In this document: piece after piece, positions 1-64,000 of the stretch
How positions within the stretch are numbered: the stretch's first letter is position 1
Layout: every line of letters starts with the position of its first letter
Assembly (NCBI RefSeq): GCF_002088945.1
Contig: NZ_NCSU01000015.1
Location: forward strand, 124,001 to 188,000
Length of the DNA: 64,000 bases
From: Henriciella pelagia
Lineage (GTDB): Bacteria; Pseudomonadota; Alphaproteobacteria; Caulobacterales; Hyphomonadaceae
Reading direction: 5' to 3'
The notes under the pieces: model-generated
Seen by the model: the letters and a program-made list of their open reading frames with translations, nothing else
Told to the model about the DNA's origin: nothing
The model's database searches: none
Translations under genes and position numbers: made by a program

Positions 1-370
1 TTGTTGTCTTGCCGTGCGTGCCGGCGACAGCGACCGTCCATTTCATGCGGATGATCTCGGCCAGCATATCGGCGCGGCGCACAACCGGGATACCCTTGGC
101 GCGGGCAGCCTGAACCTCGACATTGTCGCCCTTGATCGCAGACGAGATGATCACCGCCCCTGCACCATCCACATTTTCTGGCTTGTGGCCGATATGGACG
201 GTCGCGCCCTTCTCACGAAGGCGCTCGACATTGGCGCTCTCCTTTACGTCAGAGCCCTGAACCTTGTAGCCGAGATTGATCATGATCTCGGCAATGCCGG
301 ACATGCCGATGCCGCCAATGCCGACAAGGTGGGCCGGGCCGAGTTCGAATGGGGATGGTTTGAGGGTCAT
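1..370 (-). CDS. murC: UDP-N-acetylmuramate--L-alanine ligase, N-terminal part (runs off left edge)
   Basis: MurC adds L-alanine to UDP-MurNAc in the cytoplasm, the first step of peptide-stem synthesis. Only about the first 123 residues are in the window. They begin [14 protein letters not shown] and contain the nucleotide-binding turn GIGGIGMSG near residue 17. The ATP-loop sequence AGTHGKTT is reached just as the window ends. The ATG at 370-368 overlaps the murG stop as ATGA, the tight coupling seen at most junctions of this operon. Truncation is due to the window boundary, not a broken gene. The identity follows from the motifs and from its place directly after murG. Confidence 0.95.
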
Positions 371-1476
371 GCTGGTTGCTTTGCCACTTGTTCGGCGAGG
401 TCTGCAAGATCGCTTGCTGCGGTGATTGTCCCGGTCACCCGCGCGAGCGCCGCACGGTTTTTCAAATCGGTCGCATCCTCAATACGCACCTTGATGAGTT
501 CGCCCAACAGGTTCGGGTAGAGATTGTCCTCAAGCAGGACATCCGCCGCCCCTGCATCGACCAGCGCTTCGGCATTGGCCGTCTGATGATCGTCCATCGC
601 GATCTTGAGAGGGATGAGAATGGATGGACGGCCCACGGCGGCGATTTCGCTCACCGTGCCTGCGCCTGAGCGGGCTATGATGAGATGCGCCGCAGCGAGC
701 CGTTCCGGCATGTCAGAGAAGAACGGCTTCAATTCGTGCTGTAGCTGCACCTTGTCGTACACCGCCCGGACCTGCTCAAGCTGTTCCTCGCGAACCTGCT
801 GCACCACTTTCAACCGCGCACGCAGCGTCGCCGGAAGGTGGTTTGCAATGGCAAGCGGGATGATGTCGCCGAGAATTTTTGCGCCCTGACTGCCGCCAGT
901 GATGAAGATAGTGAGGCCGCCATCCATCGGCGGAAAAGGCTTGTCCCGCATCGCGGCGATGGGCGCGCGAACCGGATTGCCGACGGCGTGATGCACGGCG
1001 CCGGTGGGCAGGCGGTCGAGCCGGTCAAAGCCTGATGCGACAATGGCGGCCTTGCCTGCAAAGCGCCGGTTCACCCGCCCGAGTACGGCATTCTGCTCAT
1101 GGATGAGGATCGGCACCTTGCGCCGGGCCGCTGCACTCAGTGCCGGAAAGGCCGGATAGCCGCCAAAGCCTGCGACCAGCGACGGCTTCAGCCGCTTCAT
1201 GGTGGATGCGGCGGAATTGATACCGCCCCAGATTTTCAGCGCAGCACCCGGCAAGGTCCAGGGCTTGCGTGTATTGGGGCTCGCGGCCTTCACTTCTTCC
1301 TTCCAGTCCGCTGGGAAGTGTTCGGCATAACGCAGCCCGCGCTCATCGCTCATCAGGCCGACCTGCCAGCCGCGCGATCGCATTTCTTCGGCAAAGGCAG
1401 CGGCCGGGAACATATGCCCGCCCGTGCCGCCTGCACCGATGATCACGAGGGGCTTTGCTGCGTCAGGCTCTGCCAT
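367..1476 (-). CDS. murG: UDP-GlcNAc:lipid I N-acetylglucosaminyltransferase MurG
   Basis: MurG (369 aa) transfers GlcNAc from UDP-GlcNAc to lipid I at the inner face of the cytoplasmic membrane, giving lipid II. The family landmarks are in order: the glycine loop [10 protein letters not shown] at residues 16-25, GGYP at 105-108, [12 protein letters not shown] from 126, and GGSQGA at 194-199. An [16 protein letters not shown] segment in the C-terminal domain forms the UDP-GlcNAc pocket in known structures. It has no signal peptide, as expected for a peripheral membrane enzyme. The start overlaps the end of ftsW by 14 bases and the stop overlaps murC by 4, so translation is probably coupled. 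Confidence 0.97.
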
Positions 1477-2623
1477 CCGGCCTCCAGGTCGTCGAAGTCT
1501 GGCGCCGAATAAGCGCCAGAGCGAGACCCAGAGTCAACGCGATACCGAGCATTGATGAGCCTCCATAGGAAATGAAAGGCAGCGTCATGCCCTTCGGGGG
1601 AAGAAGGTTCACATTCACACCGATATTGATGGCAGCCTGAAGGCCGAAAAGCGCAAAGAGTCCGGCAGCCGCAGCGCGGGGGTACGGGTCGCGGACGCGA
1701 GACGCGCCGCGGAAGCCGCGCCAGCAGATAAAGACGAACAGACCGATCAGCGCGAGGGCGGCGACATAGCCGAATTCTTCACTGAGCACAGCATAGATGA
1801 AATCGGTGTGGGCGTCCGGAAGCTCGGTCTTCACCGCGCCTTCACCCGGCCCCGCGCCAAAGATGCCGCCACGACCGATCGCCTGTGACGCCTTGTCGAT
1901 CTGGTAGGTGTCATATTCAGAAGGGTTGATGAAGCTGTTCACGCGAAAGCGGACATGCGGCAGGAGCGCATAAAGCGTGGCACTCAGACCTACGCCCCCA
2001 CCGAAAAACATTGCAGCCCATCGCCATGGCAGGCCGGACACGAAGAAGGTCACGATAAAGGCCGCCGTCAGCAATGCAGACTGTCCGACATCAGGCTGGA
2101 GCAATAGAAGACCGAGCGTGACGACGTAGAAAACGAGCGCGACGACGGCCCACGGACCGCCCGGATAGAGCTGCCTCTGCGCGAGCAGCCAGCCCGAAAG
2201 GATGATGAGCGCCGGCTTCACGAATTCCGATGGCTGCAGCGTGAAGCCGCCCAGTTCGATCCAGCGTTGCGCGCCCTTGGCTTCATGGCCGACGATCAGG
2301 ATTGCGGCCAGCAGAACGAAGGAGCCGCAGAAGACAAGCGCCGACAATCGTCGCACCCAGGTCCGGTCCAGCAGGCTGGCACCAAACAGTATGATTACGG
2401 CCGCCGCCGCAAAAAAAGCATGGCGTTTGACGAAATGAAACTCATCGGCCTGGCCCATACGCTCTGCCGCGGGTGGGCCAGCAGCAAGGGAGAGAACCAG
2501 CCCCAGGCCGAGCAGAACACAGCCTGCCAGCAGAATGGACCAGTCGACACTGCGCCGCCACTCAGTGATATGAGAGCGGTCCGACCGCGGCAGGATCAGG
2601 GCTTCACCGACCTGCACGCTCAT
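1463..2623 (-). CDS. ftsW: Septal peptidoglycan glycosyltransferase FtsW
   Basis: FtsW (386 aa) is the SEDS-family lipid II polymerase that works with the transpeptidase FtsI at the division septum. The sequence is a polytopic membrane protein with a cytoplasmic N-terminus of about 30 residues followed by repeated hydrophobic helices. The SEDS signature [17 protein letters not shown] lies near residues 341-357. The position between murD and murG is the usual one for FtsW and argues against the elongation paralogue RodA. The ATG overlaps the murD stop by 4 bases. Confidence 0.96.
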
Positions 2624-4047
2624 GCCGATTCTTTCATGACCTTCACGAGCGCATTTCCGCCGAGGTCTTCGACGATGTGGCGGAAGGCATCACCGCGCGC
2701 TTCGAAGTCCTTGAACTGGTCGAAACTCGCGCAAGCAGGTGACAGCAGGACGATCGGGTTCTCCTCGCCTGATGCGCGCGCATCACGAAAGGCGGAGGAA
2801 ACGGCTTTTTCGAGTGTACCTGACTTCTCGAAGGGCACGACGTTTTCGATGGTCCGCGCGAACGCATCAGCTGCATCGCCGATGAGGTAGGCCTTGGCGA
2901 CGCGGTTAAAGAGGCTGTTGAGCGGTCCGATGCCTTCAGCTTTCGGGACGCCGCCAGCGATCCAGTAGACCCTTGGATAGGCGCGCAGCGCCTGCTCTGC
3001 CGCCTGCGCGTTTGTTGCCTTTGAATCGTTGACGAAGCGAACCCCGTCGATCTCGCCGACCTGCTCCATGCGGTGAGCGAGGCCGGGGAAAGTCTGGATT
3101 GCAGCGTTGATGCGCGCAGGCTCAATGCCGAGAGCGCGGCAGGCCGCATAAGCCGCCGCTGCATTCTGGTGATTATGACGGCCGGGAAGCGCAGGGGCTT
3201 CATTCAGATCCCCGACACGGATGGCATTGCCGGAGAGGCTGTCGAAGAGATTGCCATTCACAGCACTGACACCGCGGCCCAGTGCGAATTCGGAAGACAC
3301 CTGTGTCACCCGCACGCCGCCGCGCGCCGCCAGGTCCATGGCGAGCGTCTGCGTGATCGTATCATCGACCGCGATCACCGCCGTATCGCCCGGTTGCTGG
3401 TTCAGGAATATCCGGCGCTTGGCGTCGACATAGCCTTTCATGCCGCCATGGCGATCGAGATGATCTGGCGAGACGTTCAGCATCACGGCGACATCGCAGT
3501 GCAGGCTTTTGACGAGGTCGAGCTGATAGGAGGACAGCTCCAGCACGTAATAGGCGTTGGCATGAAGCGGCGCCATGTCGAGCACGCCTGTGCCGATATT
3601 CCCGCCAATGCGCGCATCCATGCCGCACTCTTTCAGGATATGCCCGATGAGTGCCGTGGTGGTCGATTTCCCGTTCGTGCCGGTAATCCCGATGACTTTC
3701 GGGCGGCCGCGCTCCGGCAGCTGCTGCACGGCGCGGGCGAAGAGCTCCATATCGCCGACAACCGGAACATTGGTCATCTGCGCAAGGCGCACCAGACGGT
3801 GCGGTTGTGGGAAGCGGTACGGAATTCCCGGCGACAGGACGAGCGCCGCGAAGCTCTGCCAGTCGCGCTTGTTCAGGTCAGAGAGCGGAATGCCGGCAGC
3901 TTCTGCTTTTGCGCGGGTGTCCTCGCTGTCATCCCAGGCATGGACCCTTGCCTTACCGGCCTTCAAGGCGCGCGCAGCCGCAAGGCCTGTCCGGCCGAGG
4001 CCGTACACCGCAACGTCTTTTCCAGCATATTCGGTAATCGGGATCAT
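2620..4047 (-). CDS. murD: UDP-N-acetylmuramoylalanine--D-glutamate ligase
   Basis: MurD (475 aa) adds D-glutamate to UDP-MurNAc-L-Ala using ATP. The N-terminal Rossmann-like domain carries VYGLGRTG near residues 14-21. The Mur-ligase P-loop GTNGKSTTT is at 123-131, and the central domain has LNVSPDHLDRHGGM. The C-terminal domain begins after the conserved HRME motif, and NDSKATN follows soon after. Length is usual for the family. It is separated from mraY by only 10 bases and overlaps ftsW by 4, so it is an internal gene of the operon. Confidence 0.97.
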   Translation of the reverse strand: MIPITEYAGKDVAVYGLGRTGLAAARALKAGKARVHAWDDSEDTRAKAEAAGIPLSDLNKRDWQSFAALVLSPGIPYRFPQPHRLVRLAQMTNVPVVGDMELFARAVQQLPERGRPKVIGITGTNGKSTTTALIGHILKECGMDARIGGNIGTGVLDMAPLHANAYYVLELSSYQLDLVKSLHCDVAVMLNVSPDHLDRHGGMKGYVDAKRRIFLNQQPGDTAVIAVDDTITQTLAMDLAARGGVRVTQVSSEFALGRGVSAVNGNLFDSLSGNAIRVGDLNEAPALPGRHNHQNAAAAYAACRALGIEPARINAAIQTFPGLAHRMEQVGEIDGVRFVNDSKATNAQAAEQALRAYPRVYWIAGGVPKAEGIGPLNSLFNRVAKAYLIGDAADAFARTIENVVPFEKSGTLEKAVSSAFRDARASGEENPIVLLSPACASFDQFKDFEARGDAFRHIVEDLGGNALVKVMKESA

Positions 4048-4057
4048 GGGGTGCGGG

Positions 4058-5251
4058 CTACCTCAGCTTGAGCGTGGCAAGGCCCGCAAGGGCGAACAGG
4101 ACGGACAGGATCCAGAAGCGGACGACGACGCGGGTCTCCGGCCAGTTCTTCTTCTGGAAATGGTGGTGCAGCGGCGCCATCAGGAAGATGCGCTTGCCTT
4201 CGCCGGTCAGCTTCCGGGTAATCTTGAACCAGGTCACCTGCATCATCACAGACAGGGCCTCGAGTACGAAGAGGCCGCCTATGACGGCGAGCGCGAACTC
4301 ATGCTTCACGGCGACGGCAACAACGCCGATCAGGCCACCAAGGCCGAGCGACCCAGTGTCGCCCATGAAGACGCGGGCCGGATAGGCATTGAACCAGAGG
4401 AAACCCATGCCGGCACCGATCATGGCCCCGAGCAGAACGCCCATTTCGCCGGCACCCGGCGTGAACTGGATGCCGAGATATTCTGCAAAGATGAAGTTAC
4501 CAGTCAGATAGGCGATGAGTGCGTAGGAAGCGCCAGCAAACATCATCGGCACAATGGCAAGACCATCGAGCCCGTCGGTGAAGTTCACCGCATTTGCGGC
4601 GCCGACGACAACCAGCATCGCGAACAGGATGAAGAACCCGCCAAGCGGCACGAAGTAATCATTCACGAAGGGCACGGCGACACCGCCGGAGAAGGACTGG
4701 TCGTTCGGCTCAACCGTCGTTTCGGGCGCCAGATTCGCAATCATCTGCGCGAGATCGTTCAGCGCCCCCCATTCGGCATGGCCGAGCGGCGTATGCGCGC
4801 CGTGGAGCCCCATGATGAAGGCGCCAGCAAGGGCGGCGACACCGAATTCAACCAGCAGGCGGACTTTTGCGGATACGCCGGCATCATCCTGCTTGGTGAC
4901 TTTCGCATAGTCATCAAGGAAACCGAGCGTCGCATAGGAGATCGTCACAAAGAGGACGGTCCAGATATACGGGTTGGAAAGGTCAGCCCACAGCACGGTT
5001 GCGAGCAGCAGCCCGATCCAGATGAGGAAGCCGCCCATGGTCGGCGTTCCCCGCTTGGAAAGCTGCGCTTCGAGGGAGAGATCGCGAATCGGCTGGCCCT
5101 TGCCCTGGCGTCGTTGAAGCTGGCCAATAATCCAGTCGCCGGTCAGGACCGAGAAGAGAAACGCTGTGACGATCGCGCCGCCGGTGCGGAACGTCGTGTA
5201 GTTGAAGAGGCGGAACAGCCCGTCATCGGCTGCAAGCAGTTCATACAGCAT
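4058..5251 (-). CDS. mraY: Phospho-MurNAc-pentapeptide transferase MraY
   Basis: MraY (397 aa) is the integral-membrane enzyme that moves phospho-MurNAc-pentapeptide from UDP to undecaprenyl phosphate, making lipid I. Visible family motifs are DDYAK at about 113-117, [10 protein letters not shown] at 223-232, [12 protein letters not shown] at 295-306, and a MAPLHHHF motif near 360. It is longer than the roughly 360-residue E. coli protein. The extra length falls mainly in a hydrophilic stretch of about 40 residues near 150-195, between membrane segments. The start overlaps the end of murF by 11 bases. Confidence 0.97.
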
Positions 5252-6731
5252 CGTTACCCCCTGCCACTCGTTCTGAGTCGCGGTCCATCACTTGCTCGTC
5301 TGCGGTCATGCTCCACTGGCGCAACCTGTCTGCGAGCCTGCCCATCCCGGATGCATTCGAGCCTTTTATCAAGAGGAGATCACCGTTCGTGACCGAGAAT
5401 TTAACAACCGAATCCAGCTCTTTCGCATTGACTTGCCAATGGGTCTCGATTCGCCCCTCAAGCGAATCCGCGAGCGGCTTCATCCCCTCACCGGCGAGAA
5501 ATACGATCTCGGCCCCGGCTTCGAGAATCGGCCCTGCCAGCGCGCGATGCTCTGCTTCCGACGTCGCCCCCACTTCCAGCATTTCCCCCAGTGCCACGAG
5601 GTGGCGCCCGCCTCTGCGCGCAGCGAAGCTGGCGAGGGCGGCCCGCATCGAGGCGGGGTTGGCATTGTATGCATCGTCAACGAGAAGCACCTCGCCACCC
5701 GCAGGCAGTTTGAGGATCTCGGCCGTGCCCCGTCCTGGCGGTGGCGTATAGCCGGAGAGGTCCAGCGCTGCCTTGTACAGATCGATGGAGGAGTTCAGTC
5801 CTGCCGCCAGAAGCGCGCAGGCGACATTGTCGGCCCAGTGTTCGCCGACGGCATGGATTTCTACGTCGAGCAGGCAGGTCAGGGCATTTACGGCAATGTG
5901 ACTCATACTGCCGGCGCAAGCGTAGCGCTCCACCCAGGCAAATCCGTCACGATTGCTGACCCAGTCAGTCGCTGTCTTGTCCGCGTCACGTCCAAACAGG
6001 CCGATGGGAGCCTCCGGCTTCAGTGCGCGAACGTGTTCGACCAGCGCTGGCAACATTGGATCAGCAGCCGGCAGCACGACCTGCCCGTCAGGCTCGACCA
6101 GCCCGGCAGCAATATCCGCCTTCTCCCGGGCTACGCCCTCGATGGAGCCAAGGCCTTCAAGGTGGGCTGGCGCAATGCGCGTGATCACGGCCACATGCGG
6201 CTGCACCATCCTCGAGCGCGGCGCGATCTCACCCGGAGTCGACATGCCGATCTCGAACACCGCGTATTCGGTATCTGCAGGCATGCGCGCGAGTGTCAGC
6301 GGCACGCCCCAGTGATTGTTGAAGCTTTTCACCGACCAGTGCGCCTTGCCCGCGCCTCGATGGATGCGCGCAATCATTTCCTTGACGCTTGTCTTGCCGA
6401 CCGAACCGGTAATCGCAATCCGCACCGCATCTACAGCGCGTTCACGAGCGGCGATGCCGAGCTTCTCTAGGGCCTCCAGGACATCATCGACGATGATAAG
6501 CGGGCCCGATGCGCCCTCAACCTCTCGGCTGACGAGCGCAGCGCCTGCGCCAGCCTCAAAGGCGTTGGCAACGAAGTCATGCCCGTCGCGGACGTCTTTC
6601 AAGGCCACGAACAGATCGCCCGTCGCAAGGCTGCGCGTGTCGATGGAAACACCATCGACCTCGAATGGCGCGGTGACCCGTCCACCGGTAGCGGCAGCAA
6701 TCTCGTCAGACGTCCAGAGTGGGCGCGTCAT
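5241..6731 (-). CDS. murF: UDP-MurNAc-tripeptide--D-alanyl-D-alanine ligase
   Basis: MurF (496 aa) joins the D-Ala-D-Ala dipeptide to the UDP-MurNAc-tripeptide, completing the cytoplasmic precursor. The P-loop is [12 protein letters not shown] at 109-120. Further Mur-ligase signatures are [11 protein letters not shown] and [14 protein letters not shown], the latter typical of MurF. It sits between murE and mraY, overlapping murE by 4 bases and mraY by 11. It is about 40 residues longer than E. coli MurF, partly because of a short acidic, charged C-terminal tail. There is nothing else unusual. Confidence 0.97.
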
Positions 6732-8164
6732 GCCTTCACCCCCTCAAGGGCAGCTTTCGCGGTGTCCTGATCGGAGAATGGAATGACGGTCGAGCCGATA
6801 ATCTGCCCTGTCTCATGGCCTTTGCCAGCGATGAGCAGCGTATCACCTGCCTTGAGGTCGGCCACAGCTTTGCGAATCGCGTCACCGCGATCACCGATCT
6901 CGACGCCATTGGGCACCGCTTCAAGAATCGCCTTGCGAATGGAGGCCGGGTCTTCCGAGCGCGGATTGTCGTCCGTAACGATCACAATGTCTGCCTGCCT
7001 GGCAGCGATCTCGCCCATCAGCGGACGCTTCTTGCGATCCCGGTCGCCGCCGCAGCCGAAGATGACAACGAGCTTGCCGGCCGTATGTGGGCGGGCCGCG
7101 CGGATGAGAACGTCCAGGCCGTCCGGCGTGTGCGCATAGTCAACAAAGACCCCGGCGCCGTCGGCGGTCTCGCCCACGAATTCGAGACGGCCCTTTACTG
7201 GCTTCAGGCTCGACATGCCTGCACAGACGCCCTGCAGCGGCGCACCGAGCGCGAGCGCCAGGCCGGCAGCCGTGAGGGCGTTCAGCGCCTGGAATTCACC
7301 GATCAGCGGAAGCGCGACCTCAAAGGCCTCGCCGCGCCATTTCAGGAAGAGTTTCTGTCCCGTGGCGCGCGGCATGAGTTCCTCGATCTTGAGGTCTTCA
7401 CCGCGCCAGCCAACCGAAACCGGCTTGAGACCAGCTGCTTTCGCGCCCGCCTCAAAGGCTGCGCGTTCCGGGCTGTCCGCATTGACCACAGCTGGAGCGC
7501 CTGGAGGCATCAGCTCGGTAAACAGGCGCATTTTCGCGGCCCGGTATTCATCCATGTCGGCGTGGTAGTCGAGATGATCCTGGGTCAGGTTGGTGAAGGC
7601 GCAGGCGGCAAGTCTTACCGCATCCAGACGGTACTGAACGAGGCCGTGAGACGAAGCCTCCATTGCGCAATGGGTCACGCCCTGGTCTGCGAGCGTCGCC
7701 AGCGTCTCATGAATGGCGACCGGGTCCGGTGTCGTGTGACCGAGGTCAATGTGTCCCTGAGGCCCAATGGCACCGAGCGTGCCCATGGAGGCTGCCGACA
7801 GGCCTGACGTCTCCCAGATCTGCCGGAGAAAATCGACAGTCGAGCTCTTGCCATTCGTTCCTGTGACAGCAACGACGGTTTGCGGCTGGCGGGCATAGAA
7901 GGCTGCCGAAGCGGTCGCCAGCGCGAGACGCGGCTCGTCGACCTCGATCGCAATCGCGGGCGACACGTCCGGCAACTCGTGTCCGATGATTGCCACCGCG
8001 CCCTTTTCGATCGCCTGCGGAATGAACTCGCGGCCGTCCGCGACGACGCCCTTGAGAGCGGCAAAGACGAAGCCCGGCGACACCTTGCGGCTATCGGCGG
8101 TCAGGCCAGTGACTTCGGTGGCGGCATCTCCGCCCAGTCCGGGAAACAGCGAATTCAACTTCAT
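6728..8164 (-). CDS. murE: UDP-MurNAc-L-Ala-D-Glu--2,6-diaminopimelate ligase
   Basis: MurE (478 aa) adds the third amino acid of the stem peptide. The P-loop GTNGKSS is at 102-108, and HTTPDP plus a conserved AMEASSHGL segment follow. The sequence DNPRSEDP near residue 400 is the DNPR motif associated with meso-diaminopimelate specificity, which fits a Gram-negative wall. The start overlaps ftsI by 4 bases and the stop overlaps murF by 4. Substrate choice is inferred from the DNPR motif and from the lineage. Confidence 0.97.
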   Translation of the reverse strand: MKLNSLFPGLGGDAATEVTGLTADSRKVSPGFVFAALKGVVADGREFIPQAIEKGAVAIIGHELPDVSPAIAIEVDEPRLALATASAAFYARQPQTVVAVTGTNGKSSTVDFLRQIWETSGLSAASMGTLGAIGPQGHIDLGHTTPDPVAIHETLATLADQGVTHCAMEASSHGLVQYRLDAVRLAACAFTNLTQDHLDYHADMDEYRAAKMRLFTELMPPGAPAVVNADSPERAAFEAGAKAAGLKPVSVGWRGEDLKIEELMPRATGQKLFLKWRGEAFEVALPLIGEFQALNALTAAGLALALGAPLQGVCAGMSSLKPVKGRLEFVGETADGAGVFVDYAHTPDGLDVLIRAARPHTAGKLVVIFGCGGDRDRKKRPLMGEIAARQADIVIVTDDNPRSEDPASIRKAILEAVPNGVEIGDRGDAIRKAVADLKAGDTLLIAGKGHETGQIIGSTVIPFSDQDTAKAALEGVKA

Positions 8165-9813
8165 AGACTACTCCTTCTCTGAGAGACGGAGCGGACCATC
8201 GGGCTGTCGCCGCGACCCAGATCCTCGAATTTTGGTTCGACGCCCAGCATGGGCGCAACCCGTTCGATCACCCGGCCTGCCGTCGGCGCAGCATTAAATC
8301 CAGCTGTTCGTCCGCGGCCTGCTCCTGCTTTGGGCGCATCGAGCACGATCAATACGACATAATCAGGGCTGTCGGCCGGAAAGATTGCCGCAAAGGATGA
8401 GATATTTTCGTCGTGGGCATAGCCCCCGGCAATCGGCTTTTCGGCGGTGCCGGTCTTGCCCGCAACGCGGTAGCCTGCAACTTCGGCGAACCTCCCGGTT
8501 CCATCGACCACGGCCTCGCGCAGCATTCGCGTCACGACTGCCGCCGTGGGCGCCGAAATCACACGCCGCGTGCGCCGGCGCTTGCCGTCCATGATTATGG
8601 TTGGCTCAACCACTTCGCCGCCATTGGCGAAGACTGAAAAGGCGGTCGCAAAAGCCATTGGAGATACGGCAATACCGTGACCATAGCTCACTGTAGCGGC
8701 ATGAATTTCGTCAAACTGTTCCGGCAGGAGCGGCGCGGCGCTGCCAGCGACTTCGACGGGAGACCGGTCGAACAAGCCCACCGCTGCGAGCATTTCCTGC
8801 TGGCGGCGCGCGCCGAGCATGATGGCGATCTTGACCGTGCCGATATTCGAACTGTCCGCAACAATGCGGGTCGGTGAGGCATGGCCTGAAATCGGATGAT
8901 CGTCATGGATCGCGCGCCCGGAGATGACGAGCGGTTCGCGCACATCGAAGCGGTCACTCGGCCGGATTGCGCCAGTGTCGAGGGCAGCGGCAACAGTGAG
9001 CGGCTTGTAGACTGATCCCAGTTCAAACAGGGCACCGACGGCCCGGTTCAGGCGCGCAGGATCATCGCGGTCAAGTTCCAGCACGCGATTGGGATCAATT
9101 GGCGGCCAGCTGGCAAGGCCCATGACCTCGCCATTGCGCGCGTTCAGAATGACCCCGGCGCCGCCTTCCACCCCGTATTCGCCGGCTGCGGCGGCCAATT
9201 CAGCCTCAAGCGCGAACTGCACATTGGAATCAATGGTGAGCTTTAGCGGTTCCCGGCTGGAGAGCAGCTCTGAATCCATCGCATATTCGACGCCAGCAAG
9301 CCCCTGTCCGTCCGTACCGGCATAGCCGAGAATATGCCCTGCCAGCGTTCCGCGCGGATAGGCGCGGCGGCTCTCTTCGCGAAAATCGAGTCCTTCGAGT
9401 CCGAGGTCAAATACGGCCTGCCGCTGACGCGGGGTGAGGCCACGGCGCACCCAGACGAAGGCGCGCTCCTTGTCGGAGAGATCGGCCGTCAGCTTGTCGA
9501 CATCGATGTCCGGAAAGACACGCCCGATTCCACTGGCGACTTCTGCCGGGTCCCAGATGGCGCGGGGGTCCGCAAACAAGGAGTACACCGCAACAGACGT
9601 TGCCAGCAATTCGCCATTGCGGTCGACAATGTCGGCGCGGCGGATCGGATCCTCAAAAGCCCGCGAGTCGCCTTGATCGGCGGGCTGGGATGTCATGGCC
9701 ACCATACCGGCCTTGCCAGCGATCACGGCAAAGCCCAGGCAGGTGCAGAGCGAGACGAGCTTGGTGCGCATGGACGCACCCTCCGCAGGACCATCAAAAC
9801 GGACATTATCCAT
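8161..9813 (-). CDS. ftsI: Septal peptidoglycan transpeptidase FtsI (PBP3)
   Basis: FtsI is the class B penicillin-binding protein that cross-links septal peptidoglycan with FtsW. I start it at the ATG 9813-9811 (550 aa), because AAGGGGG lies five bases upstream and this leaves an 8-base overlap with ftsL. A frame open to 9861 would bury the start in ftsL. A single N-terminal membrane helix (about residues 18-40) is followed by the PBP dimerisation region. The transpeptidase triad is SVYK (serine 267), SSN at 321-323 and KTGT at 453-456. The C-terminus has no PASTA domain. Confidence 0.96.
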   Translation of the reverse strand: MDNVRFDGPAEGASMRTKLVSLCTCLGFAVIAGKAGMVAMTSQPADQGDSRAFEDPIRRADIVDRNGELLATSVAVYSLFADPRAIWDPAEVASGIGRVFPDIDVDKLTADLSDKERAFVWVRRGLTPRQRQAVFDLGLEGLDFREESRRAYPRGTLAGHILGYAGTDGQGLAGVEYAMDSELLSSREPLKLTIDSNVQFALEAELAAAAGEYGVEGGAGVILNARNGEVMGLASWPPIDPNRVLELDRDDPARLNRAVGALFELGSVYKPLTVAAALDTGAIRPSDRFDVREPLVISGRAIHDDHPISGHASPTRIVADSSNIGTVKIAIMLGARRQQEMLAAVGLFDRSPVEVAGSAAPLLPEQFDEIHAATVSYGHGIAVSPMAFATAFSVFANGGEVVEPTIIMDGKRRRTRRVISAPTAAVVTRMLREAVVDGTGRFAEVAGYRVAGKTGTAEKPIAGGYAHDENISSFAAIFPADSPDYVVLIVLDAPKAGAGRGRTAGFNAAPTAGRVIERVAPMLGVEPKFEDLGRGDSPMVRSVSQRRSSL

Positions 9814-10150
9814 TGGTGCCCCCTTCGCGGTCGCGGCGGAGTTCACCGATTTCATCAACACCGTCAGGCGGCCCTATCAGCTGGTCGAGATCTTCCGGCC
9901 GGGCAAACTGTTCTGCGCGCGCCGGCACCATGCCGAGTTCGGTACGTGCATATTCCTCGACCCATTCCTGCCGCGACAGGTGGCTGAGCTCACCAAGCAG
10001 CACGCGGCGTTCACGGATCGCCTCTTCAATTTCGGCTTCGACAGCGGCAATCTCTTCAGCGCTCTCGATCGCGCCGTACTTCGCCCGGTAGAGGCTGAAG
10101 ATGAGAAGGCCAATAATGGCGATACCGACCATGAGCGCGCGGCGGTTCAT
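9806..10150 (-). CDS. ftsL: Cell division protein FtsL
   Basis: A 114-residue bitopic protein with a short cytoplasmic start (MNRRAL), one membrane helix (about residues 6-22) and a charged, heptad-like stretch from about 26 to 65 suited to a coiled coil. FtsL joins FtsB and FtsQ in the divisome complex that activates FtsWI. FtsL sequences diverge widely, so the call rests on size, topology and its place between rsmH and ftsI. The tail beyond residue 75 is rich in Asp, Glu, Arg and Gly. The start overlaps rsmH by 4 bases. Confidence 0.85.
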   Translation of the reverse strand: MNRRALMVGIAIIGLLIFSLYRAKYGAIESAEEIAAVEAEIEEAIRERRVLLGELSHLSRQEWVEEYARTELGMVPARAEQFARPEDLDQLIGPPDGVDEIGELRRDREGGTNG

Positions 10151-11139
10151 GATGAGGCCTCCACTTGCGACAGGTCAGGAAGGTCGACACCAGTTGCCAC
10201 GGGGAGGGCCATAGGAGGCGCTGCGGTACGCACAGCCACCCGCAAGCGAGAAGAGCGGGCGCGCGGATTGGCTTCAATTTCGGCATCCGTCGGCTCGATG
10301 GCCTTCTTCGACGGCATCTCGAAACTCGGCCGCGCCTCGTCTGCCTTCTCCGGCATATGGCGGGAACCGCCGCCCTGAAGGCCTGAGCGTTCCCGCATGA
10401 AAAGTTTCACCATCCTGTCCTCCAGTGAGTGGAAGGTCACGATGACGAGCCGCCCGCCCTCTTTCAGGACTTCTTCGGAAGCTTCCAGTGCGCGGGCCAG
10501 TTCTCCAAGCTCATCATTCACGAACATCCTGATCGCCTGGAACGAACGGGTTGCCGGGTGCGTGCGTGAGCCGCGCCGGCCACCGAGCGTCTCCTCGATC
10601 AGATTCGCAAGATCAAGGGTCGAAGTGAAAGGAGACTTAAGGCGGCGCTCTTTAATGGCGCGCGCGATCCGGCGGGACTGCTTTTCCTCGCCCAGCCGGA
10701 AGAAGATGGTCGCAAGATCACGCTCATCCATCTGGTTTACAACATCGGCCGCTGAAGGCCCGGCCTGCCCCATCCGCATGTCGAGCGGGCCGTCACGCAT
10801 GAAGGAGAAGCCGCGCTCGGCCTCATCCAGCTGGAAGGAAGACACACCGAGATCGAGCGTGATGGCATCGACCGCCGGAACGCTCACGCTCGCGAGCAGC
10901 TGCTTGATGTCGCCGAACTGCCCCTGCAGCGGGATCAGCCGCGGCTGTGACCTTGCGACCTCCAGTGCGCGCTTGATAGCATCGCCGTCGCGATCAATGC
11001 CGATAAGCCTGCACTCAGCCGCTGCGAGTAGCGCTTTCGCATAGCCTCCCCCACCAAAAGTGCCATCAACGAGCACGTCACCGGCCCGCGGCGCCATCGC
11101 CTCAACGACCTCTTTCAGAAGAACGGGAACGTGCGCCAT
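10147..11139 (-). CDS. rsmH: 16S rRNA (cytosine(1402)-N(4))-methyltransferase RsmH (MraW)
   Basis: RsmH (330 aa) methylates C1402 of 16S rRNA in the P site using S-adenosylmethionine. The N-terminus HVPVLLKEVVEAM and the SAM-binding DGTFGGGGYAKALL (residues 25-38) are family signatures. Also typical are DLGVSSFQLDEAERGFSF and ATRSFQAIRMFVNDEL. The ATG shares one base with the mraZ stop (TGATG), and the stop overlaps ftsL by 4. Its place second in the cluster, after mraZ, is nearly universal. Confidence 0.97.
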   Translation of the reverse strand: MAHVPVLLKEVVEAMAPRAGDVLVDGTFGGGGYAKALLAAAECRLIGIDRDGDAIKRALEVARSQPRLIPLQGQFGDIKQLLASVSVPAVDAITLDLGVSSFQLDEAERGFSFMRDGPLDMRMGQAGPSAADVVNQMDERDLATIFFRLGEEKQSRRIARAIKERRLKSPFTSTLDLANLIEETLGGRRGSRTHPATRSFQAIRMFVNDELGELARALEASEEVLKEGGRLVIVTFHSLEDRMVKLFMRERSGLQGGGSRHMPEKADEARPSFEMPSKKAIEPTDAEIEANPRARSSRLRVAVRTAAPPMALPVATGVDLPDLSQVEASS

Positions 11140-11633
11140 CAGTCGCCTCCCCCGCCACCGAAGCCTGGAAGACCGCCCGCCGCCATGGCCTGCTGGAATG
11201 GCTCGGCCATCGCATCCTGATTCTTGAGCGCGGTTTCCGCCATCTGGGCGTCGAAGGCTGCAAACCGCGATGGCTCCCAGATATGGAACCGGTCAAAGGC
11301 GCCCGCAAAGACCAACTTCTTCTCGATTCCGGCGGCCTCCAGCAGGGAAGCCGGGATGGAGATACGGCCCGTATCATCCATTTTCAGGTCAGCGGAACGG
11401 GTGAAGATGGTGTGCATGAAGGCGCGGCGATTGGGATCATTCGGCGCCATTCGCGCCAGGGTCTGGCGGTAGAGCGCCATCAGCTCGTCGCCGCCGCCCT
11501 CAAGGCAGCCGGAGCCGTCAATAGCCGGCCACAGGAATATGCGGTTTCCGCCAGCAAGGGCCGCGCGGAAGGGTGCGGGCACAGAGACCCGTCCTTTCGC
11601 ATCGAGCGATGTTTCATAGGTGGAAACAAACAC
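11139..11633 (-). CDS. mraZ: Transcriptional regulator MraZ, GTG start
   Basis: MraZ is a small DNA-binding protein made of two AbrB-like (SpoVT-AbrB) repeats that forms rings and represses its own dcw operon. The two DAKGRVSVP / DDTGRISIP repeats are clear near residues 12-20 and 79-87. I choose the GTG at 11633, giving MFVSTYETSLDAKGR and 164 aa, because the family starts MF(L/V)S and AAGGGA is eight bases upstream. A TTG one codon earlier is the only close alternative. A phased TGGG array lies just upstream, consistent with autoregulation. Confidence 0.93.
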   Translation of the reverse strand: MFVSTYETSLDAKGRVSVPAPFRAALAGGNRIFLWPAIDGSGCLEGGGDELMALYRQTLARMAPNDPNRRAFMHTIFTRSADLKMDDTGRISIPASLLEAAGIEKKLVFAGAFDRFHIWEPSRFAAFDAQMAETALKNQDAMAEPFQQAMAAGGLPGFGGGGGD

Positions 11634-11994
11634 CAACCGCTTCCCTTGTGCCCCACCACCCCAGTTCTTGGGATAGCATCATCATGGTTTGGGATAGCAT
11701 GGGGAAACTTGGGAACCAATGGGGCGACTGCCCGATTCGGTTACTCCACAAGAGATCATATGCGGAACAAATATAGAATGAACCGGAACTACCTCAGCAA
11801 ACACAGGCCCTTTCGCGCGTTAACAGTTTGAAAAGACTTTATTTACAGGGCATTAACCTGCCCCAAAAATCGCACAGCTTTTTTATGAAATTTTCAGCGC
11901 GAGAGCGGCCACCGCTTTGAGTCTGCACAGGCCAGGTGCATTCCTTGAAGAAATTGACGGCTTCGCAGGGTTTTCAGTGGTAAGGGCAGACCCG
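11634..11994. other. Divergent intergenic region between mraZ and trkH
   Basis: This 361-base gap separates the minus-strand dcw operon from plus-strand trkH. Its mraZ-proximal third holds the phased TGGG boxes. The middle (about 11740-11900) is AT-richer than its surroundings and should hold the dcw promoter. GATTC at 11734 and GAGTC at 11919 are CcrM/GcrA-type GANTC sites, but with only two their significance is unclear. I see no reading frame here with gene-like features. Confidence 0.6.
11668..11724. promoter_or_regulatory. MraZ-box array (TGGG repeats at 10-bp pitch)
   Basis: On the plus strand TGGG occurs at 11669, 11690, 11700, 11710 and 11720. The last four are spaced exactly 10 bp and the first is 21 bp (two turns) further away. 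MraZ is known in other bacteria to bind direct TGGGN repeats separated by 5 bp in front of its own gene, and this is that arrangement. The boxes lie 36-90 bases upstream of the mraZ start. Two further TGGG boxes occur on the opposite strand at 11651-11663. Binding is inferred and the repeats are seen directly. Confidence 0.8.
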
Positions 11995-13449
11995 ATGCAA
12001 TTACGCGCCGTCATATTTGCCATCGGCCTCATGGTTGCCCTTCTCGGGGCCGCCATGATTCCGTCAGCCCTGCTCGACATCGCAGATGGCACGGAACAAT
12101 GGCACGTCTTCCTGATCTCCGCTGCAATCAGCATCCTGATCGGTGCCGGCCTCGCCGTGCTGGTTGGCGGCGCGCCACCATCCACAGGTGCGCGGGAGGC
12201 CTTCCTCCTTACGGTGATGATCTGGATCGTGCTTCCGGTGATCGCGACCATCCCCTTCCTGAATTACGGCATGTCCTTCACGGATGCGATGTTTGAATCC
12301 GTTTCCGGCCTGACCACCACGGGTGCCACTGTGATGACCGGCCTCGACTCGACCTCGCGCGGCATCCTGCTCTGGCGCGCCATCCTGCAGTGGATTGGCG
12401 GCATCGGCATCATCGTGACCGCCATCGCGATCCTGCCAATGCTGCGTGTTGGCGGCATGCAGCTCTTCCAGATTGAAAGCTCGGACATGTCGGGCAAGTT
12501 CCTGCCTCGTATCACCGAGATCACGGCGCAGACCGGCATCGTCTACCTCATCATCTCTGCCGTATGCGCTATCACCTATGCGGCCTGCGGCATGAGTGCA
12601 TTCGATGCAATCGCCCACTCCATGACCACCATGTCGGCGGGCGGGTATTCGACGCACGACACCTCCTTTGCCTATTTCAACGACACCCCTGCCGCCTATG
12701 CCGCGACCTTCTTCATGTTCATTGCCGGGCTTCCCTTCAGCCTGCTGGCCCTGCTCATCCTGCATGGTCGCTGGCGCCCGATGATCACCGATCCGCAGCC
12801 GCGGCTCTATGCCTGCCTTGCCCTCGGCTTTGCGCTGGTGATCGTGGTCTGGCATGAAGCCGTCGTCGATCCGCCAATCTTCGATCACGTTTTTCACGGC
12901 TTCCGGCAGGCCCTGTTCAATATCATCTCGATCATGACGGGAACGGGCTATGCGTCGGCGCCCTATGATACCTGGGGCGAACCGGCCGTCATCATCTTCC
13001 TGATCGCGACCTTCCTCGGCGGCTGCGCCGGCTCTGCAGCCTGCGGCATCAAGATGTTCCGCCTCGAAATCAGCTTCAAGGCGGTCCTTGCCTATGCCTC
13101 GCAGATCGTGCGGCCGAACCGGGTGGTCCGTGTGCGGTATGCAGGACGCGTGGTCTCATCGGACACACTGCAATCGGTGATGGTGTTCGTGTTTCTCTAC
13201 CTTGCGACTTTCGTCATCGCTACCATTCTGCTTTCCATGACCGGGCTGGACCTTCTGACGTCGATCTCGGCTGCAGCCACAAGCGTTTCGAATGTGGGGC
13301 CCGGCCTCGGCCCGGTCGTCGGTCCATCGGGCACATTCCAGGACATTCCGGTTGTCGCCAAGTGGATCTGCTTCATCACAATGCTCATGGGACGGCTCGA
13401 ATTCGTCGCCGTTTTCACGCTGATGACGGCCCGCTTCTGGAAAGGCTGA
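11995..13449 (+). CDS. trkH: TrkH-family potassium uptake protein
   Basis: TrkH (484 aa) is the membrane subunit of a Trk/Ktr potassium uptake system. I start it at the ATG 11995 with AAGGG eight bases upstream. A frame open to a TTG at 11917 would add an atypical polar segment. The four selectivity-filter-like segments are visible, including SGLTTTGATVMTG, TTMSAGGYSTHD, MTGTGYASAPYD and SNVGPGLGPV, each with its filter glycine. No trkA gene is adjacent, so the cytoplasmic NAD-binding gating partner must be encoded elsewhere. It is followed by proA after 71 bases. Confidence 0.93.
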   Translation: MQLRAVIFAIGLMVALLGAAMIPSALLDIADGTEQWHVFLISAAISILIGAGLAVLVGGAPPSTGAREAFLLTVMIWIVLPVIATIPFLNYGMSFTDAMFESVSGLTTTGATVMTGLDSTSRGILLWRAILQWIGGIGIIVTAIAILPMLRVGGMQLFQIESSDMSGKFLPRITEITAQTGIVYLIISAVCAITYAACGMSAFDAIAHSMTTMSAGGYSTHDTSFAYFNDTPAAYAATFFMFIAGLPFSLLALLILHGRWRPMITDPQPRLYACLALGFALVIVVWHEAVVDPPIFDHVFHGFRQALFNIISIMTGTGYASAPYDTWGEPAVIIFLIATFLGGCAGSAACGIKMFRLEISFKAVLAYASQIVRPNRVVRVRYAGRVVSSDTLQSVMVFVFLYLATFVIATILLSMTGLDLLTSISAAATSVSNVGPGLGPVVGPSGTFQDIPVVAKWICFITMLMGRLEFVAVFTLMTARFWKG

Positions 13450-13520
13450 GGCGCCGGGTGCAGCAATTCTGCAAATGGCTTTGAGTTGCGGGACTGCAGA
13501 CTTTGCGGCAGATACACGCG

Positions 13521-14807
13521 ATGAGCATGATTTCGAGCACACACCATCCGTCCCTCCACGATCAAATGCTGGAGATTGGTCGCCGCGCACGGGCAGCATC
13601 CAGTCGGCTAGCATCCTTGAGTGCTGCTGACCGCACGCGAGGGCTTAACGCCATGGCGGACGCGCTCGAGACATCCCAAACCTATATTCTTGACGCGAAC
13701 AAGCGTGACATGTCCGGCGCCCGGTCGAAAGGCTTGACAGATGCCATGCTGGACCGCCTGATGCTTGACGCAAAGCGTCTGCGCGGGGTGGCCGATGCAG
13801 TGCGCGCGGTTGCCGCACTCGACGATCCTGTCGGCAGCGAAATTGCGCGCTGGACGGTGCCCTCCGGGCTCGACATTGCCCGCGTGAGAACACCGCTCGG
13901 CGTGATCGGCATCATTTATGAGTCGCGCCCGAACGTAACCGCCGATGCTGCAGCGCTCTGCCTGCGCTCGGGCAATGCTGCGATCCTTCGCGCAGGCAGC
14001 GAGAGCCTGCAATCTGCCCTCGCGATCGCGACGGCGCTCCGGTCCGGCCTTGAAGGTGCGGGCCTGCCCGCCGACGCCATCCAACTCGTGGATACGCCTG
14101 ACCGCGAAGCCGTCGGGCACATGCTGTCGGGCCTTGATGGCAAGGTTGACGTCATCGTTCCGCGCGGCGGCAAGGGACTCGTCGCCCGCGTGCAACAGGA
14201 TGCGCGCATCCCTGTGATCGGACACCTGGAAGGTCTGTGTCATGCCTATGTCGATGCAGACGCAGACCCCGAAAAGGCGGTCAATATCGTGCTGAATGCA
14301 AAGATGCGTCGCACGGGCATTTGCGGCGCGCTGGAAACCCTTCTCGTGAACGAGTCCGTCGCGTCCAATCTGCTGCCCGCGATTGCCGCGCCATTACGCG
14401 ATGCGGGATGCGAGCTGCGCGGTGATGAGGCTGCCCGCGCAATCCTGCCTGACATGGTTCCGGCGACTGAAGAAGACTGGCGGACCGAATACCTTGCCCC
14501 CATCCTCTCGATTCGCATCGTCGACGACCTTGATGACGCGCTGCATCATATCGCAACCTTCGGAACCGGTCACACTGAGCTTGTCATCACCGAGAACAAC
14601 AGCACGGCAGAACGATTTCTGATGGATGTCGATGCGGGCATCGTCCTGCACAACGCGTCCACGCAGTTTGCCGATGGTGGAGAGTTCGGCATGGGCGCAG
14701 AGATCGGAATCGCGACGGGCCGGATCCATGCGCGCGGGCCTGTTGGTGCCGAACAGCTGACCATCTTCAAATATGTCGTTCGCGGCACCGGCCAGACACG
14801 TCCGTGA
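13521..14807 (+). CDS. proA: Glutamate-5-semialdehyde dehydrogenase
   Basis: ProA (428 aa) reduces gamma-glutamyl phosphate to glutamate-5-semialdehyde with NADPH, the second step of proline synthesis. Family signatures include VRTPLGVIGIIYESRPNVT, an IVPRGGKGL segment, and the active-site cysteine in RRTGICGALETLL. The C-terminal STQFADGGEFGMGAEIGI is characteristic. ATG 13521 is the chosen start; ATG 13527 is two codons in. The stop overlaps the nadD start as GTGA, marking a proA-nadD operon. proB is not in the window. Confidence 0.96.
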   Translation: MSMISSTHHPSLHDQMLEIGRRARAASSRLASLSAADRTRGLNAMADALETSQTYILDANKRDMSGARSKGLTDAMLDRLMLDAKRLRGVADAVRAVAALDDPVGSEIARWTVPSGLDIARVRTPLGVIGIIYESRPNVTADAAALCLRSGNAAILRAGSESLQSALAIATALRSGLEGAGLPADAIQLVDTPDREAVGHMLSGLDGKVDVIVPRGGKGLVARVQQDARIPVIGHLEGLCHAYVDADADPEKAVNIVLNAKMRRTGICGALETLLVNESVASNLLPAIAAPLRDAGCELRGDEAARAILPDMVPATEEDWRTEYLAPILSIRIVDDLDDALHHIATFGTGHTELVITENNSTAERFLMDVDAGIVLHNASTQFADGGEFGMGAEIGIATGRIHARGPVGAEQLTIFKYVVRGTGQTRP

Positions 14808-15442
14808 CCCGTAGCAAACGGCATTCGCCAGCTATACTTCCACCTGTCCGAACCCTGCCACCATCGCTGACACACCAGCGAATTGGCCTGTTTGGCGGCT
14901 CATTCAATCCGCCGCATTCGGGGCATCTGCATGTCGCCGAAACCGCGCTCAAACGCCTGCGGCTTGACTGGATCTACTGGCTGCCCGCGCGCGGCAACCC
15001 TTTGAAAAGCAAGCCGGCCGCCTTCTATGAACGCGTGCACCAGGTGCGCGAACTCATTGGCCATAATCCGCAGATGTTCGTCAGCGATTTTGAGCACTGG
15101 GCCAATGTCCGCTACACGATCGATGTTCTCAAACAGTTCACCCGCCACAGCCCGAACGCGAAATTCGTGTGGCTGATGGGTGCTGACAGCCTCCAGAACT
15201 TTCATGACTGGCGCGCCTGGGAAGAGATTGCACAGACGATACCGATCTGTGTCGTGTCTCGCCCCGAAGCCGGGCCGCGGGCCTTGCGTTCACCCTTCGC
15301 CCGCAAGTATGCGGGTCAGCGCGTGCGCGAGAGGCAGGCGGCGCGCTTGCCGGGCCTCGATGCGCCTGCCTGGGTCTACCTCAAGGCGCCATATGACCGC
15401 ACGTCATCGACCCAACTGCGACGTGACGCTCAAAAACGCTAG
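14804..15442 (+). CDS. nadD: Nicotinate-mononucleotide adenylyltransferase, GTG start
   Basis: NadD (212 aa) makes nicotinate adenine dinucleotide from nicotinate mononucleotide and ATP. The nucleotidyltransferase signature GGSFNPPHSGHLHVAE begins near residue 31, and the C-terminal SSTQLR matches the family ISSTxxR motif. The GTG start overlaps the proA TGA by 4 bases. About 25 extra residues precede the first strand, typical of alphaproteobacterial annotations. A later start is possible but would lose the overlap. It belongs to the proA-nadD-rsfS-rlmH set. Confidence 0.94.
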   Translation: MTRSKRHSPAILPPVRTLPPSLTHQRIGLFGGSFNPPHSGHLHVAETALKRLRLDWIYWLPARGNPLKSKPAAFYERVHQVRELIGHNPQMFVSDFEHWANVRYTIDVLKQFTRHSPNAKFVWLMGADSLQNFHDWRAWEEIAQTIPICVVSRPEAGPRALRSPFARKYAGQRVRERQAARLPGLDAPAWVYLKAPYDRTSSTQLRRDAQKR

Positions 15443-15484
15443 AGCCAGTTCAGCGGTCGTGATATGCTCTTTCGAGTCGAGAAA

Positions 15485-15501
15485 AAGGAATTGAGACCCT
15501 G
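15485..15501 (+). promoter_or_regulatory. Ribosome binding site and apparent CTG start for rsfS
   Basis: AAGGAA at 15485-15490 lies eight bases before a CTG at 15499-15501 that is in frame with rsfS. The frame is open back to a TGA at 15460. Between that stop and the GTG at 15616 there is no in-frame ATG, GTG or TTG. The GTG at 15616 would delete the conserved first helix of RsfS. CTG is therefore the best-supported start; ATT codons at 15490 and 15544 are weaker options. Confidence 0.55.
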
Positions 15502-15888
15502 CCTTCCACGAGTACGCAGCCCCTAAAGGCCGCCAAAGCTAGCATTGATGACATTCGCGCGCTGGCCGACACCGTCATCAACAGTCTTGAAGACGACAAA
15601 GCTGAAGACATCACCGTGATCGATCTTCAGGGAAAATCCTCACTCGCAGACGTCATGATCATCGCGTCCGGCCGATCTGCCCGGCACGTCGCTTCCATTG
15701 CCGACCACCTCGCCCAGACCGTCAAGGATGCAACGGGCCGCCCGGTCAAGCTGGAAGGCCTGCCGAATGCTGACTGGGTGCTGCTCGACGTTGGTGACAT
15801 CATCGTGCACCTGTTCCGTCCCGAAGTGCGCGCTTTCTATAATCTTGAGAAGATCTGGTCTGACGACAGCGCCCACGGCCACGCCTGA
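15499..15888 (+). CDS. rsfS: Ribosomal silencing factor RsfS, probable CTG start
   Basis: RsfS binds ribosomal protein uL14 and blocks subunit joining when nutrients are short. The core EDDKAEDITVIDL, GKSSLADVMIIASGRS, GLPNADWVLLDVGDIIVHLF and RAFYNLEKIW matches the family closely. With the CTG at 15499 the protein is 129 aa and includes the conserved first helix (DDIRALADTVINSLEDDKA). The only standard start, GTG 15616, would remove it and leave 90 aa. It lies between nadD and rlmH, as in most alphaproteobacteria. The family call is firm; the start is less certain. Confidence 0.9.
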   Translation: MPSTSTQPLKAAKASIDDIRALADTVINSLEDDKAEDITVIDLQGKSSLADVMIIASGRSARHVASIADHLAQTVKDATGRPVKLEGLPNADWVLLDVGDIIVHLFRPEVRAFYNLEKIWSDDSAHGHA

Positions 15889-15910
15889 GCGGCAGGCCTG
15901 ACCCGCCGCC

Positions 15911-16375
15911 ATGCGCATCACGATCCTCTCGGTCGGAAAGCTGAAGTCCGGCCCCGAACTCGACCTGTGCGAAGATTATCTCGACCGCTTCCGCAAGGCT
16001 GGCCGAGCCCTTGGCTACCGTAGCGCCGACATCATCGAAGTTGACAGCGGAGGCGGCCTTGATGCCGAAGCTGAGCGGCTGCTCTCCAGACTCCCGGCGG
16101 GCGCGCACGCCATACGGCTAGACGAGTATGGCAAATCCTGGCGCTCCACCGATTTCTCCGCCTATCTCGCCCAATTGCGGGACCGGGGCCAGCCGGACCT
16201 CTGCTTCCTGATTGGCGGGGCCGAGGGCTATGGCGATGCCGTCAAGTCCGCAGTGACGCAAAAAATGGCGTTCGGCGCCCAGACCTGGCCACACCGTCTG
16301 GTCCGCGCCATGCTCGCTGAGCAACTATACCGCGCCGCCAGTATTGAAGCCGGCCTCCCCTACCATAAAGACTAG
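15911..16375 (+). CDS. rlmH: 23S rRNA (pseudouridine(1915)-N(3))-methyltransferase RlmH
   Basis: RlmH (154 aa) is a SPOUT-class methyltransferase acting on pseudouridine 1915 of 23S rRNA helix 69. The start MRITILSVGKLKSGPE, the trefoil-knot SAM segment CFLIGGAEGYG and the C-terminal WPHRLVRAMLAEQLYRA with LPYHKD are near-diagnostic. It is full length and follows rsfS after 22 bases. It ends the proA-nadD-rsfS-rlmH run; the peptidase genes that often follow in relatives are absent here. Confidence 0.97.
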   Translation: MRITILSVGKLKSGPELDLCEDYLDRFRKAGRALGYRSADIIEVDSGGGLDAEAERLLSRLPAGAHAIRLDEYGKSWRSTDFSAYLAQLRDRGQPDLCFLIGGAEGYGDAVKSAVTQKMAFGAQTWPHRLVRAMLAEQLYRAASIEAGLPYHKD

Positions 16376-16410
16376 CTGTTCAGAACCTGGCACTTTGATC
16401 TTTGGCATCT

Positions 16411-16431
16411 TCGCGTCCAAAGAAGACGCGA
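16411..16431 (+). repeat. Small hairpin between rlmH and the SDR gene
   Basis: TCGCGTC at 16411-16417 pairs perfectly with GACGCGA at 16425-16431 across a 7-base loop. No T-run follows, so this is not a clear terminator. It lies 25 bases before the ATG at 16457, just ahead of the ribosome binding site, and could affect translation of the SDR gene. That role is a guess. Confidence 0.35.
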
Positions 16432-16456
16432 CATAAAAACTTGAAGGGAATGAAAA

Positions 16457-17269
16457 ATGGCAACTGGTGAACTGGAAGGCCGCAAGGCATTGGTAACGGG
16501 CTCGGCAACCGGCCTCGGCCGCTCGATCGCAATCCGCCTCGCTGAACGCGGTGCCGACGTCATCATCAATTGCACGCGCAGTGTTGAGGATGCTGAAGAG
16601 ACCGTTGCCGCCTGCAATGCCGCCGGCGCTCAGGCCCAGCTCGTCACCGGCGATGTTTCGAGCGAGGAAGGATGCAGGAAACTTGCAGATGCGGCCGCCC
16701 AGTGGGGCAAACTGGACATTCTGGTGAACAATGCCGGCATCACCCGGCACGCGCGCGACCATTCCGACCTCGACGCGCTATCGCGGCAGGACTTCATGGA
16801 CACTTATGCCGTCAATGTGGCCGGTCCGTTCCTGATGATGCAGGCCTGCCGTGACCTGATGGTCACAGCCCACAAAGAAAGTGGCCGAGCGTCTGCTGTG
16901 CTCAATGTTTCATCAATCGCAGGCGTCACGGGTATCGGCTCTTCTGTCGCTTATGCCGCCACGAAAGGCGCTTTGAACACAATGACATTGTCTTTGGCCC
17001 GTGCACTGGCTCCGGCCATCAGGGTAAATGCTGTGTGCCCAGGATTCATCGGTACACGGTGGTTCAAGGACCGTATGGATGAAGAACAGTATGAGCGCAT
17101 GGAACAGGGGGTCCGCAAATCCGTGCCGCTTCATGTGGCCAGCGGCCCCGACGACATTGCAGATTCAGCGATTTTCTTCCTGACCGATTCGTCGCGTCAT
17201 GTGACCGGCGAAACCTTGCTCGTGGACGCTGGAATGCACCTCGGATACGCCCCTCTCAGCGCACGCTGA
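16457..17269 (+). CDS. SDR-family NAD(P)-dependent oxidoreductase
   Basis: A 270-residue classical short-chain dehydrogenase. The cofactor loop TGSATGLGRS is at 15-24, the NNAG strand end is near 91, and the catalytic serine, tyrosine and lysine appear in SSIAG and YAATK (Y-x-x-x-K). Closest in style to 3-oxoacyl-ACP reductases (FabG-like), but the substrate cannot be read from sequence. The start is supported by AAGGGAATG just upstream. It stands alone: rlmH is 81 bases before and the next gene has its own strong ribosome binding site. A weak inverted repeat AATCAGC/GCTGATT at 17276-17300 may end its transcript. Confidence 0.9.
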   Translation: MATGELEGRKALVTGSATGLGRSIAIRLAERGADVIINCTRSVEDAEETVAACNAAGAQAQLVTGDVSSEEGCRKLADAAAQWGKLDILVNNAGITRHARDHSDLDALSRQDFMDTYAVNVAGPFLMMQACRDLMVTAHKESGRASAVLNVSSIAGVTGIGSSVAYAATKGALNTMTLSLARALAPAIRVNAVCPGFIGTRWFKDRMDEEQYERMEQGVRKSVPLHVASGPDDIADSAIFFLTDSSRHVTGETLLVDAGMHLGYAPLSAR

Positions 17270-17426
17270 ACGATGAATCAGCTCTTTTGACAGGCTGATT
17301 TTGCGTCCATTGCCCGATTTTCGTGCTGCTGCGCAAAAATTGACGCAATAACCCTTGTCGAAGTGGATCAGAACCTGCTGCCGCCTCCACTGTTTTCTGG
17401 TGATGAGGATGCAAAGGAGGTTCATT

Positions 17427-18104
17427 ATGAGCAAATCATTCACACGTGCAGCCGTTCTGGCAGTTGCAGCTAGTGTCGTCGCAACTCCGGCCCTTGCTGA
17501 GGGCGAGTGGAGCGGAAACGTAACCCTGTCGAGCGACTACGTCTTCCGTGGCTTTACGCAAACTGACGGCGCGCCGATGATTTCAGGCGGCTTCGATTTC
17601 GCGTCAGATGACTTCTACATCGGCACCTGGGCGTCCGGCGTAGACTTCGGAGATGGCACATCGACCGAAATCGACGTCTATGCTGGCTGGACACCGACGG
17701 TCGGCGTCTTCGATCTCGATCTCGGCGCGATCTATTACTGGTATCCGGATGCTCCGGACGATCCATCCCAGAACTTTGTTGAGGTGTATGCCGGCGGCAG
17801 CACGACCCTTGGTGAGTTCGTGGAAGTCGGCGCTTCGGTTGCCTACTCCCCTGACTTTTACCTGGAAAGCGGAGACGCCTTCTACTGGGCGGCCAGCGCA
17901 GGCATCCCACTGGGCGAGAGCTTTGGCCTCGACGCCACCATTGGTTACTCCGACTTCCAGGACCTGTCGGGTGCTGACTACACCGACTGGTCCATTGGTC
18001 TGACGACAGCGCTCGAAGGCTTCGACTTCGACTTCCGCTATATCGGCACCGATGTTGACGGCAATGACGACTCTTTCGTGGTCGCTGTCAGCCGCGCACT
18101 CTAG
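17427..18104 (+). CDS. Gcw_chp / TorF-family putative outer-membrane porin
   Basis: A 225-residue exported protein. The signal peptide (MSKSFTRAAVLAVAASVVA, cleavage after TPALA) is followed by short beta-strand-like repeats rich in Tyr, Phe, Asp and Gly. The opening of the mature part, VTLSSDYVFRGFTQTDGAP, is the hallmark of the Gcw_chp (TorF putative porin) family. The C-terminus DSFVVAVSRAL is a plausible last beta strand. AAAGGAGG lies just upstream of the ATG, and a strong terminator follows. Function is not known beyond a probable outer-membrane barrel. Confidence 0.85.
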   Translation: MSKSFTRAAVLAVAASVVATPALAEGEWSGNVTLSSDYVFRGFTQTDGAPMISGGFDFASDDFYIGTWASGVDFGDGTSTEIDVYAGWTPTVGVFDLDLGAIYYWYPDAPDDPSQNFVEVYAGGSTTLGEFVEVGASVAYSPDFYLESGDAFYWAASAGIPLGESFGLDATIGYSDFQDLSGADYTDWSIGLTTALEGFDFDFRYIGTDVDGNDDSFVVAVSRAL

Positions 18105-18167
18105 ACCAAGAGTCAGAGCAGACCTGGCAGGCGTTTTCCTCCTGTAAACGTCAGTCAGGACATCAGG

Positions 18168-18203
18168 CCGCCGCTCATTCCGATGAGCGGCGGTCTTTCT
18201 TTT
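18168..18203 (+). terminator. Rho-independent terminator after the TorF-like gene
   Basis: CCGCCGCTCAT (18168-18178) pairs perfectly with ATGAGCGGCGG (18183-18193) across a 4-base loop. TCTTTCTTTT follows. It lies about 64 bases after the stop codon and before the antiporter gene, separating the two transcripts. Confidence 0.9.
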
Positions 18204-18243
18204 GCCCTAGAACGCATCAATATGTGAGAAGAGGAGGCTGGAC

Positions 18244-19995
18244 ATGGCGGATCCCGCAAGCACACCCGTAGATGCGCTGATTCCGGCGATGACCCTGCTC
18301 GCTGCAGGCGGGGCGGCTGCGCTTGTGTGCAAGGCGCTGCGTCTCTCTCCCATTGTCGGCTATCTCGCTGTTGGAATTCTCATCGGCCCGGATGCTTTCC
18401 ATCTCATCCAGGAAAGTTCGACCACGCACCTTCTCGCCGAACTTGGCGTGGTGTTTCTGCTGTTCGATATCGGGCTGCATGTTTCGCTCCGTGAGCTGAG
18501 GGAGAGCGGTCGTGACCTGATGGGGCTGGCGCCATCGCATCTCGTCCTGACCAGTTTTCCCTTCACGATTGCCCTGATGCTGTTCGGCCTGGATTGGCCC
18601 GTCGCGCTGGCTCTCGGCCTGTCCTTTGGACTGTCATCAACGGCCGTGGTCTCGCGCGTCATGTCTGAACGCGGGCTCGGTTCCTGCCCGCTGGGACGCT
18701 CATCGACCCATGTCCTGATCTTCCAGGACATTGTGGCGATCTTCCTGCTCATTTTTGCAACCTCGATCAGCTCTGGCGGCGACGCCAGCGCGCTGGCGCT
18801 GACGCTGGCACGCGCGGCCGGGCTCGCCGTACTCGCTTTCATTGTTGCCTTCGCCGCCGGTCATTTCCTGATGGGCCCGGTGTTCAGGAGCCTTGCCCAG
18901 ACACGCAACCAGGAAGCCTTTACCGCTGTCACACTGCTGCTGGTGCTTGGCGCGGCGTCCGCCACCGCACAGCTCGGCCTGTCGCTGACGCTTGGCGCGT
19001 TCCTGGCCGGCCTTGCGGTGTCCGGCACTTCATTCCGCCACCAGATCCAGATGGAGACCGGGCCGTTCCGCGGCCTGCTCCTGTCCTTCTTCTTCATGTC
19101 GGTCGGCCTGTCGGTAGACCTTGATGTCCTCGCCAGCCAGTGGCCATTGGTGATCGCGATTGCGCTCTCCATCCTGCTGATCAAGACCGTCTTCGGCTTT
19201 GCTGCCGCACGTCTCAACAAGTGGAGCAATCCCGGCAGCGTCCAGCTGACCTTCCTGCTGGCGCAGGGGTCTGAATTCACGCTGGTCGTCCTGTCGATCC
19301 TGACCTCCGTGACCGGAATGGTTCCGCCTTTTGTTGCAACCATCTCCGTGGCCGCGGTGGCGCTGTCTCTCGCCGTCGCGCCTTTCTGGGCTGCCGGCGG
19401 AATGAAACTGTCGCGCAAGGTCGCCAGCCTTTTTGCCGGGCAGACGCGGCCGGACAATGAGATCACGCCGATTTCGCCGGACCGGCCTGTCATCATATTT
19501 GGCATGACGCCATCAGGCCGCCTTACCGCCGATGCCCTGTCAGACCATGATATTCCTCATGTCTGCCTCGATGCTGAACCTGACCGCTTCGTGTCAGCCA
19601 TCGCGGACGGCTACACGGTTTCGTTTGGAAATGCGGCCAATCTCAGACTGGTCGAGGCGATCGCTGGCCCAAATCCCCGTGCTGTCGTGATCGGGGCCCC
19701 ACGCTATGACGTCTCGCGCGACCTCACACCCGCAGCGCAGCGCGAATTTCCCAACACGCCGCGCTTTGTCGCCGTCGACAATGAAGCGGACCGCCAGCGC
19801 TTTTCAGACCTTGGCATGCGCGCCTGGCTGTCCATGGGCAAGCCGGTCGGGATCGAGATGGCGGCTGACGTTTTAAGGCAGTTGGGGATCGAGGAGAAGC
19901 AGGTGGCCGAGTGGGTCTCGCGCGAAGCGGACCGGTTCGACGTGAAAGAGCCGATGCCCGAAACCAGCGAAACGCTTGAAACCGAAGCGGCCTGA
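18244..19995 (+). CDS. CPA2-family monovalent cation/proton antiporter (KefB-like)
   Basis: A 583-residue protein with about twelve membrane helices in residues 10-390, including the Na/H-exchanger core FGLSSTAVVSR and LIFQDIVAIFLL. A C-terminal RCK/TrkA-N-type domain runs from about 410 to 540. This is the architecture of KefB/KefC glutathione-gated K+ efflux systems and related antiporters. The nucleotide loop of the RCK domain is degenerate: GMTPSG at 420-425 replaces the usual GxGxxG, so NAD or nucleotide gating may be lost. GAGGAGG precedes the ATG. Ion specificity is not determinable here. Confidence 0.88.
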   Translation: MADPASTPVDALIPAMTLLAAGGAAALVCKALRLSPIVGYLAVGILIGPDAFHLIQESSTTHLLAELGVVFLLFDIGLHVSLRELRESGRDLMGLAPSHLVLTSFPFTIALMLFGLDWPVALALGLSFGLSSTAVVSRVMSERGLGSCPLGRSSTHVLIFQDIVAIFLLIFATSISSGGDASALALTLARAAGLAVLAFIVAFAAGHFLMGPVFRSLAQTRNQEAFTAVTLLLVLGAASATAQLGLSLTLGAFLAGLAVSGTSFRHQIQMETGPFRGLLLSFFFMSVGLSVDLDVLASQWPLVIAIALSILLIKTVFGFAAARLNKWSNPGSVQLTFLLAQGSEFTLVVLSILTSVTGMVPPFVATISVAAVALSLAVAPFWAAGGMKLSRKVASLFAGQTRPDNEITPISPDRPVIIFGMTPSGRLTADALSDHDIPHVCLDAEPDRFVSAIADGYTVSFGNAANLRLVEAIAGPNPRAVVIGAPRYDVSRDLTPAAQREFPNTPRFVAVDNEADRQRFSDLGMRAWLSMGKPVGIEMAADVLRQLGIEEKQVAEWVSREADRFDVKEPMPETSETLETEAA

Positions 19996-20015
19996 ATTCG
20001 TAAAGCCCGAAGACG

Positions 20016-20046
20016 AAAAAAGACCGGACGCCAGAAGCGCCCGGTC
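20016..20046 (-). terminator. Terminator downstream of gcrA
   Basis: Read on the minus strand, GACCGGGCGC and GCGTCCGGTC form a 10-bp stem with one mismatch and a 5-base loop, followed by TTTTTT (20016-20021). It lies about 33 bases after the gcrA stop. It also sits just downstream of the convergent antiporter gene, but the T-run orientation favours gcrA. Confidence 0.85.
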
Positions 20047-20078
20047 CAACTCGGTTATTGCCAACCTAACAAATTGGG

Positions 20079-20600
20079 CTAGCCGGCAATTCTCCGGGGT
20101 TCGCTGTCACTGGCATTCTTTCGGTCGCGCTTGCGCTGTGGCTGGAAGGCGACCTTGGCGTGTTCGGCGCAATATGGCCCGCAATCGGACTTGCGGCCGC
20201 AAAACGCAAACTTCGGATCGGCCGGGTCGCCGATGGGCCATTTACACATGGAGTCGCGAAGCGTGAGAATTGTCGCTGCCTCACCGTCGGCTACGGGAGC
20301 CGGCTGGAGTGCCGAAGCAATGGCATGCTGCTCGGAGCGGCGGATGCGCGTCTCTTCCGGCGACTTGATGGGGGCTGGCACCGATCCATCCGGGCTGAGC
20401 CTTGGCTTTGGCCGGGCCAGGCGCGGTGGACGCTTCACTGGGCGAGACGGCGTGGCGCGGCCCGACAGACCGAGCCGGTGAACCTTGCCGATCACGGCAT
20501 TGCGGGTCACTCCGCCCAGTTGTTTCGCAATCTGGCTGGCTGAATGACCTTCAGCCCAGAGTTTCTTCAGAACTTCGACGCGTTCTTCCGTCCAAGACAT
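20079..20600 (-). CDS. gcrA: GcrA cell-cycle regulator
   Basis: GcrA (173 aa) is the alphaproteobacterial factor that binds sigma70 and activates promoters carrying CcrM-methylated GANTC sites. The N-terminal DNA-binding domain MSWTEERVEVLKKLWAEG and VTRNAVIGKVHRLGLSGRA are nearly invariant in the family. A basic, proline-rich linker follows. The C-terminal sigma-binding part includes SMCKWPIGDP and a cysteine-rich FCGRKSDCGPYCAEHA. I start at ATG 20600, because AGGAGG lies seven bases upstream; an in-frame extension to 20624 has no support. Its presence implies a CtrA/GcrA/CcrM-type cell cycle. Confidence 0.96.
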   Translation of the reverse strand: MSWTEERVEVLKKLWAEGHSASQIAKQLGGVTRNAVIGKVHRLGLSGRATPSRPVKRPPRLARPKPRLSPDGSVPAPIKSPEETRIRRSEQHAIASALQPAPVADGEAATILTLRDSMCKWPIGDPADPKFAFCGRKSDCGPYCAEHAKVAFQPQRKRDRKNASDSEPRRIAG

Positions 20601-20827
20601 GGATAGCCTCCTGGCGCTTTGCACCCCTAGATGTTGTAGCAGCTAAAATCAGCCGCCCCCGTTAACACCTAGATATCGTATCAAGAGCGAAACGAAACAC
20701 AATATGCTGAGATCGGTTCTCCACAACCTTTCAACATATAGTGTCAGCTGTGGACAGATTGGAAAAATACGAGCAGATTCGCGGTTTGCCTATCGTCATC
20801 CGCACTGTTCATACCTAAATAGCCGCG

Positions 20828-21667
20828 ATGACCGATCAGACCTCTGCCGTTTCCCGCCCTCTTCCGAAACCGCCGCGCGCATATGGTGCCGTCAACTGGA
20901 TAGGCCTCTGGACACTCTATAAGCGGGAAGTCGGCCGGTTCCTGAAAGTCTGGATGCAGACCCTGTTCGCGCCGGTCATTACCACCCTCCTTTTCATGAC
21001 TGTGTTCAAGCTCGCCTTCGGTAATCGCGGCACGCTGACCGGAGACTTTGAAGGCCTCGACTATAACAGCTTCCTCGCGCCGGGCCTGGTCGTGATGTCG
21101 ATGTTGCAGAACGCCTTCCAGAACACCTCCTCATCGCTCACCATCTCGAAGGTCCAGGGTAGCCAGGTCGACTTCCTGATGCCGCCGCTTTCGCCCGTGG
21201 AGCTGACGCTCGGCTTCATATTCGGTGCTGTGACGCGCGGCCTCATGGTGGGCGTCATCGGCGCGCTTGCCATTCACTTCAGCGGCCTTGCAGACCTCAG
21301 CATCGTCAATATCTGGCCAGTTGTCTGGTTCAGCCTTATGGCCACGATCTTCCTGGCCGCACTCGGCGCAGTCGGCGGGATCTGGGCTGACAAGTTCGAC
21401 CATCTCGCCGCCGTGACCAATTTCGTGATCGTCCCGCTCACCTTCCTGTCCGGCACATTCTATGACATCAAGGTGCTGGTTGAGCCTTTCCAGACGGCGG
21501 CCCATTTCGACCCGATCTTCTATCTCATCGACGGGTTCCGTGCTGGTTTTATCGGTGTGTCAAACTCAGACCTGATGACCGGAATGGTAGCGTCCGGGGT
21601 CTTCACTTTCCTGGCATGCGTCTGGGTCTGGTGGCTGTTCAGGATCGGCTACAAGCTGAAAGCCTGA
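20828..21667 (+). CDS. ABC-2 type transporter permease
   Basis: A 279-residue membrane protein of the ABC-2 family (YadH-like). After a hydrophilic start it has about six helices and the typical NSFLAPGLVVMSML and VIVPLTFLSGTFYDI segments. Such permeases need a dedicated ABC ATPase to export a drug, polysaccharide or lipid. None is adjacent: the next gene is an ABC-F protein, which has no membrane role. The partner is therefore encoded elsewhere or is absent. The substrate is unknown. It starts 227 bases from the divergent gcrA. Confidence 0.88.
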   Translation: MTDQTSAVSRPLPKPPRAYGAVNWIGLWTLYKREVGRFLKVWMQTLFAPVITTLLFMTVFKLAFGNRGTLTGDFEGLDYNSFLAPGLVVMSMLQNAFQNTSSSLTISKVQGSQVDFLMPPLSPVELTLGFIFGAVTRGLMVGVIGALAIHFSGLADLSIVNIWPVVWFSLMATIFLAALGAVGGIWADKFDHLAAVTNFVIVPLTFLSGTFYDIKVLVEPFQTAAHFDPIFYLIDGFRAGFIGVSNSDLMTGMVASGVFTFLACVWVWWLFRIGYKLKA

Positions 21668-21713
21668 TTTCTCCGGCTTGACGAGACCCTCCCCTCGGCA
21701 CACCAGAAGCGCC

Positions 21714-23534
21714 ATGGCTGACCTTCCAATCCTTCGCCTTGCCGATGTCGAGCTGACCTTTGGCGGCACACCGATCTTTACGGGCGTCACATTTACCCTC
21801 GCCAAGGGCGAGCGCGCTGCACTTGTCGGGCGCAACGGTGCCGGAAAATCAACCCTGATGAAGCTTGTCACCGGTCGCCATGAGCCGGATGCGGGTGAGC
21901 TCTGGCTTCAGCCTAGAACTGACGTTGCCGTCGTCGAACAGGAACCTGACGTCAGCGCCTTTGAAACCGTGCTTGATTACGCGAGCGATGGCAGTGACGA
22001 GACCTGGATGGCTGAAGCCGAACTCGGCCTTTTCGGCATCGATCCGACGGCCAGCCCGGCCACGTTGTCGGGAGGTCAGATACGCCGCGCGGCCCTGGCG
22101 AGGGCATTCGCGAAAGATCCCGATATCCTGCTCCTGGACGAGCCAACCAACCATCTCGACGTCCCGATGATCGAGACGCTGGAAGATCGCCTGAAATCCT
22201 TCCCCGGTGCCGTGCTGCTCGTCAGCCACGATAGGCGTTTCCTCGAAAATGTGACCACCACAACGCTCTGGCTGCGTCAGGGCAAGGTCTGGAAGTCGCC
22301 GCGAGGTTATGCGGAATTTGACGACTGGGCAGCTGGGATCGAGGCGGAGGAAGAAAAACAGCTGCAGCGCATGAAGACCCACCTGAAGGAGGAGCAACAC
22401 TGGCTCGCCCGCGGCGTCACCGCCCGCCGCAAACGCAATATGGGACGTCTCGCGCGACTGCACGACCTGCGGGCGCAACACGCCAAACAGAAGTCCCTCA
22501 TCAATGAAGCCAAGTCGACTGCTGGCCTGTCTGCCGAAAGCGGCGACAGTCAGAGCCGCAAGGTGCTCGAAGCTTTCAGCATCTCGAAAGCCTTCGGGGA
22601 CCTCGTCATCGCCGATGATCTGTCACTGCGTATCCTGCGCGGCGATCGTATCGGCATCGTCGGCCCGAACGGTGTCGGCAAGACCACCCTGCTCAAGATC
22701 CTGCTGGGCGAACTCGAGCCTGACAAAGGCTCGGTCAAACTCTCGCAGGCACTTACCGTCACCTATCTCGACCAGACCCGGGAAACCCTCAAGCCGACGG
22801 ATACGCTCTGGGAAGCGCTCGCGCCGGCTGGCGGCGACGCGATCATGGTGCAAGGCAAGTCCAAGCATGTCGCAGCCTATGCCAAGGACTTCCTGTTCTC
22901 GCCTGAACAGCTACGTCAGCCCGTGTCGGCCCTGTCCGGCGGCGAACGCAATCGGCTCACGCTCGCCATTGCGCTCGCCAAACCGGCCGATGTGCTCGTG
23001 CTGGACGAGCCGACCAATGATCTCGACATGCAGACTCTCGACCTGCTTGAGGAAATGCTCAGCGAATTTGACGGCACGCTGATCCTTGTCAGCCATGACC
23101 GTGCCTTCCTTGATGCGATTGTGACGTCGTGTCTTGTTCCGCTCGGCCGCGGCAAATGGGTTGAGACGGCAGGCGGATGGAGCGACGCGGCAGAGCAGGT
23201 CCCGTCGCTGACAAGCCAGCGCGCCGGGAAGACCGTCACCTCCACCAAGACCAAGCCAGCGAGCACGCCCGACCGCGCAGCCCGCAGGGACGCCAAACTC
23301 TCCTTCAAGGACCAGCACCGGCTGAAGGAAGTCGAGCAGGCAATGCCCCGGCTTGAAAAGGAAATCGCAAAGCTCGAGGCTGATCTCGCCGATCCCGATC
23401 TTTATGGATCGGATCCGGACCGGTTTCAGACGATTTCCGGCCGCCTTGAAAACGCCAGGAAAGAGCTGGAGCAAGCCGAAGAAGCCTGGCTCGAAATCGA
23501 GGCCCTGAAGGAAAGCCTCGCCAGCAACAACTAA
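21714..23534 (+). CDS. ABC-F family ATPase (Uup-like)
   Basis: A 606-residue soluble protein with two ABC ATPase domains and no membrane segment. Domain 1 has GRNGAGKST, LSGGQ and LLLDEPTNHLD; domain 2 has GPNGVGKTT, LSGGE and VLDEPTNDLD. A charged coiled-coil C-terminal domain (about 530-606) marks the Uup subgroup. ABC-F proteins act on ribosomes or on branched DNA rather than in transport, and Uup affects precise transposon excision in E. coli. I start at ATG 21714 (MADLPILRL), since the family begins close to the first strand; an extension to 21678 is unsupported. Confidence 0.9.
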   Translation: MADLPILRLADVELTFGGTPIFTGVTFTLAKGERAALVGRNGAGKSTLMKLVTGRHEPDAGELWLQPRTDVAVVEQEPDVSAFETVLDYASDGSDETWMAEAELGLFGIDPTASPATLSGGQIRRAALARAFAKDPDILLLDEPTNHLDVPMIETLEDRLKSFPGAVLLVSHDRRFLENVTTTTLWLRQGKVWKSPRGYAEFDDWAAGIEAEEEKQLQRMKTHLKEEQHWLARGVTARRKRNMGRLARLHDLRAQHAKQKSLINEAKSTAGLSAESGDSQSRKVLEAFSISKAFGDLVIADDLSLRILRGDRIGIVGPNGVGKTTLLKILLGELEPDKGSVKLSQALTVTYLDQTRETLKPTDTLWEALAPAGGDAIMVQGKSKHVAAYAKDFLFSPEQLRQPVSALSGGERNRLTLAIALAKPADVLVLDEPTNDLDMQTLDLLEEMLSEFDGTLILVSHDRAFLDAIVTSCLVPLGRGKWVETAGGWSDAAEQVPSLTSQRAGKTVTSTKTKPASTPDRAARRDAKLSFKDQHRLKEVEQAMPRLEKEIAKLEADLADPDLYGSDPDRFQTISGRLENARKELEQAEEAWLEIEALKESLASNN

Positions 23535-23598
23535 GCCTAAGATTGTCTTAAAGGCTTTGCGCAATACAGGGGCGCAGTGTTTCTTGAAGGATGCCGGC

Positions 23599-24669
23599 AT
23601 GATGCTGCGTTCAATCGCTTTTGCCACGCTTCTGATCGCGCCCCCATGGGCTGCCTTTGCGCAGCAGAACTCCTCGATTGCAGCCGGCTCCGACGGCCAT
23701 GAGCAGCTGACGACCTATGCCTCACAACGCGGCTCAACTGCGGCCGTGTGCGAAGCGACTTGCATGCGAGATGCAAAGTGCACTGGCTGGGCGCTGACGC
23801 TGCCAACCTTCCGCGTCGGTCCACGCTGCGAGCTGAAGCAGGCCGAGGTTTACCGGGCCGCCTCACAGCCGCCCCGGCAAGAACGCATCCTGTCGGACAT
23901 CCCTGCTCGCCCGAAGGTACAGCAACCGGCACCGCCGCCCGCCAGCATCCGGCAGGTGCAACCTGCTGCGGTCGGGCCGGAAACGCAGAACCCTCAGCCC
24001 GCTAGCGCAGAGACCGCGACGCAGATCATCGAAGCGAACCGGCAGTCCGACCGGCCGCGTCAAACAGATCCGGGACGAAGCCAGCAAATCGTCGAGTCGA
24101 CCTTGCGCGGCACGACGCCTACATCATCCTCCGCTGCGCCGGTTCGTGTCCCTGTACCAACACCACAGCCTGTGCAGCGCACGCGAACAGTCGTCACCAC
24201 GCCGCCGCGAACTGTTACCACGGCGCGGGCCCTGGCGCCGAAGACTGCCTCGCCCGCCACCCCCCCGAACGCAGCGCCCGCACCGCCGCCGCTGATCGCA
24301 CGGCCAAGTGCGGCTGCAACAAGATCTGCGACCACGTCGCCCGCAGAGCCGCCCTTCCCTGTCAGCCCTGTCCCGCCGGCCAGCGACGTAAGGCCGCCTC
24401 GTGCAGGGCCCGAAGCTGCGCCAGCTGCACTCGATGAAAAGCAACCGCTTCCAGCGCGGACGAGTGCTGCGTCACGCCAGCCGCTTCCGTCACTGGGCGC
24501 AGATGACCGCCCGCCCCTGCCACGCCGCAGACTGAACGATGGCCAGGCCTATTCGGTGCAGAAAATGGAAATCCTGCCCGGCGACCTCGAAGCGACCGCG
24601 GGGTATCTTGAAACGCTGCCGGATCAAGACGAAGCCGAGGTTTCCGGCGAAACAGGATCTGAAAACTAG
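23599..24669 (+). CDS. Exported PAN/apple-like protein with long proline-rich tail
   Basis: A 356-residue protein with a signal peptide (MMLRSIAFATLLIAPPWAAFA, then QQN). A Cys-containing module of about 60 residues follows: CEATCMRDAKCTGWAL ... RCELKQ, which resembles a PAN/apple domain. From about residue 100 to the end it is low-complexity, rich in Pro, Ala, Thr and Arg. PAN domains bind proteins or sugars, so a periplasmic or envelope scaffold is plausible but unproven. Its stop overlaps the bolA stop on the other strand as CTAG. Start at 23599; the next ATG is one codon later. Confidence 0.7.
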   Translation: MMLRSIAFATLLIAPPWAAFAQQNSSIAAGSDGHEQLTTYASQRGSTAAVCEATCMRDAKCTGWALTLPTFRVGPRCELKQAEVYRAASQPPRQERILSDIPARPKVQQPAPPPASIRQVQPAAVGPETQNPQPASAETATQIIEANRQSDRPRQTDPGRSQQIVESTLRGTTPTSSSAAPVRVPVPTPQPVQRTRTVVTTPPRTVTTARALAPKTASPATPPNAAPAPPPLIARPSAAATRSATTSPAEPPFPVSPVPPASDVRPPRAGPEAAPAALDEKQPLPARTSAASRQPLPSLGADDRPPLPRRRLNDGQAYSVQKMEILPGDLEATAGYLETLPDQDEAEVSGETGSEN

Positions 24670-24899
24670 GACGGCGCGCGTGTCTTGAGGGCAAGGGCAT
24701 GCAATTCGCCGCCCATTTTTCCTTTAAGCGCGGCGTAGACCATCTGGTGCTGCCTGACGCGCGAAACACCCGCAAATTGCGGCGATACGATTTCTGCCTG
24801 CCAGTGATCATTGTCGCCTGCGAGGTCCGTCAGAATGATGTCCGCTTCCGGGAAAGCGTCCTTCAGGTGGTTTTCAAGCGTCTCGCGGTCCATGGCCAT
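24666..24899 (-). CDS. BolA/IbaG family protein
   Basis: A 77-residue BolA-family protein: MAMDRETLENHLKDAFP, then GDNDHWQAEIVSPQFAGVSRV with the conserved histidine, and HQMVYAALKGKMGGELHAL. BolA proteins bind monothiol glutaredoxins and help handle Fe-S clusters; some also affect shape and envelope genes. AAGGAG upstream supports the ATG at 24899; an extension to 24974 would run almost to the divergent peptidase start. It resembles the short IbaG/YrbA type more than E. coli BolA. No grxD neighbour is present. Confidence 0.9.
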   Translation of the reverse strand: MAMDRETLENHLKDAFPEADIILTDLAGDNDHWQAEIVSPQFAGVSRVRQHQMVYAALKGKMGGELHALALKTRAPS

Positions 24900-24977
24900 G
24901 GCGACAGTCTCCTTTTGCTGGCACATGGCGCGCAACGCGCCTAGGGTCAAGGTGAAGCCCCGATCTGGAGACATTGA

Positions 24978-25958
24978 ATGAAATACATTTTGTCGGCGGT
25001 GGCGCTCAGTCTGGCCGCATGTTCCAGTGCGTCGGTGCAGCCCCCCGCCTCTTCAAGGGTCAGCCCCCAGATCGCTTACAAGGCACAATTCCATGATCAG
25101 GAACGGGCCTTGGCCGCCCTGAAGATGTTATCATCCGACGACTTTGCAGGCCGCAAGACCGGCACCGAAGGCAATCGCAAGGCGATGGAATGGATCGAAA
25201 GCCAACTGCGCGATCGCGCTGTCATGCCGGCGACGAAGGAAGGGTACCGGGCCCCTTTTACGGCCCCGAATTTCCGGTCACCGGACGAGATCATCGAAGG
25301 CATCAATCTCGTTGCTGCGATTTCAGGCACGAAAAATCCCAAGACAGCCATCATAATGTCCGCCCATTATGACCATCTCGGCGCAGATGACGGCATCTAT
25401 AATGGTGCCGATGACAATGCATCGGGCGTCTCTGCCTTGCTTGAAGCCATCTCCTGGTTTCAGGCCAATCCGCCAAAGAATACGATCCTCTTCGCCTTCT
25501 TCGATGCTGAAGAACAGGGAATCGTCGGGTCGGCCTCCATGGTCGACCAGTTCAGCACGACCGAAAAAGAGAATATCGCGATCAACCTCAACCTCGACAT
25601 GGTGTCACGCGCTGACAAGAGTGAGCTCTATGCAATCGGCGGTTATCATTTCCCGGAGCTAATCCCCCTGATCAAGGACATCGCATCGCGAGCACCACTG
25701 AAACTGTTGCGCGGACACGAAACGCCGGATCTCGGTCCAGACGACTGGTCATTTGCATCCGACCACGCCCCATTCCTCAGGTCTGGCATACGAATTCTGT
25801 ATCTCGGCGTCGAGGATCACGCGGACTATCACAAGCCCAGTGACGAGTTCGACAAAGTTGAGCCCGACGCTTTCGCTCGCTCAGTCGATACAATCATGCT
25901 GACGGCAGAGGCCCTCGACGACTGGGTCGCCGGGCTGGAAACCTCTCCGACGGACTAG
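24978..25958 (+). CDS. M28 family metallopeptidase lipoprotein
   Basis: A 326-residue lipoprotein (MKYILSAVALSLAAC, lipobox LAAC, cysteine 15) with an M28 zinc aminopeptidase fold. The co-catalytic zinc ligands are in SAHYDHLGADDG, NGADDNASGVSALLE and FDAEEQG, and a late histidine is in SDHAPFLRSG. It probably trims peptides in the periplasm while attached to a membrane. It is divergent from bolA, with 78 bases between starts. The exact substrate is unknown. Confidence 0.9.
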   Translation: MKYILSAVALSLAACSSASVQPPASSRVSPQIAYKAQFHDQERALAALKMLSSDDFAGRKTGTEGNRKAMEWIESQLRDRAVMPATKEGYRAPFTAPNFRSPDEIIEGINLVAAISGTKNPKTAIIMSAHYDHLGADDGIYNGADDNASGVSALLEAISWFQANPPKNTILFAFFDAEEQGIVGSASMVDQFSTTEKENIAINLNLDMVSRADKSELYAIGGYHFPELIPLIKDIASRAPLKLLRGHETPDLGPDDWSFASDHAPFLRSGIRILYLGVEDHADYHKPSDEFDKVEPDAFARSVDTIMLTAEALDDWVAGLETSPTD

Positions 25959-26049
25959 GCCTTCAGCACCGCATCCAGAAACCTTCTGGAAAGGAAATCG
26001 TAACTATTCGGAAACCATATTCAGGCCGCGAAAAGCGAAAGGCCTGCAA

Positions 26050-26550
26050 ATGGTTCGTGCTCTCAGATCTTTCTTCTTCGGGCGCTGGCTGCGCGTTCAG
26101 GGCGGGGACGTATCGCTGCTCCCATTGATCCTGCTCGTCATCGCCGCGCTCGCCATCTCCTACTGGAACAAGGCCCGCGAGCCGTCCGATTTTCTCGGCC
26201 CGGTCTTTTTCTCGACCTGCAACGGTGACGTTCGCCTCAACTGCGTCGTCGATGGCGATACGATCTGGGCCCATGGCGACAAGGTGCGTCTTGCAGATAT
26301 TGATGCCCCGGAAGTTTTCTCTCCGGACTGTCCGTCCGAAAGGGAACTTGGACACAAGGCAACGCTTCGCCTCGCAGCGCTGCTCAATCAGGGGCAGGTC
26401 GAACTGCGCACATCCGGCTCGCGCGACCGTGACAAGTATGGTCGCCTGTTACGCGTTGCGGTCGTCGATGGACGCTCCGTTGGCCAGACACTGATCGCCG
26501 AGGGCCTCGCCCATCGATGGGGCAATCATCAGCAGGGCTGGTGCTCTTGA
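26050..26550 (+). CDS. Membrane-anchored thermonuclease-family protein
   Basis: A 166-residue protein with one N-terminal membrane helix (about residues 22-38) and a staphylococcal-nuclease (SNase) domain. Key features are VDGDTIW, VRLADIDAPE with the first catalytic arginine, and DRDKYGRLLR with the second active-site arginine, plus a conserved LIAEGLAHRW. Such anchored nucleases are common in alphaproteobacteria, with the domain most likely periplasmic. Extra cysteines (NCVVDG, PDCPSE, GWCS) suggest disulphides. Its start is 91 bases after the M28 gene. Confidence 0.87.
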   Translation: MVRALRSFFFGRWLRVQGGDVSLLPLILLVIAALAISYWNKAREPSDFLGPVFFSTCNGDVRLNCVVDGDTIWAHGDKVRLADIDAPEVFSPDCPSERELGHKATLRLAALLNQGQVELRTSGSRDRDKYGRLLRVAVVDGRSVGQTLIAEGLAHRWGNHQQGWCS

Positions 26551-26556
26551 GAAGAA

Positions 26557-26588
26557 GCCCCGGACCGACAATCCGGGGCCTCCTGTTC
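26557..26588. terminator. Stem-loop between convergent nuclease and M2 peptidase genes
   Basis: GCCCCGGA (26557-26564) pairs with TCCGGGGC (26572-26579) across 7 bases. The flanks are only moderately T-rich on either strand (CTCCTGTT in one direction, CTTCTTCTC in the other), so it may serve both genes. It begins 7 bases after the nuclease stop. Confidence 0.65.
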
Positions 26589-26603
26589 GGATGAGTTGGC
26601 TTG

Positions 26604-28472
26604 CTATTCCCAACCGCAAGACCGGCCTTCATTTTCTTCTTCAAGATAGGTGATCAGCGGATCGAAATATTCGATGATCGCCGAGCCGTCCATTTCACGC
26701 GTGCCGGTGAAAGTTTCCAGCACATCCGGCCATGGCTCTGACGCGCCCATCTCCATCATCGCATTGAAGCGCGCGCCGACATCCTTGTTGCCATAGATCG
26801 AGCAACGGTGCAGCGGGCCTTCCCAACCGGCCTGTTCACAGGCCGCCTTATGGAACTGGAACTGCATGATGTAGCTGAGGAAGTAGCGCAAGTACGGCGT
26901 ATTGCCCGGGATGTGATACTTCGCACCAGGGTCAAATGCATCAGCTGGGCGTGGTCCCGGCGGGACGATTCCCTGATACTTGGTCCGCTTTTCCCACCAG
27001 GCGGTGTTGTAGTCTTCCGGCGCCGTCGTGCCGTCGAGCACGTCCCAGCGCCAGCTGTCGACCGTGATCGCGAAAGGCAGGAAGGCAATCTTGTCGAGCG
27101 CGGTGTTCATCAGCAGCGAGATGTCGGCGTCAGCGCCTGGCACCTGCGACTCGTCGATGAGACCGATATCGACCAGATAGGATGGCGTAATCGAAAGGGC
27201 GATAAAGTCGCCAATGGCTTCATGGAAACCGTCATGCGCACCATCCTTGTAAAGATGGTCGACGTCCTTGTAGGCGCGCTGATAGTAATTGTGACCAAGC
27301 TCGTGGTGCACCGTGTAAAAGTCCTCGGCATTCACCTCGGTACACATCTTGATGCGAACGTCTTCCTCATCGTCGAGATCCCAGGCCGACGCGTGGCAGA
27401 CCACCTCCCGCGGGGCCGGTGGCCGCACAATCATCGAGCGCTCCCAGAATGTGTCCGGCAGAGGGTCGAGGCCGAGCGAAACGAAGAAGGCTTCGGCCGT
27501 CTCGACCATCTTGATCGCGTCATAATCGGCTTCGATCAGCTCCTCGGTCAGGTCATAGCCCTGCCCCGGCAGGCCTTCCGGCTCGACCAGCGGATAGATA
27601 TTCGACCATTGCTGGGACCACATATTACCGAGAAGGTCGGCGCGGATCGGGCCGGTGGCGGGCTGGACCTCGTCGCCATACTGCTCGTTCAGTTCCGCGC
27701 GGACATAGCAGTGAAGCTCCTCATAGAGCGGCTCGACCTGCGTCCACAGGCGGTCCACTTCCTCGGCCATCTCTTCTGGTGGCATGTCGTAATTCGACAG
27801 CCACATCGTCTTCAGATTGTCATAGCCAAGTTCGCGCGCACCTGCATTGGCGATTTCGACCATGCGTGCATAATCGTCCTTCATCGGCGGTGAAATCGTG
27901 CGCCAGCCTTCCCAGACCGCTTTTAGTTCTTCCGGGTCGCGGCTCGTCTCGATGATCGTCGACAACTGATCGAGATTGAGCGTCTCGCCCTTGTAGACGA
28001 AGGTGCCAGTGCCGTAAGTGGCGTCCAGGCCCGTTGTGATTTCAGCAAGCTCTTCGGCTGCGCCGGGCGTTGACGGTGCCGGGATCGTGATGCCGGACTG
28101 AAGGCGCTTCATCTTGCGATCAAGGTCTGCTGGCAGGTCGACATCATTGAACTTCTTGGTCTCATTGGCGAGCGAGACGGAGAGCTTCGTCGCCTTTGCG
28201 CCCGCTGCAGCGGCCGCAGCATTCGTCTCATCGGTGATATTTGTCGCCTGCTCCCAGAAGATCGGGCTGATCTCCTTTGACATTGCGGCAAGTTCGGCGT
28301 CGGCGCGCTCCAGAAAGGCCCGCGCATCTTCGACGGTCGGGCCCGCATCAGCTGCTGGGGGTGGGACGGGAACTTCAGCCGGCGGGACATTGTCAGCAGA
28401 ATTGCCGGCGCACGCGGCCAGCATGGCAAAGCCGAGCGCTGCGGCGCTGACGGAAGAAAGGGATCGTTTCAT
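26604..28472 (-). CDS. M2 family peptidyl-dipeptidase lipoprotein (ACE-like)
   Basis: A 622-residue lipoprotein (lipobox LAAC, cysteine 21) homologous to angiotensin-converting enzyme. The zinc site HELGH is at 390-394, the third ligand glutamate is in FHEAIGDF near 418, and downstream family blocks such as LPFAITVDSWRWDVLDG are intact. M2 enzymes remove C-terminal dipeptides, here probably in the periplasm. I start at ATG 28472, which gives a clean lipoprotein signal with GGAGG upstream; an extension to 28499 is not supported. It is a single gene, convergent with the nuclease. Confidence 0.93.
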   Translation of the reverse strand: MKRSLSSVSAAALGFAMLAACAGNSADNVPPAEVPVPPPAADAGPTVEDARAFLERADAELAAMSKEISPIFWEQATNITDETNAAAAAAGAKATKLSVSLANETKKFNDVDLPADLDRKMKRLQSGITIPAPSTPGAAEELAEITTGLDATYGTGTFVYKGETLNLDQLSTIIETSRDPEELKAVWEGWRTISPPMKDDYARMVEIANAGARELGYDNLKTMWLSNYDMPPEEMAEEVDRLWTQVEPLYEELHCYVRAELNEQYGDEVQPATGPIRADLLGNMWSQQWSNIYPLVEPEGLPGQGYDLTEELIEADYDAIKMVETAEAFFVSLGLDPLPDTFWERSMIVRPPAPREVVCHASAWDLDDEEDVRIKMCTEVNAEDFYTVHHELGHNYYQRAYKDVDHLYKDGAHDGFHEAIGDFIALSITPSYLVDIGLIDESQVPGADADISLLMNTALDKIAFLPFAITVDSWRWDVLDGTTAPEDYNTAWWEKRTKYQGIVPPGPRPADAFDPGAKYHIPGNTPYLRYFLSYIMQFQFHKAACEQAGWEGPLHRCSIYGNKDVGARFNAMMEMGASEPWPDVLETFTGTREMDGSAIIEYFDPLITYLEEENEGRSCGWE

Positions 28473-28773
28473 TTCAGGGAACCTCCATGGATGCGCCAAA
28501 CGAAGCGCTAACCTGGGAGAAGGTCAATGGCCGAGGCCGGGATTTGACAGACCCGAACAAGGCCGGGGACCCGCCTGATCGCGATGGCCCTGCAAGCATT
28601 GAGGGATGGGGGACAGCCTGCAGGGGCCAACGCGAATTGAGAGATAGCAAGGCGCAGGATGGGGGACGAAGGCGCCCTGATCATCTGCCTCTCATGAAAA
28701 CTTACGTTTCAGGAGACGATTCAGATGAAAAAAAGTACAAAAAAATTTTGTGACAATGGCGGGCTTAACCGCC
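28473..28773. other. Intergenic region between M2 peptidase and purL
   Basis: This 301-base gap is upstream of the minus-strand M2 gene and downstream of minus-strand purL. It should hold the M2 promoter. A frame open on the plus strand (28487-28753) has no family resemblance and poor codon character, and I reject it. An A-rich stretch at 28725-28748, next to a small GC stem, looks like the end of the purL transcript. Confidence 0.5.
28728..28773 (-). terminator. Possible terminator of purL
   Basis: On the minus strand GGCGG and CCGCC form a short stem right after the purL stop. About a dozen bases later comes a run of seven T. The T-run is farther from the stem than in a classical terminator, so this is tentative. 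Confidence 0.4.
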
Positions 28774-30981
28774 TCAGCCCTTCATATAGCGCGGTAACCA
28801 GCCTTCATGTGCCGCTCGGAGGGTGCCGAGCGGGACACCAAGAATGCTGTCGCCCCCGAATTCCCCAACGCGCACAGACTGCTCTGTTTCGACGTGATAT
28901 TGGCGAATGATTTCAGGAGAAACTGCAATCAGGAATGATGCGCCGCGCTCACCGAACATCGCAGAAGGTGTGGAACTGACCGTATCGTCCAGTTGCACTC
29001 CAGTGCCATTTGACAATGCCATTTCAGCTGCGGCGCAAGCAACGCCGCCTTCGCTCACATCATGGACGGCCGTTACAAGTCCTCTTTCGATGAGCCCCCT
29101 CACCAACTCGGAATGGTGCACTTCCGTCGCAAGATCGACTGGCGGCGGCGGACCAAGCTCTTCGCCTTTCAGGCCCAGCCACTCGCGCGCATAAAGCGAA
29201 GCGCCCAGATGGCCCGTGGACTCGCCGATCAGGATTAGCACGTCGCCCGGCTGCGCGCCTTTCAAGGTCGCGATCTTCGAGATGTCCTCGATCAGGCCGA
29301 CACCGCCAACGACCGGCGTTGGCGGGATCGCGACACCATCGGTCTCGTTATAAAGGCTGACATTGCCTGAGACGACCGGGAAATTGAGCTGCTTGCACGC
29401 CTCGGCCATGCCTTCGATCGCCTTGACGATATAGCCCATCGTCGCGGGCTTTTCCGGGTTGCCGAAATTGAGATTGTCGGTGATCGCGATGGGCGTCGCG
29501 CCAACTGCTGAGAGATTGCGATACGCTTCGGCCACAACCGCCTTGCCGCCTTCATACGGGTCGGCCGCGACATAGTGCGGATTGCAATCGGAACAGATGG
29601 CCAGCGCCTTGTTCGTGCCGTGGATGCGGACAATCGCGGCATCGCCCATGGATTGGGAACTGTCGACCGTGTCGCCCATGACGTGGCGGTCATACTGCTC
29701 CCAGATCCAGCGCTTCGACGCCATGTCCGGGCAGGACATCAGCTTCAGCAGCACCTCGCCATAATCTTCAGGCTCTGGATATTTCGAGATATCGAGCGGC
29801 GCGCGTTTCTTGGGCTCCACCCATGGCCGGTCATAATTCGGCGCGTCCTCGGCAAGCGGCGGCACCGGGATGTCGCAGACGACCTCACCGAACTGCTTCA
29901 GCACCATGTGGCCGGTATCGGTCGTCATGCCGATGACTTCGGCGTCGAGGTCGTACTTGTCGAAGATGGCCTTGGCGACCCTTTCCTTGCCGGGTTTCAG
30001 CACCATGAGCATCCGCTCCTGGCTCTCGGACAGCATGATCTCATAGGCGGTCATGCCGGTCTCGCGCTGGGGCACCTTGTCGAGGTCCATCTCGATGCCG
30101 ATGCCGCCCTTGTCTGCCATCTCGACGGAGGAAGACGTCAGCCCGGCTGCGCCCATATCCTGAATCGCCTGGATCGCATCGGTCGCCATCAGCTCAAGAC
30201 ACGCCTCGATCAGCAGCTTCTCTGTGAATGGGTCACCGACCTGCACGGTGGGGCGCTTTTCCTCGTCACCTTCGGAGAATTCCGCAGACGCCATGGTCGC
30301 GCCGTGGATGCCGTCCCGGCCGGTCTTTGAGCCGACATAGAAGATCGGATTGCCGGGCGTTGCACCGCGCGCATAGAAAATCTTGTCCTGATCGGCGAGG
30401 CCGACGGCCATCGCATTGACGAGGATATTGCCATTATAGCCTTCGTCGAACTGCGTCTCGCCGGCCACCGTCGGCACGCCAACGCAATTGCCGTAGCCGC
30501 CGATGCCCGCGACCACACCGGCCACGAGCGAGCGCGTCTTCGGATGATCCGGCGAACCAAAGCGCAGTGCGTTGACCAGTGCAATCGGACGCGCGCCCAT
30601 GGTGAACACGTCGCGCAGGATGCCGCCGACGCCTGTCGCTGCGCCCTGATAGGGCTCGATGTAGGAAGGGTGGTTATGCGACTCCATCTTGAAGATCGCC
30701 GCCTGCCCGTCACCGATATCAATGACGCCTGCATTCTCACCAGGCCCCTGAATAACGCGGTCATTCTTGGTCGGGAACTTTGAGAGGTGCCGGCGCGAGG
30801 ATTTGTAGGAGCAATGCTCGGACCACATCACCGAGTAGATGCCAAGCTCGACAAGGTTCGGATTGCGTCCAAGGCGTGTGATCAGCCGGTCCCATTCCTC
30901 AGCGTTGATCCCGTGACCGGCCGCATCGGCTTCGGTCTGCTCAGCTTTCAGGTGCTCAAGAATGGCAGATGTGTCCGTCAT
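28774..30981 (-). CDS. purL: Phosphoribosylformylglycinamidine synthase subunit PurL
   Basis: PurL (735 aa) is the large subunit of the three-part FGAM synthase, which converts FGAR, glutamine and ATP to FGAM in purine synthesis. Length and the start [25 protein letters not shown] (residues 8 on, abbreviated here as [16 protein letters not shown]) fit the small-PurL type that works with PurQ and PurS. Conserved blocks include [33 protein letters not shown] and [21 protein letters not shown] six bases upstream supports the start. purQ is 3.4 kb away on the same strand and purS is not seen. Confidence 0.97.
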
Positions 30982-31131
30982 GCCCGCTCCTTAGCGTCAA
31001 GCGCGGCGAGTCGCCAGTCGCATTCGCCTCAATTACTGCAGGCGGTGAAACCACTCTGTACTTAAAGGCCTTGAGCGTGTTGATAGGTTTGGCTTAAGTC
31101 AGAGACGGAAAACACATCAAGGAGTGCCCCC

Positions 31132-31725
31132 ATGAGACTTGCTTTGCTGGCCCTGCTGCCGGTCATGCTGGCCGCCTGCGGCAATGAACGCATCGATCCG
31201 GAAGCCCGGATGCCGACACCATATCCGGAAGACAGCGAGCCGGGCGAAACCGTTACGCCGGTCAGCAACGAGTTTGCCGTCACCTCGACTGAGGCTTCAG
31301 AAATTGAAGGCGAATGGACCGCAACCCGCATTGGCGGCAATGAAACGCTCGTCTTCACAAGCGCTACTGGCGAACAGATTGCCGGTGTCGGCTGTCAGGA
31401 TCGCGGTTCTGACGCCGCAAACGGTGTCATGTTCCATCGTTTCATGGCGTTCGAAGATGTTGGCGACTCGATTTCGGTCTACACCTCGGCCGGCTCCAAA
31501 TCCTACGGTCCAGCTGGCGACAATCCAGTTACGATCACGGTTGGCGAAGACGACCCGTTCGCAGTCATGCTGGCGAGCGCCCGGGGCGATATCCGTATCG
31601 TCACCGATAGCGGCGACGTCACGGTCATTCCGACCTCCGATGAAGTGCGCGCGCTGGTTTCAGATTGCCGCGGCGCCTTCGTCTACACGTCGCCCGCCGA
31701 TGAAGAAGAGACCGAGGAAGAATAA
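31132..31725 (+). CDS. Hypothetical lipoprotein
   Basis: A 197-residue lipoprotein: MRLALLALLPVMLAAC (lipobox LAAC, cysteine 16), then an acidic Pro/Glu linker and a compact domain with two cysteines (GCQDRG, DCRGAF). The tail is an acidic run ending EEETEEE. I recognise no family. The domain, with the opening EGEWTATRIGG, resembles small beta-rich lipoproteins that begin with a GxW motif (META/lipocalin-like), but this is only a likeness. AAGGAG precedes the ATG, and a strong terminator follows. Confidence 0.8.
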   Translation: MRLALLALLPVMLAACGNERIDPEARMPTPYPEDSEPGETVTPVSNEFAVTSTEASEIEGEWTATRIGGNETLVFTSATGEQIAGVGCQDRGSDAANGVMFHRFMAFEDVGDSISVYTSAGSKSYGPAGDNPVTITVGEDDPFAVMLASARGDIRIVTDSGDVTVIPTSDEVRALVSDCRGAFVYTSPADEEETEEE

Positions 31726-31751
31726 GCCTTTCCCGATTCCTCAGAAAATGA

Positions 31752-31790
31752 AGCGCCGCCCCGATTGATCGAGGCGGCGCTTTTCTTGTT
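31752..31790 (+). terminator. Rho-independent terminator after the lipoprotein gene
   Basis: AGCGCCGCC (31752-31760) pairs with GGCGGCGCT (31773-31781). The inner bases CGATTGATCG extend the hairpin after one mismatch. TTTTCTTGTT follows. It separates the lipoprotein from the convergent DUF3089 gene. Confidence 0.9.
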
Positions 31791-31803
31791 GTCAGCCCTG
31801 GAA

Positions 31804-33042
31804 TTACTCGTCAGCCGGGTGAGCCGCCATCCAGGCATCGGACTGGGCGCCTACAATCTTCACGAGATTGCCCATGGCCGCATGCATGTCGATGAGGTGC
31901 AGGCCCCATCCGGCGTTCACGCCGTCTGGCCCCGTCACATCGCCCACAATGTCATCCACGCGGGGGTCTGATGGATCGCCATTCACCGTGATTTCCAGAT
32001 AGGAATACTCGCCATTATCGACGCATTCAGCGGTGAGCAGCCCCGGAACAGCGGCGAATGGCGTGTCCACGCCTTCGCCGTTCACAAACTCTGACGGCTC
32101 TCCGCCATACCAGCCTCGCGCCGACAGGCGCGCATCTAGCACACCATTGTCACCGGACAGCTCGGCCGGATTGACGCACAGGGCCGACTTGCCGGTCCGA
32201 CTCTTGCCGCCAAACAGCGCGCCCTCAGTCGGCGTCAGTGTCGATCGATAGGAGGAATATGCGATGATGCAGCCGGTCTGATCCATCGCTTTGCAGGGCG
32301 GGTACGGCCCGAACGCGCCGGTATCGCCATCAAGGTGCGTGGTCATGCCGGTCGGCATCAGAGACACGATCCTGTCTTCCATCTCGGACCCGACAATCTC
32401 GCGCTTCACCAGCTCCTGGATCAGGCTGGACCCTTGCGAATGGCCGAGAAGAACCACCCCGCGGCCATCATTAAACTTGTCGACATATTCATTCCAGGCT
32501 CCGGTCACATCCGACCAGCGCATGGGGATGGAGGCCGTGAAGCCTTGCCCGCCGAAACCGCGGCGCAGTTCTGGAACCGTAATCTGGCGATACAGCGGAG
32601 CGAAGATCCGGCATTCCTGCGCGAAGGCCGCAAGCTGGCCCTCCACCACGCGCCGCTCCTCATCATTCGCCGTCATGTCGCTGTTCGGTGTCTCATCCAT
32701 GGAGACGGTCGGGTAAATGTAAAAGCAATCAATGGGCGGGTTCTCGGCAATTTCGACCGCTTCTACAGATGTCGTGCCATCGGCATTTACCACGGTATAG
32801 GTGAGGTCCACGTCGCAAGCATCATTGGCTTTCTCCGGATGGCAGAGCCAGCTTGCCTGATCCGAATAGTCGACGACTTCGAAGGCACCGCTTGCGGAAG
32901 GCGCATCGGTTTCTGCTTCCGCCGCTTCGGTTTCGGCAGGCGACGCTGTTGCCGCATCGGCCTCGACCGGGTCGCCACCAGCAGAGCCGCAAGCAGCCAC
33001 CAGTGCCACTGACGCAAGCGCCGCACCATATCGTCTTCTCAT
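31804..33042 (-). CDS. DUF3089 lipoprotein, alpha/beta-hydrolase-like
   Basis: A 412-residue lipoprotein (VALVAAC lipobox) with a linker rich in Ala, Glu and Asp, then a DUF3089 domain. The opening WLCHPEKANDACDVDLTYT, DCFYIYPTVS, and the nucleophile elbow LLGHSQGS suggest a serine hydrolase (esterase or lipase-like) facing the periplasm or surface. I start at ATG 33042 (MRRRYGAALA), because GGGAGGA then lies at normal distance; ATG 33048 would have it only one base away. The substrate is unknown. Confidence 0.85.
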   Translation of the reverse strand: MRRRYGAALASVALVAACGSAGGDPVEADAATASPAETEAAEAETDAPSASGAFEVVDYSDQASWLCHPEKANDACDVDLTYTVVNADGTTSVEAVEIAENPPIDCFYIYPTVSMDETPNSDMTANDEERRVVEGQLAAFAQECRIFAPLYRQITVPELRRGFGGQGFTASIPMRWSDVTGAWNEYVDKFNDGRGVVLLGHSQGSSLIQELVKREIVGSEMEDRIVSLMPTGMTTHLDGDTGAFGPYPPCKAMDQTGCIIAYSSYRSTLTPTEGALFGGKSRTGKSALCVNPAELSGDNGVLDARLSARGWYGGEPSEFVNGEGVDTPFAAVPGLLTAECVDNGEYSYLEITVNGDPSDPRVDDIVGDVTGPDGVNAGWGLHLIDMHAAMGNLVKIVGAQSDAWMAAHPADE

Positions 33043-33195
33043 AGCCATTCCTCCCTGACCTTCACGATAGGCTACTCTATTAACCACAATCATACAGACA
33101 CGCAAAAAGCTTTTCGGGATCGGTAAAATTTACCGCATCACCTTCAGAGGATCTGAGACCTGTTCTGCTAGCCTTCTATTCGAAAGGGAACGCAG

Positions 33196-34377
33196 ATGAC
33201 GACGTACAGGGAACTGGTCCCAAGTGACGTTGAGGGGGTTGTTGACCTTGCGAACGCGTGCGGGTTTCCGCCGCGCAGCCGCGAAGGGTGGCACTGGGCC
33301 CTGTTTGAGAACCCTGAGCAGGAAGACCTGCCCTGCGGCTACGTCGCCGAACGTGATGGAACGATCATTGCGATGATCGGAACGCAGGCACGCTCATTTC
33401 ACTATGGCAATCAGCGGATACTTGCAGCATCCGGGCACACATTCATATCAAGCAAGGCGGGCCGCGGGTCGGGTTTCACGCTCGCCAGAAAGACGCTCGC
33501 CAATGACCGTTTCGCGGCCATCTACTCACTGAACAACAATGAGGTGGCTGGCCGCTTTTACAAGCGTATGGGGTTAACGTCATGGCTTGGTCCCAACGGT
33601 CGCAAGCGCCTGGAGTGGCCTGTGCGTCCCGTAACCATGGCGATTGGCATGGCCCTGTCACGGCTCGCGCGCCGCCAGTCTGTCTATGTCCGTTTATCGG
33701 GCAATGAAAAACATGCCGGTAGCGCGCGATCCCTGTCGCGGCCGAAAAACCTTTCCAGCGGCATTGTCTGGTTAAACCCGTCTGGCGCTCGCGATGCCGA
33801 CATGATCCGGGCTTTCGACAAGGGGCTGGCGCGTGCTCATCCCATCGCGCCAGTTCGTTCGCCTGAAGTCTACGCCTATCAGCAGCGCGATCCCGACGCC
33901 CCTGGCCGCTCAGCGCTGCTGGCGCTCGTCGCCGAGGATGCGATTGAAGGCCTGATGCAGGTCATCATCACCAAGCCGAATGCCTTCGAACCGGCTGAAC
34001 TTCACATCATCGACCTTGAAATCCTGCCGGGCTGCGATGGCGCACGGGTCATCCCACCGCTCATCCGGACCGCCCGTTCACTTGCCAGGCAGCACCGTCT
34101 GTCGCGTGTGAAGCTGCCCTATTCGGACCGCTTCGAAGAGGTCTGCTTTGATGGGACAGGCGTCAGAATCCGTCGTCAGCTCAGCTATGACTGCGCGCAC
34201 GGTCGGTTTGCAAAGGGTGTGGAAGAGCTCGAAAAGCGCTGGGTGCCAACCGGCCACGAGGGTGATTTCTTCTTCGCCCTCAGGGTCACGCCTGACCGCA
34301 GAAAAGCGCGGAAGGTCAACACCGCGAAACGTTCCCATACTGCGAATGGGTTTGTTGAGCGCCGCTCCAAGGCCTGA
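33196..34377 (+). CDS. GNAT-like acyltransferase, substrate unknown
   Basis: A 393-residue soluble protein. The first 140 residues look like an acetyltransferase fold: YRELVPSDVEGVVDLAN, a GYVAERDGTIIAMIG strand pair, and SKAGRGSGFTLARKTLAN where acetyl-CoA would bind. NNNEVAGRFYKRMGL matches the late GNAT helix. The C-terminal half (about 190-390) is a second region of unclear fold, perhaps another GNAT-like half. It is similar in size to acyltransferases of envelope or exopolysaccharide loci. AAGGGAA supports the start. It ends two bases from the convergent purQ stop. Confidence 0.6.
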   Translation: MTTYRELVPSDVEGVVDLANACGFPPRSREGWHWALFENPEQEDLPCGYVAERDGTIIAMIGTQARSFHYGNQRILAASGHTFISSKAGRGSGFTLARKTLANDRFAAIYSLNNNEVAGRFYKRMGLTSWLGPNGRKRLEWPVRPVTMAIGMALSRLARRQSVYVRLSGNEKHAGSARSLSRPKNLSSGIVWLNPSGARDADMIRAFDKGLARAHPIAPVRSPEVYAYQQRDPDAPGRSALLALVAEDAIEGLMQVIITKPNAFEPAELHIIDLEILPGCDGARVIPPLIRTARSLARQHRLSRVKLPYSDRFEEVCFDGTGVRIRRQLSYDCAHGRFAKGVEELEKRWVPTGHEGDFFFALRVTPDRRKARKVNTAKRSHTANGFVERRSKA

Positions 34378-34379
34378 CG

Positions 34380-35042
34380 TCAGATCGCGCCCATCAGGCT
34401 TTCGAACATGCCGCGCCCATCGCTGCCGCCTTCATGGCCGCCGATGGCCCGCTCAGGGTGCGGCATGAGCCCCATGACACGGCCATTATCCGACAGGATG
34501 CCGGCGATATCGCGCGCCGATCCGTTCGGGTTTCCGGCATAGCGCAGGACCACACGGCCCTCGCCTTCCAGCCGGTCGAGCGTGTCGTCATCAGCCACAT
34601 AATTCCCATCGTGATGAGCGATCGGGATCGAGATCGCCTTCCTCTCACCATAGGCGCTGGTATAGGCCGTATTGGCGTTCTCGATGGTCAAATCCTGCGG
34701 CCGGCAGACAAATTCCAGCCCGGCATTGCGGATGAGTGCCCCCGGCAGAAGCTGCGTCTCGGTGAGGATCTGGAAGCCATTGCAAACGCCGAGCACGTAT
34801 CCACCCCGGTTCGCATGCCTCTTCAGCGCTGCGATCACCGGCGAATTGGCCGCCATCGCGCCGCAACGAAGATAGTCACCATAAGAAAAGCCACCCGGTA
34901 CCATGACGAGATCGACATCGTCCGGCAGGTCGCCATCCTTGTGCCAGACCATTTCAGGGGCGCTGCCGGTAATGTCCGCCAGCGCGGTCTGGGCGTCGCG
35001 GTCGCAATTCGACCCTGGGAAAACAATCACTGCGCTCTTCAT
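34380..35042 (-). CDS. purQ: Phosphoribosylformylglycinamidine synthase, glutaminase subunit PurQ
   Basis: PurQ (220 aa) is the class I glutamine amidotransferase that feeds ammonia to PurL. The start [14 protein letters not shown] and [15 protein letters not shown] are typical. The nucleophile cysteine is in [10 protein letters not shown] near residue 87, and the His-Glu pair is in MPHPERA. No purS or purC lies upstream; the next gene is divergent trhO. So PurQ is a single-gene unit away from its partners. Confidence 0.96.
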
Positions 35043-35158
35043 GCCGCCCCATTAGCAGGGAGTCGGGTGCTTTGGGAATATGCGAATGCGGTCGACCCCC
35101 GAATGATGCACCTGTGCGCAAATCTGGCATCGCTCGCAGAGCTCTGGCATAAGCCCTC

Positions 35159-36103
35159 ATGATGACCGTCCGTGTTTCCGCCTTCTACAAGTTCACACCG
35201 CTCGCAGATGTCGCAGCGGTCCGCGAAACCGTGCTTGCCGCCCTCGAAAAGGCAGGCGCCATGGGAACCGTCCTTGTGGCCTCAGAGGGCATTAACGGCA
35301 CGATCGCCGCCGAAGGCCCTGCCCTTGATGAGGCCATGGCGGCTCTGCGCTCGCTCCCCGGCTGCGCGGACCTTGAACACAAGGAAAGCCATGCTGAGGA
35401 GATGCCGTTTCTGCGACTCAAGGTGCGCCTGAAACGCGAGATCGTGACCATGGGCGTTCCCGGCACAGACCCGAACGCACTTGTCGGCAGCTATGTCGAC
35501 CCGCACGAGTGGAACGAGCTGATTTCGGATCCGGACACTGTGCTGATCGACACGCGCAATGACTATGAATTTGCCATTGGGACATTCGAAGGCGCAATCG
35601 ACCCGAAAACCCGCGCCTTTCGAGAGTTCCCCGACTGGTTCCGCGCGTTTCGCGCCAAACTGGAAGAACAAGGGCGCAAGCCAAAGATCGCCATGTTCTG
35701 TACCGGCGGGATACGCTGTGAAAAGGCCACGAGCTTTGTCAAATCGGAAGGCATCGACGAGGTCTTCCACCTGAAGGGCGGCATTCTGAAGTACCTCGAA
35801 ACCGTGCCGGAGACGGACAGCAAGTGGCAGGGCGAATGCTTCGTTTTCGACGACCGCGTTTCAGTCGGCCATGGTCTTGAGCTTGGCACTTTCTATCTCT
35901 GCTATGCCTGCAAGACGCCAGTGAGCGCCGAACAGCGCAAGGATGAGCGATTTGTCGAAGGGCTTTCCTGCCCGGCCTGCCATGACCGTCTCACCGATGA
36001 GCAAAGGGCCCGCTTTCAGGAACGCCAGCGCCAGATTGCACTCGCAAAGCAGCGGGGCGAATTGCATCTTGGGCGAACAAGGGTGAAAACGGCAGGCGAA
36101 TGA
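35159..36103 (+). CDS. trhO: tRNA 5-hydroxyuridine synthase TrhO (rhodanese family)
   Basis: TrhO (YceA family, 314 aa) makes 5-hydroxyuridine at position 34 of some tRNAs using oxygen. The N-terminal acylphosphatase-like domain holds ASEGINGTIA. A rhodanese domain follows, with DTRNDYEFAIGTF and the catalytic cysteine in FCTGGIRCEKATS. A C-terminal tail has two CxxC pairs (CYACKTP and CPACHDR), likely a zinc site. Two ATG codons start the frame (35159, 35162). It overlaps the following GST gene by 4 bases. Confidence 0.95.
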   Translation: MMTVRVSAFYKFTPLADVAAVRETVLAALEKAGAMGTVLVASEGINGTIAAEGPALDEAMAALRSLPGCADLEHKESHAEEMPFLRLKVRLKREIVTMGVPGTDPNALVGSYVDPHEWNELISDPDTVLIDTRNDYEFAIGTFEGAIDPKTRAFREFPDWFRAFRAKLEEQGRKPKIAMFCTGGIRCEKATSFVKSEGIDEVFHLKGGILKYLETVPETDSKWQGECFVFDDRVSVGHGLELGTFYLCYACKTPVSAEQRKDERFVEGLSCPACHDRLTDEQRARFQERQRQIALAKQRGELHLGRTRVKTAGE

Positions 36104-36747
36104 GCCTGCCCATCCTCTATTCCTTCCGGCGCTGCCCTTATGCCATGCGCGCCCGCCTCGCCATTCAGTCTGCGCGGTTCAAATGTCGGCTGCGCGAAGT
36201 CGTGCTGCGGGACAAACCCGCGGAAATGCTCGAGATTTCACCCAAAGCGACGGTTCCGGTCCTTCAGCTCAGCTCGGGCGAGGTCATTGATGAAAGCCTT
36301 GATGTGATGCGTCACGCCCTGGGCGAAGCCGATCCGGAAAGCCTGCTGGAACCGGAAACGGGAACGCTCGACGACATGCTGGCGCTGATCGCGGCTTGCG
36401 ACGGACCGTTCAAGCATCATCTTGATCGCTACAAATATCCAGACAGGTATGAAGGCGCTGTCGCCGCGGATCATCGAACCGCCGCGACCGGTTTCCTGGT
36501 GACGCTCAATGAACGCCTGACCGGTAGCGCGCAGCTCTTCGGCGATCGCGTATCGCTGGCCGACCTAGCCATCATGCCGTTCCTACGCCAGTTCGCGAAT
36601 ACTGACCGCGCCTGGTTCGACACGCAGCCCTACCCGGCCTTGCAGCGCTGGTTGGGTGAACACCTCGAAAGCCAACGCTTTAAGGCGATCATGCCCAAAT
36701 TTGCGCAATGGAAGACCGGAGACAGCGAACCGGTTTTCCCAGCCTAG
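36100..36747 (+). CDS. Glutathione S-transferase family protein
   Basis: A 215-residue protein with an N-terminal thioredoxin-fold domain ([18 protein letters not shown]) whose CPYA motif recalls glutaredoxin-2 and omega-like GSTs. [18 protein letters not shown] is the glutathione-binding strand and SNAIL-like helix. The C-terminal helical domain follows, with [17 protein letters not shown] near 150. It probably carries out thiol transfer or deglutathionylation. It overlaps trhO by 4 bases, so the two are one transcript, and it ends in a CTAG shared with alaS. Confidence 0.88.
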
Positions 36748-39401
36748 GATTCGCCAGCGAGCGCCTTGCGGACCGCATCGAGCGCAGCATCTGCCTTGTC
36801 ACCGTCCGGGCCACCGGCCTGCGCCATGTCCGGCCGGCCGCCACCGCCCTTGCCGCCAACTTCAGCAGCCGCGACACGCACGAGATCGACGGCCGAGACC
36901 TTGCCGGTCAGATCGTCTGTGACGCCAACCGCCACAGCAGCCTTGCCTTCATTGACGCCGACAAAGACAGCAATGCCGGAGCCGAGTTTCGACTTTGCTT
37001 CATCGACGAGGCCACGAAGGTCCCTGCCGCCAACACCGTCCGCCACGCGGGCGATGAGCTTGAAGCCGCCAATCTCCTCCGGCCCGGCGGGCGCGGATGA
37101 TCCACCGCCGCCCATGGCAAGCTTGCGCTTGGCGTCCGCCAGTTCGCGTTCGAGATTGCGGCGCTCCTCGCTGAGAGACGCAACCTTGCGCCCGACATCC
37201 TTCAGAGGGACCTTGAGCTGGTCAGCAAGATCGAGCGCGACCTGTGCACGGCCCTTGAGGAAGGACAGCGCTTCGGCGCCTGTCGCAGCCTCGATCCGGC
37301 GCACACCCGCTGACACCCCGCCTTCGGACGTGATCACGAAGGCCGCGATATCGCCGGTGCGAGACACATGTGTGCCGCCGCACAATTCGACCGAGTATGG
37401 GCGCTCATCCGCTTCGAGGGACTGGCCCATCGAAAGAACGCGAACTTCGTCACCATATTTTTCGCCAAAGAGCGCCAGGGCTCCGGCCTCTATGGCCTTG
37501 TCTGGCGCCATGACGCGGATCTTTGCTTCATCATTCTGGCGAATGACGGCGTTCACCTGCTCTTCGATCGCTTCGATCTCAGCCGGCGTGAGCGGGCCGC
37601 CATGCGAGAAGTCAAAGCGCAGCCGGTCTTCCTCGACCAGGGAGCCTTTCTGCGTCACATGCGCGCCCAGCACGCTGCGCAGGGCGGCGTGCAAAAGGTG
37701 CGTCGCAGAATGATTGGCGCGGATGCGCTGGCGGCGCTCAAAGCTCGCCACGAGCCTTGCCGCATCGCCGGTCTTCACGGCCCCATCGGTCAATTCACCA
37801 ATATGGACATGAACATCGCCGGCGCGTTTCTGGACGTCGCGCACAATAAAGCGAGCGCCATTGTCAAAGTGAACCTCGCCATGATCGCCGGCCTGACCAC
37901 CGCTTTCGGCGTAAAACGGCGTCTGGTCGAAGACGAGTTCGCAATCGCCGCCCTCGAAAGCGTCCGCCATTGCGCCATCGGCCACGATGGCTTTCAGTGT
38001 GCCGACTGCATCGACCCCCTGATATCCAAGAAATTCGGTCGGCCCGACCTTGTCGCGCACACGGAACCAGATGGCGTCTGACCCGGCGTCGCCCGAGCCC
38101 GCCCAGGCACTGCGCGCAGCCTGCTTCTGGAGCGCCATGGCGTCGTCAAAGCCTTTTGTATCGACGCTCATGCCCCGGCCGCGAAGAATGTCCTGCGTCA
38201 AGTCCAGCGGAAAGCCGAACGTATCGTAGAGACGAAACGCCGTTTCGCCCGGCAGTTCGTCCTTTTCGGCAAGGCCTTCGGTCGCCTCGTCAAGCAGGGC
38301 CAGGCCGCGGCCCAGCGTGCGCTGGAAGCGAGCCTCTTCCTGCTCAAGCGCCGCTTCAATGGCTGGCTGTGCCCGAACGAGTTCCGGATAGGCTTCGCCC
38401 ATCTCACTGGCGAGCGCGCCCACCAGCCTGAACATGGCCGGTTCGCGCGCGCCGAGGAGGTGACCGTGACGCATGGCGCGCCGCATGATCCGGCGCAGCA
38501 CATAGCCGCGCCCTTCATTCGACGGCGTCACGCCGTCGGCAATCAGGAAGGCAGACGTGCGAAGATGATCCGCAATAACGCGGAATGAGGCGAGCTGGTC
38601 GCCGGCCGCTTTCGCCTTGTAGACGTCTTCTTCCGCAGCAATCAGTTTCTGGAAAAGGTCGATCTCGTAATTGTTGTGAACGCCCTGCAGGACGGCGGCC
38701 ATGCGCTCCAGCCCCATGCCCGTATCAATGGAGGGCTTGGGAAGATTTATGCGTTCACCATTGGCCTGTTGCTCATACTGCATGAAGACGAGATTCCAGA
38801 TTTCGATGAACCGGTCGCCATCCTCATCCGGAGACCCCGGAGGACCACCAGGTATCTTGTCACCATGATCGAAGAAGATTTCAGAGCATGGCCCGCATGG
38901 CCCTGTATCGCCCATTGACCAGAAATTGTCGCTCGTCGCGATGCGAATGATACGGTCATCGGGCAGGCCCGCCACCTTCTTCCAGATGTCGGCCGCTTCT
39001 TCGTCCTCGGCATAGACGGTGACAAGAAGCCGATCCTTTGACAGGCCGAACTCCCTGGTGACCAGTTCCCAGGCAAATGCAATCGCGTCGTCCTTGAAAT
39101 AATCTCCGAACGAGAAGTTGCCGAGCATTTCAAAGAAGGTGTGATGGCGCGCCGTATACCCGACATTGTCGAGGTCATTGTGCTTGCCGCCAGCGCGAAC
39201 GCATTTCTGCGACGTGGCTGCGCGCGGCGCGAATGGTGTTTCTGCCCCGGTAAAGATGTTCTTGAACGGGACCATGCCGGCATTTACGAAAAGCAGGGTC
39301 GGGTCATTGTCCGGCACCAGAGGCGCCGACGCCTTGCGGGTGTGGCCCTGTCTCTCGAAATAGGAGAGGAAAGTCTCGCGAAGGTGATTGACGCTTGTCA
39401 T
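36744..39401 (-). CDS. alaS: Alanyl-tRNA synthetase
   Basis: AlaRS (885 aa) charges tRNA-Ala. The class II catalytic domain begins [15 protein letters not shown] and has [12 protein letters not shown]. The editing domain carries the zinc ligands [12 protein letters not shown] and CGGTHVS. The C-terminal DHHA1 region ends [17 protein letters not shown] and contains [17 protein letters not shown] choose ATG 39401, as the frame upstream to 39530 has no family match. It lies 154 bases downstream of recA on the same strand, with recA's terminator between them. Confidence 0.97.
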
Positions 39402-39481
39402 TGTGTTTAATCCTGGCCCCGTCGGTCTATCAGCCGAGCGCGCAGTCTGCTGCGAACAATCGACATTGAAACTGGGGATAT

Positions 39482-39524
39482 AAAGAGTCCCCTGCGGCGC
39501 GCCAAGCGTCAGGCGCGCCGCAGG
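39482..39524 (-). terminator. Strong terminator of recA
   Basis: CCTGCGGCGCGCC (39491-39503) and GGCGCGCCGCAGG (39512-39524) are perfect 13-base inverted arms with an 8-base loop. Read on the minus strand the stem is followed by GGACTCTTTATA. It lies about 30 bases after the recA stop and before alaS. Confidence 0.85.
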
Positions 39525-39555
39525 GCCCATTCAATTGCAGTGCGGCTTACATGCC

Positions 39556-40653
<1,098 letters not shown>

Positions 40654-40732
40654 GAGTCGTCTCCTTAGGTCCATATCTGGCCCTGCATTGCAAGGCCGGC
40701 GTTTCATCAAGTCCACCGCATGTACCACATAT

Positions 40733-40755
40733 GTTCTCAAGAACAAAACAAAAAC
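40733..40755 (-). promoter_or_regulatory. Candidate LexA/SOS operator upstream of recA
   Basis: On the minus strand GTTTTTGTTTTGTTC (40755-40741) matches the alphaproteobacterial SOS box GTTC-N7-GTTC with one mismatch. Directly next to it is a GTTC/GAAC inverted pair (TGTTCTCAAGAACA, 40732-40745). It lies 88-102 bases upstream of recA and also upstream of the divergent exported-protein gene at 40838. LexA binding is inferred. Confidence 0.55.
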
Positions 40756-40837
40756 TTCTGGCGTGTCGCAAATGCTTGCCAGCAAGGGGCGGAGCTGCCT
40801 AGACTCGCGCACCGAAGGGACTGCTGCAAGGATCGAC

Positions 40838-41614
40838 ATGTCGGACATTCGAACTCTTCTGGCTGGCGTGTGTGCGGCCTTGTTCCTGTCATCGCCAACG
40901 CTTGCGCAGGAAACGACCGACGTACAAACGCCGCCTGCCGACGATCCACCACCAACCACTCTTCCCTTCGCCCCTACCGTTCAGTCCGCCCCGCCGACCC
41001 GGCCGACCTACCCAACGGCCACAAGGGTGGTCGAAGCACCGCCCGCCGATCCTGTCTGCCTCGAGATCGGGCCGATCATTCGCGCGGGCGTGTTGGCAAC
41101 GCGGTTCGCGACGCTGTCGCCCTCCACGCTGGGCGGCGCCCCGCTCGGCAAATACCCGGCAGGCGACGCCTTCAGGGCGCTCGGCGCTGACTATTGCACC
41201 GTCGTGGTACCGGCGGCCTCGGAGCTGACGGCTGACAGCGCGTACAATCAGGTGACCTGCCAGCTCGACATGACCAATGGCGAGGCAGAATATCTCGACG
41301 ACATGCGAGACCGCCGCGACGCGCTGGTCGAACAGATCGCCGCCTGCCCTGCCATGTCGAGATGGACCGCAACGCCGCCTGACGAAGCCGACCTGTCATC
41401 GGGTGACCTCCTGGAAGAATATGTTTTCTCGCACGCAGATGTAGCCGTGGAGATCGTGCTGCGGGCGCGTCAGCATGTCCGCAAGGGAGACTGGCCGCAT
41501 ACCTATATGCGCAGTCTTGATCTCATCTTCCGCACGCCGAATCCGGACCGGCCCGAGCCTTCTGAGCCAGCACCGACGGGCGTTGCAACCACTCCGCCTC
41601 CATCACAACCCTGA
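40838..41614 (+). CDS. Hypothetical exported protein, Pro/Thr-rich N-terminus
   Basis: A 258-residue protein with a signal peptide ([19 protein letters not shown], cleavage after PTLA). A low-complexity Pro/Thr stretch runs to about residue 65. A folded part follows with four cysteines (VCLEIG, YCTVV, TCQLD, ACPAM). The C-terminus returns to Pro-rich sequence. I recognise no family. It is divergent from recA, 184 bases apart, so the LexA-like site could affect both. AAGGA precedes the ATG. Confidence 0.65.
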
Positions 41615-41677
41615 CCGAATGCAGCTTTGCGCCAAACAGGCCTTCCGTCAGCGCCTCAAACGTACCATTATGGCCTC

Positions 41678-41890
41678 ATGCTTACGCGAACCGGAAAACT
41701 TGGTGGAGAAGCGCGCCTGCGCTATCTTGATGCCGATCTCGAAGTGATCGAGCCGGGCGATTATGTCGTCTGCGCGGTAACCGGTCGGAAGATCCCGTTG
41801 CAGGCCCTTCGCTATTGGAGCGTCGACCATCAGGAAGCCTATGTCGACGCCGAGGCTGCCGCATCGCGAATGGTCAGCAAGCAGGACTGA
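41678..41890 (+). CDS. DUF2093 family small protein
   Basis: A 70-residue protein with the DUF2093 pattern: GEARLRYLDADLEVIEPGDYV, CAVTGRKIPLQALRYWSVDHQEAYV. The family is small, found mainly in alphaproteobacteria, and has no known function. The Cys and surrounding residues recall a degenerate zinc-ribbon-like knuckle. I start at ATG 41678, the first that gives the family length. Its stop is one base before the M23 gene's ATG, so the two are likely cotranscribed. Confidence 0.8.
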   Translation: MLTRTGKLGGEARLRYLDADLEVIEPGDYVVCAVTGRKIPLQALRYWSVDHQEAYVDAEAAASRMVSKQD

Positions 41891-41891
41891 C

Positions 41892-42794
41892 ATGTTTCTC
41901 CTTCGCGATCTGATTTTTCCGGGTCTCGTATTTCTCCTGCCAGCCTCTCCTGCGGTCGCGGAGCTGACATGCGCTGGCGCGGCAAAGCAGAGCGGGTTGC
42001 TGGTCTGCTCGGGCCCTGCCGAAACATCGATCGATGTCATCGCGCCCGGCGGAACCACCGTCCGCTCGGTCAGGACGGACGCCGACGGCAGGGTGGTCAT
42101 CGGTCTTGCACAGGATGAAGCGCCTGAGCTGACCCTGACGCCGCGAGCACCAAACATTGCGCCGCTGACCGTTCAGATTGCGCCGCGAAAAGACGACTAC
42201 CGCGTCATCCGCGGGCTCGACTGCGACAAGGTCGATGCCCGCACCGAAGCGCAGAAGCAACATGCCGCCGAAAGCTGGGTGAAGAAGCAGGACGCTTTTG
42301 CAACGTTCAACCAGGGTCCCGCCGCGTCCCAGGGCTTCATCAAACCCGCAACAGGCCCTACCTCTTCGCCTTTCGGACCAACGCGCAAATATATCGGCAT
42401 GGGGGTCGACGGGAAGGAGTGCGAGAGCACCTCAGTCCACCGCGGCTATGACATGGCTGTCCCGACCGGCACGCCTGTTGTTGCGCCTGCCAGCGGTGTC
42501 GTCATTCTCAGTGATCCTGATCTCTATTATGAGGGGGGAAGCGTCTTCCTTGATCATGGCGGCGGGCTGGTGTCCGTCTTCATGCACATGTCCAAGGTCG
42601 AAGTGAAGGCTGGCGAATTTGTCGGCACGGGAGACCAGCTTGGCCTCTCAGGCAATACAGGCCGCACGACAGGGCCGCACCTCCACTGGGCGGTGAAGTG
42701 GCGCAATACGGCAAGCGAAGACCGGGATGGAGATTTCTATATCGACCCGGCCCTGCTTCTGGAGATCCCTCCCGAGCCAGTGCCAACACCCTGA
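41892..42794 (+). CDS. M23 family metallopeptidase (exported)
   Basis: A 300-residue exported protein: a hydrophobic N-terminus (MFLLRDLIFPGLVFLLPAS, cleavage after AVA), a beta-rich region to about 150, then an M23 (LytM) domain. The zinc-site motifs are HRGYDMAVP, FMHMSKV and GPHLHWAV, all with the required His/Asp residues, so it should be an active peptidoglycan endopeptidase. It probably trims wall peptides in the periplasm. It is translated from one base after DUF2093. Confidence 0.92.
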   Translation: MFLLRDLIFPGLVFLLPASPAVAELTCAGAAKQSGLLVCSGPAETSIDVIAPGGTTVRSVRTDADGRVVIGLAQDEAPELTLTPRAPNIAPLTVQIAPRKDDYRVIRGLDCDKVDARTEAQKQHAAESWVKKQDAFATFNQGPAASQGFIKPATGPTSSPFGPTRKYIGMGVDGKECESTSVHRGYDMAVPTGTPVVAPASGVVILSDPDLYYEGGSVFLDHGGGLVSVFMHMSKVEVKAGEFVGTGDQLGLSGNTGRTTGPHLHWAVKWRNTASEDRDGDFYIDPALLLEIPPEPVPTP

Positions 42795-42865
42795 TTTCGC
42801 TTATGCACGAAACCATTCGGGGCGTCGTTCGTAAGTTGGTATCGCTTTAGCTATGATTGGGATTG

Positions 42866-43360
42866 ATGACGGCAGTCACATTCGACACGGACACACCATT
42901 GCTTGCGATCCTTGTACGGCTCGGGCTGGCCTGCCTTTGCGGATTTCTGATCGGATTCGAACGGGAGGTTCGCGAGCGTCCGGCTGGACTTCGCACCCAT
43001 ATGCTGACCTCGCTGGCAGCCGCCCTCTTTGCCCTCATCACGATTGAGATGATGGCGGTATTCGCAGCCAATGACGAACGCACCCAGCTCGACCCATTGC
43101 GGGTTGTGGAGGCCGTCACAGCGGGGGTGGCCTTTCTGGCGGCCGGGACCATCATTCAGGCACGTGGCAACGTCAAAGGCCTGACGACTGGTGCCGGCAT
43201 GTGGCTTGCCGGCGCCATCGGGCTGGCCTGCGGCGCAGGGTTCCTGGCAATCGCTCTCATCGCGACCGTATTCGCACTCATCATCCTGGTGCCGCTGCGA
43301 GTGATGGAATCCCATCTCTTCAACAAGCGCCCCCTGGGGAAGGACGCAGGCGAGGACTAG
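42866..43360 (+). CDS. MgtC/SapB family membrane protein
   Basis: A 164-residue membrane protein with four or five helices and the MgtC signature LLAILVRLGLACLCGFLIGFERE followed by RPAGLRTHML (each quoted only in part: LCGFLIGFERE is the key). Also present are VTAGVAFLAAGTII and GLTTGAGMWLAGAIG. This is the short form that lacks the C-terminal soluble domain of Salmonella MgtC. The family is linked to magnesium stress and to control of the F-ATPase, but the role here is unknown. ATG 42866 is the start. It ends in a CTAG shared with the convergent reductase. Confidence 0.86.
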   Translation: MTAVTFDTDTPLLAILVRLGLACLCGFLIGFEREVRERPAGLRTHMLTSLAAALFALITIEMMAVFAANDERTQLDPLRVVEAVTAGVAFLAAGTIIQARGNVKGLTTGAGMWLAGAIGLACGAGFLAIALIATVFALIILVPLRVMESHLFNKRPLGKDAGED

Positions 43361-44328
43361 GGCGTCAGCAGGGTAGACCCCGTGGTCTGCCGGCCTTCCA
43401 GGGCGCGGTGCGCATCCGCCGCCTTGTCCAGTGGGAAAGTCTGCCCGACCTGGGCCTTGATGGTCCCGGTCTTCAGCGCACCGAGCAAAGCAGCCGAACC
43501 GCGGCGCCAGTCCTCATCCTGCGCAATGAAATGGTAAAGCCCTGGCCGCGTCATGACGAGTGAACCACGCCGGTTGAGCTCTCCCGGAGACAGCGGTTCG
43601 ACGGCGCCGGATGCATTGCCATATGTCATCCACCATCCACGCGGCTTCAGACTGTCAAGCGACGCTTTCGCCGACGACTTGCCGACACTGTCATAGGAGA
43701 CATCGACGCCCTTGCCTCCCGTCAGGGCGCGCACGCGTCCAGCGACGTCTTCGTGCGAAAAGATGACCTGATCAGCCCCAGCCTTGCGCGCAAGTTCGGC
43801 TTTCTCTTCAGTGGACGTCACAGCCAGGACGCGAACCCCCATCGATGTTGCCCACGGTACGAGCAACGAACCGACACCGCCTGATGGCGCCCAGACCAGG
43901 GCGGTTTCTCCGGGGCTGGCCCTGCGGATTTCAAAGAGCAGCATCCAGGCAGTCAGCCCCTTTAGAAGGGTCGCAGCTGCGTCTTCCTCGGAAATGCCGT
44001 CGGGCAACTTGATCATGCGAGCGGCGGGACCGGTAAAATGCGTCGCATAGGTGCCTGAACCCAGATAGGCGACGCGATCACCCACATTCAGATTTTTGAC
44101 ACCTTCGCCAATCGCGCTGACCGTGCCAGCCGCCTCCTGGCCTGGTGTGAAAGGCAGCTTGGCCGGATAAAGCCCGGTGCGGAAATAGGTGTCGATGAAA
44201 TTGAGGCCGATGGCGCTCTGCCGGATCAGGGCTTCGCCCGGGCCAGGCTCTCTTGGCTCCACCGGGACTTTGGTTAAAATGTCCGGTCCACCTGTCTCGT
44301 TAATCTGAATGCAATAAGCGTCGCTCAT
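43357..44328 (-). CDS. NADPH:quinone oxidoreductase (zinc-free MDR family)
   Basis: A 323-residue medium-chain reductase. The N-terminal GroES-like domain has IGLNFIDTYFRTGLYP and PFTPGQEAAGTVSAIGEGV. The Rossmann loop is SGGVGSLLVPWA, and zinc-ligand cysteines are absent. This matches quinone oxidoreductase 1 (Qor) of E. coli, which reduces quinones with NADPH. I use ATG 44328; the frame extends to 44349 without a ribosome site. It is divergent from rnhB with 38 bases between the starts. Confidence 0.92.
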   Translation of the reverse strand: MSDAYCIQINETGGPDILTKVPVEPREPGPGEALIRQSAIGLNFIDTYFRTGLYPAKLPFTPGQEAAGTVSAIGEGVKNLNVGDRVAYLGSGTYATHFTGPAARMIKLPDGISEEDAAATLLKGLTAWMLLFEIRRASPGETALVWAPSGGVGSLLVPWATSMGVRVLAVTSTEEKAELARKAGADQVIFSHEDVAGRVRALTGGKGVDVSYDSVGKSSAKASLDSLKPRGWWMTYGNASGAVEPLSPGELNRRGSLVMTRPGLYHFIAQDEDWRRGSAALLGALKTGTIKAQVGQTFPLDKAADAHRALEGRQTTGSTLLTP

Positions 44329-44366
44329 GGTTAAGGCTCCCGGAATCATGATGGATTGGTGCTGTT

Positions 44367-44951
44367 ATGACCAAGATAGGAATGATCTGCGGCGTTGACG
44401 AGGCCGGACGCGGCCCTTGGGCGGGGCCGGTAACGGCCGGCGCGGTCATACTCGACCCGGCGCAACCCATTGATGGACTGACAGATTCCAAGAAACTCAC
44501 AGAAGCCCGCCGCGAGGCGCTTTACCCGGAAATCAAGGCAAAAGCCCTGACCTTCGGCATAGGCTGGGCGAGTCCCGATGAGATTGACCGTCTCAATATC
44601 CGCGAAGCAACATTCCTCGCCATGACGCGCGCAATAGCCATAATGGGCATCATCCCGGACAAGGTTCTTGTGGATGGAAATTCGCTGCCAAGGGCCCTTC
44701 CCTGCCCGGCGAGCGCAATTGTCAAGGGCGACCTGACCGAGCCTGCAATCTCAGCTGCCTCGATCCTCGCCAAGGTCGCCCGGGACCGCGAGATGCAAGG
44801 CCTTGCCAACCAGTATCCCGGCTACGGCTTCCGTCAGCACAAGGGGTATGGCACGGCCGCGCATTCGTCAGCCTTGCGGGAACTCGGCCCCTGCAAGTGT
44901 CACCGAATGACCTTCGCGCCTGTCCGTAGGGCACTCGAAGCGGCCGCCTGA
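44367..44951 (+). CDS. rnhB: Ribonuclease HII
   Basis: RNase HII (194 aa) nicks RNA in RNA/DNA hybrids and removes single ribonucleotides from DNA. The active-site start [14 protein letters not shown] supplies the first Asp and Glu, KVLVDGN the third acidic residue, and [12 protein letters not shown] the last Asp region. The [10 protein letters not shown] motif near the end is typical. The usual leucine after GRGP is tryptophan here. It is 38 bases from the divergent reductase start. Confidence 0.96.
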
Positions 44952-44996
44952 GACCACAGAAAATCCTTCAAAGCACCTTTCCGGCACCCCGAGATG

Positions 44997-45013
44997 TTAA
45001 CCCGCAATTAACC
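44997..45013. promoter_or_regulatory. Full CtrA-type binding site (TTAA-N7-TTAAC)
   Basis: TTAACCCGCAATTAACC fits the CtrA consensus TTAA-N7-TTAAC exactly. It ends 43 bases before the GIY-YIG gene and starts 46 bases after the rnhB stop. It is the only TTAA-N7-TTAA I find in the window by eye. CtrA is the master response regulator of this bacterial group, so the downstream gene may be cell-cycle controlled; binding is inferred. Confidence 0.65.
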
Positions 45014-45056
45014 ATGTCGGCGGGACTCTTCGCCAAAGTATGGAGGAGGCACGCAG

Positions 45057-45491
45057 ATGATCGTGTTTGGTGCTCATCCCTGGTTTGGAGAAACCGGGCG
45101 CAAATACAAGTTCAACGTCACCCTGACGGACAAGGGAATCCCTGATGGCGCAGGGATCTATGTCTTCGTGCGCCGGCGGTTCGTCTTCTTTCTCGACCCG
45201 CTCTACATCGGCAAGGCGACCAACCTCAAAAGCCGCCTGATCGGCCATGAGCGCTGGCCGGAGGCCTGGTGGAATCGCGGCGCAACGGAGCGCCACATCC
45301 TGAAAGTGCCGAATGCCCGCGCCCGTGCCCGCATCGAGGAAGACCTCATCCGGCGCTATCAGCCTGTCATGAACGACATGCTTATCCCGCGCGGCGTTCT
45401 CGACGCGCCCAATAACCGCAAACTCGAAAAGGCCTGGCGGCGCAAGCGCTTCTGGAACCGTTTCTGGTGGGGCAAGGCCCACATCGGCTAG
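45057..45491 (+). CDS. Stand-alone GIY-YIG domain protein
   Basis: A 144-residue protein with one GIY-YIG nuclease-like domain. The landmarks are GIY at 33-35, YIG at 50-52, the catalytic-type arginine 60 in NLKSR, a glutamate in IEEDLIRRY at 94-95, and asparagine 106 in QPVMND. Such small proteins (UPF0213-like and relatives) may act on DNA, but no target is known. The C-terminus is very basic (KAWRRKRFWNRFWW). It has GGAGG upstream and a CtrA site in its promoter region. Confidence 0.78.
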   Translation: MIVFGAHPWFGETGRKYKFNVTLTDKGIPDGAGIYVFVRRRFVFFLDPLYIGKATNLKSRLIGHERWPEAWWNRGATERHILKVPNARARARIEEDLIRRYQPVMNDMLIPRGVLDAPNNRKLEKAWRRKRFWNRFWWGKAHIG

Positions 45492-45579
45492 CCGACGCGA
45501 CGTCAGCCCTCCCCGGCTCTCTGATTTCTGCTTATTCTCGCGGAAAACAGAAACAGTCATTCAGGGAGGCATGCTTGTA

Positions 45580-47220
45580 ATGGGCAACAGCATCTTCAAT
45601 CTCGGCGACATGCTCGATGCCGTTGGCCGCGAGCTTGGCGCCAATGATCCAGCACTGATCCACGGAGACCGCATTGTTTCATGGCCCGAGATGACGGCGC
45701 GTTCGAACAATGTCGCCCGAAACCTTCGTGCACGCGGTATCGAGACAGGTGACAAGGCCGGTTTCTATCTGCGCAACCAGCCGGAATACATGGAAGCGCT
45801 CGCCGCCTGCTTCAAAGGCCGCTTCACCCACGTCAACGTGAACTATCGCTACCTCGACGACGAACTGACCTACATTTTCGACAATTCGGACTCCGCCGTC
45901 GTCTTCTTTGACCGGGAGTTTCGCGGCAATGTTGAGCGGGTGCGGACAAAACTTCCGAAGGTGAAAGCCTGGGTCGAGATTGGCGGCGATGGGTCGGACA
46001 CGCCCGACTTTGCCCTGACCTATGAACACCTCGCCAGCGAAGGCGACGGAGCGCCGCTGGACATCGAGCGGTCCGATGATGACCAGCTCTTCCTCTATAC
46101 CGGAGGCACCACGGGCATGCCGAAAGGCGTCATGTGGAGCCACCGCATCTGGCGCGAAAGCTCCCGCGAAGCGATGGTGAAAATCTACGGCTTCGCGCCT
46201 GAGAACATGGACCAGCACATTGCGTGGACAAATGAGGCAGGAAAACTGTCGCGTCAGCTTCCGGCCTGCCCGCTGATGCATGGCACCGGCCTGTTCACAG
46301 CCATGGGCTCGATGATTGCGGGCGGCTGCATCGTTACATTGCAGAACACGAAAACGTTTGACCCGGTAGAACTCTGGGAAACGGTGGACCGCCATGGCGT
46401 TACGGCCATGGCCATTGTTGGCGACGCCTTCGCCAAGCCCATGCTGAAAGTGCTCGAAGCCAATCCTGGCAAGTATGACCTGTCATCCGTACAGACGATC
46501 ACCAGCTCCGGCGTGATGTGGTCCATGGAGGTCAAGCGCGGGCTCATCAAACACATCCCGCAGGTCGCACTGATGGACAGTTTCGGGGCTTCCGAAGCGG
46601 TCGGTTTCGGCATGTCGGTGACAACCGCAGAGGGCGTTCAGCAGACCGCGAAATTCCAGATTGGGGATACGTGCAAGGTGTTCACCGAAGACCGCCGCGA
46701 GGTGAAACCCGGCTCCGGAGAGGCCGGCCTCATCGCCCGCGGCGGCGCCGTGCCCCTCGGCTATTACAAGGACCCTGAAAAGTCCGCCAAGACCTTCTGG
46801 GAAGTCGATGGTGTCCGGTATGCGGTTCCGGGAGACTGGTGCACAGTCGATGAAGACGGCACGATCACCCTGCTTGGCCGAGGGTCGAACTGCATAAATT
46901 CGGCCGGCGAAAAAATCTATCCGGAAGAAGTGGAAGAGGCGCTGAAGAATCATGAGGCTGTGCGCGATGCCCTGGTGGTCGGCCTGCCAGACGACAAATG
47001 GGGCTCAGCGGTCACCGCCGTCGTGGAACTGAATGACGGGGCAAAGGCAGACGAAGACACGCTGCGCAGTTTCGTGCAGACCCAACTTGCGCGCTACAAG
47101 GCCCCCAAACGCATCTTCTTCAAGGCGGATCTCGGGCGCGCTCCCAACGGCAAGGCAGATTACAAGTCGATCAAGGCGTATGCGCTGGAACAGGCGGAGA
47201 CAGCGGCGAATATGAGGTAG
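45580..47220 (+). CDS. Acyl-CoA synthetase (AMP-forming)
   Basis: A 546-residue ANL-superfamily ligase that activates a carboxylate to an acyl-AMP and then the CoA thioester. The phosphate loop is YTGGTTGMPKGVMWSH near residue 174. Also present are DSFGASEAVG, GDWCTVDEDG and the C-terminal lysine region APNGKADYKSIK. I choose ATG 45580, because GGAGG is then at a normal distance; ATG 45571 is only one base from it. The chain class of the acid cannot be told; FadD3-like or steroid-side-chain ligases are possible. A terminator follows. Confidence 0.9.
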   Translation: MGNSIFNLGDMLDAVGRELGANDPALIHGDRIVSWPEMTARSNNVARNLRARGIETGDKAGFYLRNQPEYMEALAACFKGRFTHVNVNYRYLDDELTYIFDNSDSAVVFFDREFRGNVERVRTKLPKVKAWVEIGGDGSDTPDFALTYEHLASEGDGAPLDIERSDDDQLFLYTGGTTGMPKGVMWSHRIWRESSREAMVKIYGFAPENMDQHIAWTNEAGKLSRQLPACPLMHGTGLFTAMGSMIAGGCIVTLQNTKTFDPVELWETVDRHGVTAMAIVGDAFAKPMLKVLEANPGKYDLSSVQTITSSGVMWSMEVKRGLIKHIPQVALMDSFGASEAVGFGMSVTTAEGVQQTAKFQIGDTCKVFTEDRREVKPGSGEAGLIARGGAVPLGYYKDPEKSAKTFWEVDGVRYAVPGDWCTVDEDGTITLLGRGSNCINSAGEKIYPEEVEEALKNHEAVRDALVVGLPDDKWGSAVTAVVELNDGAKADEDTLRSFVQTQLARYKAPKRIFFKADLGRAPNGKADYKSIKAYALEQAETAANMR

Positions 47221-47594
47221 AGCTCGCCTGGCAGCGTCCCGAACGCTGCAGGAATTTTTGCGTGGCGCCGTCCCCACCCATCCGTTGCGCGATTAAGGAA
47301 TGCGCTCCAGAAACCATGCAGATTTGCAGCCTCTTTAACCTAAAGAATAACCCTGCCTATGGGCAGCATCCCCTCTCTGAAGACTGAAGCAACCAATACA
47401 GCTTGGGAATAGCACTTATCGCAAACTTGCAACAAGCAAGCCGCATGCTTGTGCTGCACCGCAACAATATTGCGCAAAAGTAATGCATATAGACATAGCT
47501 CGTTAAGACATTCGACAATTTGGTTGTCGGGTGAACAGTCCCGTCTTTGTCTCGGTCGCAAGGTGTAACAGAGACAACAAGTAAGGATCCTCCC
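47221..47594. other. Intergenic region before the TonB receptor
   Basis: This 374-base gap holds a hairpin terminator just after the synthetase gene and then AT-richer sequence that should contain the promoter of the receptor. I see no gene-like reading frame, no Fur-like palindrome and no clear riboswitch fold. A partial repeat TTTAACC/AATAACC around 47335-47351 falls short of a CtrA site. Confidence 0.5.
47231..47259 (+). terminator. Terminator of the acyl-CoA synthetase gene
   Basis: GCAGCGT (47231-47237) pairs with ACGCTGC (47243-47249) across CCCGA. TTTTT follows at 47255-47259 after a 5-base spacer. Confidence 0.7.
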
Positions 47595-49928
47595 ATGAGA
47601 CTATGCTTTCGTTCCCAGTTCGGCGCTGCCACTGCGCTCGCACTGATTGCCAGCCTCCCGTCGATGCCTGCCCTTGCGCAGGACGAAGACTCTGCAGAAG
47701 CACGACAGAGTACGGTCTTCGTGACCGGTCGGCGCGTCTCGACCACCGACGAAGCGATCGGCCTCGACGAGGCGACGAATACCGTCGCCGTCACACGCGA
47801 AGAACTTCTTTCGGCTCCAGGCGGCATTTCCGGCCTGAAAATGCTGGAGTCTCTGCCAGGCTTCAACGTGCAGACAGATGGCGCGCTCGGCCTCTATGAG
47901 TTCGGCAACTCGGTGACGGTCCGTGCCTTCAACCTGCAACAGATCGGGTTCGTCCTCGACGGCGTGCCGATGGGCCGCTCGGATGCATTCGGGGGAAGCC
48001 CGATCTTCCGTTACGTGGACAATGAGAATCTCGGCTCGGTTGTGGCCTCGCCCGGCGCGGGCGACGTCTCCCTGCCCAGCTATGCCTCTCTCGGCCCGAT
48101 CGTCTCCTATAATACAGTCGACACGTCCGACGAGGCGGGCGGCATGATTGCCTATACGCTCGGTGACGACAATCTGGAGCGCAGCTTCATCAAGCTCGAA
48201 ACCGGCAATATTGGCGGTCTCTCGGCCTATGTCAGCCGCTCGAAAACCGACAGCGACCTGTGGCGCGGCCCCGGCACGATCGACCGCGAACATATCGAAG
48301 GAAAGATCAAGTATGAGTTCGACGCCGACACATTCCTGACTTTCGGCTATGTTCACAATGACTTCTTCGACTACGATTCCCCGTCCGGCCCGGAATCGGT
48401 GTTCGAGGCGGACTATTATTACGGCTACTCCCCGATCCTGCCCGAAACAGGCTGTGTGGCGCCACTTTCTGTCGACTTCAACAATGACGGCGTGATCGAT
48501 GACAATGACTACACACCGATCTTCACCGGCAGCGCCTGTACCAGGTATTATGAAGACCGCATCAATATCCGTGACGATACGCTGTATTCGTTGAACTTCG
48601 AGACTGACATCACCGACGGGCTGACGCTGAAGGCAACCGCCTACCGGGAAGACAAGGACGGCTATGGCGTCTCGCCCGACAGTTATCCGAACTCGCTTGC
48701 CATCTATAACCGCCAGCTTGCAGCCGGCCTCGACGTCACCCATCCGCGCGGCGTGCAATGGGGCCTGTCGGAAGTCGGCGGCGAACGGACAGGCCTGGTC
48801 GCCGGGCTGGAATGGCACGTCGCAAACCATACGCTTGAAGCCGGCGTCTGGTATGAGGACGAGGACTATAACCGCACGCAGCAGCGCCTGAACAAGACCA
48901 ATGGCTCATCCGACGGCAACGTGATCGCGGACGAAACAGCCTATTTCCGGCGTGACTACACATCGGTGCGCGAGACCACCCAGCTCTACATCAAGGACAC
49001 GGTCAGCCTGCTCGACGACAAGCTCAACGTCGAAGTCGGCATCAAGAGCCTCAGCGTTGACTACTCGCTCGATGGCTACCGCGACTATAACGACTACGAA
49101 ATGTTCGGCCCTCAAAGCATCGAAGCCGAATATGAGGACAATTTCTCCCCAATGGTGGGCGCAGTCTATCAGCTGACAGACTTCGACCAGGTCTTTGCGT
49201 CCTACTCGCAGAACTATGCCTTGCCGCGCGGGGCAGATGACATCTTCTCGATTGCATCGACCAATCACGCCACCGATCCGTTGCCCGCCCCGGAGGGCGA
49301 GGAATCCAACAACTATGAAATCGGCATCCGGACAAACAGGCCCGAATTCTACGGGTCTGCAGCATTGTTCTATACCAGCTTTGATAATCGCCTTGTCGCA
49401 GGAAGCGTCATCAACCCCGCGACCAGTCAACCGGAAGCGTTTTATCTCAATGCGGGTGAGACCGAGGCTTACGGTTTCGAGCTCTCGGGCGTGTACCAGC
49501 CTTCGGTGTTCAATGATGTACTCTATTTCGACGGGAACTTGACCTACAATAAAGCAGAGTCGAAGGACGCCTTCGCCGGAAACCCGGCCGGTTCACGTCT
49601 CGCCGACAGCCCGGAATGGCTGTTTACCGGCGGCGTCACCTACGAACCCACAGAGTGGCTGGTTGCCAACATTTCCGGCAAATACACAGGCGAACGCTAT
49701 GCAGACTTCGCCGAGAGCTATGAGATGGAATCCTACACCGTCCTCAGCGCCTATCTGGACCTTGGCGGACCAAACGGGTTCGGCGTTCCGGAAAATGTGA
49801 ATCTGCGCTTCAATGTCGACAATCTGCTCGATGAAGAAGTGCCAACCGCTTTCGTCTTTGCCGGCGTAGCATTCTTCCGTCCGCTCAATCCGCGGACCTT
49901 CCAGGCCACGCTCACCGTGCGCTTCTAG
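47595..49928 (+). CDS. TonB-dependent receptor
   Basis: A 777-residue outer-membrane receptor. After the signal peptide (cleavage after MPALA) comes a TonB-box-like STVFVTGRR, then a plug domain with TNTVAVTREELLSAPGG and GNSVTVRAFNLQQ. The 22-strand barrel follows, ending in the aromatic strand ATLTVRF. Residues 294-305, DFNNDGVIDDND, form a canonical EF-hand-like calcium loop in a barrel loop. The substrate is unknown; no siderophore or sugar genes sit beside it. It stands alone with its own long upstream region. Confidence 0.93.
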   Translation: MRLCFRSQFGAATALALIASLPSMPALAQDEDSAEARQSTVFVTGRRVSTTDEAIGLDEATNTVAVTREELLSAPGGISGLKMLESLPGFNVQTDGALGLYEFGNSVTVRAFNLQQIGFVLDGVPMGRSDAFGGSPIFRYVDNENLGSVVASPGAGDVSLPSYASLGPIVSYNTVDTSDEAGGMIAYTLGDDNLERSFIKLETGNIGGLSAYVSRSKTDSDLWRGPGTIDREHIEGKIKYEFDADTFLTFGYVHNDFFDYDSPSGPESVFEADYYYGYSPILPETGCVAPLSVDFNNDGVIDDNDYTPIFTGSACTRYYEDRINIRDDTLYSLNFETDITDGLTLKATAYREDKDGYGVSPDSYPNSLAIYNRQLAAGLDVTHPRGVQWGLSEVGGERTGLVAGLEWHVANHTLEAGVWYEDEDYNRTQQRLNKTNGSSDGNVIADETAYFRRDYTSVRETTQLYIKDTVSLLDDKLNVEVGIKSLSVDYSLDGYRDYNDYEMFGPQSIEAEYEDNFSPMVGAVYQLTDFDQVFASYSQNYALPRGADDIFSIASTNHATDPLPAPEGEESNNYEIGIRTNRPEFYGSAALFYTSFDNRLVAGSVINPATSQPEAFYLNAGETEAYGFELSGVYQPSVFNDVLYFDGNLTYNKAESKDAFAGNPAGSRLADSPEWLFTGGVTYEPTEWLVANISGKYTGERYADFAESYEMESYTVLSAYLDLGGPNGFGVPENVNLRFNVDNLLDEEVPTAFVFAGVAFFRPLNPRTFQATLTVRF

Positions 49929-50075
49929 CGCAGCGATCCTCTCTGGAAGCTGGGGCAGGCAGCTGGCCTAGGCCGGTTTGCCCGCCTCGCAATTTCAAAG
50001 CGCCGGCCCAAGGCCCCAACACCGCCTTGAAATCGTGCTATGCGTGTGATCATAACGCGTCTTCGGTGGTGAGGG

Positions 50076-51821
50076 ATGAACATGCGGCGTGTCCTGTTCT
50101 GGTTGATGATTTTCTCCTTGTTTGGCGGTGCGTTCGCGACGACGCTCGTGGCCTTGCAGCCAAAGACAACGCTTCATCATCCTGAGTTTGGCACCGATTG
50201 CCGCGAGCTCCTGACAGGCAGCACGCAGGATGCGGTCGACTGCGTGCGCGTCTTCTATGGCACCAACCGGAAAGTCAGATTTGACGGTGCCGCCCCGGCT
50301 GCTGATGGCGAAATCGACACGACTGGCACCGAAGCCGAAAATGCTGGTGAGCTACACCTTGGCCGCGCCGATGTCTGGTTGCCGAAACTGATTGAGGAAG
50401 GCGGGACGAGGGAGCGCGGCGAGACACCATTCCTTCAGGGCGAGGTGCCCGAAGAGGACAATGAGCTCGTCAAATATGTCTTCCTGACGCGCATCACCAA
50501 GACGGGTCAGGAACGCTTCCTGATGGAACTCGACGACCAGCTGATCGAGAACAATTCCTACTCCGCCCTCCTCTTTGTGCACGGCTTTAACACGCCATTC
50601 GAGGACGCGCTGATCCGCTCGGCTCAGCTTTCGGTCGATCTGTCCCGCCGCGACCTGTTCGACGTTGGCGTGCCGATCCTGTTCAGCTGGCCGTCCGCCG
50701 GCAAGGTGTCGCTCGGCGATTATCGTGGCGATCAGGACCGGTCCATCGAGGCCGCCCCATATCTCGAAGAATTCCTCGATATCATCATCGAGAATTCCGA
50801 CATCGACCGGATCAACATCGTCGCCCACTCCATGGGCAACCGTATACTCACCAAGGCGCTCGAAGACTATGCTGCCGACTATCTCGAAAGGCATGGCGAG
50901 GGCGACATCGAGTTCCGCATCATCCTCGTCGCCGCGGATGTCGACCGCGAAATCTTCGATCAGATCACCGGTGTGCTCGACAATCTGAAAGCCAATGTGA
51001 CGATCTATACCTCGGACGCCGACCGCGCCCTGCATGTCAGCGAGATCGTCAACCAGAAGCTCCGACTCGGTGATACCGATGGCAACAAGCCCTATATCCG
51101 CCGCAACGAGTTCTACGAGACGGTCGACGCGACCGGAGTCGCAACAGAGCTGTTCGGCCTTGGCCACAATTATTATTCGGACAATCCTTTCATCCTCGGC
51201 GACATGCTATGCGCCATGGCAGAGGCCAATCCGGAAGACCGCGCGCTGGAACGACTGCGCTTCGGCGCGCTCGACGACGGCGATGAGTATTTCCGCGTCA
51301 ACGCGGAAATCGCGCCTGGCTATGAAGAGTGCTCCCTGTTCCGCGATGCCTTTCCGCTGACCGATGTGAGCCAGGCCCCCGCAGACGCCCGCTTTGGCCC
51401 AGCCCGCGAAATGGCCCCGCCTCCACCGCCTCCTCCGCCCGTCATGGAAGAGGCACCGGCGCCGCGTAGCGCACCCCCGACCGCGCTGCCGCCATTTTAT
51501 GTCGTCATTTATGTGAACGACCGCGACGATTTCGATCCGGAGTCGCTCGCGCCTCAATTCATGCCAGCCCTGGCGCGCGGCGATGTTTCCTCTGTCACGA
51601 TCCGCGCTCATACCGACACAGTTGGCTCTGATGAAGACAACCAGGCGCGGACAAGAGGCTGGGCAGACGCTCTCAAGGCGTACATCGTGAACGCAGCAGG
51701 GGTTGAACCCGACATCATTGTCACTGAAGCCCTCGGCGAAGCGCAGCCCGTCGAAGCGACAGATGACGAGGTGGACGAGCCACTCAACCGCCGCATCGAG
51801 CTGATGATCGAGTATGAGTAG
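50076..51821 (+). CDS. DUF900 alpha/beta hydrolase fused to an OmpA-like domain
   Basis: A 581-residue protein with an N-terminal membrane anchor or signal (about residues 5-28). A DUF900-type hydrolase (about 55-400) follows, with DCVRVFYGTNR, oxyanion-side HGFN at 169-172 and the nucleophile elbow AHSMGN with serine 252. A proline-rich linker (PPPPPPP, around 450) leads to an OmpA-like peptidoglycan-binding domain in the last 100 residues: HTDTVGSDEDN from 512 and NRRIEL at about 571. I infer a periplasmic serine hydrolase held on the wall. No neighbour suggests the substrate. Confidence 0.88.
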   Translation: MNMRRVLFWLMIFSLFGGAFATTLVALQPKTTLHHPEFGTDCRELLTGSTQDAVDCVRVFYGTNRKVRFDGAAPAADGEIDTTGTEAENAGELHLGRADVWLPKLIEEGGTRERGETPFLQGEVPEEDNELVKYVFLTRITKTGQERFLMELDDQLIENNSYSALLFVHGFNTPFEDALIRSAQLSVDLSRRDLFDVGVPILFSWPSAGKVSLGDYRGDQDRSIEAAPYLEEFLDIIIENSDIDRINIVAHSMGNRILTKALEDYAADYLERHGEGDIEFRIILVAADVDREIFDQITGVLDNLKANVTIYTSDADRALHVSEIVNQKLRLGDTDGNKPYIRRNEFYETVDATGVATELFGLGHNYYSDNPFILGDMLCAMAEANPEDRALERLRFGALDDGDEYFRVNAEIAPGYEECSLFRDAFPLTDVSQAPADARFGPAREMAPPPPPPPPVMEEAPAPRSAPPTALPPFYVVIYVNDRDDFDPESLAPQFMPALARGDVSSVTIRAHTDTVGSDEDNQARTRGWADALKAYIVNAAGVEPDIIVTEALGEAQPVEATDDEVDEPLNRRIELMIEYE

Positions 51822-51869
51822 GCTGTTCGGAGCCTTTGCGCTCTGGCAGGCTGCATGCGATAGAGCGCC

Positions 51870-52745
51870 ATGGCTGACGACATGATGACCGGGCTCGTGC
51901 CGCCCCTGTTTGCGGACGTGCCGAAGAGCGTAACGTTCAAGAAGCTTCGCAAGCGGATTGTTCGCAATGCCCTTCAGGCAATTGACGATTTCGGCATGGT
52001 CGACCGCGCGCGGCCCGACAAGCCGAAATGGCTGGTCTGCCTGTCAGGCGGCAAGGATAGCTATGGGCTGCTTGCGGCTCTGCTTGACCTGCAATGGCAA
52101 GGGGCGCTGCCGGTGGACCTCATCGCCTGCAACCTCGACCAGGGACAGCCCGGATTTCCCAAACACGTCCTGCCGGAATGGCTGGACAAGGTCGGCGTAA
52201 AGTACCGGATCGAGACCGAGGACACCTATTCCATCGTCACCGAAAAAGTGCCGGAAGGGCGGACCTTCTGCTCCATGTGCTCGCGCTTGCGCCGCGGCAT
52301 CCTCTACCGCATCGCGCGCGAGGAAGGCTGCGAGGCCATCGTGCTCGGTCACCACCGCGACGATGCGCTCGAGACCTTCATGATGAACCTCGTGCATGGC
52401 GGGCGGATGGCAGCAATGCCACCAAAACTGCTCAATGATGCTGGCGACATGTTCGTGCTGCGCCCGCTGATCACCTGCGCCGAAGATGATCTTGCCAAGT
52501 TTGCCGAGGCGATGAACTTCCCGATCATCCCGTGCAATCTCTGCGGCTCACAGGACGGGCTGCAGCGGGTAGCGATGAAACAGATGCTGGATGACTGGGA
52601 ACGCAAGAAGCCGGGCGTGCGGCAGGTCATGGCGCATGCGCTCGCAACCGTGCGACCGAGCCACCTGCATGACCCGCGCGTGTTTGACTTTGCCGGACTT
52701 GCGTTCGGACAGGCGGGCGAGGACGATCCGAACGTGCCGTTCTAG
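51870..52745 (+). CDS. ttcA: tRNA 2-thiocytidine(32) synthetase TtcA
   Basis: TtcA (291 aa) is an ATP- and Fe-S-dependent enzyme that thiolates cytidine 32 of some tRNAs. The PP-loop [10 protein letters not shown] is near residue 57. The cluster cysteines are in [11 protein letters not shown], with the third in [20 protein letters not shown] is a further family block. Full length. It follows the hydrolase-OmpA gene by 48 bases and may share its transcript. Confidence 0.95.
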
Positions 52746-52750
52746 CGAAT

Positions 52751-52794
52751 TTGCAATCCTATAAGTTTTCACTTATATAAGACACGACTTATAG
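52751..52794 (+). promoter_or_regulatory. Promoter with embedded ArsR-type operator
   Basis: TTGCAA (52751-52756) and TATATA (52774-52779) are 17 bases apart and make a good sigma70 promoter. Three half-sites overlap it: CTATAAGT at 52759-52766 in the spacer, ACTTATAT at 52771-52778 over the -10, and ACTTATAG at 52787-52794 near the start of transcription. The first and third are exact inverted copies. This is what is expected for an ArsR-family autorepressor, and arsR is the second gene of the transcript. Confidence 0.72.
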
Positions 52795-52804
52795 GAAAAG
52801 CCCC

Positions 52805-53434
52805 ATGGATTTCTCAAAAGTGTTTGGCGCCGTGGACCGTTCGGTCGAGGAAGGCGAACGCGACGGCAAGCCCGTTCGCGCAGTACGCCTCTCGCGCGTC
52901 TACGATACCGATATCGACGACCTCTGGGATGCGATTACCAATCCCGAACGCCTTCCCCGTTCTTTCCTGCCGGTCGAGGGCGACCTCAGGCCCGGTGGCC
53001 GGTACCAGCTCGTTGGGAATGCCGGGGGCACAATTCTGAAATGTGACAAGCCAGAGCATCTTTCCCTCACCTGGGAGTTCGGCGCCGAAATCAGCTGGCT
53101 GGAGATACATCTCTCGCCAGATGGAGACGAGGCCCGCCTGACGCTCATCCACACCGCGCCCGTCAGTCCTCACTGGGAGACCTATGGGCCAGGCGCGGTC
53201 GGCGTCGGCTGGGATCTTGGCCTGATGGGAATGCAGTTTCACCTCGCTGATCCGGATGCAAAATTCGACGAGACCGCATTCGGCCAGTCTGACGAGGGAA
53301 AATGGCTGATCCGTCAGTGCGGCAAAGCCTGGGGCAAGGCAGATGCCGCAAGTGGAGCAGAACCTGAGATCGCGGCGAAGCGCGCCGCCGCCACAACCGC
53401 CTTCTATCTCGGCGAAACGCCGCCGGGGGCCTGA
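52805..53434 (+). CDS. SRPBCC (AHSA1-like) domain protein
   Basis: A 209-residue protein of the START/SRPBCC superfamily: SRVYDTDIDDLWDAITNPERLPRSFLPVEGDLRPGG and LSLTWEFGAE mark the AHSA1/activator of Hsp90 ATPase-like branch (long segments named only by their ends). Such proteins have a hydrophobic pocket; the ligand is unknown. Its stop shares a base with the arsR start (TGATG), a common SRPBCC-ArsR pairing. It may be the effector controlled by the repressor, or sense its signal. Confidence 0.86.
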   Translation: MDFSKVFGAVDRSVEEGERDGKPVRAVRLSRVYDTDIDDLWDAITNPERLPRSFLPVEGDLRPGGRYQLVGNAGGTILKCDKPEHLSLTWEFGAEISWLEIHLSPDGDEARLTLIHTAPVSPHWETYGPGAVGVGWDLGLMGMQFHLADPDAKFDETAFGQSDEGKWLIRQCGKAWGKADAASGAEPEIAAKRAAATTAFYLGETPPGA

Positions 53435-53769
53435 TGAACGCCTTTGATGTCCTAGGTGATCCGGTTCGGCGGAGAATACTCGAGCTGCTCGCCGAGACAG
53501 AACAACCTGCTGGTGCCGTTTCAGACGTCATAAGCACCGAGTTTGGCATATCGCAGGCGGCAGTCTCACAGCATCTGAAAATTCTGCGCGAGACCGGCTT
53601 CGCCACGTCGACCATCGACGGGACGCGACGAATCTATGCGATCCGCGCGGACGGATTGAAAGCGGCGGATGCGTGGCTGGACAAGTTCCGCACCTTCTGG
53701 GAGCCAAAGTTCATGGCGCTTGAAACCGAGATTGAGCGCGGCAAGAAGCAGCGCCGGGACCGTGATTAA
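53434..53769 (+). CDS. ArsR-family winged-helix repressor (SdpR-like)
   Basis: A 111-residue regulator. The winged-helix core is FDVLGDPVRRRILELLAE, with the recognition helix in ISQAAVSQHLKILRETG and a wing TIDGTRRIYAIR. The metal-binding cysteines of classical ArsR are missing, so it fits the metal-free SdpR type. It probably represses the operator at 52759-52794 in front of its own operon. Its stop overlaps the convergent TPR gene as TTAA. Confidence 0.88.
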   Translation: MNAFDVLGDPVRRRILELLAETEQPAGAVSDVISTEFGISQAAVSQHLKILRETGFATSTIDGTRRIYAIRADGLKAADAWLDKFRTFWEPKFMALETEIERGKKQRRDRD

Positions 53770-54302
53770 CCGGCGCCGTTCAGGCGGCGGGTGCATTCTT
53801 CCACACCAGAGCTGATCCGGGCCTTCTCATAAAGCCCCCGGGCTTCGCGCCAGCAATCAATTGCCTCAACATGGTCATCCAGCATGTCATGCAGGCGAGC
53901 GAGTGGACGAATCGCGTTGGCGAGTGTTCCGGCCGGCAGATCCTCAATCTCCCGATAGAGATCCAGCGCTTCCTGATAGTGCGTCTTGGCAAGGCCAAAC
54001 CGGCCCAGTTCGGCGGTCACATCTCCCAGATGGCGGATCACATGCGCCACAACGAGCTGCGGCACGTCTTCGCGGCGGCAGAGGTTGGCCGCTTCGACGT
54101 AAAGCCTCTCTGCGTCATCGAAGCGGCCTTCGTCGCGATAGCATTGTCCCTTGGCCATCAGGGCCCGGACAATCGTTTCGGGATCACGAGTACTGCGCGC
54201 ATATTCGAGCGCGTCTGTCGCAAGAAGATGAGCTTCGTCGGGATTGTCGTCCCGGCGCGCGATGTAGACCCTCTTGATGAGTTCATCGACATCCGTTCTC
54301 AT
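53766..54302 (-). CDS. TPR-repeat protein
   Basis: A 178-residue soluble helical protein. Tetratricopeptide-like repeats are seen from about residue 35: ALMAKGQCYRDEGRFDDAERLYVEAA, VIRHLGDVTAELGRFGLAKTHYQEAL and LHDMLDDHVEAIDCWREA (quoted in parts). They should mediate protein contacts. I place the start at ATG 54302 (MRTDVDELIKRVY) with AGGA upstream; an extension to 54503 enters the XRE gene. No partner is evident, although it lies downstream of the XRE/membrane pair on the same strand. Confidence 0.75.
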   Translation of the reverse strand: MRTDVDELIKRVYIARRDDNPDEAHLLATDALEYARSTRDPETIVRALMAKGQCYRDEGRFDDAERLYVEAANLCRREDVPQLVVAHVIRHLGDVTAELGRFGLAKTHYQEALDLYREIEDLPAGTLANAIRPLARLHDMLDDHVEAIDCWREARGLYEKARISSGVEECTRRLNGAG

Positions 54303-54396
54303 AATATGTCCTGCATAGCAGATTTCAGTAACGAGGGCCATTGAAAGCGACCTGGCCACTTCGTCATATCGTGCCGCTTCGGCAATGTGATTCTGC

Positions 54397-54612
54397 CTAC
54401 TCTTCTTCCCAGCCAAACACATCCTCGATGCCAGCGTGGAACACGCGGGATATGCGGAAAGCGCTCTCCAGGGACGGCGAGTACCGCCCCTGTTCGATGG
54501 CAATGACGGTCTGGCGTGTCACGCCAATCGCCTGGCCAAGCGCTGCCTGGGACAGGCCGTCCCGCTCGCGCAATTCCCGCACACGATTGGTAATGGGAGG
54601 ACGCTTCGCCAT
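54397..54612 (-). CDS. XRE-family helix-turn-helix regulator
   Basis: A 71-residue Cro/C1-type repressor: RVRELRERDGLSQAALGQAIGV and TRQTVIAIEQGRYSPSLESA form the five-helix HTH, and the tail is acidic (FGWEEE). It is translated right after its membrane partner; the gap between the upstream stop and this ATG is 5 bases, with a GTG one codon before as an alternative start. Small XRE proteins paired with a multi-helix membrane protein usually regulate their own operon, and nested palindromes lie at that promoter. Confidence 0.9.
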   Translation of the reverse strand: MAKRPPITNRVRELRERDGLSQAALGQAIGVTRQTVIAIEQGRYSPSLESAFRISRVFHAGIEDVFGWEEE

Positions 54613-54617
54613 CACGC

Positions 54618-55040
54618 TCAGACCCCGCCGCGATAATAGACAATCCGCGCGCCGTATTCGGCGATCTGCGAGACCATCAGTGCGAGGAAGGCGGCATGGA
54701 AAAGCAGATTGCCATCATAGGTAAAGAGATACGCGCCCAGGGCGGCGAGAACGCCGACGCCAAGCAGGACGCCGCTGACATTGCCCGCCCGAGCCGCAAT
54801 CAGCTTGTCACGCTCATCCATCATATCGTCGGCTTCTGAGGGCTTAGCCACTGCGATCAGGACGTGCCCGACAATCGAAAGGATCACGATCACCACGATG
54901 TAGGCGATGACGACCGGCAGCACCGGCGGCGCCAGCTGCTCCATTCCTGCCGACATGCCGGCAATGGTTCGCACGTACCAGCCAAGGCCTGCGAGCAGAA
55001 TGACGGCCATCGCCCATGCGGATTTTTCGTGGAAAGACAT
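54618..55040 (-). CDS. Four-helix membrane protein paired with the XRE regulator
   Basis: A 140-residue protein with about four membrane helices: residues 9-25, 38-65, 88-108 and 112-132. The polar loop between helices 2 and 3 holds PSEADDMMDERDKLIAARA, which resembles DUF2178-type proteins that are commonly encoded next to a small XRE repressor. Function unknown. It may sense an envelope or membrane signal for the regulator. AAGGAGG is upstream of the ATG at normal distance. Confidence 0.78.
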   Translation of the reverse strand: MSFHEKSAWAMAVILLAGLGWYVRTIAGMSAGMEQLAPPVLPVVIAYIVVIVILSIVGHVLIAVAKPSEADDMMDERDKLIAARAGNVSGVLLGVGVLAALGAYLFTYDGNLLFHAAFLALMVSQIAEYGARIVYYRGGV

Positions 55041-55055
55041 GGCGTTGACGCCTCC

Positions 55056-55117
55056 TTGTAAAAGATATTTGACACACAGATAGTCAAAAATTTTTGACTG
55101 TCAAATATTTTTTACAA
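55056..55117. promoter_or_regulatory. Nested palindrome array, likely XRE operator and promoter
   Basis: The outer arms TTGTAAAAGATATTTGACA (55056-55074) and TGTCAAATATTTTTTACAA (55099-55117) are 19-base inverted repeats with one mismatch. Between them, 55083-55098 is the perfect 16-base palindrome GTCAAAAATTTTTGAC. Four TTTGAC/GTCAAA half-sites result. On the minus strand TTGACA (55104-55099) is a possible -35 with a weak TATCTG 16 bases on. The element lies 16-77 bases upstream of the membrane-protein/XRE operon. Confidence 0.7.
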
Positions 55118-55127
55118 GAATTCGCGC

Positions 55128-56060
55128 CTAGCCAGAGGGCTCGTCCAGTTGTGTTATGTCGGATATCCAGTCCGAATAGCTGGCAGCGCGCGTATACACG
55201 CCGGGACTGCCTGCGCGCGCACAGCCGAGGCCCCAGCTTACAATGCCGACCTGAATCGGCTCACCATACTCATCGTGGACAACCAGCGGCCCGCCACTAT
55301 CGCCATAGCAGGAGTCCTGCTCGCCGCCGCCCGCGCAGACTGTGTGCTCACCGAGGCTATAGTCGCCATAGACCTGCTCGAGCCCGTGAAGCTCAATTGC
55401 GGCGTCGAGCCCGGCCTTGCATGCGTCCAGGCTGAGGAGGGGCAGGCTCGCCTGCTGCAGCCTCAGGCTGGGGGCATAGACAGCGCGGCCACGGGCATTG
55501 AGGTCACCCTCCGCCACGCTGGTTTCTTCCGTGTTACCATAGCCAGCAACAGATACATACGTATCCGAAGCAAGACTGATCGCGTCGAAACCAAGGCCAT
55601 CGATCCGCATATATGGCCCTTTATAGCCCGCCTCGATTTGCAGGAGCGCGATATCGCTGCCTCGCTCGAATTCTCCTGGCACATAATCGGGATGGATATG
55701 GAGCGCCGTGACCGCATAAGTCTTCACGTCTTCATCGTCTGCAAGGTGGGTCCTGCCCACAGCGACCCGCATCGGACCGAGGCGTTGCATCATCCCATCT
55801 TCGCGGCGGTAATACTGGGCCGCGGTCCCGTTACGCTCGATCCTGGCTTCATCGACGCAATGGGCAGCCGTGAGCAGCCAGCGTTCTGAGATCATCGTCG
55901 CCCCGCATTCATGCATCATGGACCGGCCCTGCGCATATTGCAGCGAGGCAATGCCCGGCCAGTCATCGGCGAGGGCATCTTCGCCCGCAACCACGCAGGA
56001 CGCTGTGGTGGCCAGCGCAGCGATGCCGACCATGACCGTCCGGATCTCTTCATGTTTCAT
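55128..56060 (-). CDS. Trypsin-like serine protease (S1 family), exported
   Basis: A 310-residue exported protease. After the signal region (about 1-30) the catalytic triad is complete: histidine 67 in LTAAHC, aspartate 136 in GSDIALL and serine 254 in GDSGGP. Aspartate 248, six residues before the serine, matches the trypsin S1-pocket residue, so cleavage after Arg or Lys is likely. The zymogen-type cleavage site is unclear. The N-terminus ends in TTASC, which could be read as a lipobox. It is divergent from the amidohydrolase gene, 193 bases apart. Confidence 0.9.
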   Translation of the reverse strand: MKHEEIRTVMVGIAALATTASCVVAGEDALADDWPGIASLQYAQGRSMMHECGATMISERWLLTAAHCVDEARIERNGTAAQYYRREDGMMQRLGPMRVAVGRTHLADDEDVKTYAVTALHIHPDYVPGEFERGSDIALLQIEAGYKGPYMRIDGLGFDAISLASDTYVSVAGYGNTEETSVAEGDLNARGRAVYAPSLRLQQASLPLLSLDACKAGLDAAIELHGLEQVYGDYSLGEHTVCAGGGEQDSCYGDSGGPLVVHDEYGEPIQVGIVSWGLGCARAGSPGVYTRAASYSDWISDITQLDEPSG

Positions 56061-56253
56061 GACGCGTCCCCTTCGACTTGCCGTGCGCCATTCTGGCCAA
56101 GTTCATCAGCCTTGCAAATAGGAGCCGCGACACAAGAGAACTGAAAAGTTCAGGCAAAGCCTCTCGCCTTCCATCCAGCGGGGTGCTTTGTTGCCCTTCG
56201 ATGAAAGCGCCGTGCGCCGGGCGAGAAGCGCGCCTACAGGAGAGGATACGTCC

Positions 56254-58320
56254 ATGAAACAGAGTCTCATTACAAGCATCAGCATGTTGGCACTGGCAGC
56301 GTGCAGCGGCGCGGCAACGGGCGCGCAGACAGACACGTCTTCGGCCCAGCCAGCGGCCCAGGCGACCGACACGGTCTACACAGTCATGACGTCCGGCACG
56401 AAGATCGGCGACATGCTCGTGACGGAAGCTGGCGACACCGTCACCGTGGATTTTGAATACCGCAACAATGGACGCGGCCCGACCATGCTCGAAACGATAA
56501 CAGTCGGTGAGAATGGCGTCCCGGTCGCCTGGAACGTTGCAGGCAATTCAACCTTCGGCAACGCCATCAATGAGAGCTTCACGCTCGATGGAAGCGCCGC
56601 ACGCTGGACCGACTCGACGGGGGACGGCGAAGCCGTCGTGGCTGAACCCTCCGTCTATATCGCACAATCGGGCACGCCCTATTCCCTTGCGATCTATTCT
56701 GCAGCGCTTCTGGCCGATGCGGACCAGTCCATGCCTGCCCTGCCCGGCGGTTCCCTTTCGCTGCAGGAGCTGGAGACGTTTTCCGTCAGCGGCGCTGACG
56801 AAGAAACAGTGACCGCCTATGCGCTCATTGGCCCGGAACTCGACCCGACCTATTTCCTGCTCGACGATGAGGATGCGCTGTTTGCGCAGATCTCACCTGA
56901 ATTCCTGATCGTCCGCGAAGGCTTTGAAGACGAAGACGTCCGTCTCCGAGACAAGGCCGTTCACTATTCCACGACACGCTTCGAACAGCTGCAGGCCGAA
57001 ACCGCTCACACATTCGACGCGCCGGTCCGCATCACCAATGTCCGCATCTTCGACCCTCACACAATGGGGCTTACACCGCCCGCCTCCGTCCTTGTCGAGG
57101 GTGAGCGGATTGTCTCGATTGACGCTGCCAACGCGGGAGCAGCTGGCGAATATGTCATTGATGGCGCGGGAGGCACGCTGATTCCCGGGCTTTCCGACAT
57201 GCATGGCCATATGGGACAGGATGCAGCCATGCAGAACCTGGCTGCCGGCGTTACCTTCGTCCGTGACATGGGCAATGACAATGAAGTGCTGGCTGAACTG
57301 ATCGAAAAGATCGATGCCGGTACCCTTGCCGGACCACGCATTGTCCAGTCCAGCTTTATCGAAGGAAAGAGCCCCTACAACTCCAACAATGGCATGATCG
57401 TCACCAGCCAGGAGGAAGCGAACGAGGCCGTCCGCAAATCCTGCGAGATGGGTGTGTTCCACCAGATCAAGATCTACAATTCCATGAAGGGCGAGTGGGT
57501 CCCCGAAATGGTGGACCTGGCCCACGAATGCGGCCTGCGCGTTGCCGGTCACGTCCCGGCCTTCTCGCGCGCCGATGCGATGATCGAGGCGGGCTATGAT
57601 GAGCTCACCCACATCAACCAGGTCATGCTTGGCTGGGTGCTGGACGCTGATGAGGACACACGCACCCTGCTGCGCCTGACCGCGCTTCAGCGCCTGCCGA
57701 AACTTGACCTTGCTTCAGACGCGGTCAAACACACGCTGGACCTGATGGTGGCGAACGACGTCGCCATTGACCCGACATTCGCCATCCATGAATCGCTCCT
57801 CCTGTCACGCAATGGAGAGCTCAACCCGGGCATGGTCGATTATATCGAACATATGCCCGTCGGTGTGCAGCGCCGGGCGCGCCAGGCCTGGTCGAACATC
57901 GAGACACCGGAAGACGATGCTGCCTATGCCGGCGCTTTCGACCAGATCACCGAGACGCTGCAGATGATGCATGATCGCGGGATCTTCATCCTGTTCGGGA
58001 CGGACCTTGGCGGCGCGCTCACCCTTCACCGCGAGCTTGAACTCTACCAGACCATCGGTTTCACGCCGGGCGAGATCCTTCGTCGCTCAACGCAGGATGC
58101 CGCCGATTATCTCGGAATGGGCGAGGACATCGGATCTATCGAGGAGGGCAAGCTTGCCGACTTCTTTTTGGTGCCGGGAGACCCAGTCAGTGATCTCAAA
58201 GCCGTCAAGACGATCCGGATGGTGATGAAAGGCGGCGTCGCCTACTTCCCGAGCGAAATCTACCCGGCCTTCGGGATCGAGCCGTTCACGGACGCGCCAG
58301 AAATCGTCGCGCCCGAATGA
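56254..58320 (+). CDS. Amidohydrolase-family lipoprotein with a long N-terminal domain
   Basis: A 688-residue lipoprotein (MKQSLITSISMLALAAC, lipobox LAAC). Residues 20-255 form a separate beta-rich domain I do not recognise. The metal-dependent amidohydrolase domain follows, with H317-G-H319 in DMHGHMG, the carboxylated-lysine region FHQIKIYNS, later histidines in VAGHVPAF and ELTHINQ, and aspartate in FGTDLGG. It ends SIEEGKLADFFLVPGDP, typical of the composite-barrel end. It probably hydrolyses a peptide-like or cyclic amide in the periplasm. It overlaps the next gene by 4 bases. Confidence 0.88.
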   Translation: MKQSLITSISMLALAACSGAATGAQTDTSSAQPAAQATDTVYTVMTSGTKIGDMLVTEAGDTVTVDFEYRNNGRGPTMLETITVGENGVPVAWNVAGNSTFGNAINESFTLDGSAARWTDSTGDGEAVVAEPSVYIAQSGTPYSLAIYSAALLADADQSMPALPGGSLSLQELETFSVSGADEETVTAYALIGPELDPTYFLLDDEDALFAQISPEFLIVREGFEDEDVRLRDKAVHYSTTRFEQLQAETAHTFDAPVRITNVRIFDPHTMGLTPPASVLVEGERIVSIDAANAGAAGEYVIDGAGGTLIPGLSDMHGHMGQDAAMQNLAAGVTFVRDMGNDNEVLAELIEKIDAGTLAGPRIVQSSFIEGKSPYNSNNGMIVTSQEEANEAVRKSCEMGVFHQIKIYNSMKGEWVPEMVDLAHECGLRVAGHVPAFSRADAMIEAGYDELTHINQVMLGWVLDADEDTRTLLRLTALQRLPKLDLASDAVKHTLDLMVANDVAIDPTFAIHESLLLSRNGELNPGMVDYIEHMPVGVQRRARQAWSNIETPEDDAAYAGAFDQITETLQMMHDRGIFILFGTDLGGALTLHRELELYQTIGFTPGEILRRSTQDAADYLGMGEDIGSIEEGKLADFFLVPGDPVSDLKAVKTIRMVMKGGVAYFPSEIYPAFGIEPFTDAPEIVAPE

Positions 58321-58796
58321 CGACGCAGGCACCTGCCCCCGCAGGAATCGTCATCCACGTCGATGGCGACGCCTGCCCGGTGAAGGATGAGGTCTACAAG
58401 GTTGCCTTGCGCCACCGGCTACCGGTGAACGTTGTCGCCAACAGCTTTATCCGCGTCCCTTCCAATTCGCTGTTCCAGCTGGTGATGGTGCATGAAGGGC
58501 CCGATGTCGCGGATGACTGGATCGCCGAGCGCGCCGATGCAAGGTCGGTCGTTATCACAGCGGACATATTGCTCGCTGAGCGCTGCCTGCAGAAAGGTGC
58601 GCGCGCTCTTTCCCCAAAAGGCAAGGCGTTCACGCAGAACTCGATCGGCCAGCAGGTCGCCACACGTGCTATCATGGAGGACCTGCGCTCGACCGGTGAA
58701 CAGACCAGCGGCCCTGCCCCTTTCAGACCGGCTGACCGGTCGAATTTCCTGTCGGCTCTCGAAGTGGAAATCCAGAGGCTGAAACGGGCAGGGTGA
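58317..58796 (+). CDS. DUF188 / YaiI-YqxD family protein
   Basis: A 159-residue soluble protein with the YaiI/YqxD hallmarks: VHVDGDACPVKDEVYKVA, NSFIRVP, VVITADILLAERCLQKGA and a late FLSALEVEIQRLK. The fold is PIN-like with clustered acidic residues (DGDACP, ADI), suggesting a nuclease, but no activity is established. Its ATG overlaps the amidohydrolase stop as ATGA. It ends three bases from the convergent methyltransferase. Confidence 0.9.
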   Translation: MTTQAPAPAGIVIHVDGDACPVKDEVYKVALRHRLPVNVVANSFIRVPSNSLFQLVMVHEGPDVADDWIAERADARSVVITADILLAERCLQKGARALSPKGKAFTQNSIGQQVATRAIMEDLRSTGEQTSGPAPFRPADRSNFLSALEVEIQRLKRAG

Positions 58797-58799
58797 CCC

Positions 58800-59438
58800 T
58801 CAAGGGGCCGGCGTTGCCACGATGAATTCCGCGCTCAGCTTCCGCTCCGGACGGAAGGTCTCCACCACATGAAAGCCAGCCTCATCAATCTGATCGAACA
58901 ATTGATCGCGCTTCAGGAATTTGACATGTGGCGCCTTGCCGATGAGCTGCATCACCGGAATGACAAAGGGCGCGATTGGCATCGCATCTTTCAGGCAGAC
59001 CGTGCTCTGGATGAAATGCCCACCCGGTTTCAGCAGGCTTCTTGCCTTATTCATCACAGCAAGCGGATCGCGGCAGAGATGGATGATGTTGAGCGCCAGC
59101 ACGACATCGAACTGGCGGCCCCTGGCGTCGAACTCCTCGATCCCGGTGCATTCGAACGTGACATTCTCTATGCCAGCCTCACGCGCCTTGTCCCGTCCAA
59201 TGGCCAGCATGTTGTCGGCAAGATCGGTCGCGAGGATATGCCTGACGTAAGGGGCGTGCAGGATTGCGGTTGAGCCTGTACCACAGCCAAACTCGAACAC
59301 ATCACTGTCTGGCGTCAGGTATTTCCGCGTGATCTCGAGCTTCTTCTCATAGCTCTCCTGATCGGCAATCGGCTGGCTCGCATATTTCGCGGCGAGCTTG
59401 TCCCAGAAACGCTGGTCCTTCGCAGTGGCAGTCTTCAT
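58800..59438 (-). CDS. Class I SAM-dependent methyltransferase
   Basis: A 212-residue methyltransferase. The SAM loop is VFEFGCGTGSTAI near residue 47, followed by LATDLADNML and the motif IV region FDVVLALNIIHL. The C-terminal half has a FIQSTVCLKDAMPIAPF segment common in small alphaproteobacterial methyltransferases. The substrate is unknown. I start at ATG 59438; a TTG one codon earlier is possible. It is 69 bases from lldD on the same strand. Confidence 0.87.
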   Translation of the reverse strand: MKTATAKDQRFWDKLAAKYASQPIADQESYEKKLEITRKYLTPDSDVFEFGCGTGSTAILHAPYVRHILATDLADNMLAIGRDKAREAGIENVTFECTGIEEFDARGRQFDVVLALNIIHLCRDPLAVMNKARSLLKPGGHFIQSTVCLKDAMPIAPFVIPVMQLIGKAPHVKFLKRDQLFDQIDEAGFHVVETFRPERKLSAEFIVATPAP

Positions 59439-59507
59439 CAATTCATCCTAAATCGCGCGCCAAAGAGACCCTTATTGATATTCGATATATTGTAAAGAGA
59501 ATTCGGC

Positions 59508-60659
59508 CTAACGTGTAGGCGCCCGCATCAGCTCCGGGTCGAGCTCAGAGACCTTCGTCGCACCGAGAAGCGACATGGTCCGCACCAGCTCCTCCTCGAG
59601 GATGGTCAGCGCACGCCGCACGCCATCTTCCCCGCCAGCACCCAGTCCATAGAGCGAGGCCCGCCCAAGTGCCACGCCGGTCGCGCCAAGCATCAGGAGC
59701 TTTGCCACGTGGCTGCCGCGCCGGACGCCGCCATCTGCGATGATTTCTGCGCGTCCGCCCACAGCATCGACGAGTTCGGGCAGCAGGTCGATGGTCGGCA
59801 CAGAAGTGTCGAGCTGACGGCCACCATGATTGGAGACCCAGACCGCATCAGCGCCAATATCGATGGCGCGCTTTGCATCTTCTGCGCGCGAAATACCCTT
59901 CACCGCAAAGCCGTGTCCCCAGAACTCTCGAATCCACTCGACATCCTTCCACGTCACTGCACGAGAAAATTGCTGGTTCACAAAGCCGACGACGCCGCCC
60001 TGGTCGCCATGCTCGCGCATATGGTCAAAATTGGCAGGCGTTATCTTCGGGCTTGTAAGGAGATCCCACATCCAGCGCGGCTTCGTGATGACCTGCCGGG
60101 CAAGCGACAGGTTCGGCGTCGGCGGCACAGAGAACCGGTTGCGCGGATCACGCTCGCGATTGCCGCCGACCGGGAGATCAACGGTCAGGATACAACCGGT
60201 AAAGCCAGCATCCTTGGCGCGCGCAAGGAAGTTGCGAACGATACCCATATCCTTCCAGACATAGACCTGCACCCATTTCGGCCCGGACGAGGCTTTTGCG
60301 ATATCCTCCACAGTCTGCGAGGCAAGCGTCGAGCAGGCATAGATCACACCCGCCTTTTCAGCAGCCCTTGCCATGGCAAGCTCGCCTTCTGACGGGTGGA
60401 ACAGCCTAGTGGAAGCCGTCGGCGATATGAAAAAAGGCAGGCGCGTCTCCTGCCCCATGATACGCGTGGCGGTGTCGATCTCCGTCACATCGCAGAGCGC
60501 CCGCCATGTCAGCTGATAATCGTCATAGCGCCGCACCGAATGGCGCAGCGTCACCTCGTCATCCGCGCCGCCATCGATATAATCGAACACCATGCGCGGC
60601 AGCCTGCGTTTCGCCATGGTCCGAAGATCATTGATATTCAGCGCGTCTTTGAGTTTCAT
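59508..60659 (-). CDS. lldD: FMN-dependent alpha-hydroxy-acid (L-lactate) dehydrogenase
   Basis: A 383-residue flavoprotein of the LldD/glycolate oxidase family that oxidises L-lactate or a related 2-hydroxy acid and passes electrons to the quinone pool. The start RLPRMVFDYIDGGADDEVTLR, the FMN-binding ISPTASTRLFHPSEGE, and the active-site histidine in VSNHGGRQLD are all present, as is GGVRRGSH. L-lactate is the default reading; mandelate or glycolate cannot be excluded. It diverges from the VOC gene with 106 bases between. Confidence 0.88.
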   Translation of the reverse strand: MKLKDALNINDLRTMAKRRLPRMVFDYIDGGADDEVTLRHSVRRYDDYQLTWRALCDVTEIDTATRIMGQETRLPFFISPTASTRLFHPSEGELAMARAAEKAGVIYACSTLASQTVEDIAKASSGPKWVQVYVWKDMGIVRNFLARAKDAGFTGCILTVDLPVGGNRERDPRNRFSVPPTPNLSLARQVITKPRWMWDLLTSPKITPANFDHMREHGDQGGVVGFVNQQFSRAVTWKDVEWIREFWGHGFAVKGISRAEDAKRAIDIGADAVWVSNHGGRQLDTSVPTIDLLPELVDAVGGRAEIIADGGVRRGSHVAKLLMLGATGVALGRASLYGLGAGGEDGVRRALTILEEELVRTMSLLGATKVSELDPELMRAPTR

Positions 60660-60765
60660 CGCAGCAGCCCTTCGCGGACGCTCACCCGCCTCTCAGGCTT
60701 ACGAGCTTGACGGTCCCCGCGTCAATTTTCGTCTGGTGCCATGACAGTCAGAGAGGAGGTGGATT

Positions 60766-61203
60766 ATGGACATTAGCGGAATGGCGCATGTCATTGTAAC
60801 GGCTGGAGATTTCGAAAAGACGTCCGCCTTCTATCGCAAGCTTCTGCCGGCCATGGGGCTCAGCATCGTCTCCGACACGGAAGAAATCTTCTATTGCGTC
60901 GGCGCCCGCACCGCGTTCGGCGTGCGCAAGCCACACGATGAATTCAGGGGCGAGCGGGCCAATCAGTGGCGCGTCGGCCTGCATCATTACTGTTTCCGGG
61001 CCAAGGACCGTGCGACGGTCGATGAAGTGCACGAACTGGTCAGATCCATTGGCGGCACCATCGTCCACGCCCCCGAGGAAGGGCCCTGGGCGCCGGGCTA
61101 TTATTCGGTCCTCTTCGAGGATCCGGACGGAATGCGCGGCGAGGTAAATTATGTGCCGGGAAAAGGCGTCCTGGCGGAAGGTGCAGAATTCCGGACTCAC
61201 TGA
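60766..61203 (+). CDS. VOC/glyoxalase-family protein
   Basis: A 145-residue VOC protein with the beta-alpha-beta-beta-beta repeats: MAHVIVTAGDFEKTSAFYRKLL opens the first half, and a glyoxalase-like DPDGMRGEVNYVPG ends the second. Possible metal ligands are His near residue 6, His in LHHYCFRA, and Glu in MRGEVNY, as in glyoxalase/dioxygenase members. Function unknown. GAGGAGG lies eight bases before the ATG. Confidence 0.88.
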   Translation: MDISGMAHVIVTAGDFEKTSAFYRKLLPAMGLSIVSDTEEIFYCVGARTAFGVRKPHDEFRGERANQWRVGLHHYCFRAKDRATVDEVHELVRSIGGTIVHAPEEGPWAPGYYSVLFEDPDGMRGEVNYVPGKGVLAEGAEFRTH

Positions 61204-61285
61204 AACACCTGTGCGGGAACTGGACGAAACCGTCTCGCGTTTGAGCCACAGCAGCAATCCGCAATCAACCGATCGGAGACCAGAA

Positions 61286-61453
61286 GTGGCAGACAAGAGC
61301 GACATCGAAAAGGAGGCCAGCGAAGGCCTCGCCAGGCAGCATATCAGGCCCGCCGGCCCTGAAAACATGAAGGATCCACCTGAAGACTGGGACGTCGCAG
61401 ACGAGCAGTCCGACGAATCCTTCCCGGCAAGCGACCCTCCTGCCAATTATTGA
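61286..61453 (+). CDS. Short acidic protein with DESFPASDPPAN motif, GTG start
   Basis: A 55-residue soluble protein from a GTG at 61286, with GGAG seven bases upstream. It starts VADKSDIEKEASEG and ends DVADEQSDESFPASDPPANY. I recall the DESFPASDPP ending from many small hypothetical proteins of proteobacteria, without a known function. The sequence is acidic and Pro/Ser-rich, so probably disordered. An extension upstream into the VOC gene exists but overlaps it and has no ribosome site. Confidence 0.62.
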   Translation: MADKSDIEKEASEGLARQHIRPAGPENMKDPPEDWDVADEQSDESFPASDPPANY

Positions 61454-61533
61454 GGCTGGGAGCGGCGGCCAGCCGGCTGGCGCTTGTCGCCATTCCATGC
61501 TCCACTGCCCCCTCAACAAGATTGGGGTCGCAC

Positions 61534-61920
61534 ATGAAATATGCCTGCCTTTCCGCCTTCGCTCTTCTTCTCACAGCCTGCGGAGGCGGCGATTCAGACC
61601 TGCCTCCAGAGGACATGGCCGCGCCTGCCCCTCCTTCGGAGTCGGCCACTGTCGATGACAGCGAGCCTGATATACCCATTGTGGGCGGGCCATGCAGCTA
61701 TGAGGAGACCGTCATCGACGCCCACGTCATCGCTGTTGACGACGACCTTGTCGAACTTGCCGGGAATGGCACTCAGAGCTTCTACATGCAGGTCGGGGAT
61801 TTTCCGTCTGTGCCGGAGGCTGGCGCCGATTACACAATCAAGGCCGAACTGATCACCGAGGGCACCTGCACGCCCAAGATCTATACGGTGATCGACGGGG
61901 ATGTCGGCGGTGTGGAGTAA
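61534..61920 (+). CDS. Small lipoprotein, first of a tandem related pair
   Basis: A 128-residue lipoprotein: MKYACLSAFALLLTAC (lipobox LTAC), a Pro/Glu/Ser linker, then a domain from about 48 with GGPCSYEETVIDAHV, VPEAGADYT and TCTPKIYTVIDG. Two cysteines, one in each motif, probably form a disulphide. The following gene has the same pattern, so the two look like a duplication. Function unknown. The frame extends upstream, but ATG 61534 gives the clean lipoprotein signal. Confidence 0.8.
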   Translation: MKYACLSAFALLLTACGGGDSDLPPEDMAAPAPPSESATVDDSEPDIPIVGGPCSYEETVIDAHVIAVDDDLVELAGNGTQSFYMQVGDFPSVPEAGADYTIKAELITEGTCTPKIYTVIDGDVGGVE

Positions 61921-62209
61921 GCCGCTTCTCGCAGCGATGCTTGGAATGGCGATTTCGTCAGGTTGTCAGGGCCCCGCCGTCGGCGGGCCGTGCACCTATG
62001 ACGAGATGGATTTCACCGCCACGCCCACAGGCTACACCGAGACCGGCGTCCTGTTCCTAAATCCGCACGGGGTAGAGATCGACATTCAGAAGAACAGGTT
62101 CGAAACCGTTCCGGAAGCAGGCGAAGAAGTCACCTTGCAGGTAATGAAGATCACCAGCGGCAGCTGCACGCCGGAGATTTACACCGTGGTTGACGACAGC
62201 GCCGGTTAG
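61901..62209 (+). CDS. Small lipoprotein, second of a tandem related pair
   Basis: A 102-residue lipoprotein with a signal ending AISSGC, then [24 protein letters not shown] and [12 protein letters not shown]. The motifs and their spacing match the preceding gene, but the acidic linker is missing. The ATG at 61901 lies 20 bases inside the previous gene, so translation is probably coupled; GTG 61910 is an alternative start. Its stop overlaps mutL's stop as TTAG. No known function. Confidence 0.78.
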
Positions 62210-64000
62210 CGCCGCCCGAACAGGCGTTCAATATCGGCGAGCTTGAGTTCGACATAGGTCGGGCGGCCGTGATTGCACTGGCCTGAATAGGGTGTGGCTT
62301 CCATCTGGCGGAGCAGCGCGTTCATCTCGTCTGAATTGAGCCTTCGGCCGGCACGAACGGCCCCGCCAGCACAGGCCATATTGCCCATGACATCCTCGAA
62401 GCGCTCCTTCAGGGCGAGGCCTTCTTCGTATTCGGCGAAATCATCGGCGAGGTCCTTGATCAGGCTGGCCGCATCCATATTGCCGAAGAGGGCCGGCGTC
62501 GCGCGCACGCAAACCGCCCCTGCCCCGAAAGCTTCGATTTCGAGGCCCATCTCGGCCAGTTCCTCAGCCCGGTCCAGCACACGGGTCGCTTCGTCTTCAG
62601 CAAGCTCGACGACTTCCGGGATGAGCAGGGCCTGGCGTTTGACGCCGTCGGAGGCCATCTGGGCTTTCATCTGCTCATAGACGAGCCGTTCATGCGCGGC
62701 GTGCTGGTCGACAATGACGATGCCGTCGCGCGTCTGGGCGACGATATAGGTCTCGTGTAGCTGCGCCCGGGCAACGCCGAGCGGGAAGTCATGGGTGGCG
62801 CCGTCCTGCGGAAGATCGGCCTCCATGCGGACGGACGGGGCGTCGTAGCGCGTCTCGCCCTCAGCCATGCCGGGCGTTGGCGGCGCTGGCTCATAGGCTT
62901 GCGGCGAGACCTGCGGACGCGGCGGCGGACTGCCATAAGAGTCGCGAAACAGGCTGGACCGGTCCCATACCGAAGGCTGCGGCAGTGGCGCGTCGCGCTG
63001 GCTCTCCCCTTCCGACTGCATCCGGCCAAGCGCATAGCCTGCGACCGTCGTACTTGCCCTGTGGCCGGCTGCGGCCAGCGAGTGGCGAAGCGAACCGATA
63101 ATCAGCCCGCGCACATTACCGGCATCGCGAAAGCGCACTTCGGTCTTGGCCGGGTGGACGTTCACATCGACCAGCTCCGGGTCGCAATCAACGAAGAGCG
63201 CCGCCATGGGGTGGCGGTCACGGGCGAGGAAATCCTGATAGGCCGCGCGGATGACGCCCGTCAGCATCCGGTCCTTCACAGGCCGGCCATTCACGAAGAG
63301 GTACTGGTAGGAGCCATTGCCGCGATTAAGTGTCGGCAGGCCGGCAAATCCCGAAAGCTGCACACCGTCCCGTTCCGATTCGATAGCGATCGCATTCTCG
63401 CGAAAATCACGGCCCATGATCGCGCCGAGTCGCTCGAGATGACCCTCTGGGGTCGGCTGGTGCGCGGCATAGCGGAACGTGCTGCGGCCATTGCTTTCCA
63501 GCGAGAAGCTGACATCGGCATTGGCCATGGCGAGCCGTTTGACGGCGTCAGTGACGGCCATGGTCTCGGCGCGGTCGGACTTCATGAATTTGAGGCGCGC
63601 GGGCGTCGCATGAAAGAGGTCGCGCACCTCGATTCGCGTACCGGTCTCACCCTTGCCGGTCCATGCGGCGGGCTTCGGCCCTTCGACGCGTCCGGCCTCA
63701 ATAAAGACTTCGGCAGCATCCTCCCCGGCGGCACGCGAGGTGATTGTCATGCGCGACACGCTGGCGATGGAGGGCAGCGCCTCCCCGCGAAACCCCATCG
63801 TATGGATATTGAGCAGGTCGATCATGCCGTCCGCGCCAGGCGCAAGCTTTGATGTTGCATGACGCTCCAGCGCCATCAGCATGTCGGCACCGCTCATCCC
63901 GCAGCCATTGTCCTCTACGCAGATGCGCTTCAGCCCACCATCCTCGATACTGACGGAAATGGCGGTCGCGCCCGCATCAAGCGCATTTTCCACCAGCTCC
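62206..64000 (-). CDS. mutL: DNA mismatch repair protein MutL (runs off right edge)
   Basis: MutL, about 598 codons visible; the first 30-40 residues lie beyond 64000. The visible start [26 protein letters not shown] and [10 protein letters not shown] are the GHKL ATPase motifs. The C-terminal domain has [13 protein letters not shown], which fits the endonuclease motif DQHA-x2-E-x4-E, and the late CNHGRPT motif. It therefore belongs to the nicking MutL type used by bacteria without MutH. It is convergent with the tandem lipoproteins. Truncation is due to the window edge. Confidence 0.97.

Follow-up and report, generated by a model that had tools for sequence, protein, structure and literature searches.

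A conserved CtrA-type site upstream of a stand-alone GIY-YIG nuclease-type gene in the Hyphomonadaceae

Is a small nuclease-type gene of Henriciella pelagia controlled by the cell-cycle regulator CtrA, and what might a DNA-cutting protein on such a schedule do? The question is raised by a 64-kb window, which is the whole stretch of DNA analysed here (64,000 nucleotides), in which a consensus CtrA site precedes a stand-alone GIY-YIG gene. A CtrA box that a nuclease gene keeps throughout a family while its neighbours vary would link the cleavage of DNA with the cell cycle.

The site in its window and genome

The CtrA-type site TTAACCCGCAATTAACC (TTAA-N7-TTAAC and the C that follows it) is an exact match on the forward strand at positions 44997–45013, and because it is nearly palindromic it is read on both strands. 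It begins after a gap of 45 bases from the stop codon of rnhB (ribonuclease HII, a neighbour outside the unit; 44367–44951, forward strand; PF01351, E 3.7e-42), and a further 43 bases (45014–45056) separate it from the ATG at 45057, where the gene of interest starts (45057–45491, forward strand; 144 amino acids). The preliminary description had the sequence, the coordinates and the distance to the ATG right, as well as the statement that the window contains no other full site: exact TTAA-N7-TTAAC is found at this single place. Two one-mismatch places occur elsewhere in the window, at 10625 and 11842, and the latter, the CtrA-like sequence TTTACAGGGCATTAAC (11842–11857), lies about 206 bases before the mraZ reading frame (11139–11636, reverse strand) that heads the mraZ-rsmH division cluster.

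Between the box and the ATG, the forward strand carries GACTC, a CcrM (GANTC) methylation-type site (45024–45028), 11 bases after the 16-base box, and the putative Shine-Dalgarno-like sequence GGAGGAGG (45042–45049), 7 bases before the ATG. An Rfam scan of the leader region (44900–45600) gave no match at gathering scores, and a sigma-70 consensus scan of 44900–45700 found no promoter. Downstream, after 79 bases, follows an AMP-binding gene of the acyl-CoA synthetase type (45571–47220, forward strand; PF00501), which is a possible read-through partner of the GIY-YIG gene and is present at 4 of 80 orthologue loci.

Taken by itself, the match in the window is not significant, because TTAA-N7-TTAA is expected 0.09 times per window by chance and at least one copy was held by 9 of 100 shuffled windows. 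The exact motif TTAA-N7-TTAAC occurs at six distinct places in the 3.44-Mb genome, which amount to 11 strand hits; the reversed pattern gives 13, so that this genome shows no enrichment over the reversed control; among 12 relatives, the motif was above the control in six, equal to it in one, and below it in five. Genome-wide enrichment was accordingly dropped as a line of support. The other five exact sites include one before parE (G000 C2:500213), one that precedes a gene with several PAS domains (C13:60588), and one in the interval that separates hemE from a PPSR-type gene (C14:513237); the remaining two are flanked by an amidase-type frame and a frame without a family match, and by phoH-type and gamma carbonic anhydrase genes, respectively. 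The multi-PAS gene reads like divL, a name that is our own reading of a frame with PAS domains but no NCBIfam name. The hemE/PPSR-type region may be the replication origin; according to the available part of one source, a TTAA-N7-TTAA site is present in the Caulobacter hemE promoter (PMC11264516).

Conservation of the site with the gene

Most occurrences of the gene are in the Hyphomonadaceae and a single sister family. By protein, the closest named relatives among the best 80 of 136 hits belong to Henriciella (85% identity), followed by Hyphomonas (Hyphomonadaceae), a ranking that may omit records very near the window. The gene is present in 81 of 105 genomes of the family, and in the genus of the window it was detected in 19 of 29 genomes and is absent from 10, so it is dispensable. 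In genus g5, which is taken to be Hyphomonas, 41 of the 42 listed genomes have it. Across the order, 89 of 299 genomes carry the gene: 47 belong to the family of the window and the other 42 to a second family, f3, of which genome G597 has a distant paralogue only. In a sample spread over the class, 8 of 385 genomes matched at E<=1e-8, strong matches being confined to the window genome and one other member of the family.

For the comparison of promoters, the orthologues were the best 80 of 136 hits, in named genomes, of a protein profile (A1) whose source genomes were known beforehand to vary in the site; promoters were ignored in the choice, and start codons were set automatically near the start of the match. 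Together with the window gene, 74 of the 81 upstream regions, scored over 100 bp, carry a site that departs from the pattern at no more than one position: 32 are exact, 42 have one mismatch, three have two, and four (L143, L163, L166, and L173) have four or five, which amounts to loss or strong decay. When the search was extended to 150 bases upstream and limited to exact TTAA-N7-TTAAC, 31 of the 80 orthologues had the motif and 49 did not. In other 100-base windows of the same sequences, none of 4,486 contained an exact site and three a site with one mismatch, and in shuffled upstream regions the rates were 0.09% and 1.1%, respectively (about 1.2% together). All of these site counts come from related sequences and are not independent observations.

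The same search was applied to genes beside, beyond and distantly related to the orthologues. Upstream regions of neighbouring genes (rnhB, ttcA, a zinc-type dehydrogenase, the AMP-binding gene, and a carboxylase), counted from the start of the tblastn match and with 3 of 17 carboxylase regions skipped since they overlap the site region, gave no site with at most one mismatch in 113 cases. Further orthologues, which are new species but close kin of the earlier ones, had such a site in 11 of 13 cases, six of them exact; these 13 were left of 40 fetched upstream regions after 27 had been set aside because their last 60 bases equalled those of earlier loci. One orthologue (genome G450, L236) starts at 2,916,153 and has the exact site TTAAGACCTTGTTAAC at 2,916,092–2,916,107. 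Among distant GIY-YIG paralogues of sister-family genomes (matches at E about 1e-15 to 1e-21), 0 of 20 upstream regions had a site with at most one mismatch. These paralogues (L210–L229) have LFIG, LFVA or the like in the YIG strand, so that the active site looks altered. Because the site is conserved with the gene, its significance goes far beyond chance; lack of conservation of the site with the gene was one of the results that the preliminary description had named as refuting its proposal, and the counts gave the opposite.

In the 32 exact cases, where the letters of TTAA and TTAAC are fixed by construction, so that information comes from the spacer and the following base alone, all seven spacer positions vary and the base after TTAAC is C in 32 of 32. 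Frequent one-mismatch forms are TTCA-N7-TTAACC, TTAG-N7-TTAACC, and TTAA-N7-TTTAC. A quick tree, in which 22 of 61 inner branches are weak, places the site in every main group, with seven changes of site state and five of gene context, and exact, one-mismatch, and missing sites are spread over several of its deep groups. Two TTAACC-like half-sites 21 bases apart, a spacing of two helical turns, precede a divergent version of the gene (L010–L019, L022, and L023) and also L007; in many of these loci the first half-site doubles as the second half of a TTAG-N7-TTAACC box.

The preliminary description also attached significance to the adjoining rnhB, and this part did not hold. Neighbours were typed by tblastn of named genes (one query, fam1, duplicated the carboxylase), which was used in place of an earlier neighbourhood clustering that proved too noisy. 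Within 3 kb of the best 80 of 136 orthologue loci, rnhB was found at 40, a biotin carboxylase-type gene at 17, and neither at 23, and the site is retained in all three contexts. For example, extra DNA in G025 and G019 puts the rnhB stop codon 782 and 285 bases, respectively, from the site, which still lies 60–62 bases before the ATG, and in G033 rnhB is more than 1 Mb away from gene and site. Since the site stays with the gene as the neighbourhood changes, rnhB is incidental, and a general functional coupling with it was rejected. None of the neighbours proved constant across the orthologue loci; a divergent 2OG-Fe(II) oxygenase-type gene lies upstream in four of six listed loci (L150, L164, L174, and L177). 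What stands of the original interpretation is therefore a conserved CtrA-type site and the predicted GIY-YIG nuclease identity of the gene product, and what falls is the significance of rnhB.

The GIY-YIG protein

The identification of the 144-residue protein draws on a UvrC profile match and an AlphaFold2 model. In a profile search of solved structures, only UvrC GIY-YIG domains were found at E<=0.001 (six sequences, best 2.1e-7). The AlphaFold2 model, computed with 64 sequences, has a mean pLDDT of 87.3, and its best match in a fold search was UvrC of Thermotoga maritima (1ycz; Z 10.3, rmsd 2.0 over 79 residues, 30% identity). Besides UvrC, only the N-terminal domain of a plant Grx (Z 9.0) and T4 endonuclease II (Z 8.7) scored above Z 8, in a list from which the omission of a family does not exclude it; R.Eco29kI (Z 6.6) and PD-T4-3 (Z 5.6) followed in a range where a match may mean little.

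Residues Y35, Y50, R60, E94, and N106 align with UvrC Y19, Y29, R39, E76, and N88, and H64 aligns with Y43 (numbering counted by hand from the profile alignment); all six are invariant in 64 of 64 sequences. Thus, the catalytic residues named at the outset, Arg60 and Glu94, do correspond to those of UvrC, and the description of the protein as nuclease-like agrees with the modelled fold and the invariant positions. The GIY...YIG strands and catalytic residues that define the superfamily are present, and the fold is that of the superfamily in the predicted model.

Curated families recover the protein less readily. Pfam PF01541 scores 12.7 bits with the window protein, below its gathering cut-off of 22.6, and matches 10 of 13 A1 members at E<=1 (best 3.4e-4); because the residues and the predicted fold fit GIY-YIG, we read the sub-cut-off score as a limit of sensitivity. 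The best NCBIfam match is Cho, a UvrC homologue (NF007833; residues 26–109, E 2.2e-6), yet the curated family scores are not reached for either Cho (27.1 of 367 bits) or UvrC (TIGR00194; 11 of 285 bits), and a full-length UvrC is encoded separately in the same genome. No named family for the intact stand-alone protein was found in Pfam, NCBIfam, or PADLOC. The model and the residues point to a stand-alone GIY-YIG nuclease with a UvrC-type domain, for which nuclease activity is likely.

Control by CtrA and the role of the nuclease

The genome encodes the circuit into which such a promoter would fit. A CtrA homologue is present (78% identity, E 1.6e-117, with a Caulobacter CtrA sequence as the query), CcrM is also encoded, and gcrA lies in the window itself (20121–20600, reverse strand; G000:C6:144121–144600; PF07750, E 5.7e-50). 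GcrA is a cell-cycle regulator that works together with CcrM. The gene combines the sequence marks of a CtrA regulon member, a conserved upstream box in a genome that encodes CtrA, with a GANTC site near the presumed promoter (GACTC, as located above), as in GcrA/CcrM promoters. Among the 73 of 81 relatives with a plus-orientation site of at most one mismatch, 29 have GANTC within 30 bases after the site, compared with 606 of 15,163 control windows (4%). In ten of these the distance from the box is 11 bases and the middle base differs from case to case, and in nine GANTC adjoins the box; where the window has GACTC, the closest relative, whose protein is 97% identical, has GAGTC at the same offset.

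In Hyphomonas neptunium, the available part of the CtrA ChIP-seq report gives TTAA-N7-TTAAC as the consensus, derived from 80 strongly bound regions among 222 sites (PMC7200025). In Caulobacter, as far as the available parts of two sources go, the full CtrA motif lies mostly at -35 and is associated with activation, and cell-cycle promoters fall into timing groups according to where GANTC lies (PMC4287350, PMC11264516). The second of these sources describes replacement of TTAA half-sites by GGCC at pilA (PMC11264516). If -39 is where the box begins, as in ctrA P2, the transcription start would be expected near 45036, a short way upstream of GGAGGAGG, and GACTC would fall near -10 and not clearly between -35 and -10.

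On these grounds, CtrA control of the gene appears well supported by conservation of the box, and production of the protein probably depends on the stage of the cell cycle. We consider it likely that the gene encodes a CtrA-controlled stand-alone GIY-YIG endonuclease, which would process chromosomal DNA at one such stage. Bound to the TTAA-N7-TTAAC box, in probable overlap with the -35 element, CtrA would control transcription directly and would most likely act as an activator in predivisional or swarmer-type cells; in some lineages, CcrM methylation at GANTC may join the control, possibly read by GcrA. The protein would cut DNA with a UvrC-type active site (Y35, Y50, R60, H64, E94, and N106), and its most likely job would be the processing of repair or recombination intermediates of the chromosome at the stage that CtrA sets. 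CtrA occupancy, the direction and timing of control, catalysis, and the substrate are all points that we infer. Chromosome maintenance is favoured, as a matter of judgement, given that nearly all listed genomes of one genus have the gene and that the fold is of a repair type. A more specific version, put forward tentatively and on balance doubtful, is that in Hyphomonadaceae the CtrA/CcrM clock restricts a dedicated endonuclease to a single cell type, the non-replicating swarmer or late predivisional cell. Incoming DNA, or DNA with the wrong methylation, could be destroyed there, or junctions between chromosomes resolved, while replicating DNA stays unharmed.

Several other readings of the promoter can be weighed against the same data. 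That the box is a chance match is favoured by the shuffled windows and by the lack of genome-wide enrichment, but the counts in orthologues (74/81), neighbouring genes (0/113), paralogues (0/20), and further orthologues (11/13) rule this candidate out and leave it a negligible likelihood. It has also to be asked whether the site is left over from a ccrM gene behind rnhB, with the GIY-YIG gene merely inserted behind it. The ccrM gene is often CtrA-controlled, a ccrM-type frame begins no more than about 1 kb downstream of rnhB in 7 of the 13 genomes outside the family (L038–L056) and in 0 of 17 inside it, and in G039, outside the family, the rnhB stop codon coincides with an exact CtrA-type site. 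Still, loci that have no rnhB, or have it far away, retain the site in front of the gene, and in four genomes that lack the gene (G002, G004, G009, and G018) no exact site lies within 1.5 kb of rnhB; an origin from a ccrM promoter was mostly rejected as a candidate, appears largely refuted by these comparisons, and is highly improbable, and descent of the GIY-YIG promoter from that of ccrM would not be needed. Binding of the box mainly by another TTAA-recognising regulator, or its being part of a sigma-factor promoter with CtrA uninvolved, is very unlikely: in some lineages a second TTAACC lies 21 bases downstream of the first, which is not the classical spacing, and MucR and SciP act at Caulobacter CtrA promoters in the available part of one source (PMC4287350), but the box fits the ChIP-derived H. 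neptunium consensus (PMC7200025, available part), and the 7-base spacing fits 74 of 81 upstream regions at no more than one mismatch while the spacer itself varies.

Two further readings keep the promoter and change the task of the protein. A defence nuclease of a restriction-like kind, made when CtrA-driven pili and flagella expose the cell to phages, is unlikely, if worth keeping in mind. In its favour are the alignments of the model with T4 endonuclease II, R.Eco29kI, and PD-T4-3 and the patchy occurrence within the genus (19 of 29), as well as the repression of the Caulobacter GIY-YIG genes CCNA_00744 and CCNA_01405 on induction of a phage regulator, reported in the available part of one study (PMC10688885). 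Against it, PADLOC matches of the protein are weak (best E 0.0013), and 10 flanking proteins from five loci contain no recognisable PADLOC system, the partial matches being a desaturase-type model (L140) and mads_2 at 116 of 492 positions (L102). Moreover, the gene occurs in nearly every listed g5 genome, and most defence genes are not so uniformly present within a genus. A CtrA-timed nuclease for DNA uptake or for recombination of gene-transfer-agent DNA would accord with the general knowledge that CtrA governs such functions in other alphaproteobacteria, but no competence or gene-transfer-agent gene was recognised among the few named neighbours, and we hold this quite unlikely.

The reading of a CtrA-controlled endonuclease that processes chromosomal DNA can finally be set beside known systems. 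No published link between CtrA or the cell cycle and GIY-YIG proteins was found for Caulobacter, Hyphomonas, Henriciella, or the alphaproteobacteria, and GIY-YIG has no occurrence in the main text of the H. neptunium regulon study, although its supplementary tables may list the gene (PMC7200025). In the available part of that study, the highlighted CtrA targets are motility, pili, division, and c-di-GMP genes, and 37% of the direct regulon has no predicted function (PMC7200025). With promoters of the H. neptunium and Caulobacter CtrA regulons, the GIY-YIG gene shares the upstream TTAA-N7-TTAA(C) box. With the N-terminal domain of UvrC, its product shares the predicted GIY-YIG fold and five aligned catalytic residues; unlike UvrC, the protein is stand-alone and too short for the rest of that enzyme, its model adds an N-terminal strand pair and a C-terminal helix, and H64 replaces Y43 of the T. 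maritima protein. It also differs from Cho, falling far below the cut-off of that family (27.1 vs 367 bits). T4 endonuclease II (2wsh), a phage enzyme that breaks down host DNA, is likewise a stand-alone GIY-YIG protein of similar size, whose alignment covers residues 6–107 (Z 8.7, rmsd 2.7 over 91 residues); the identity is 18%, however, and the 144-residue protein is encoded by a chromosomal gene common to most of one family.
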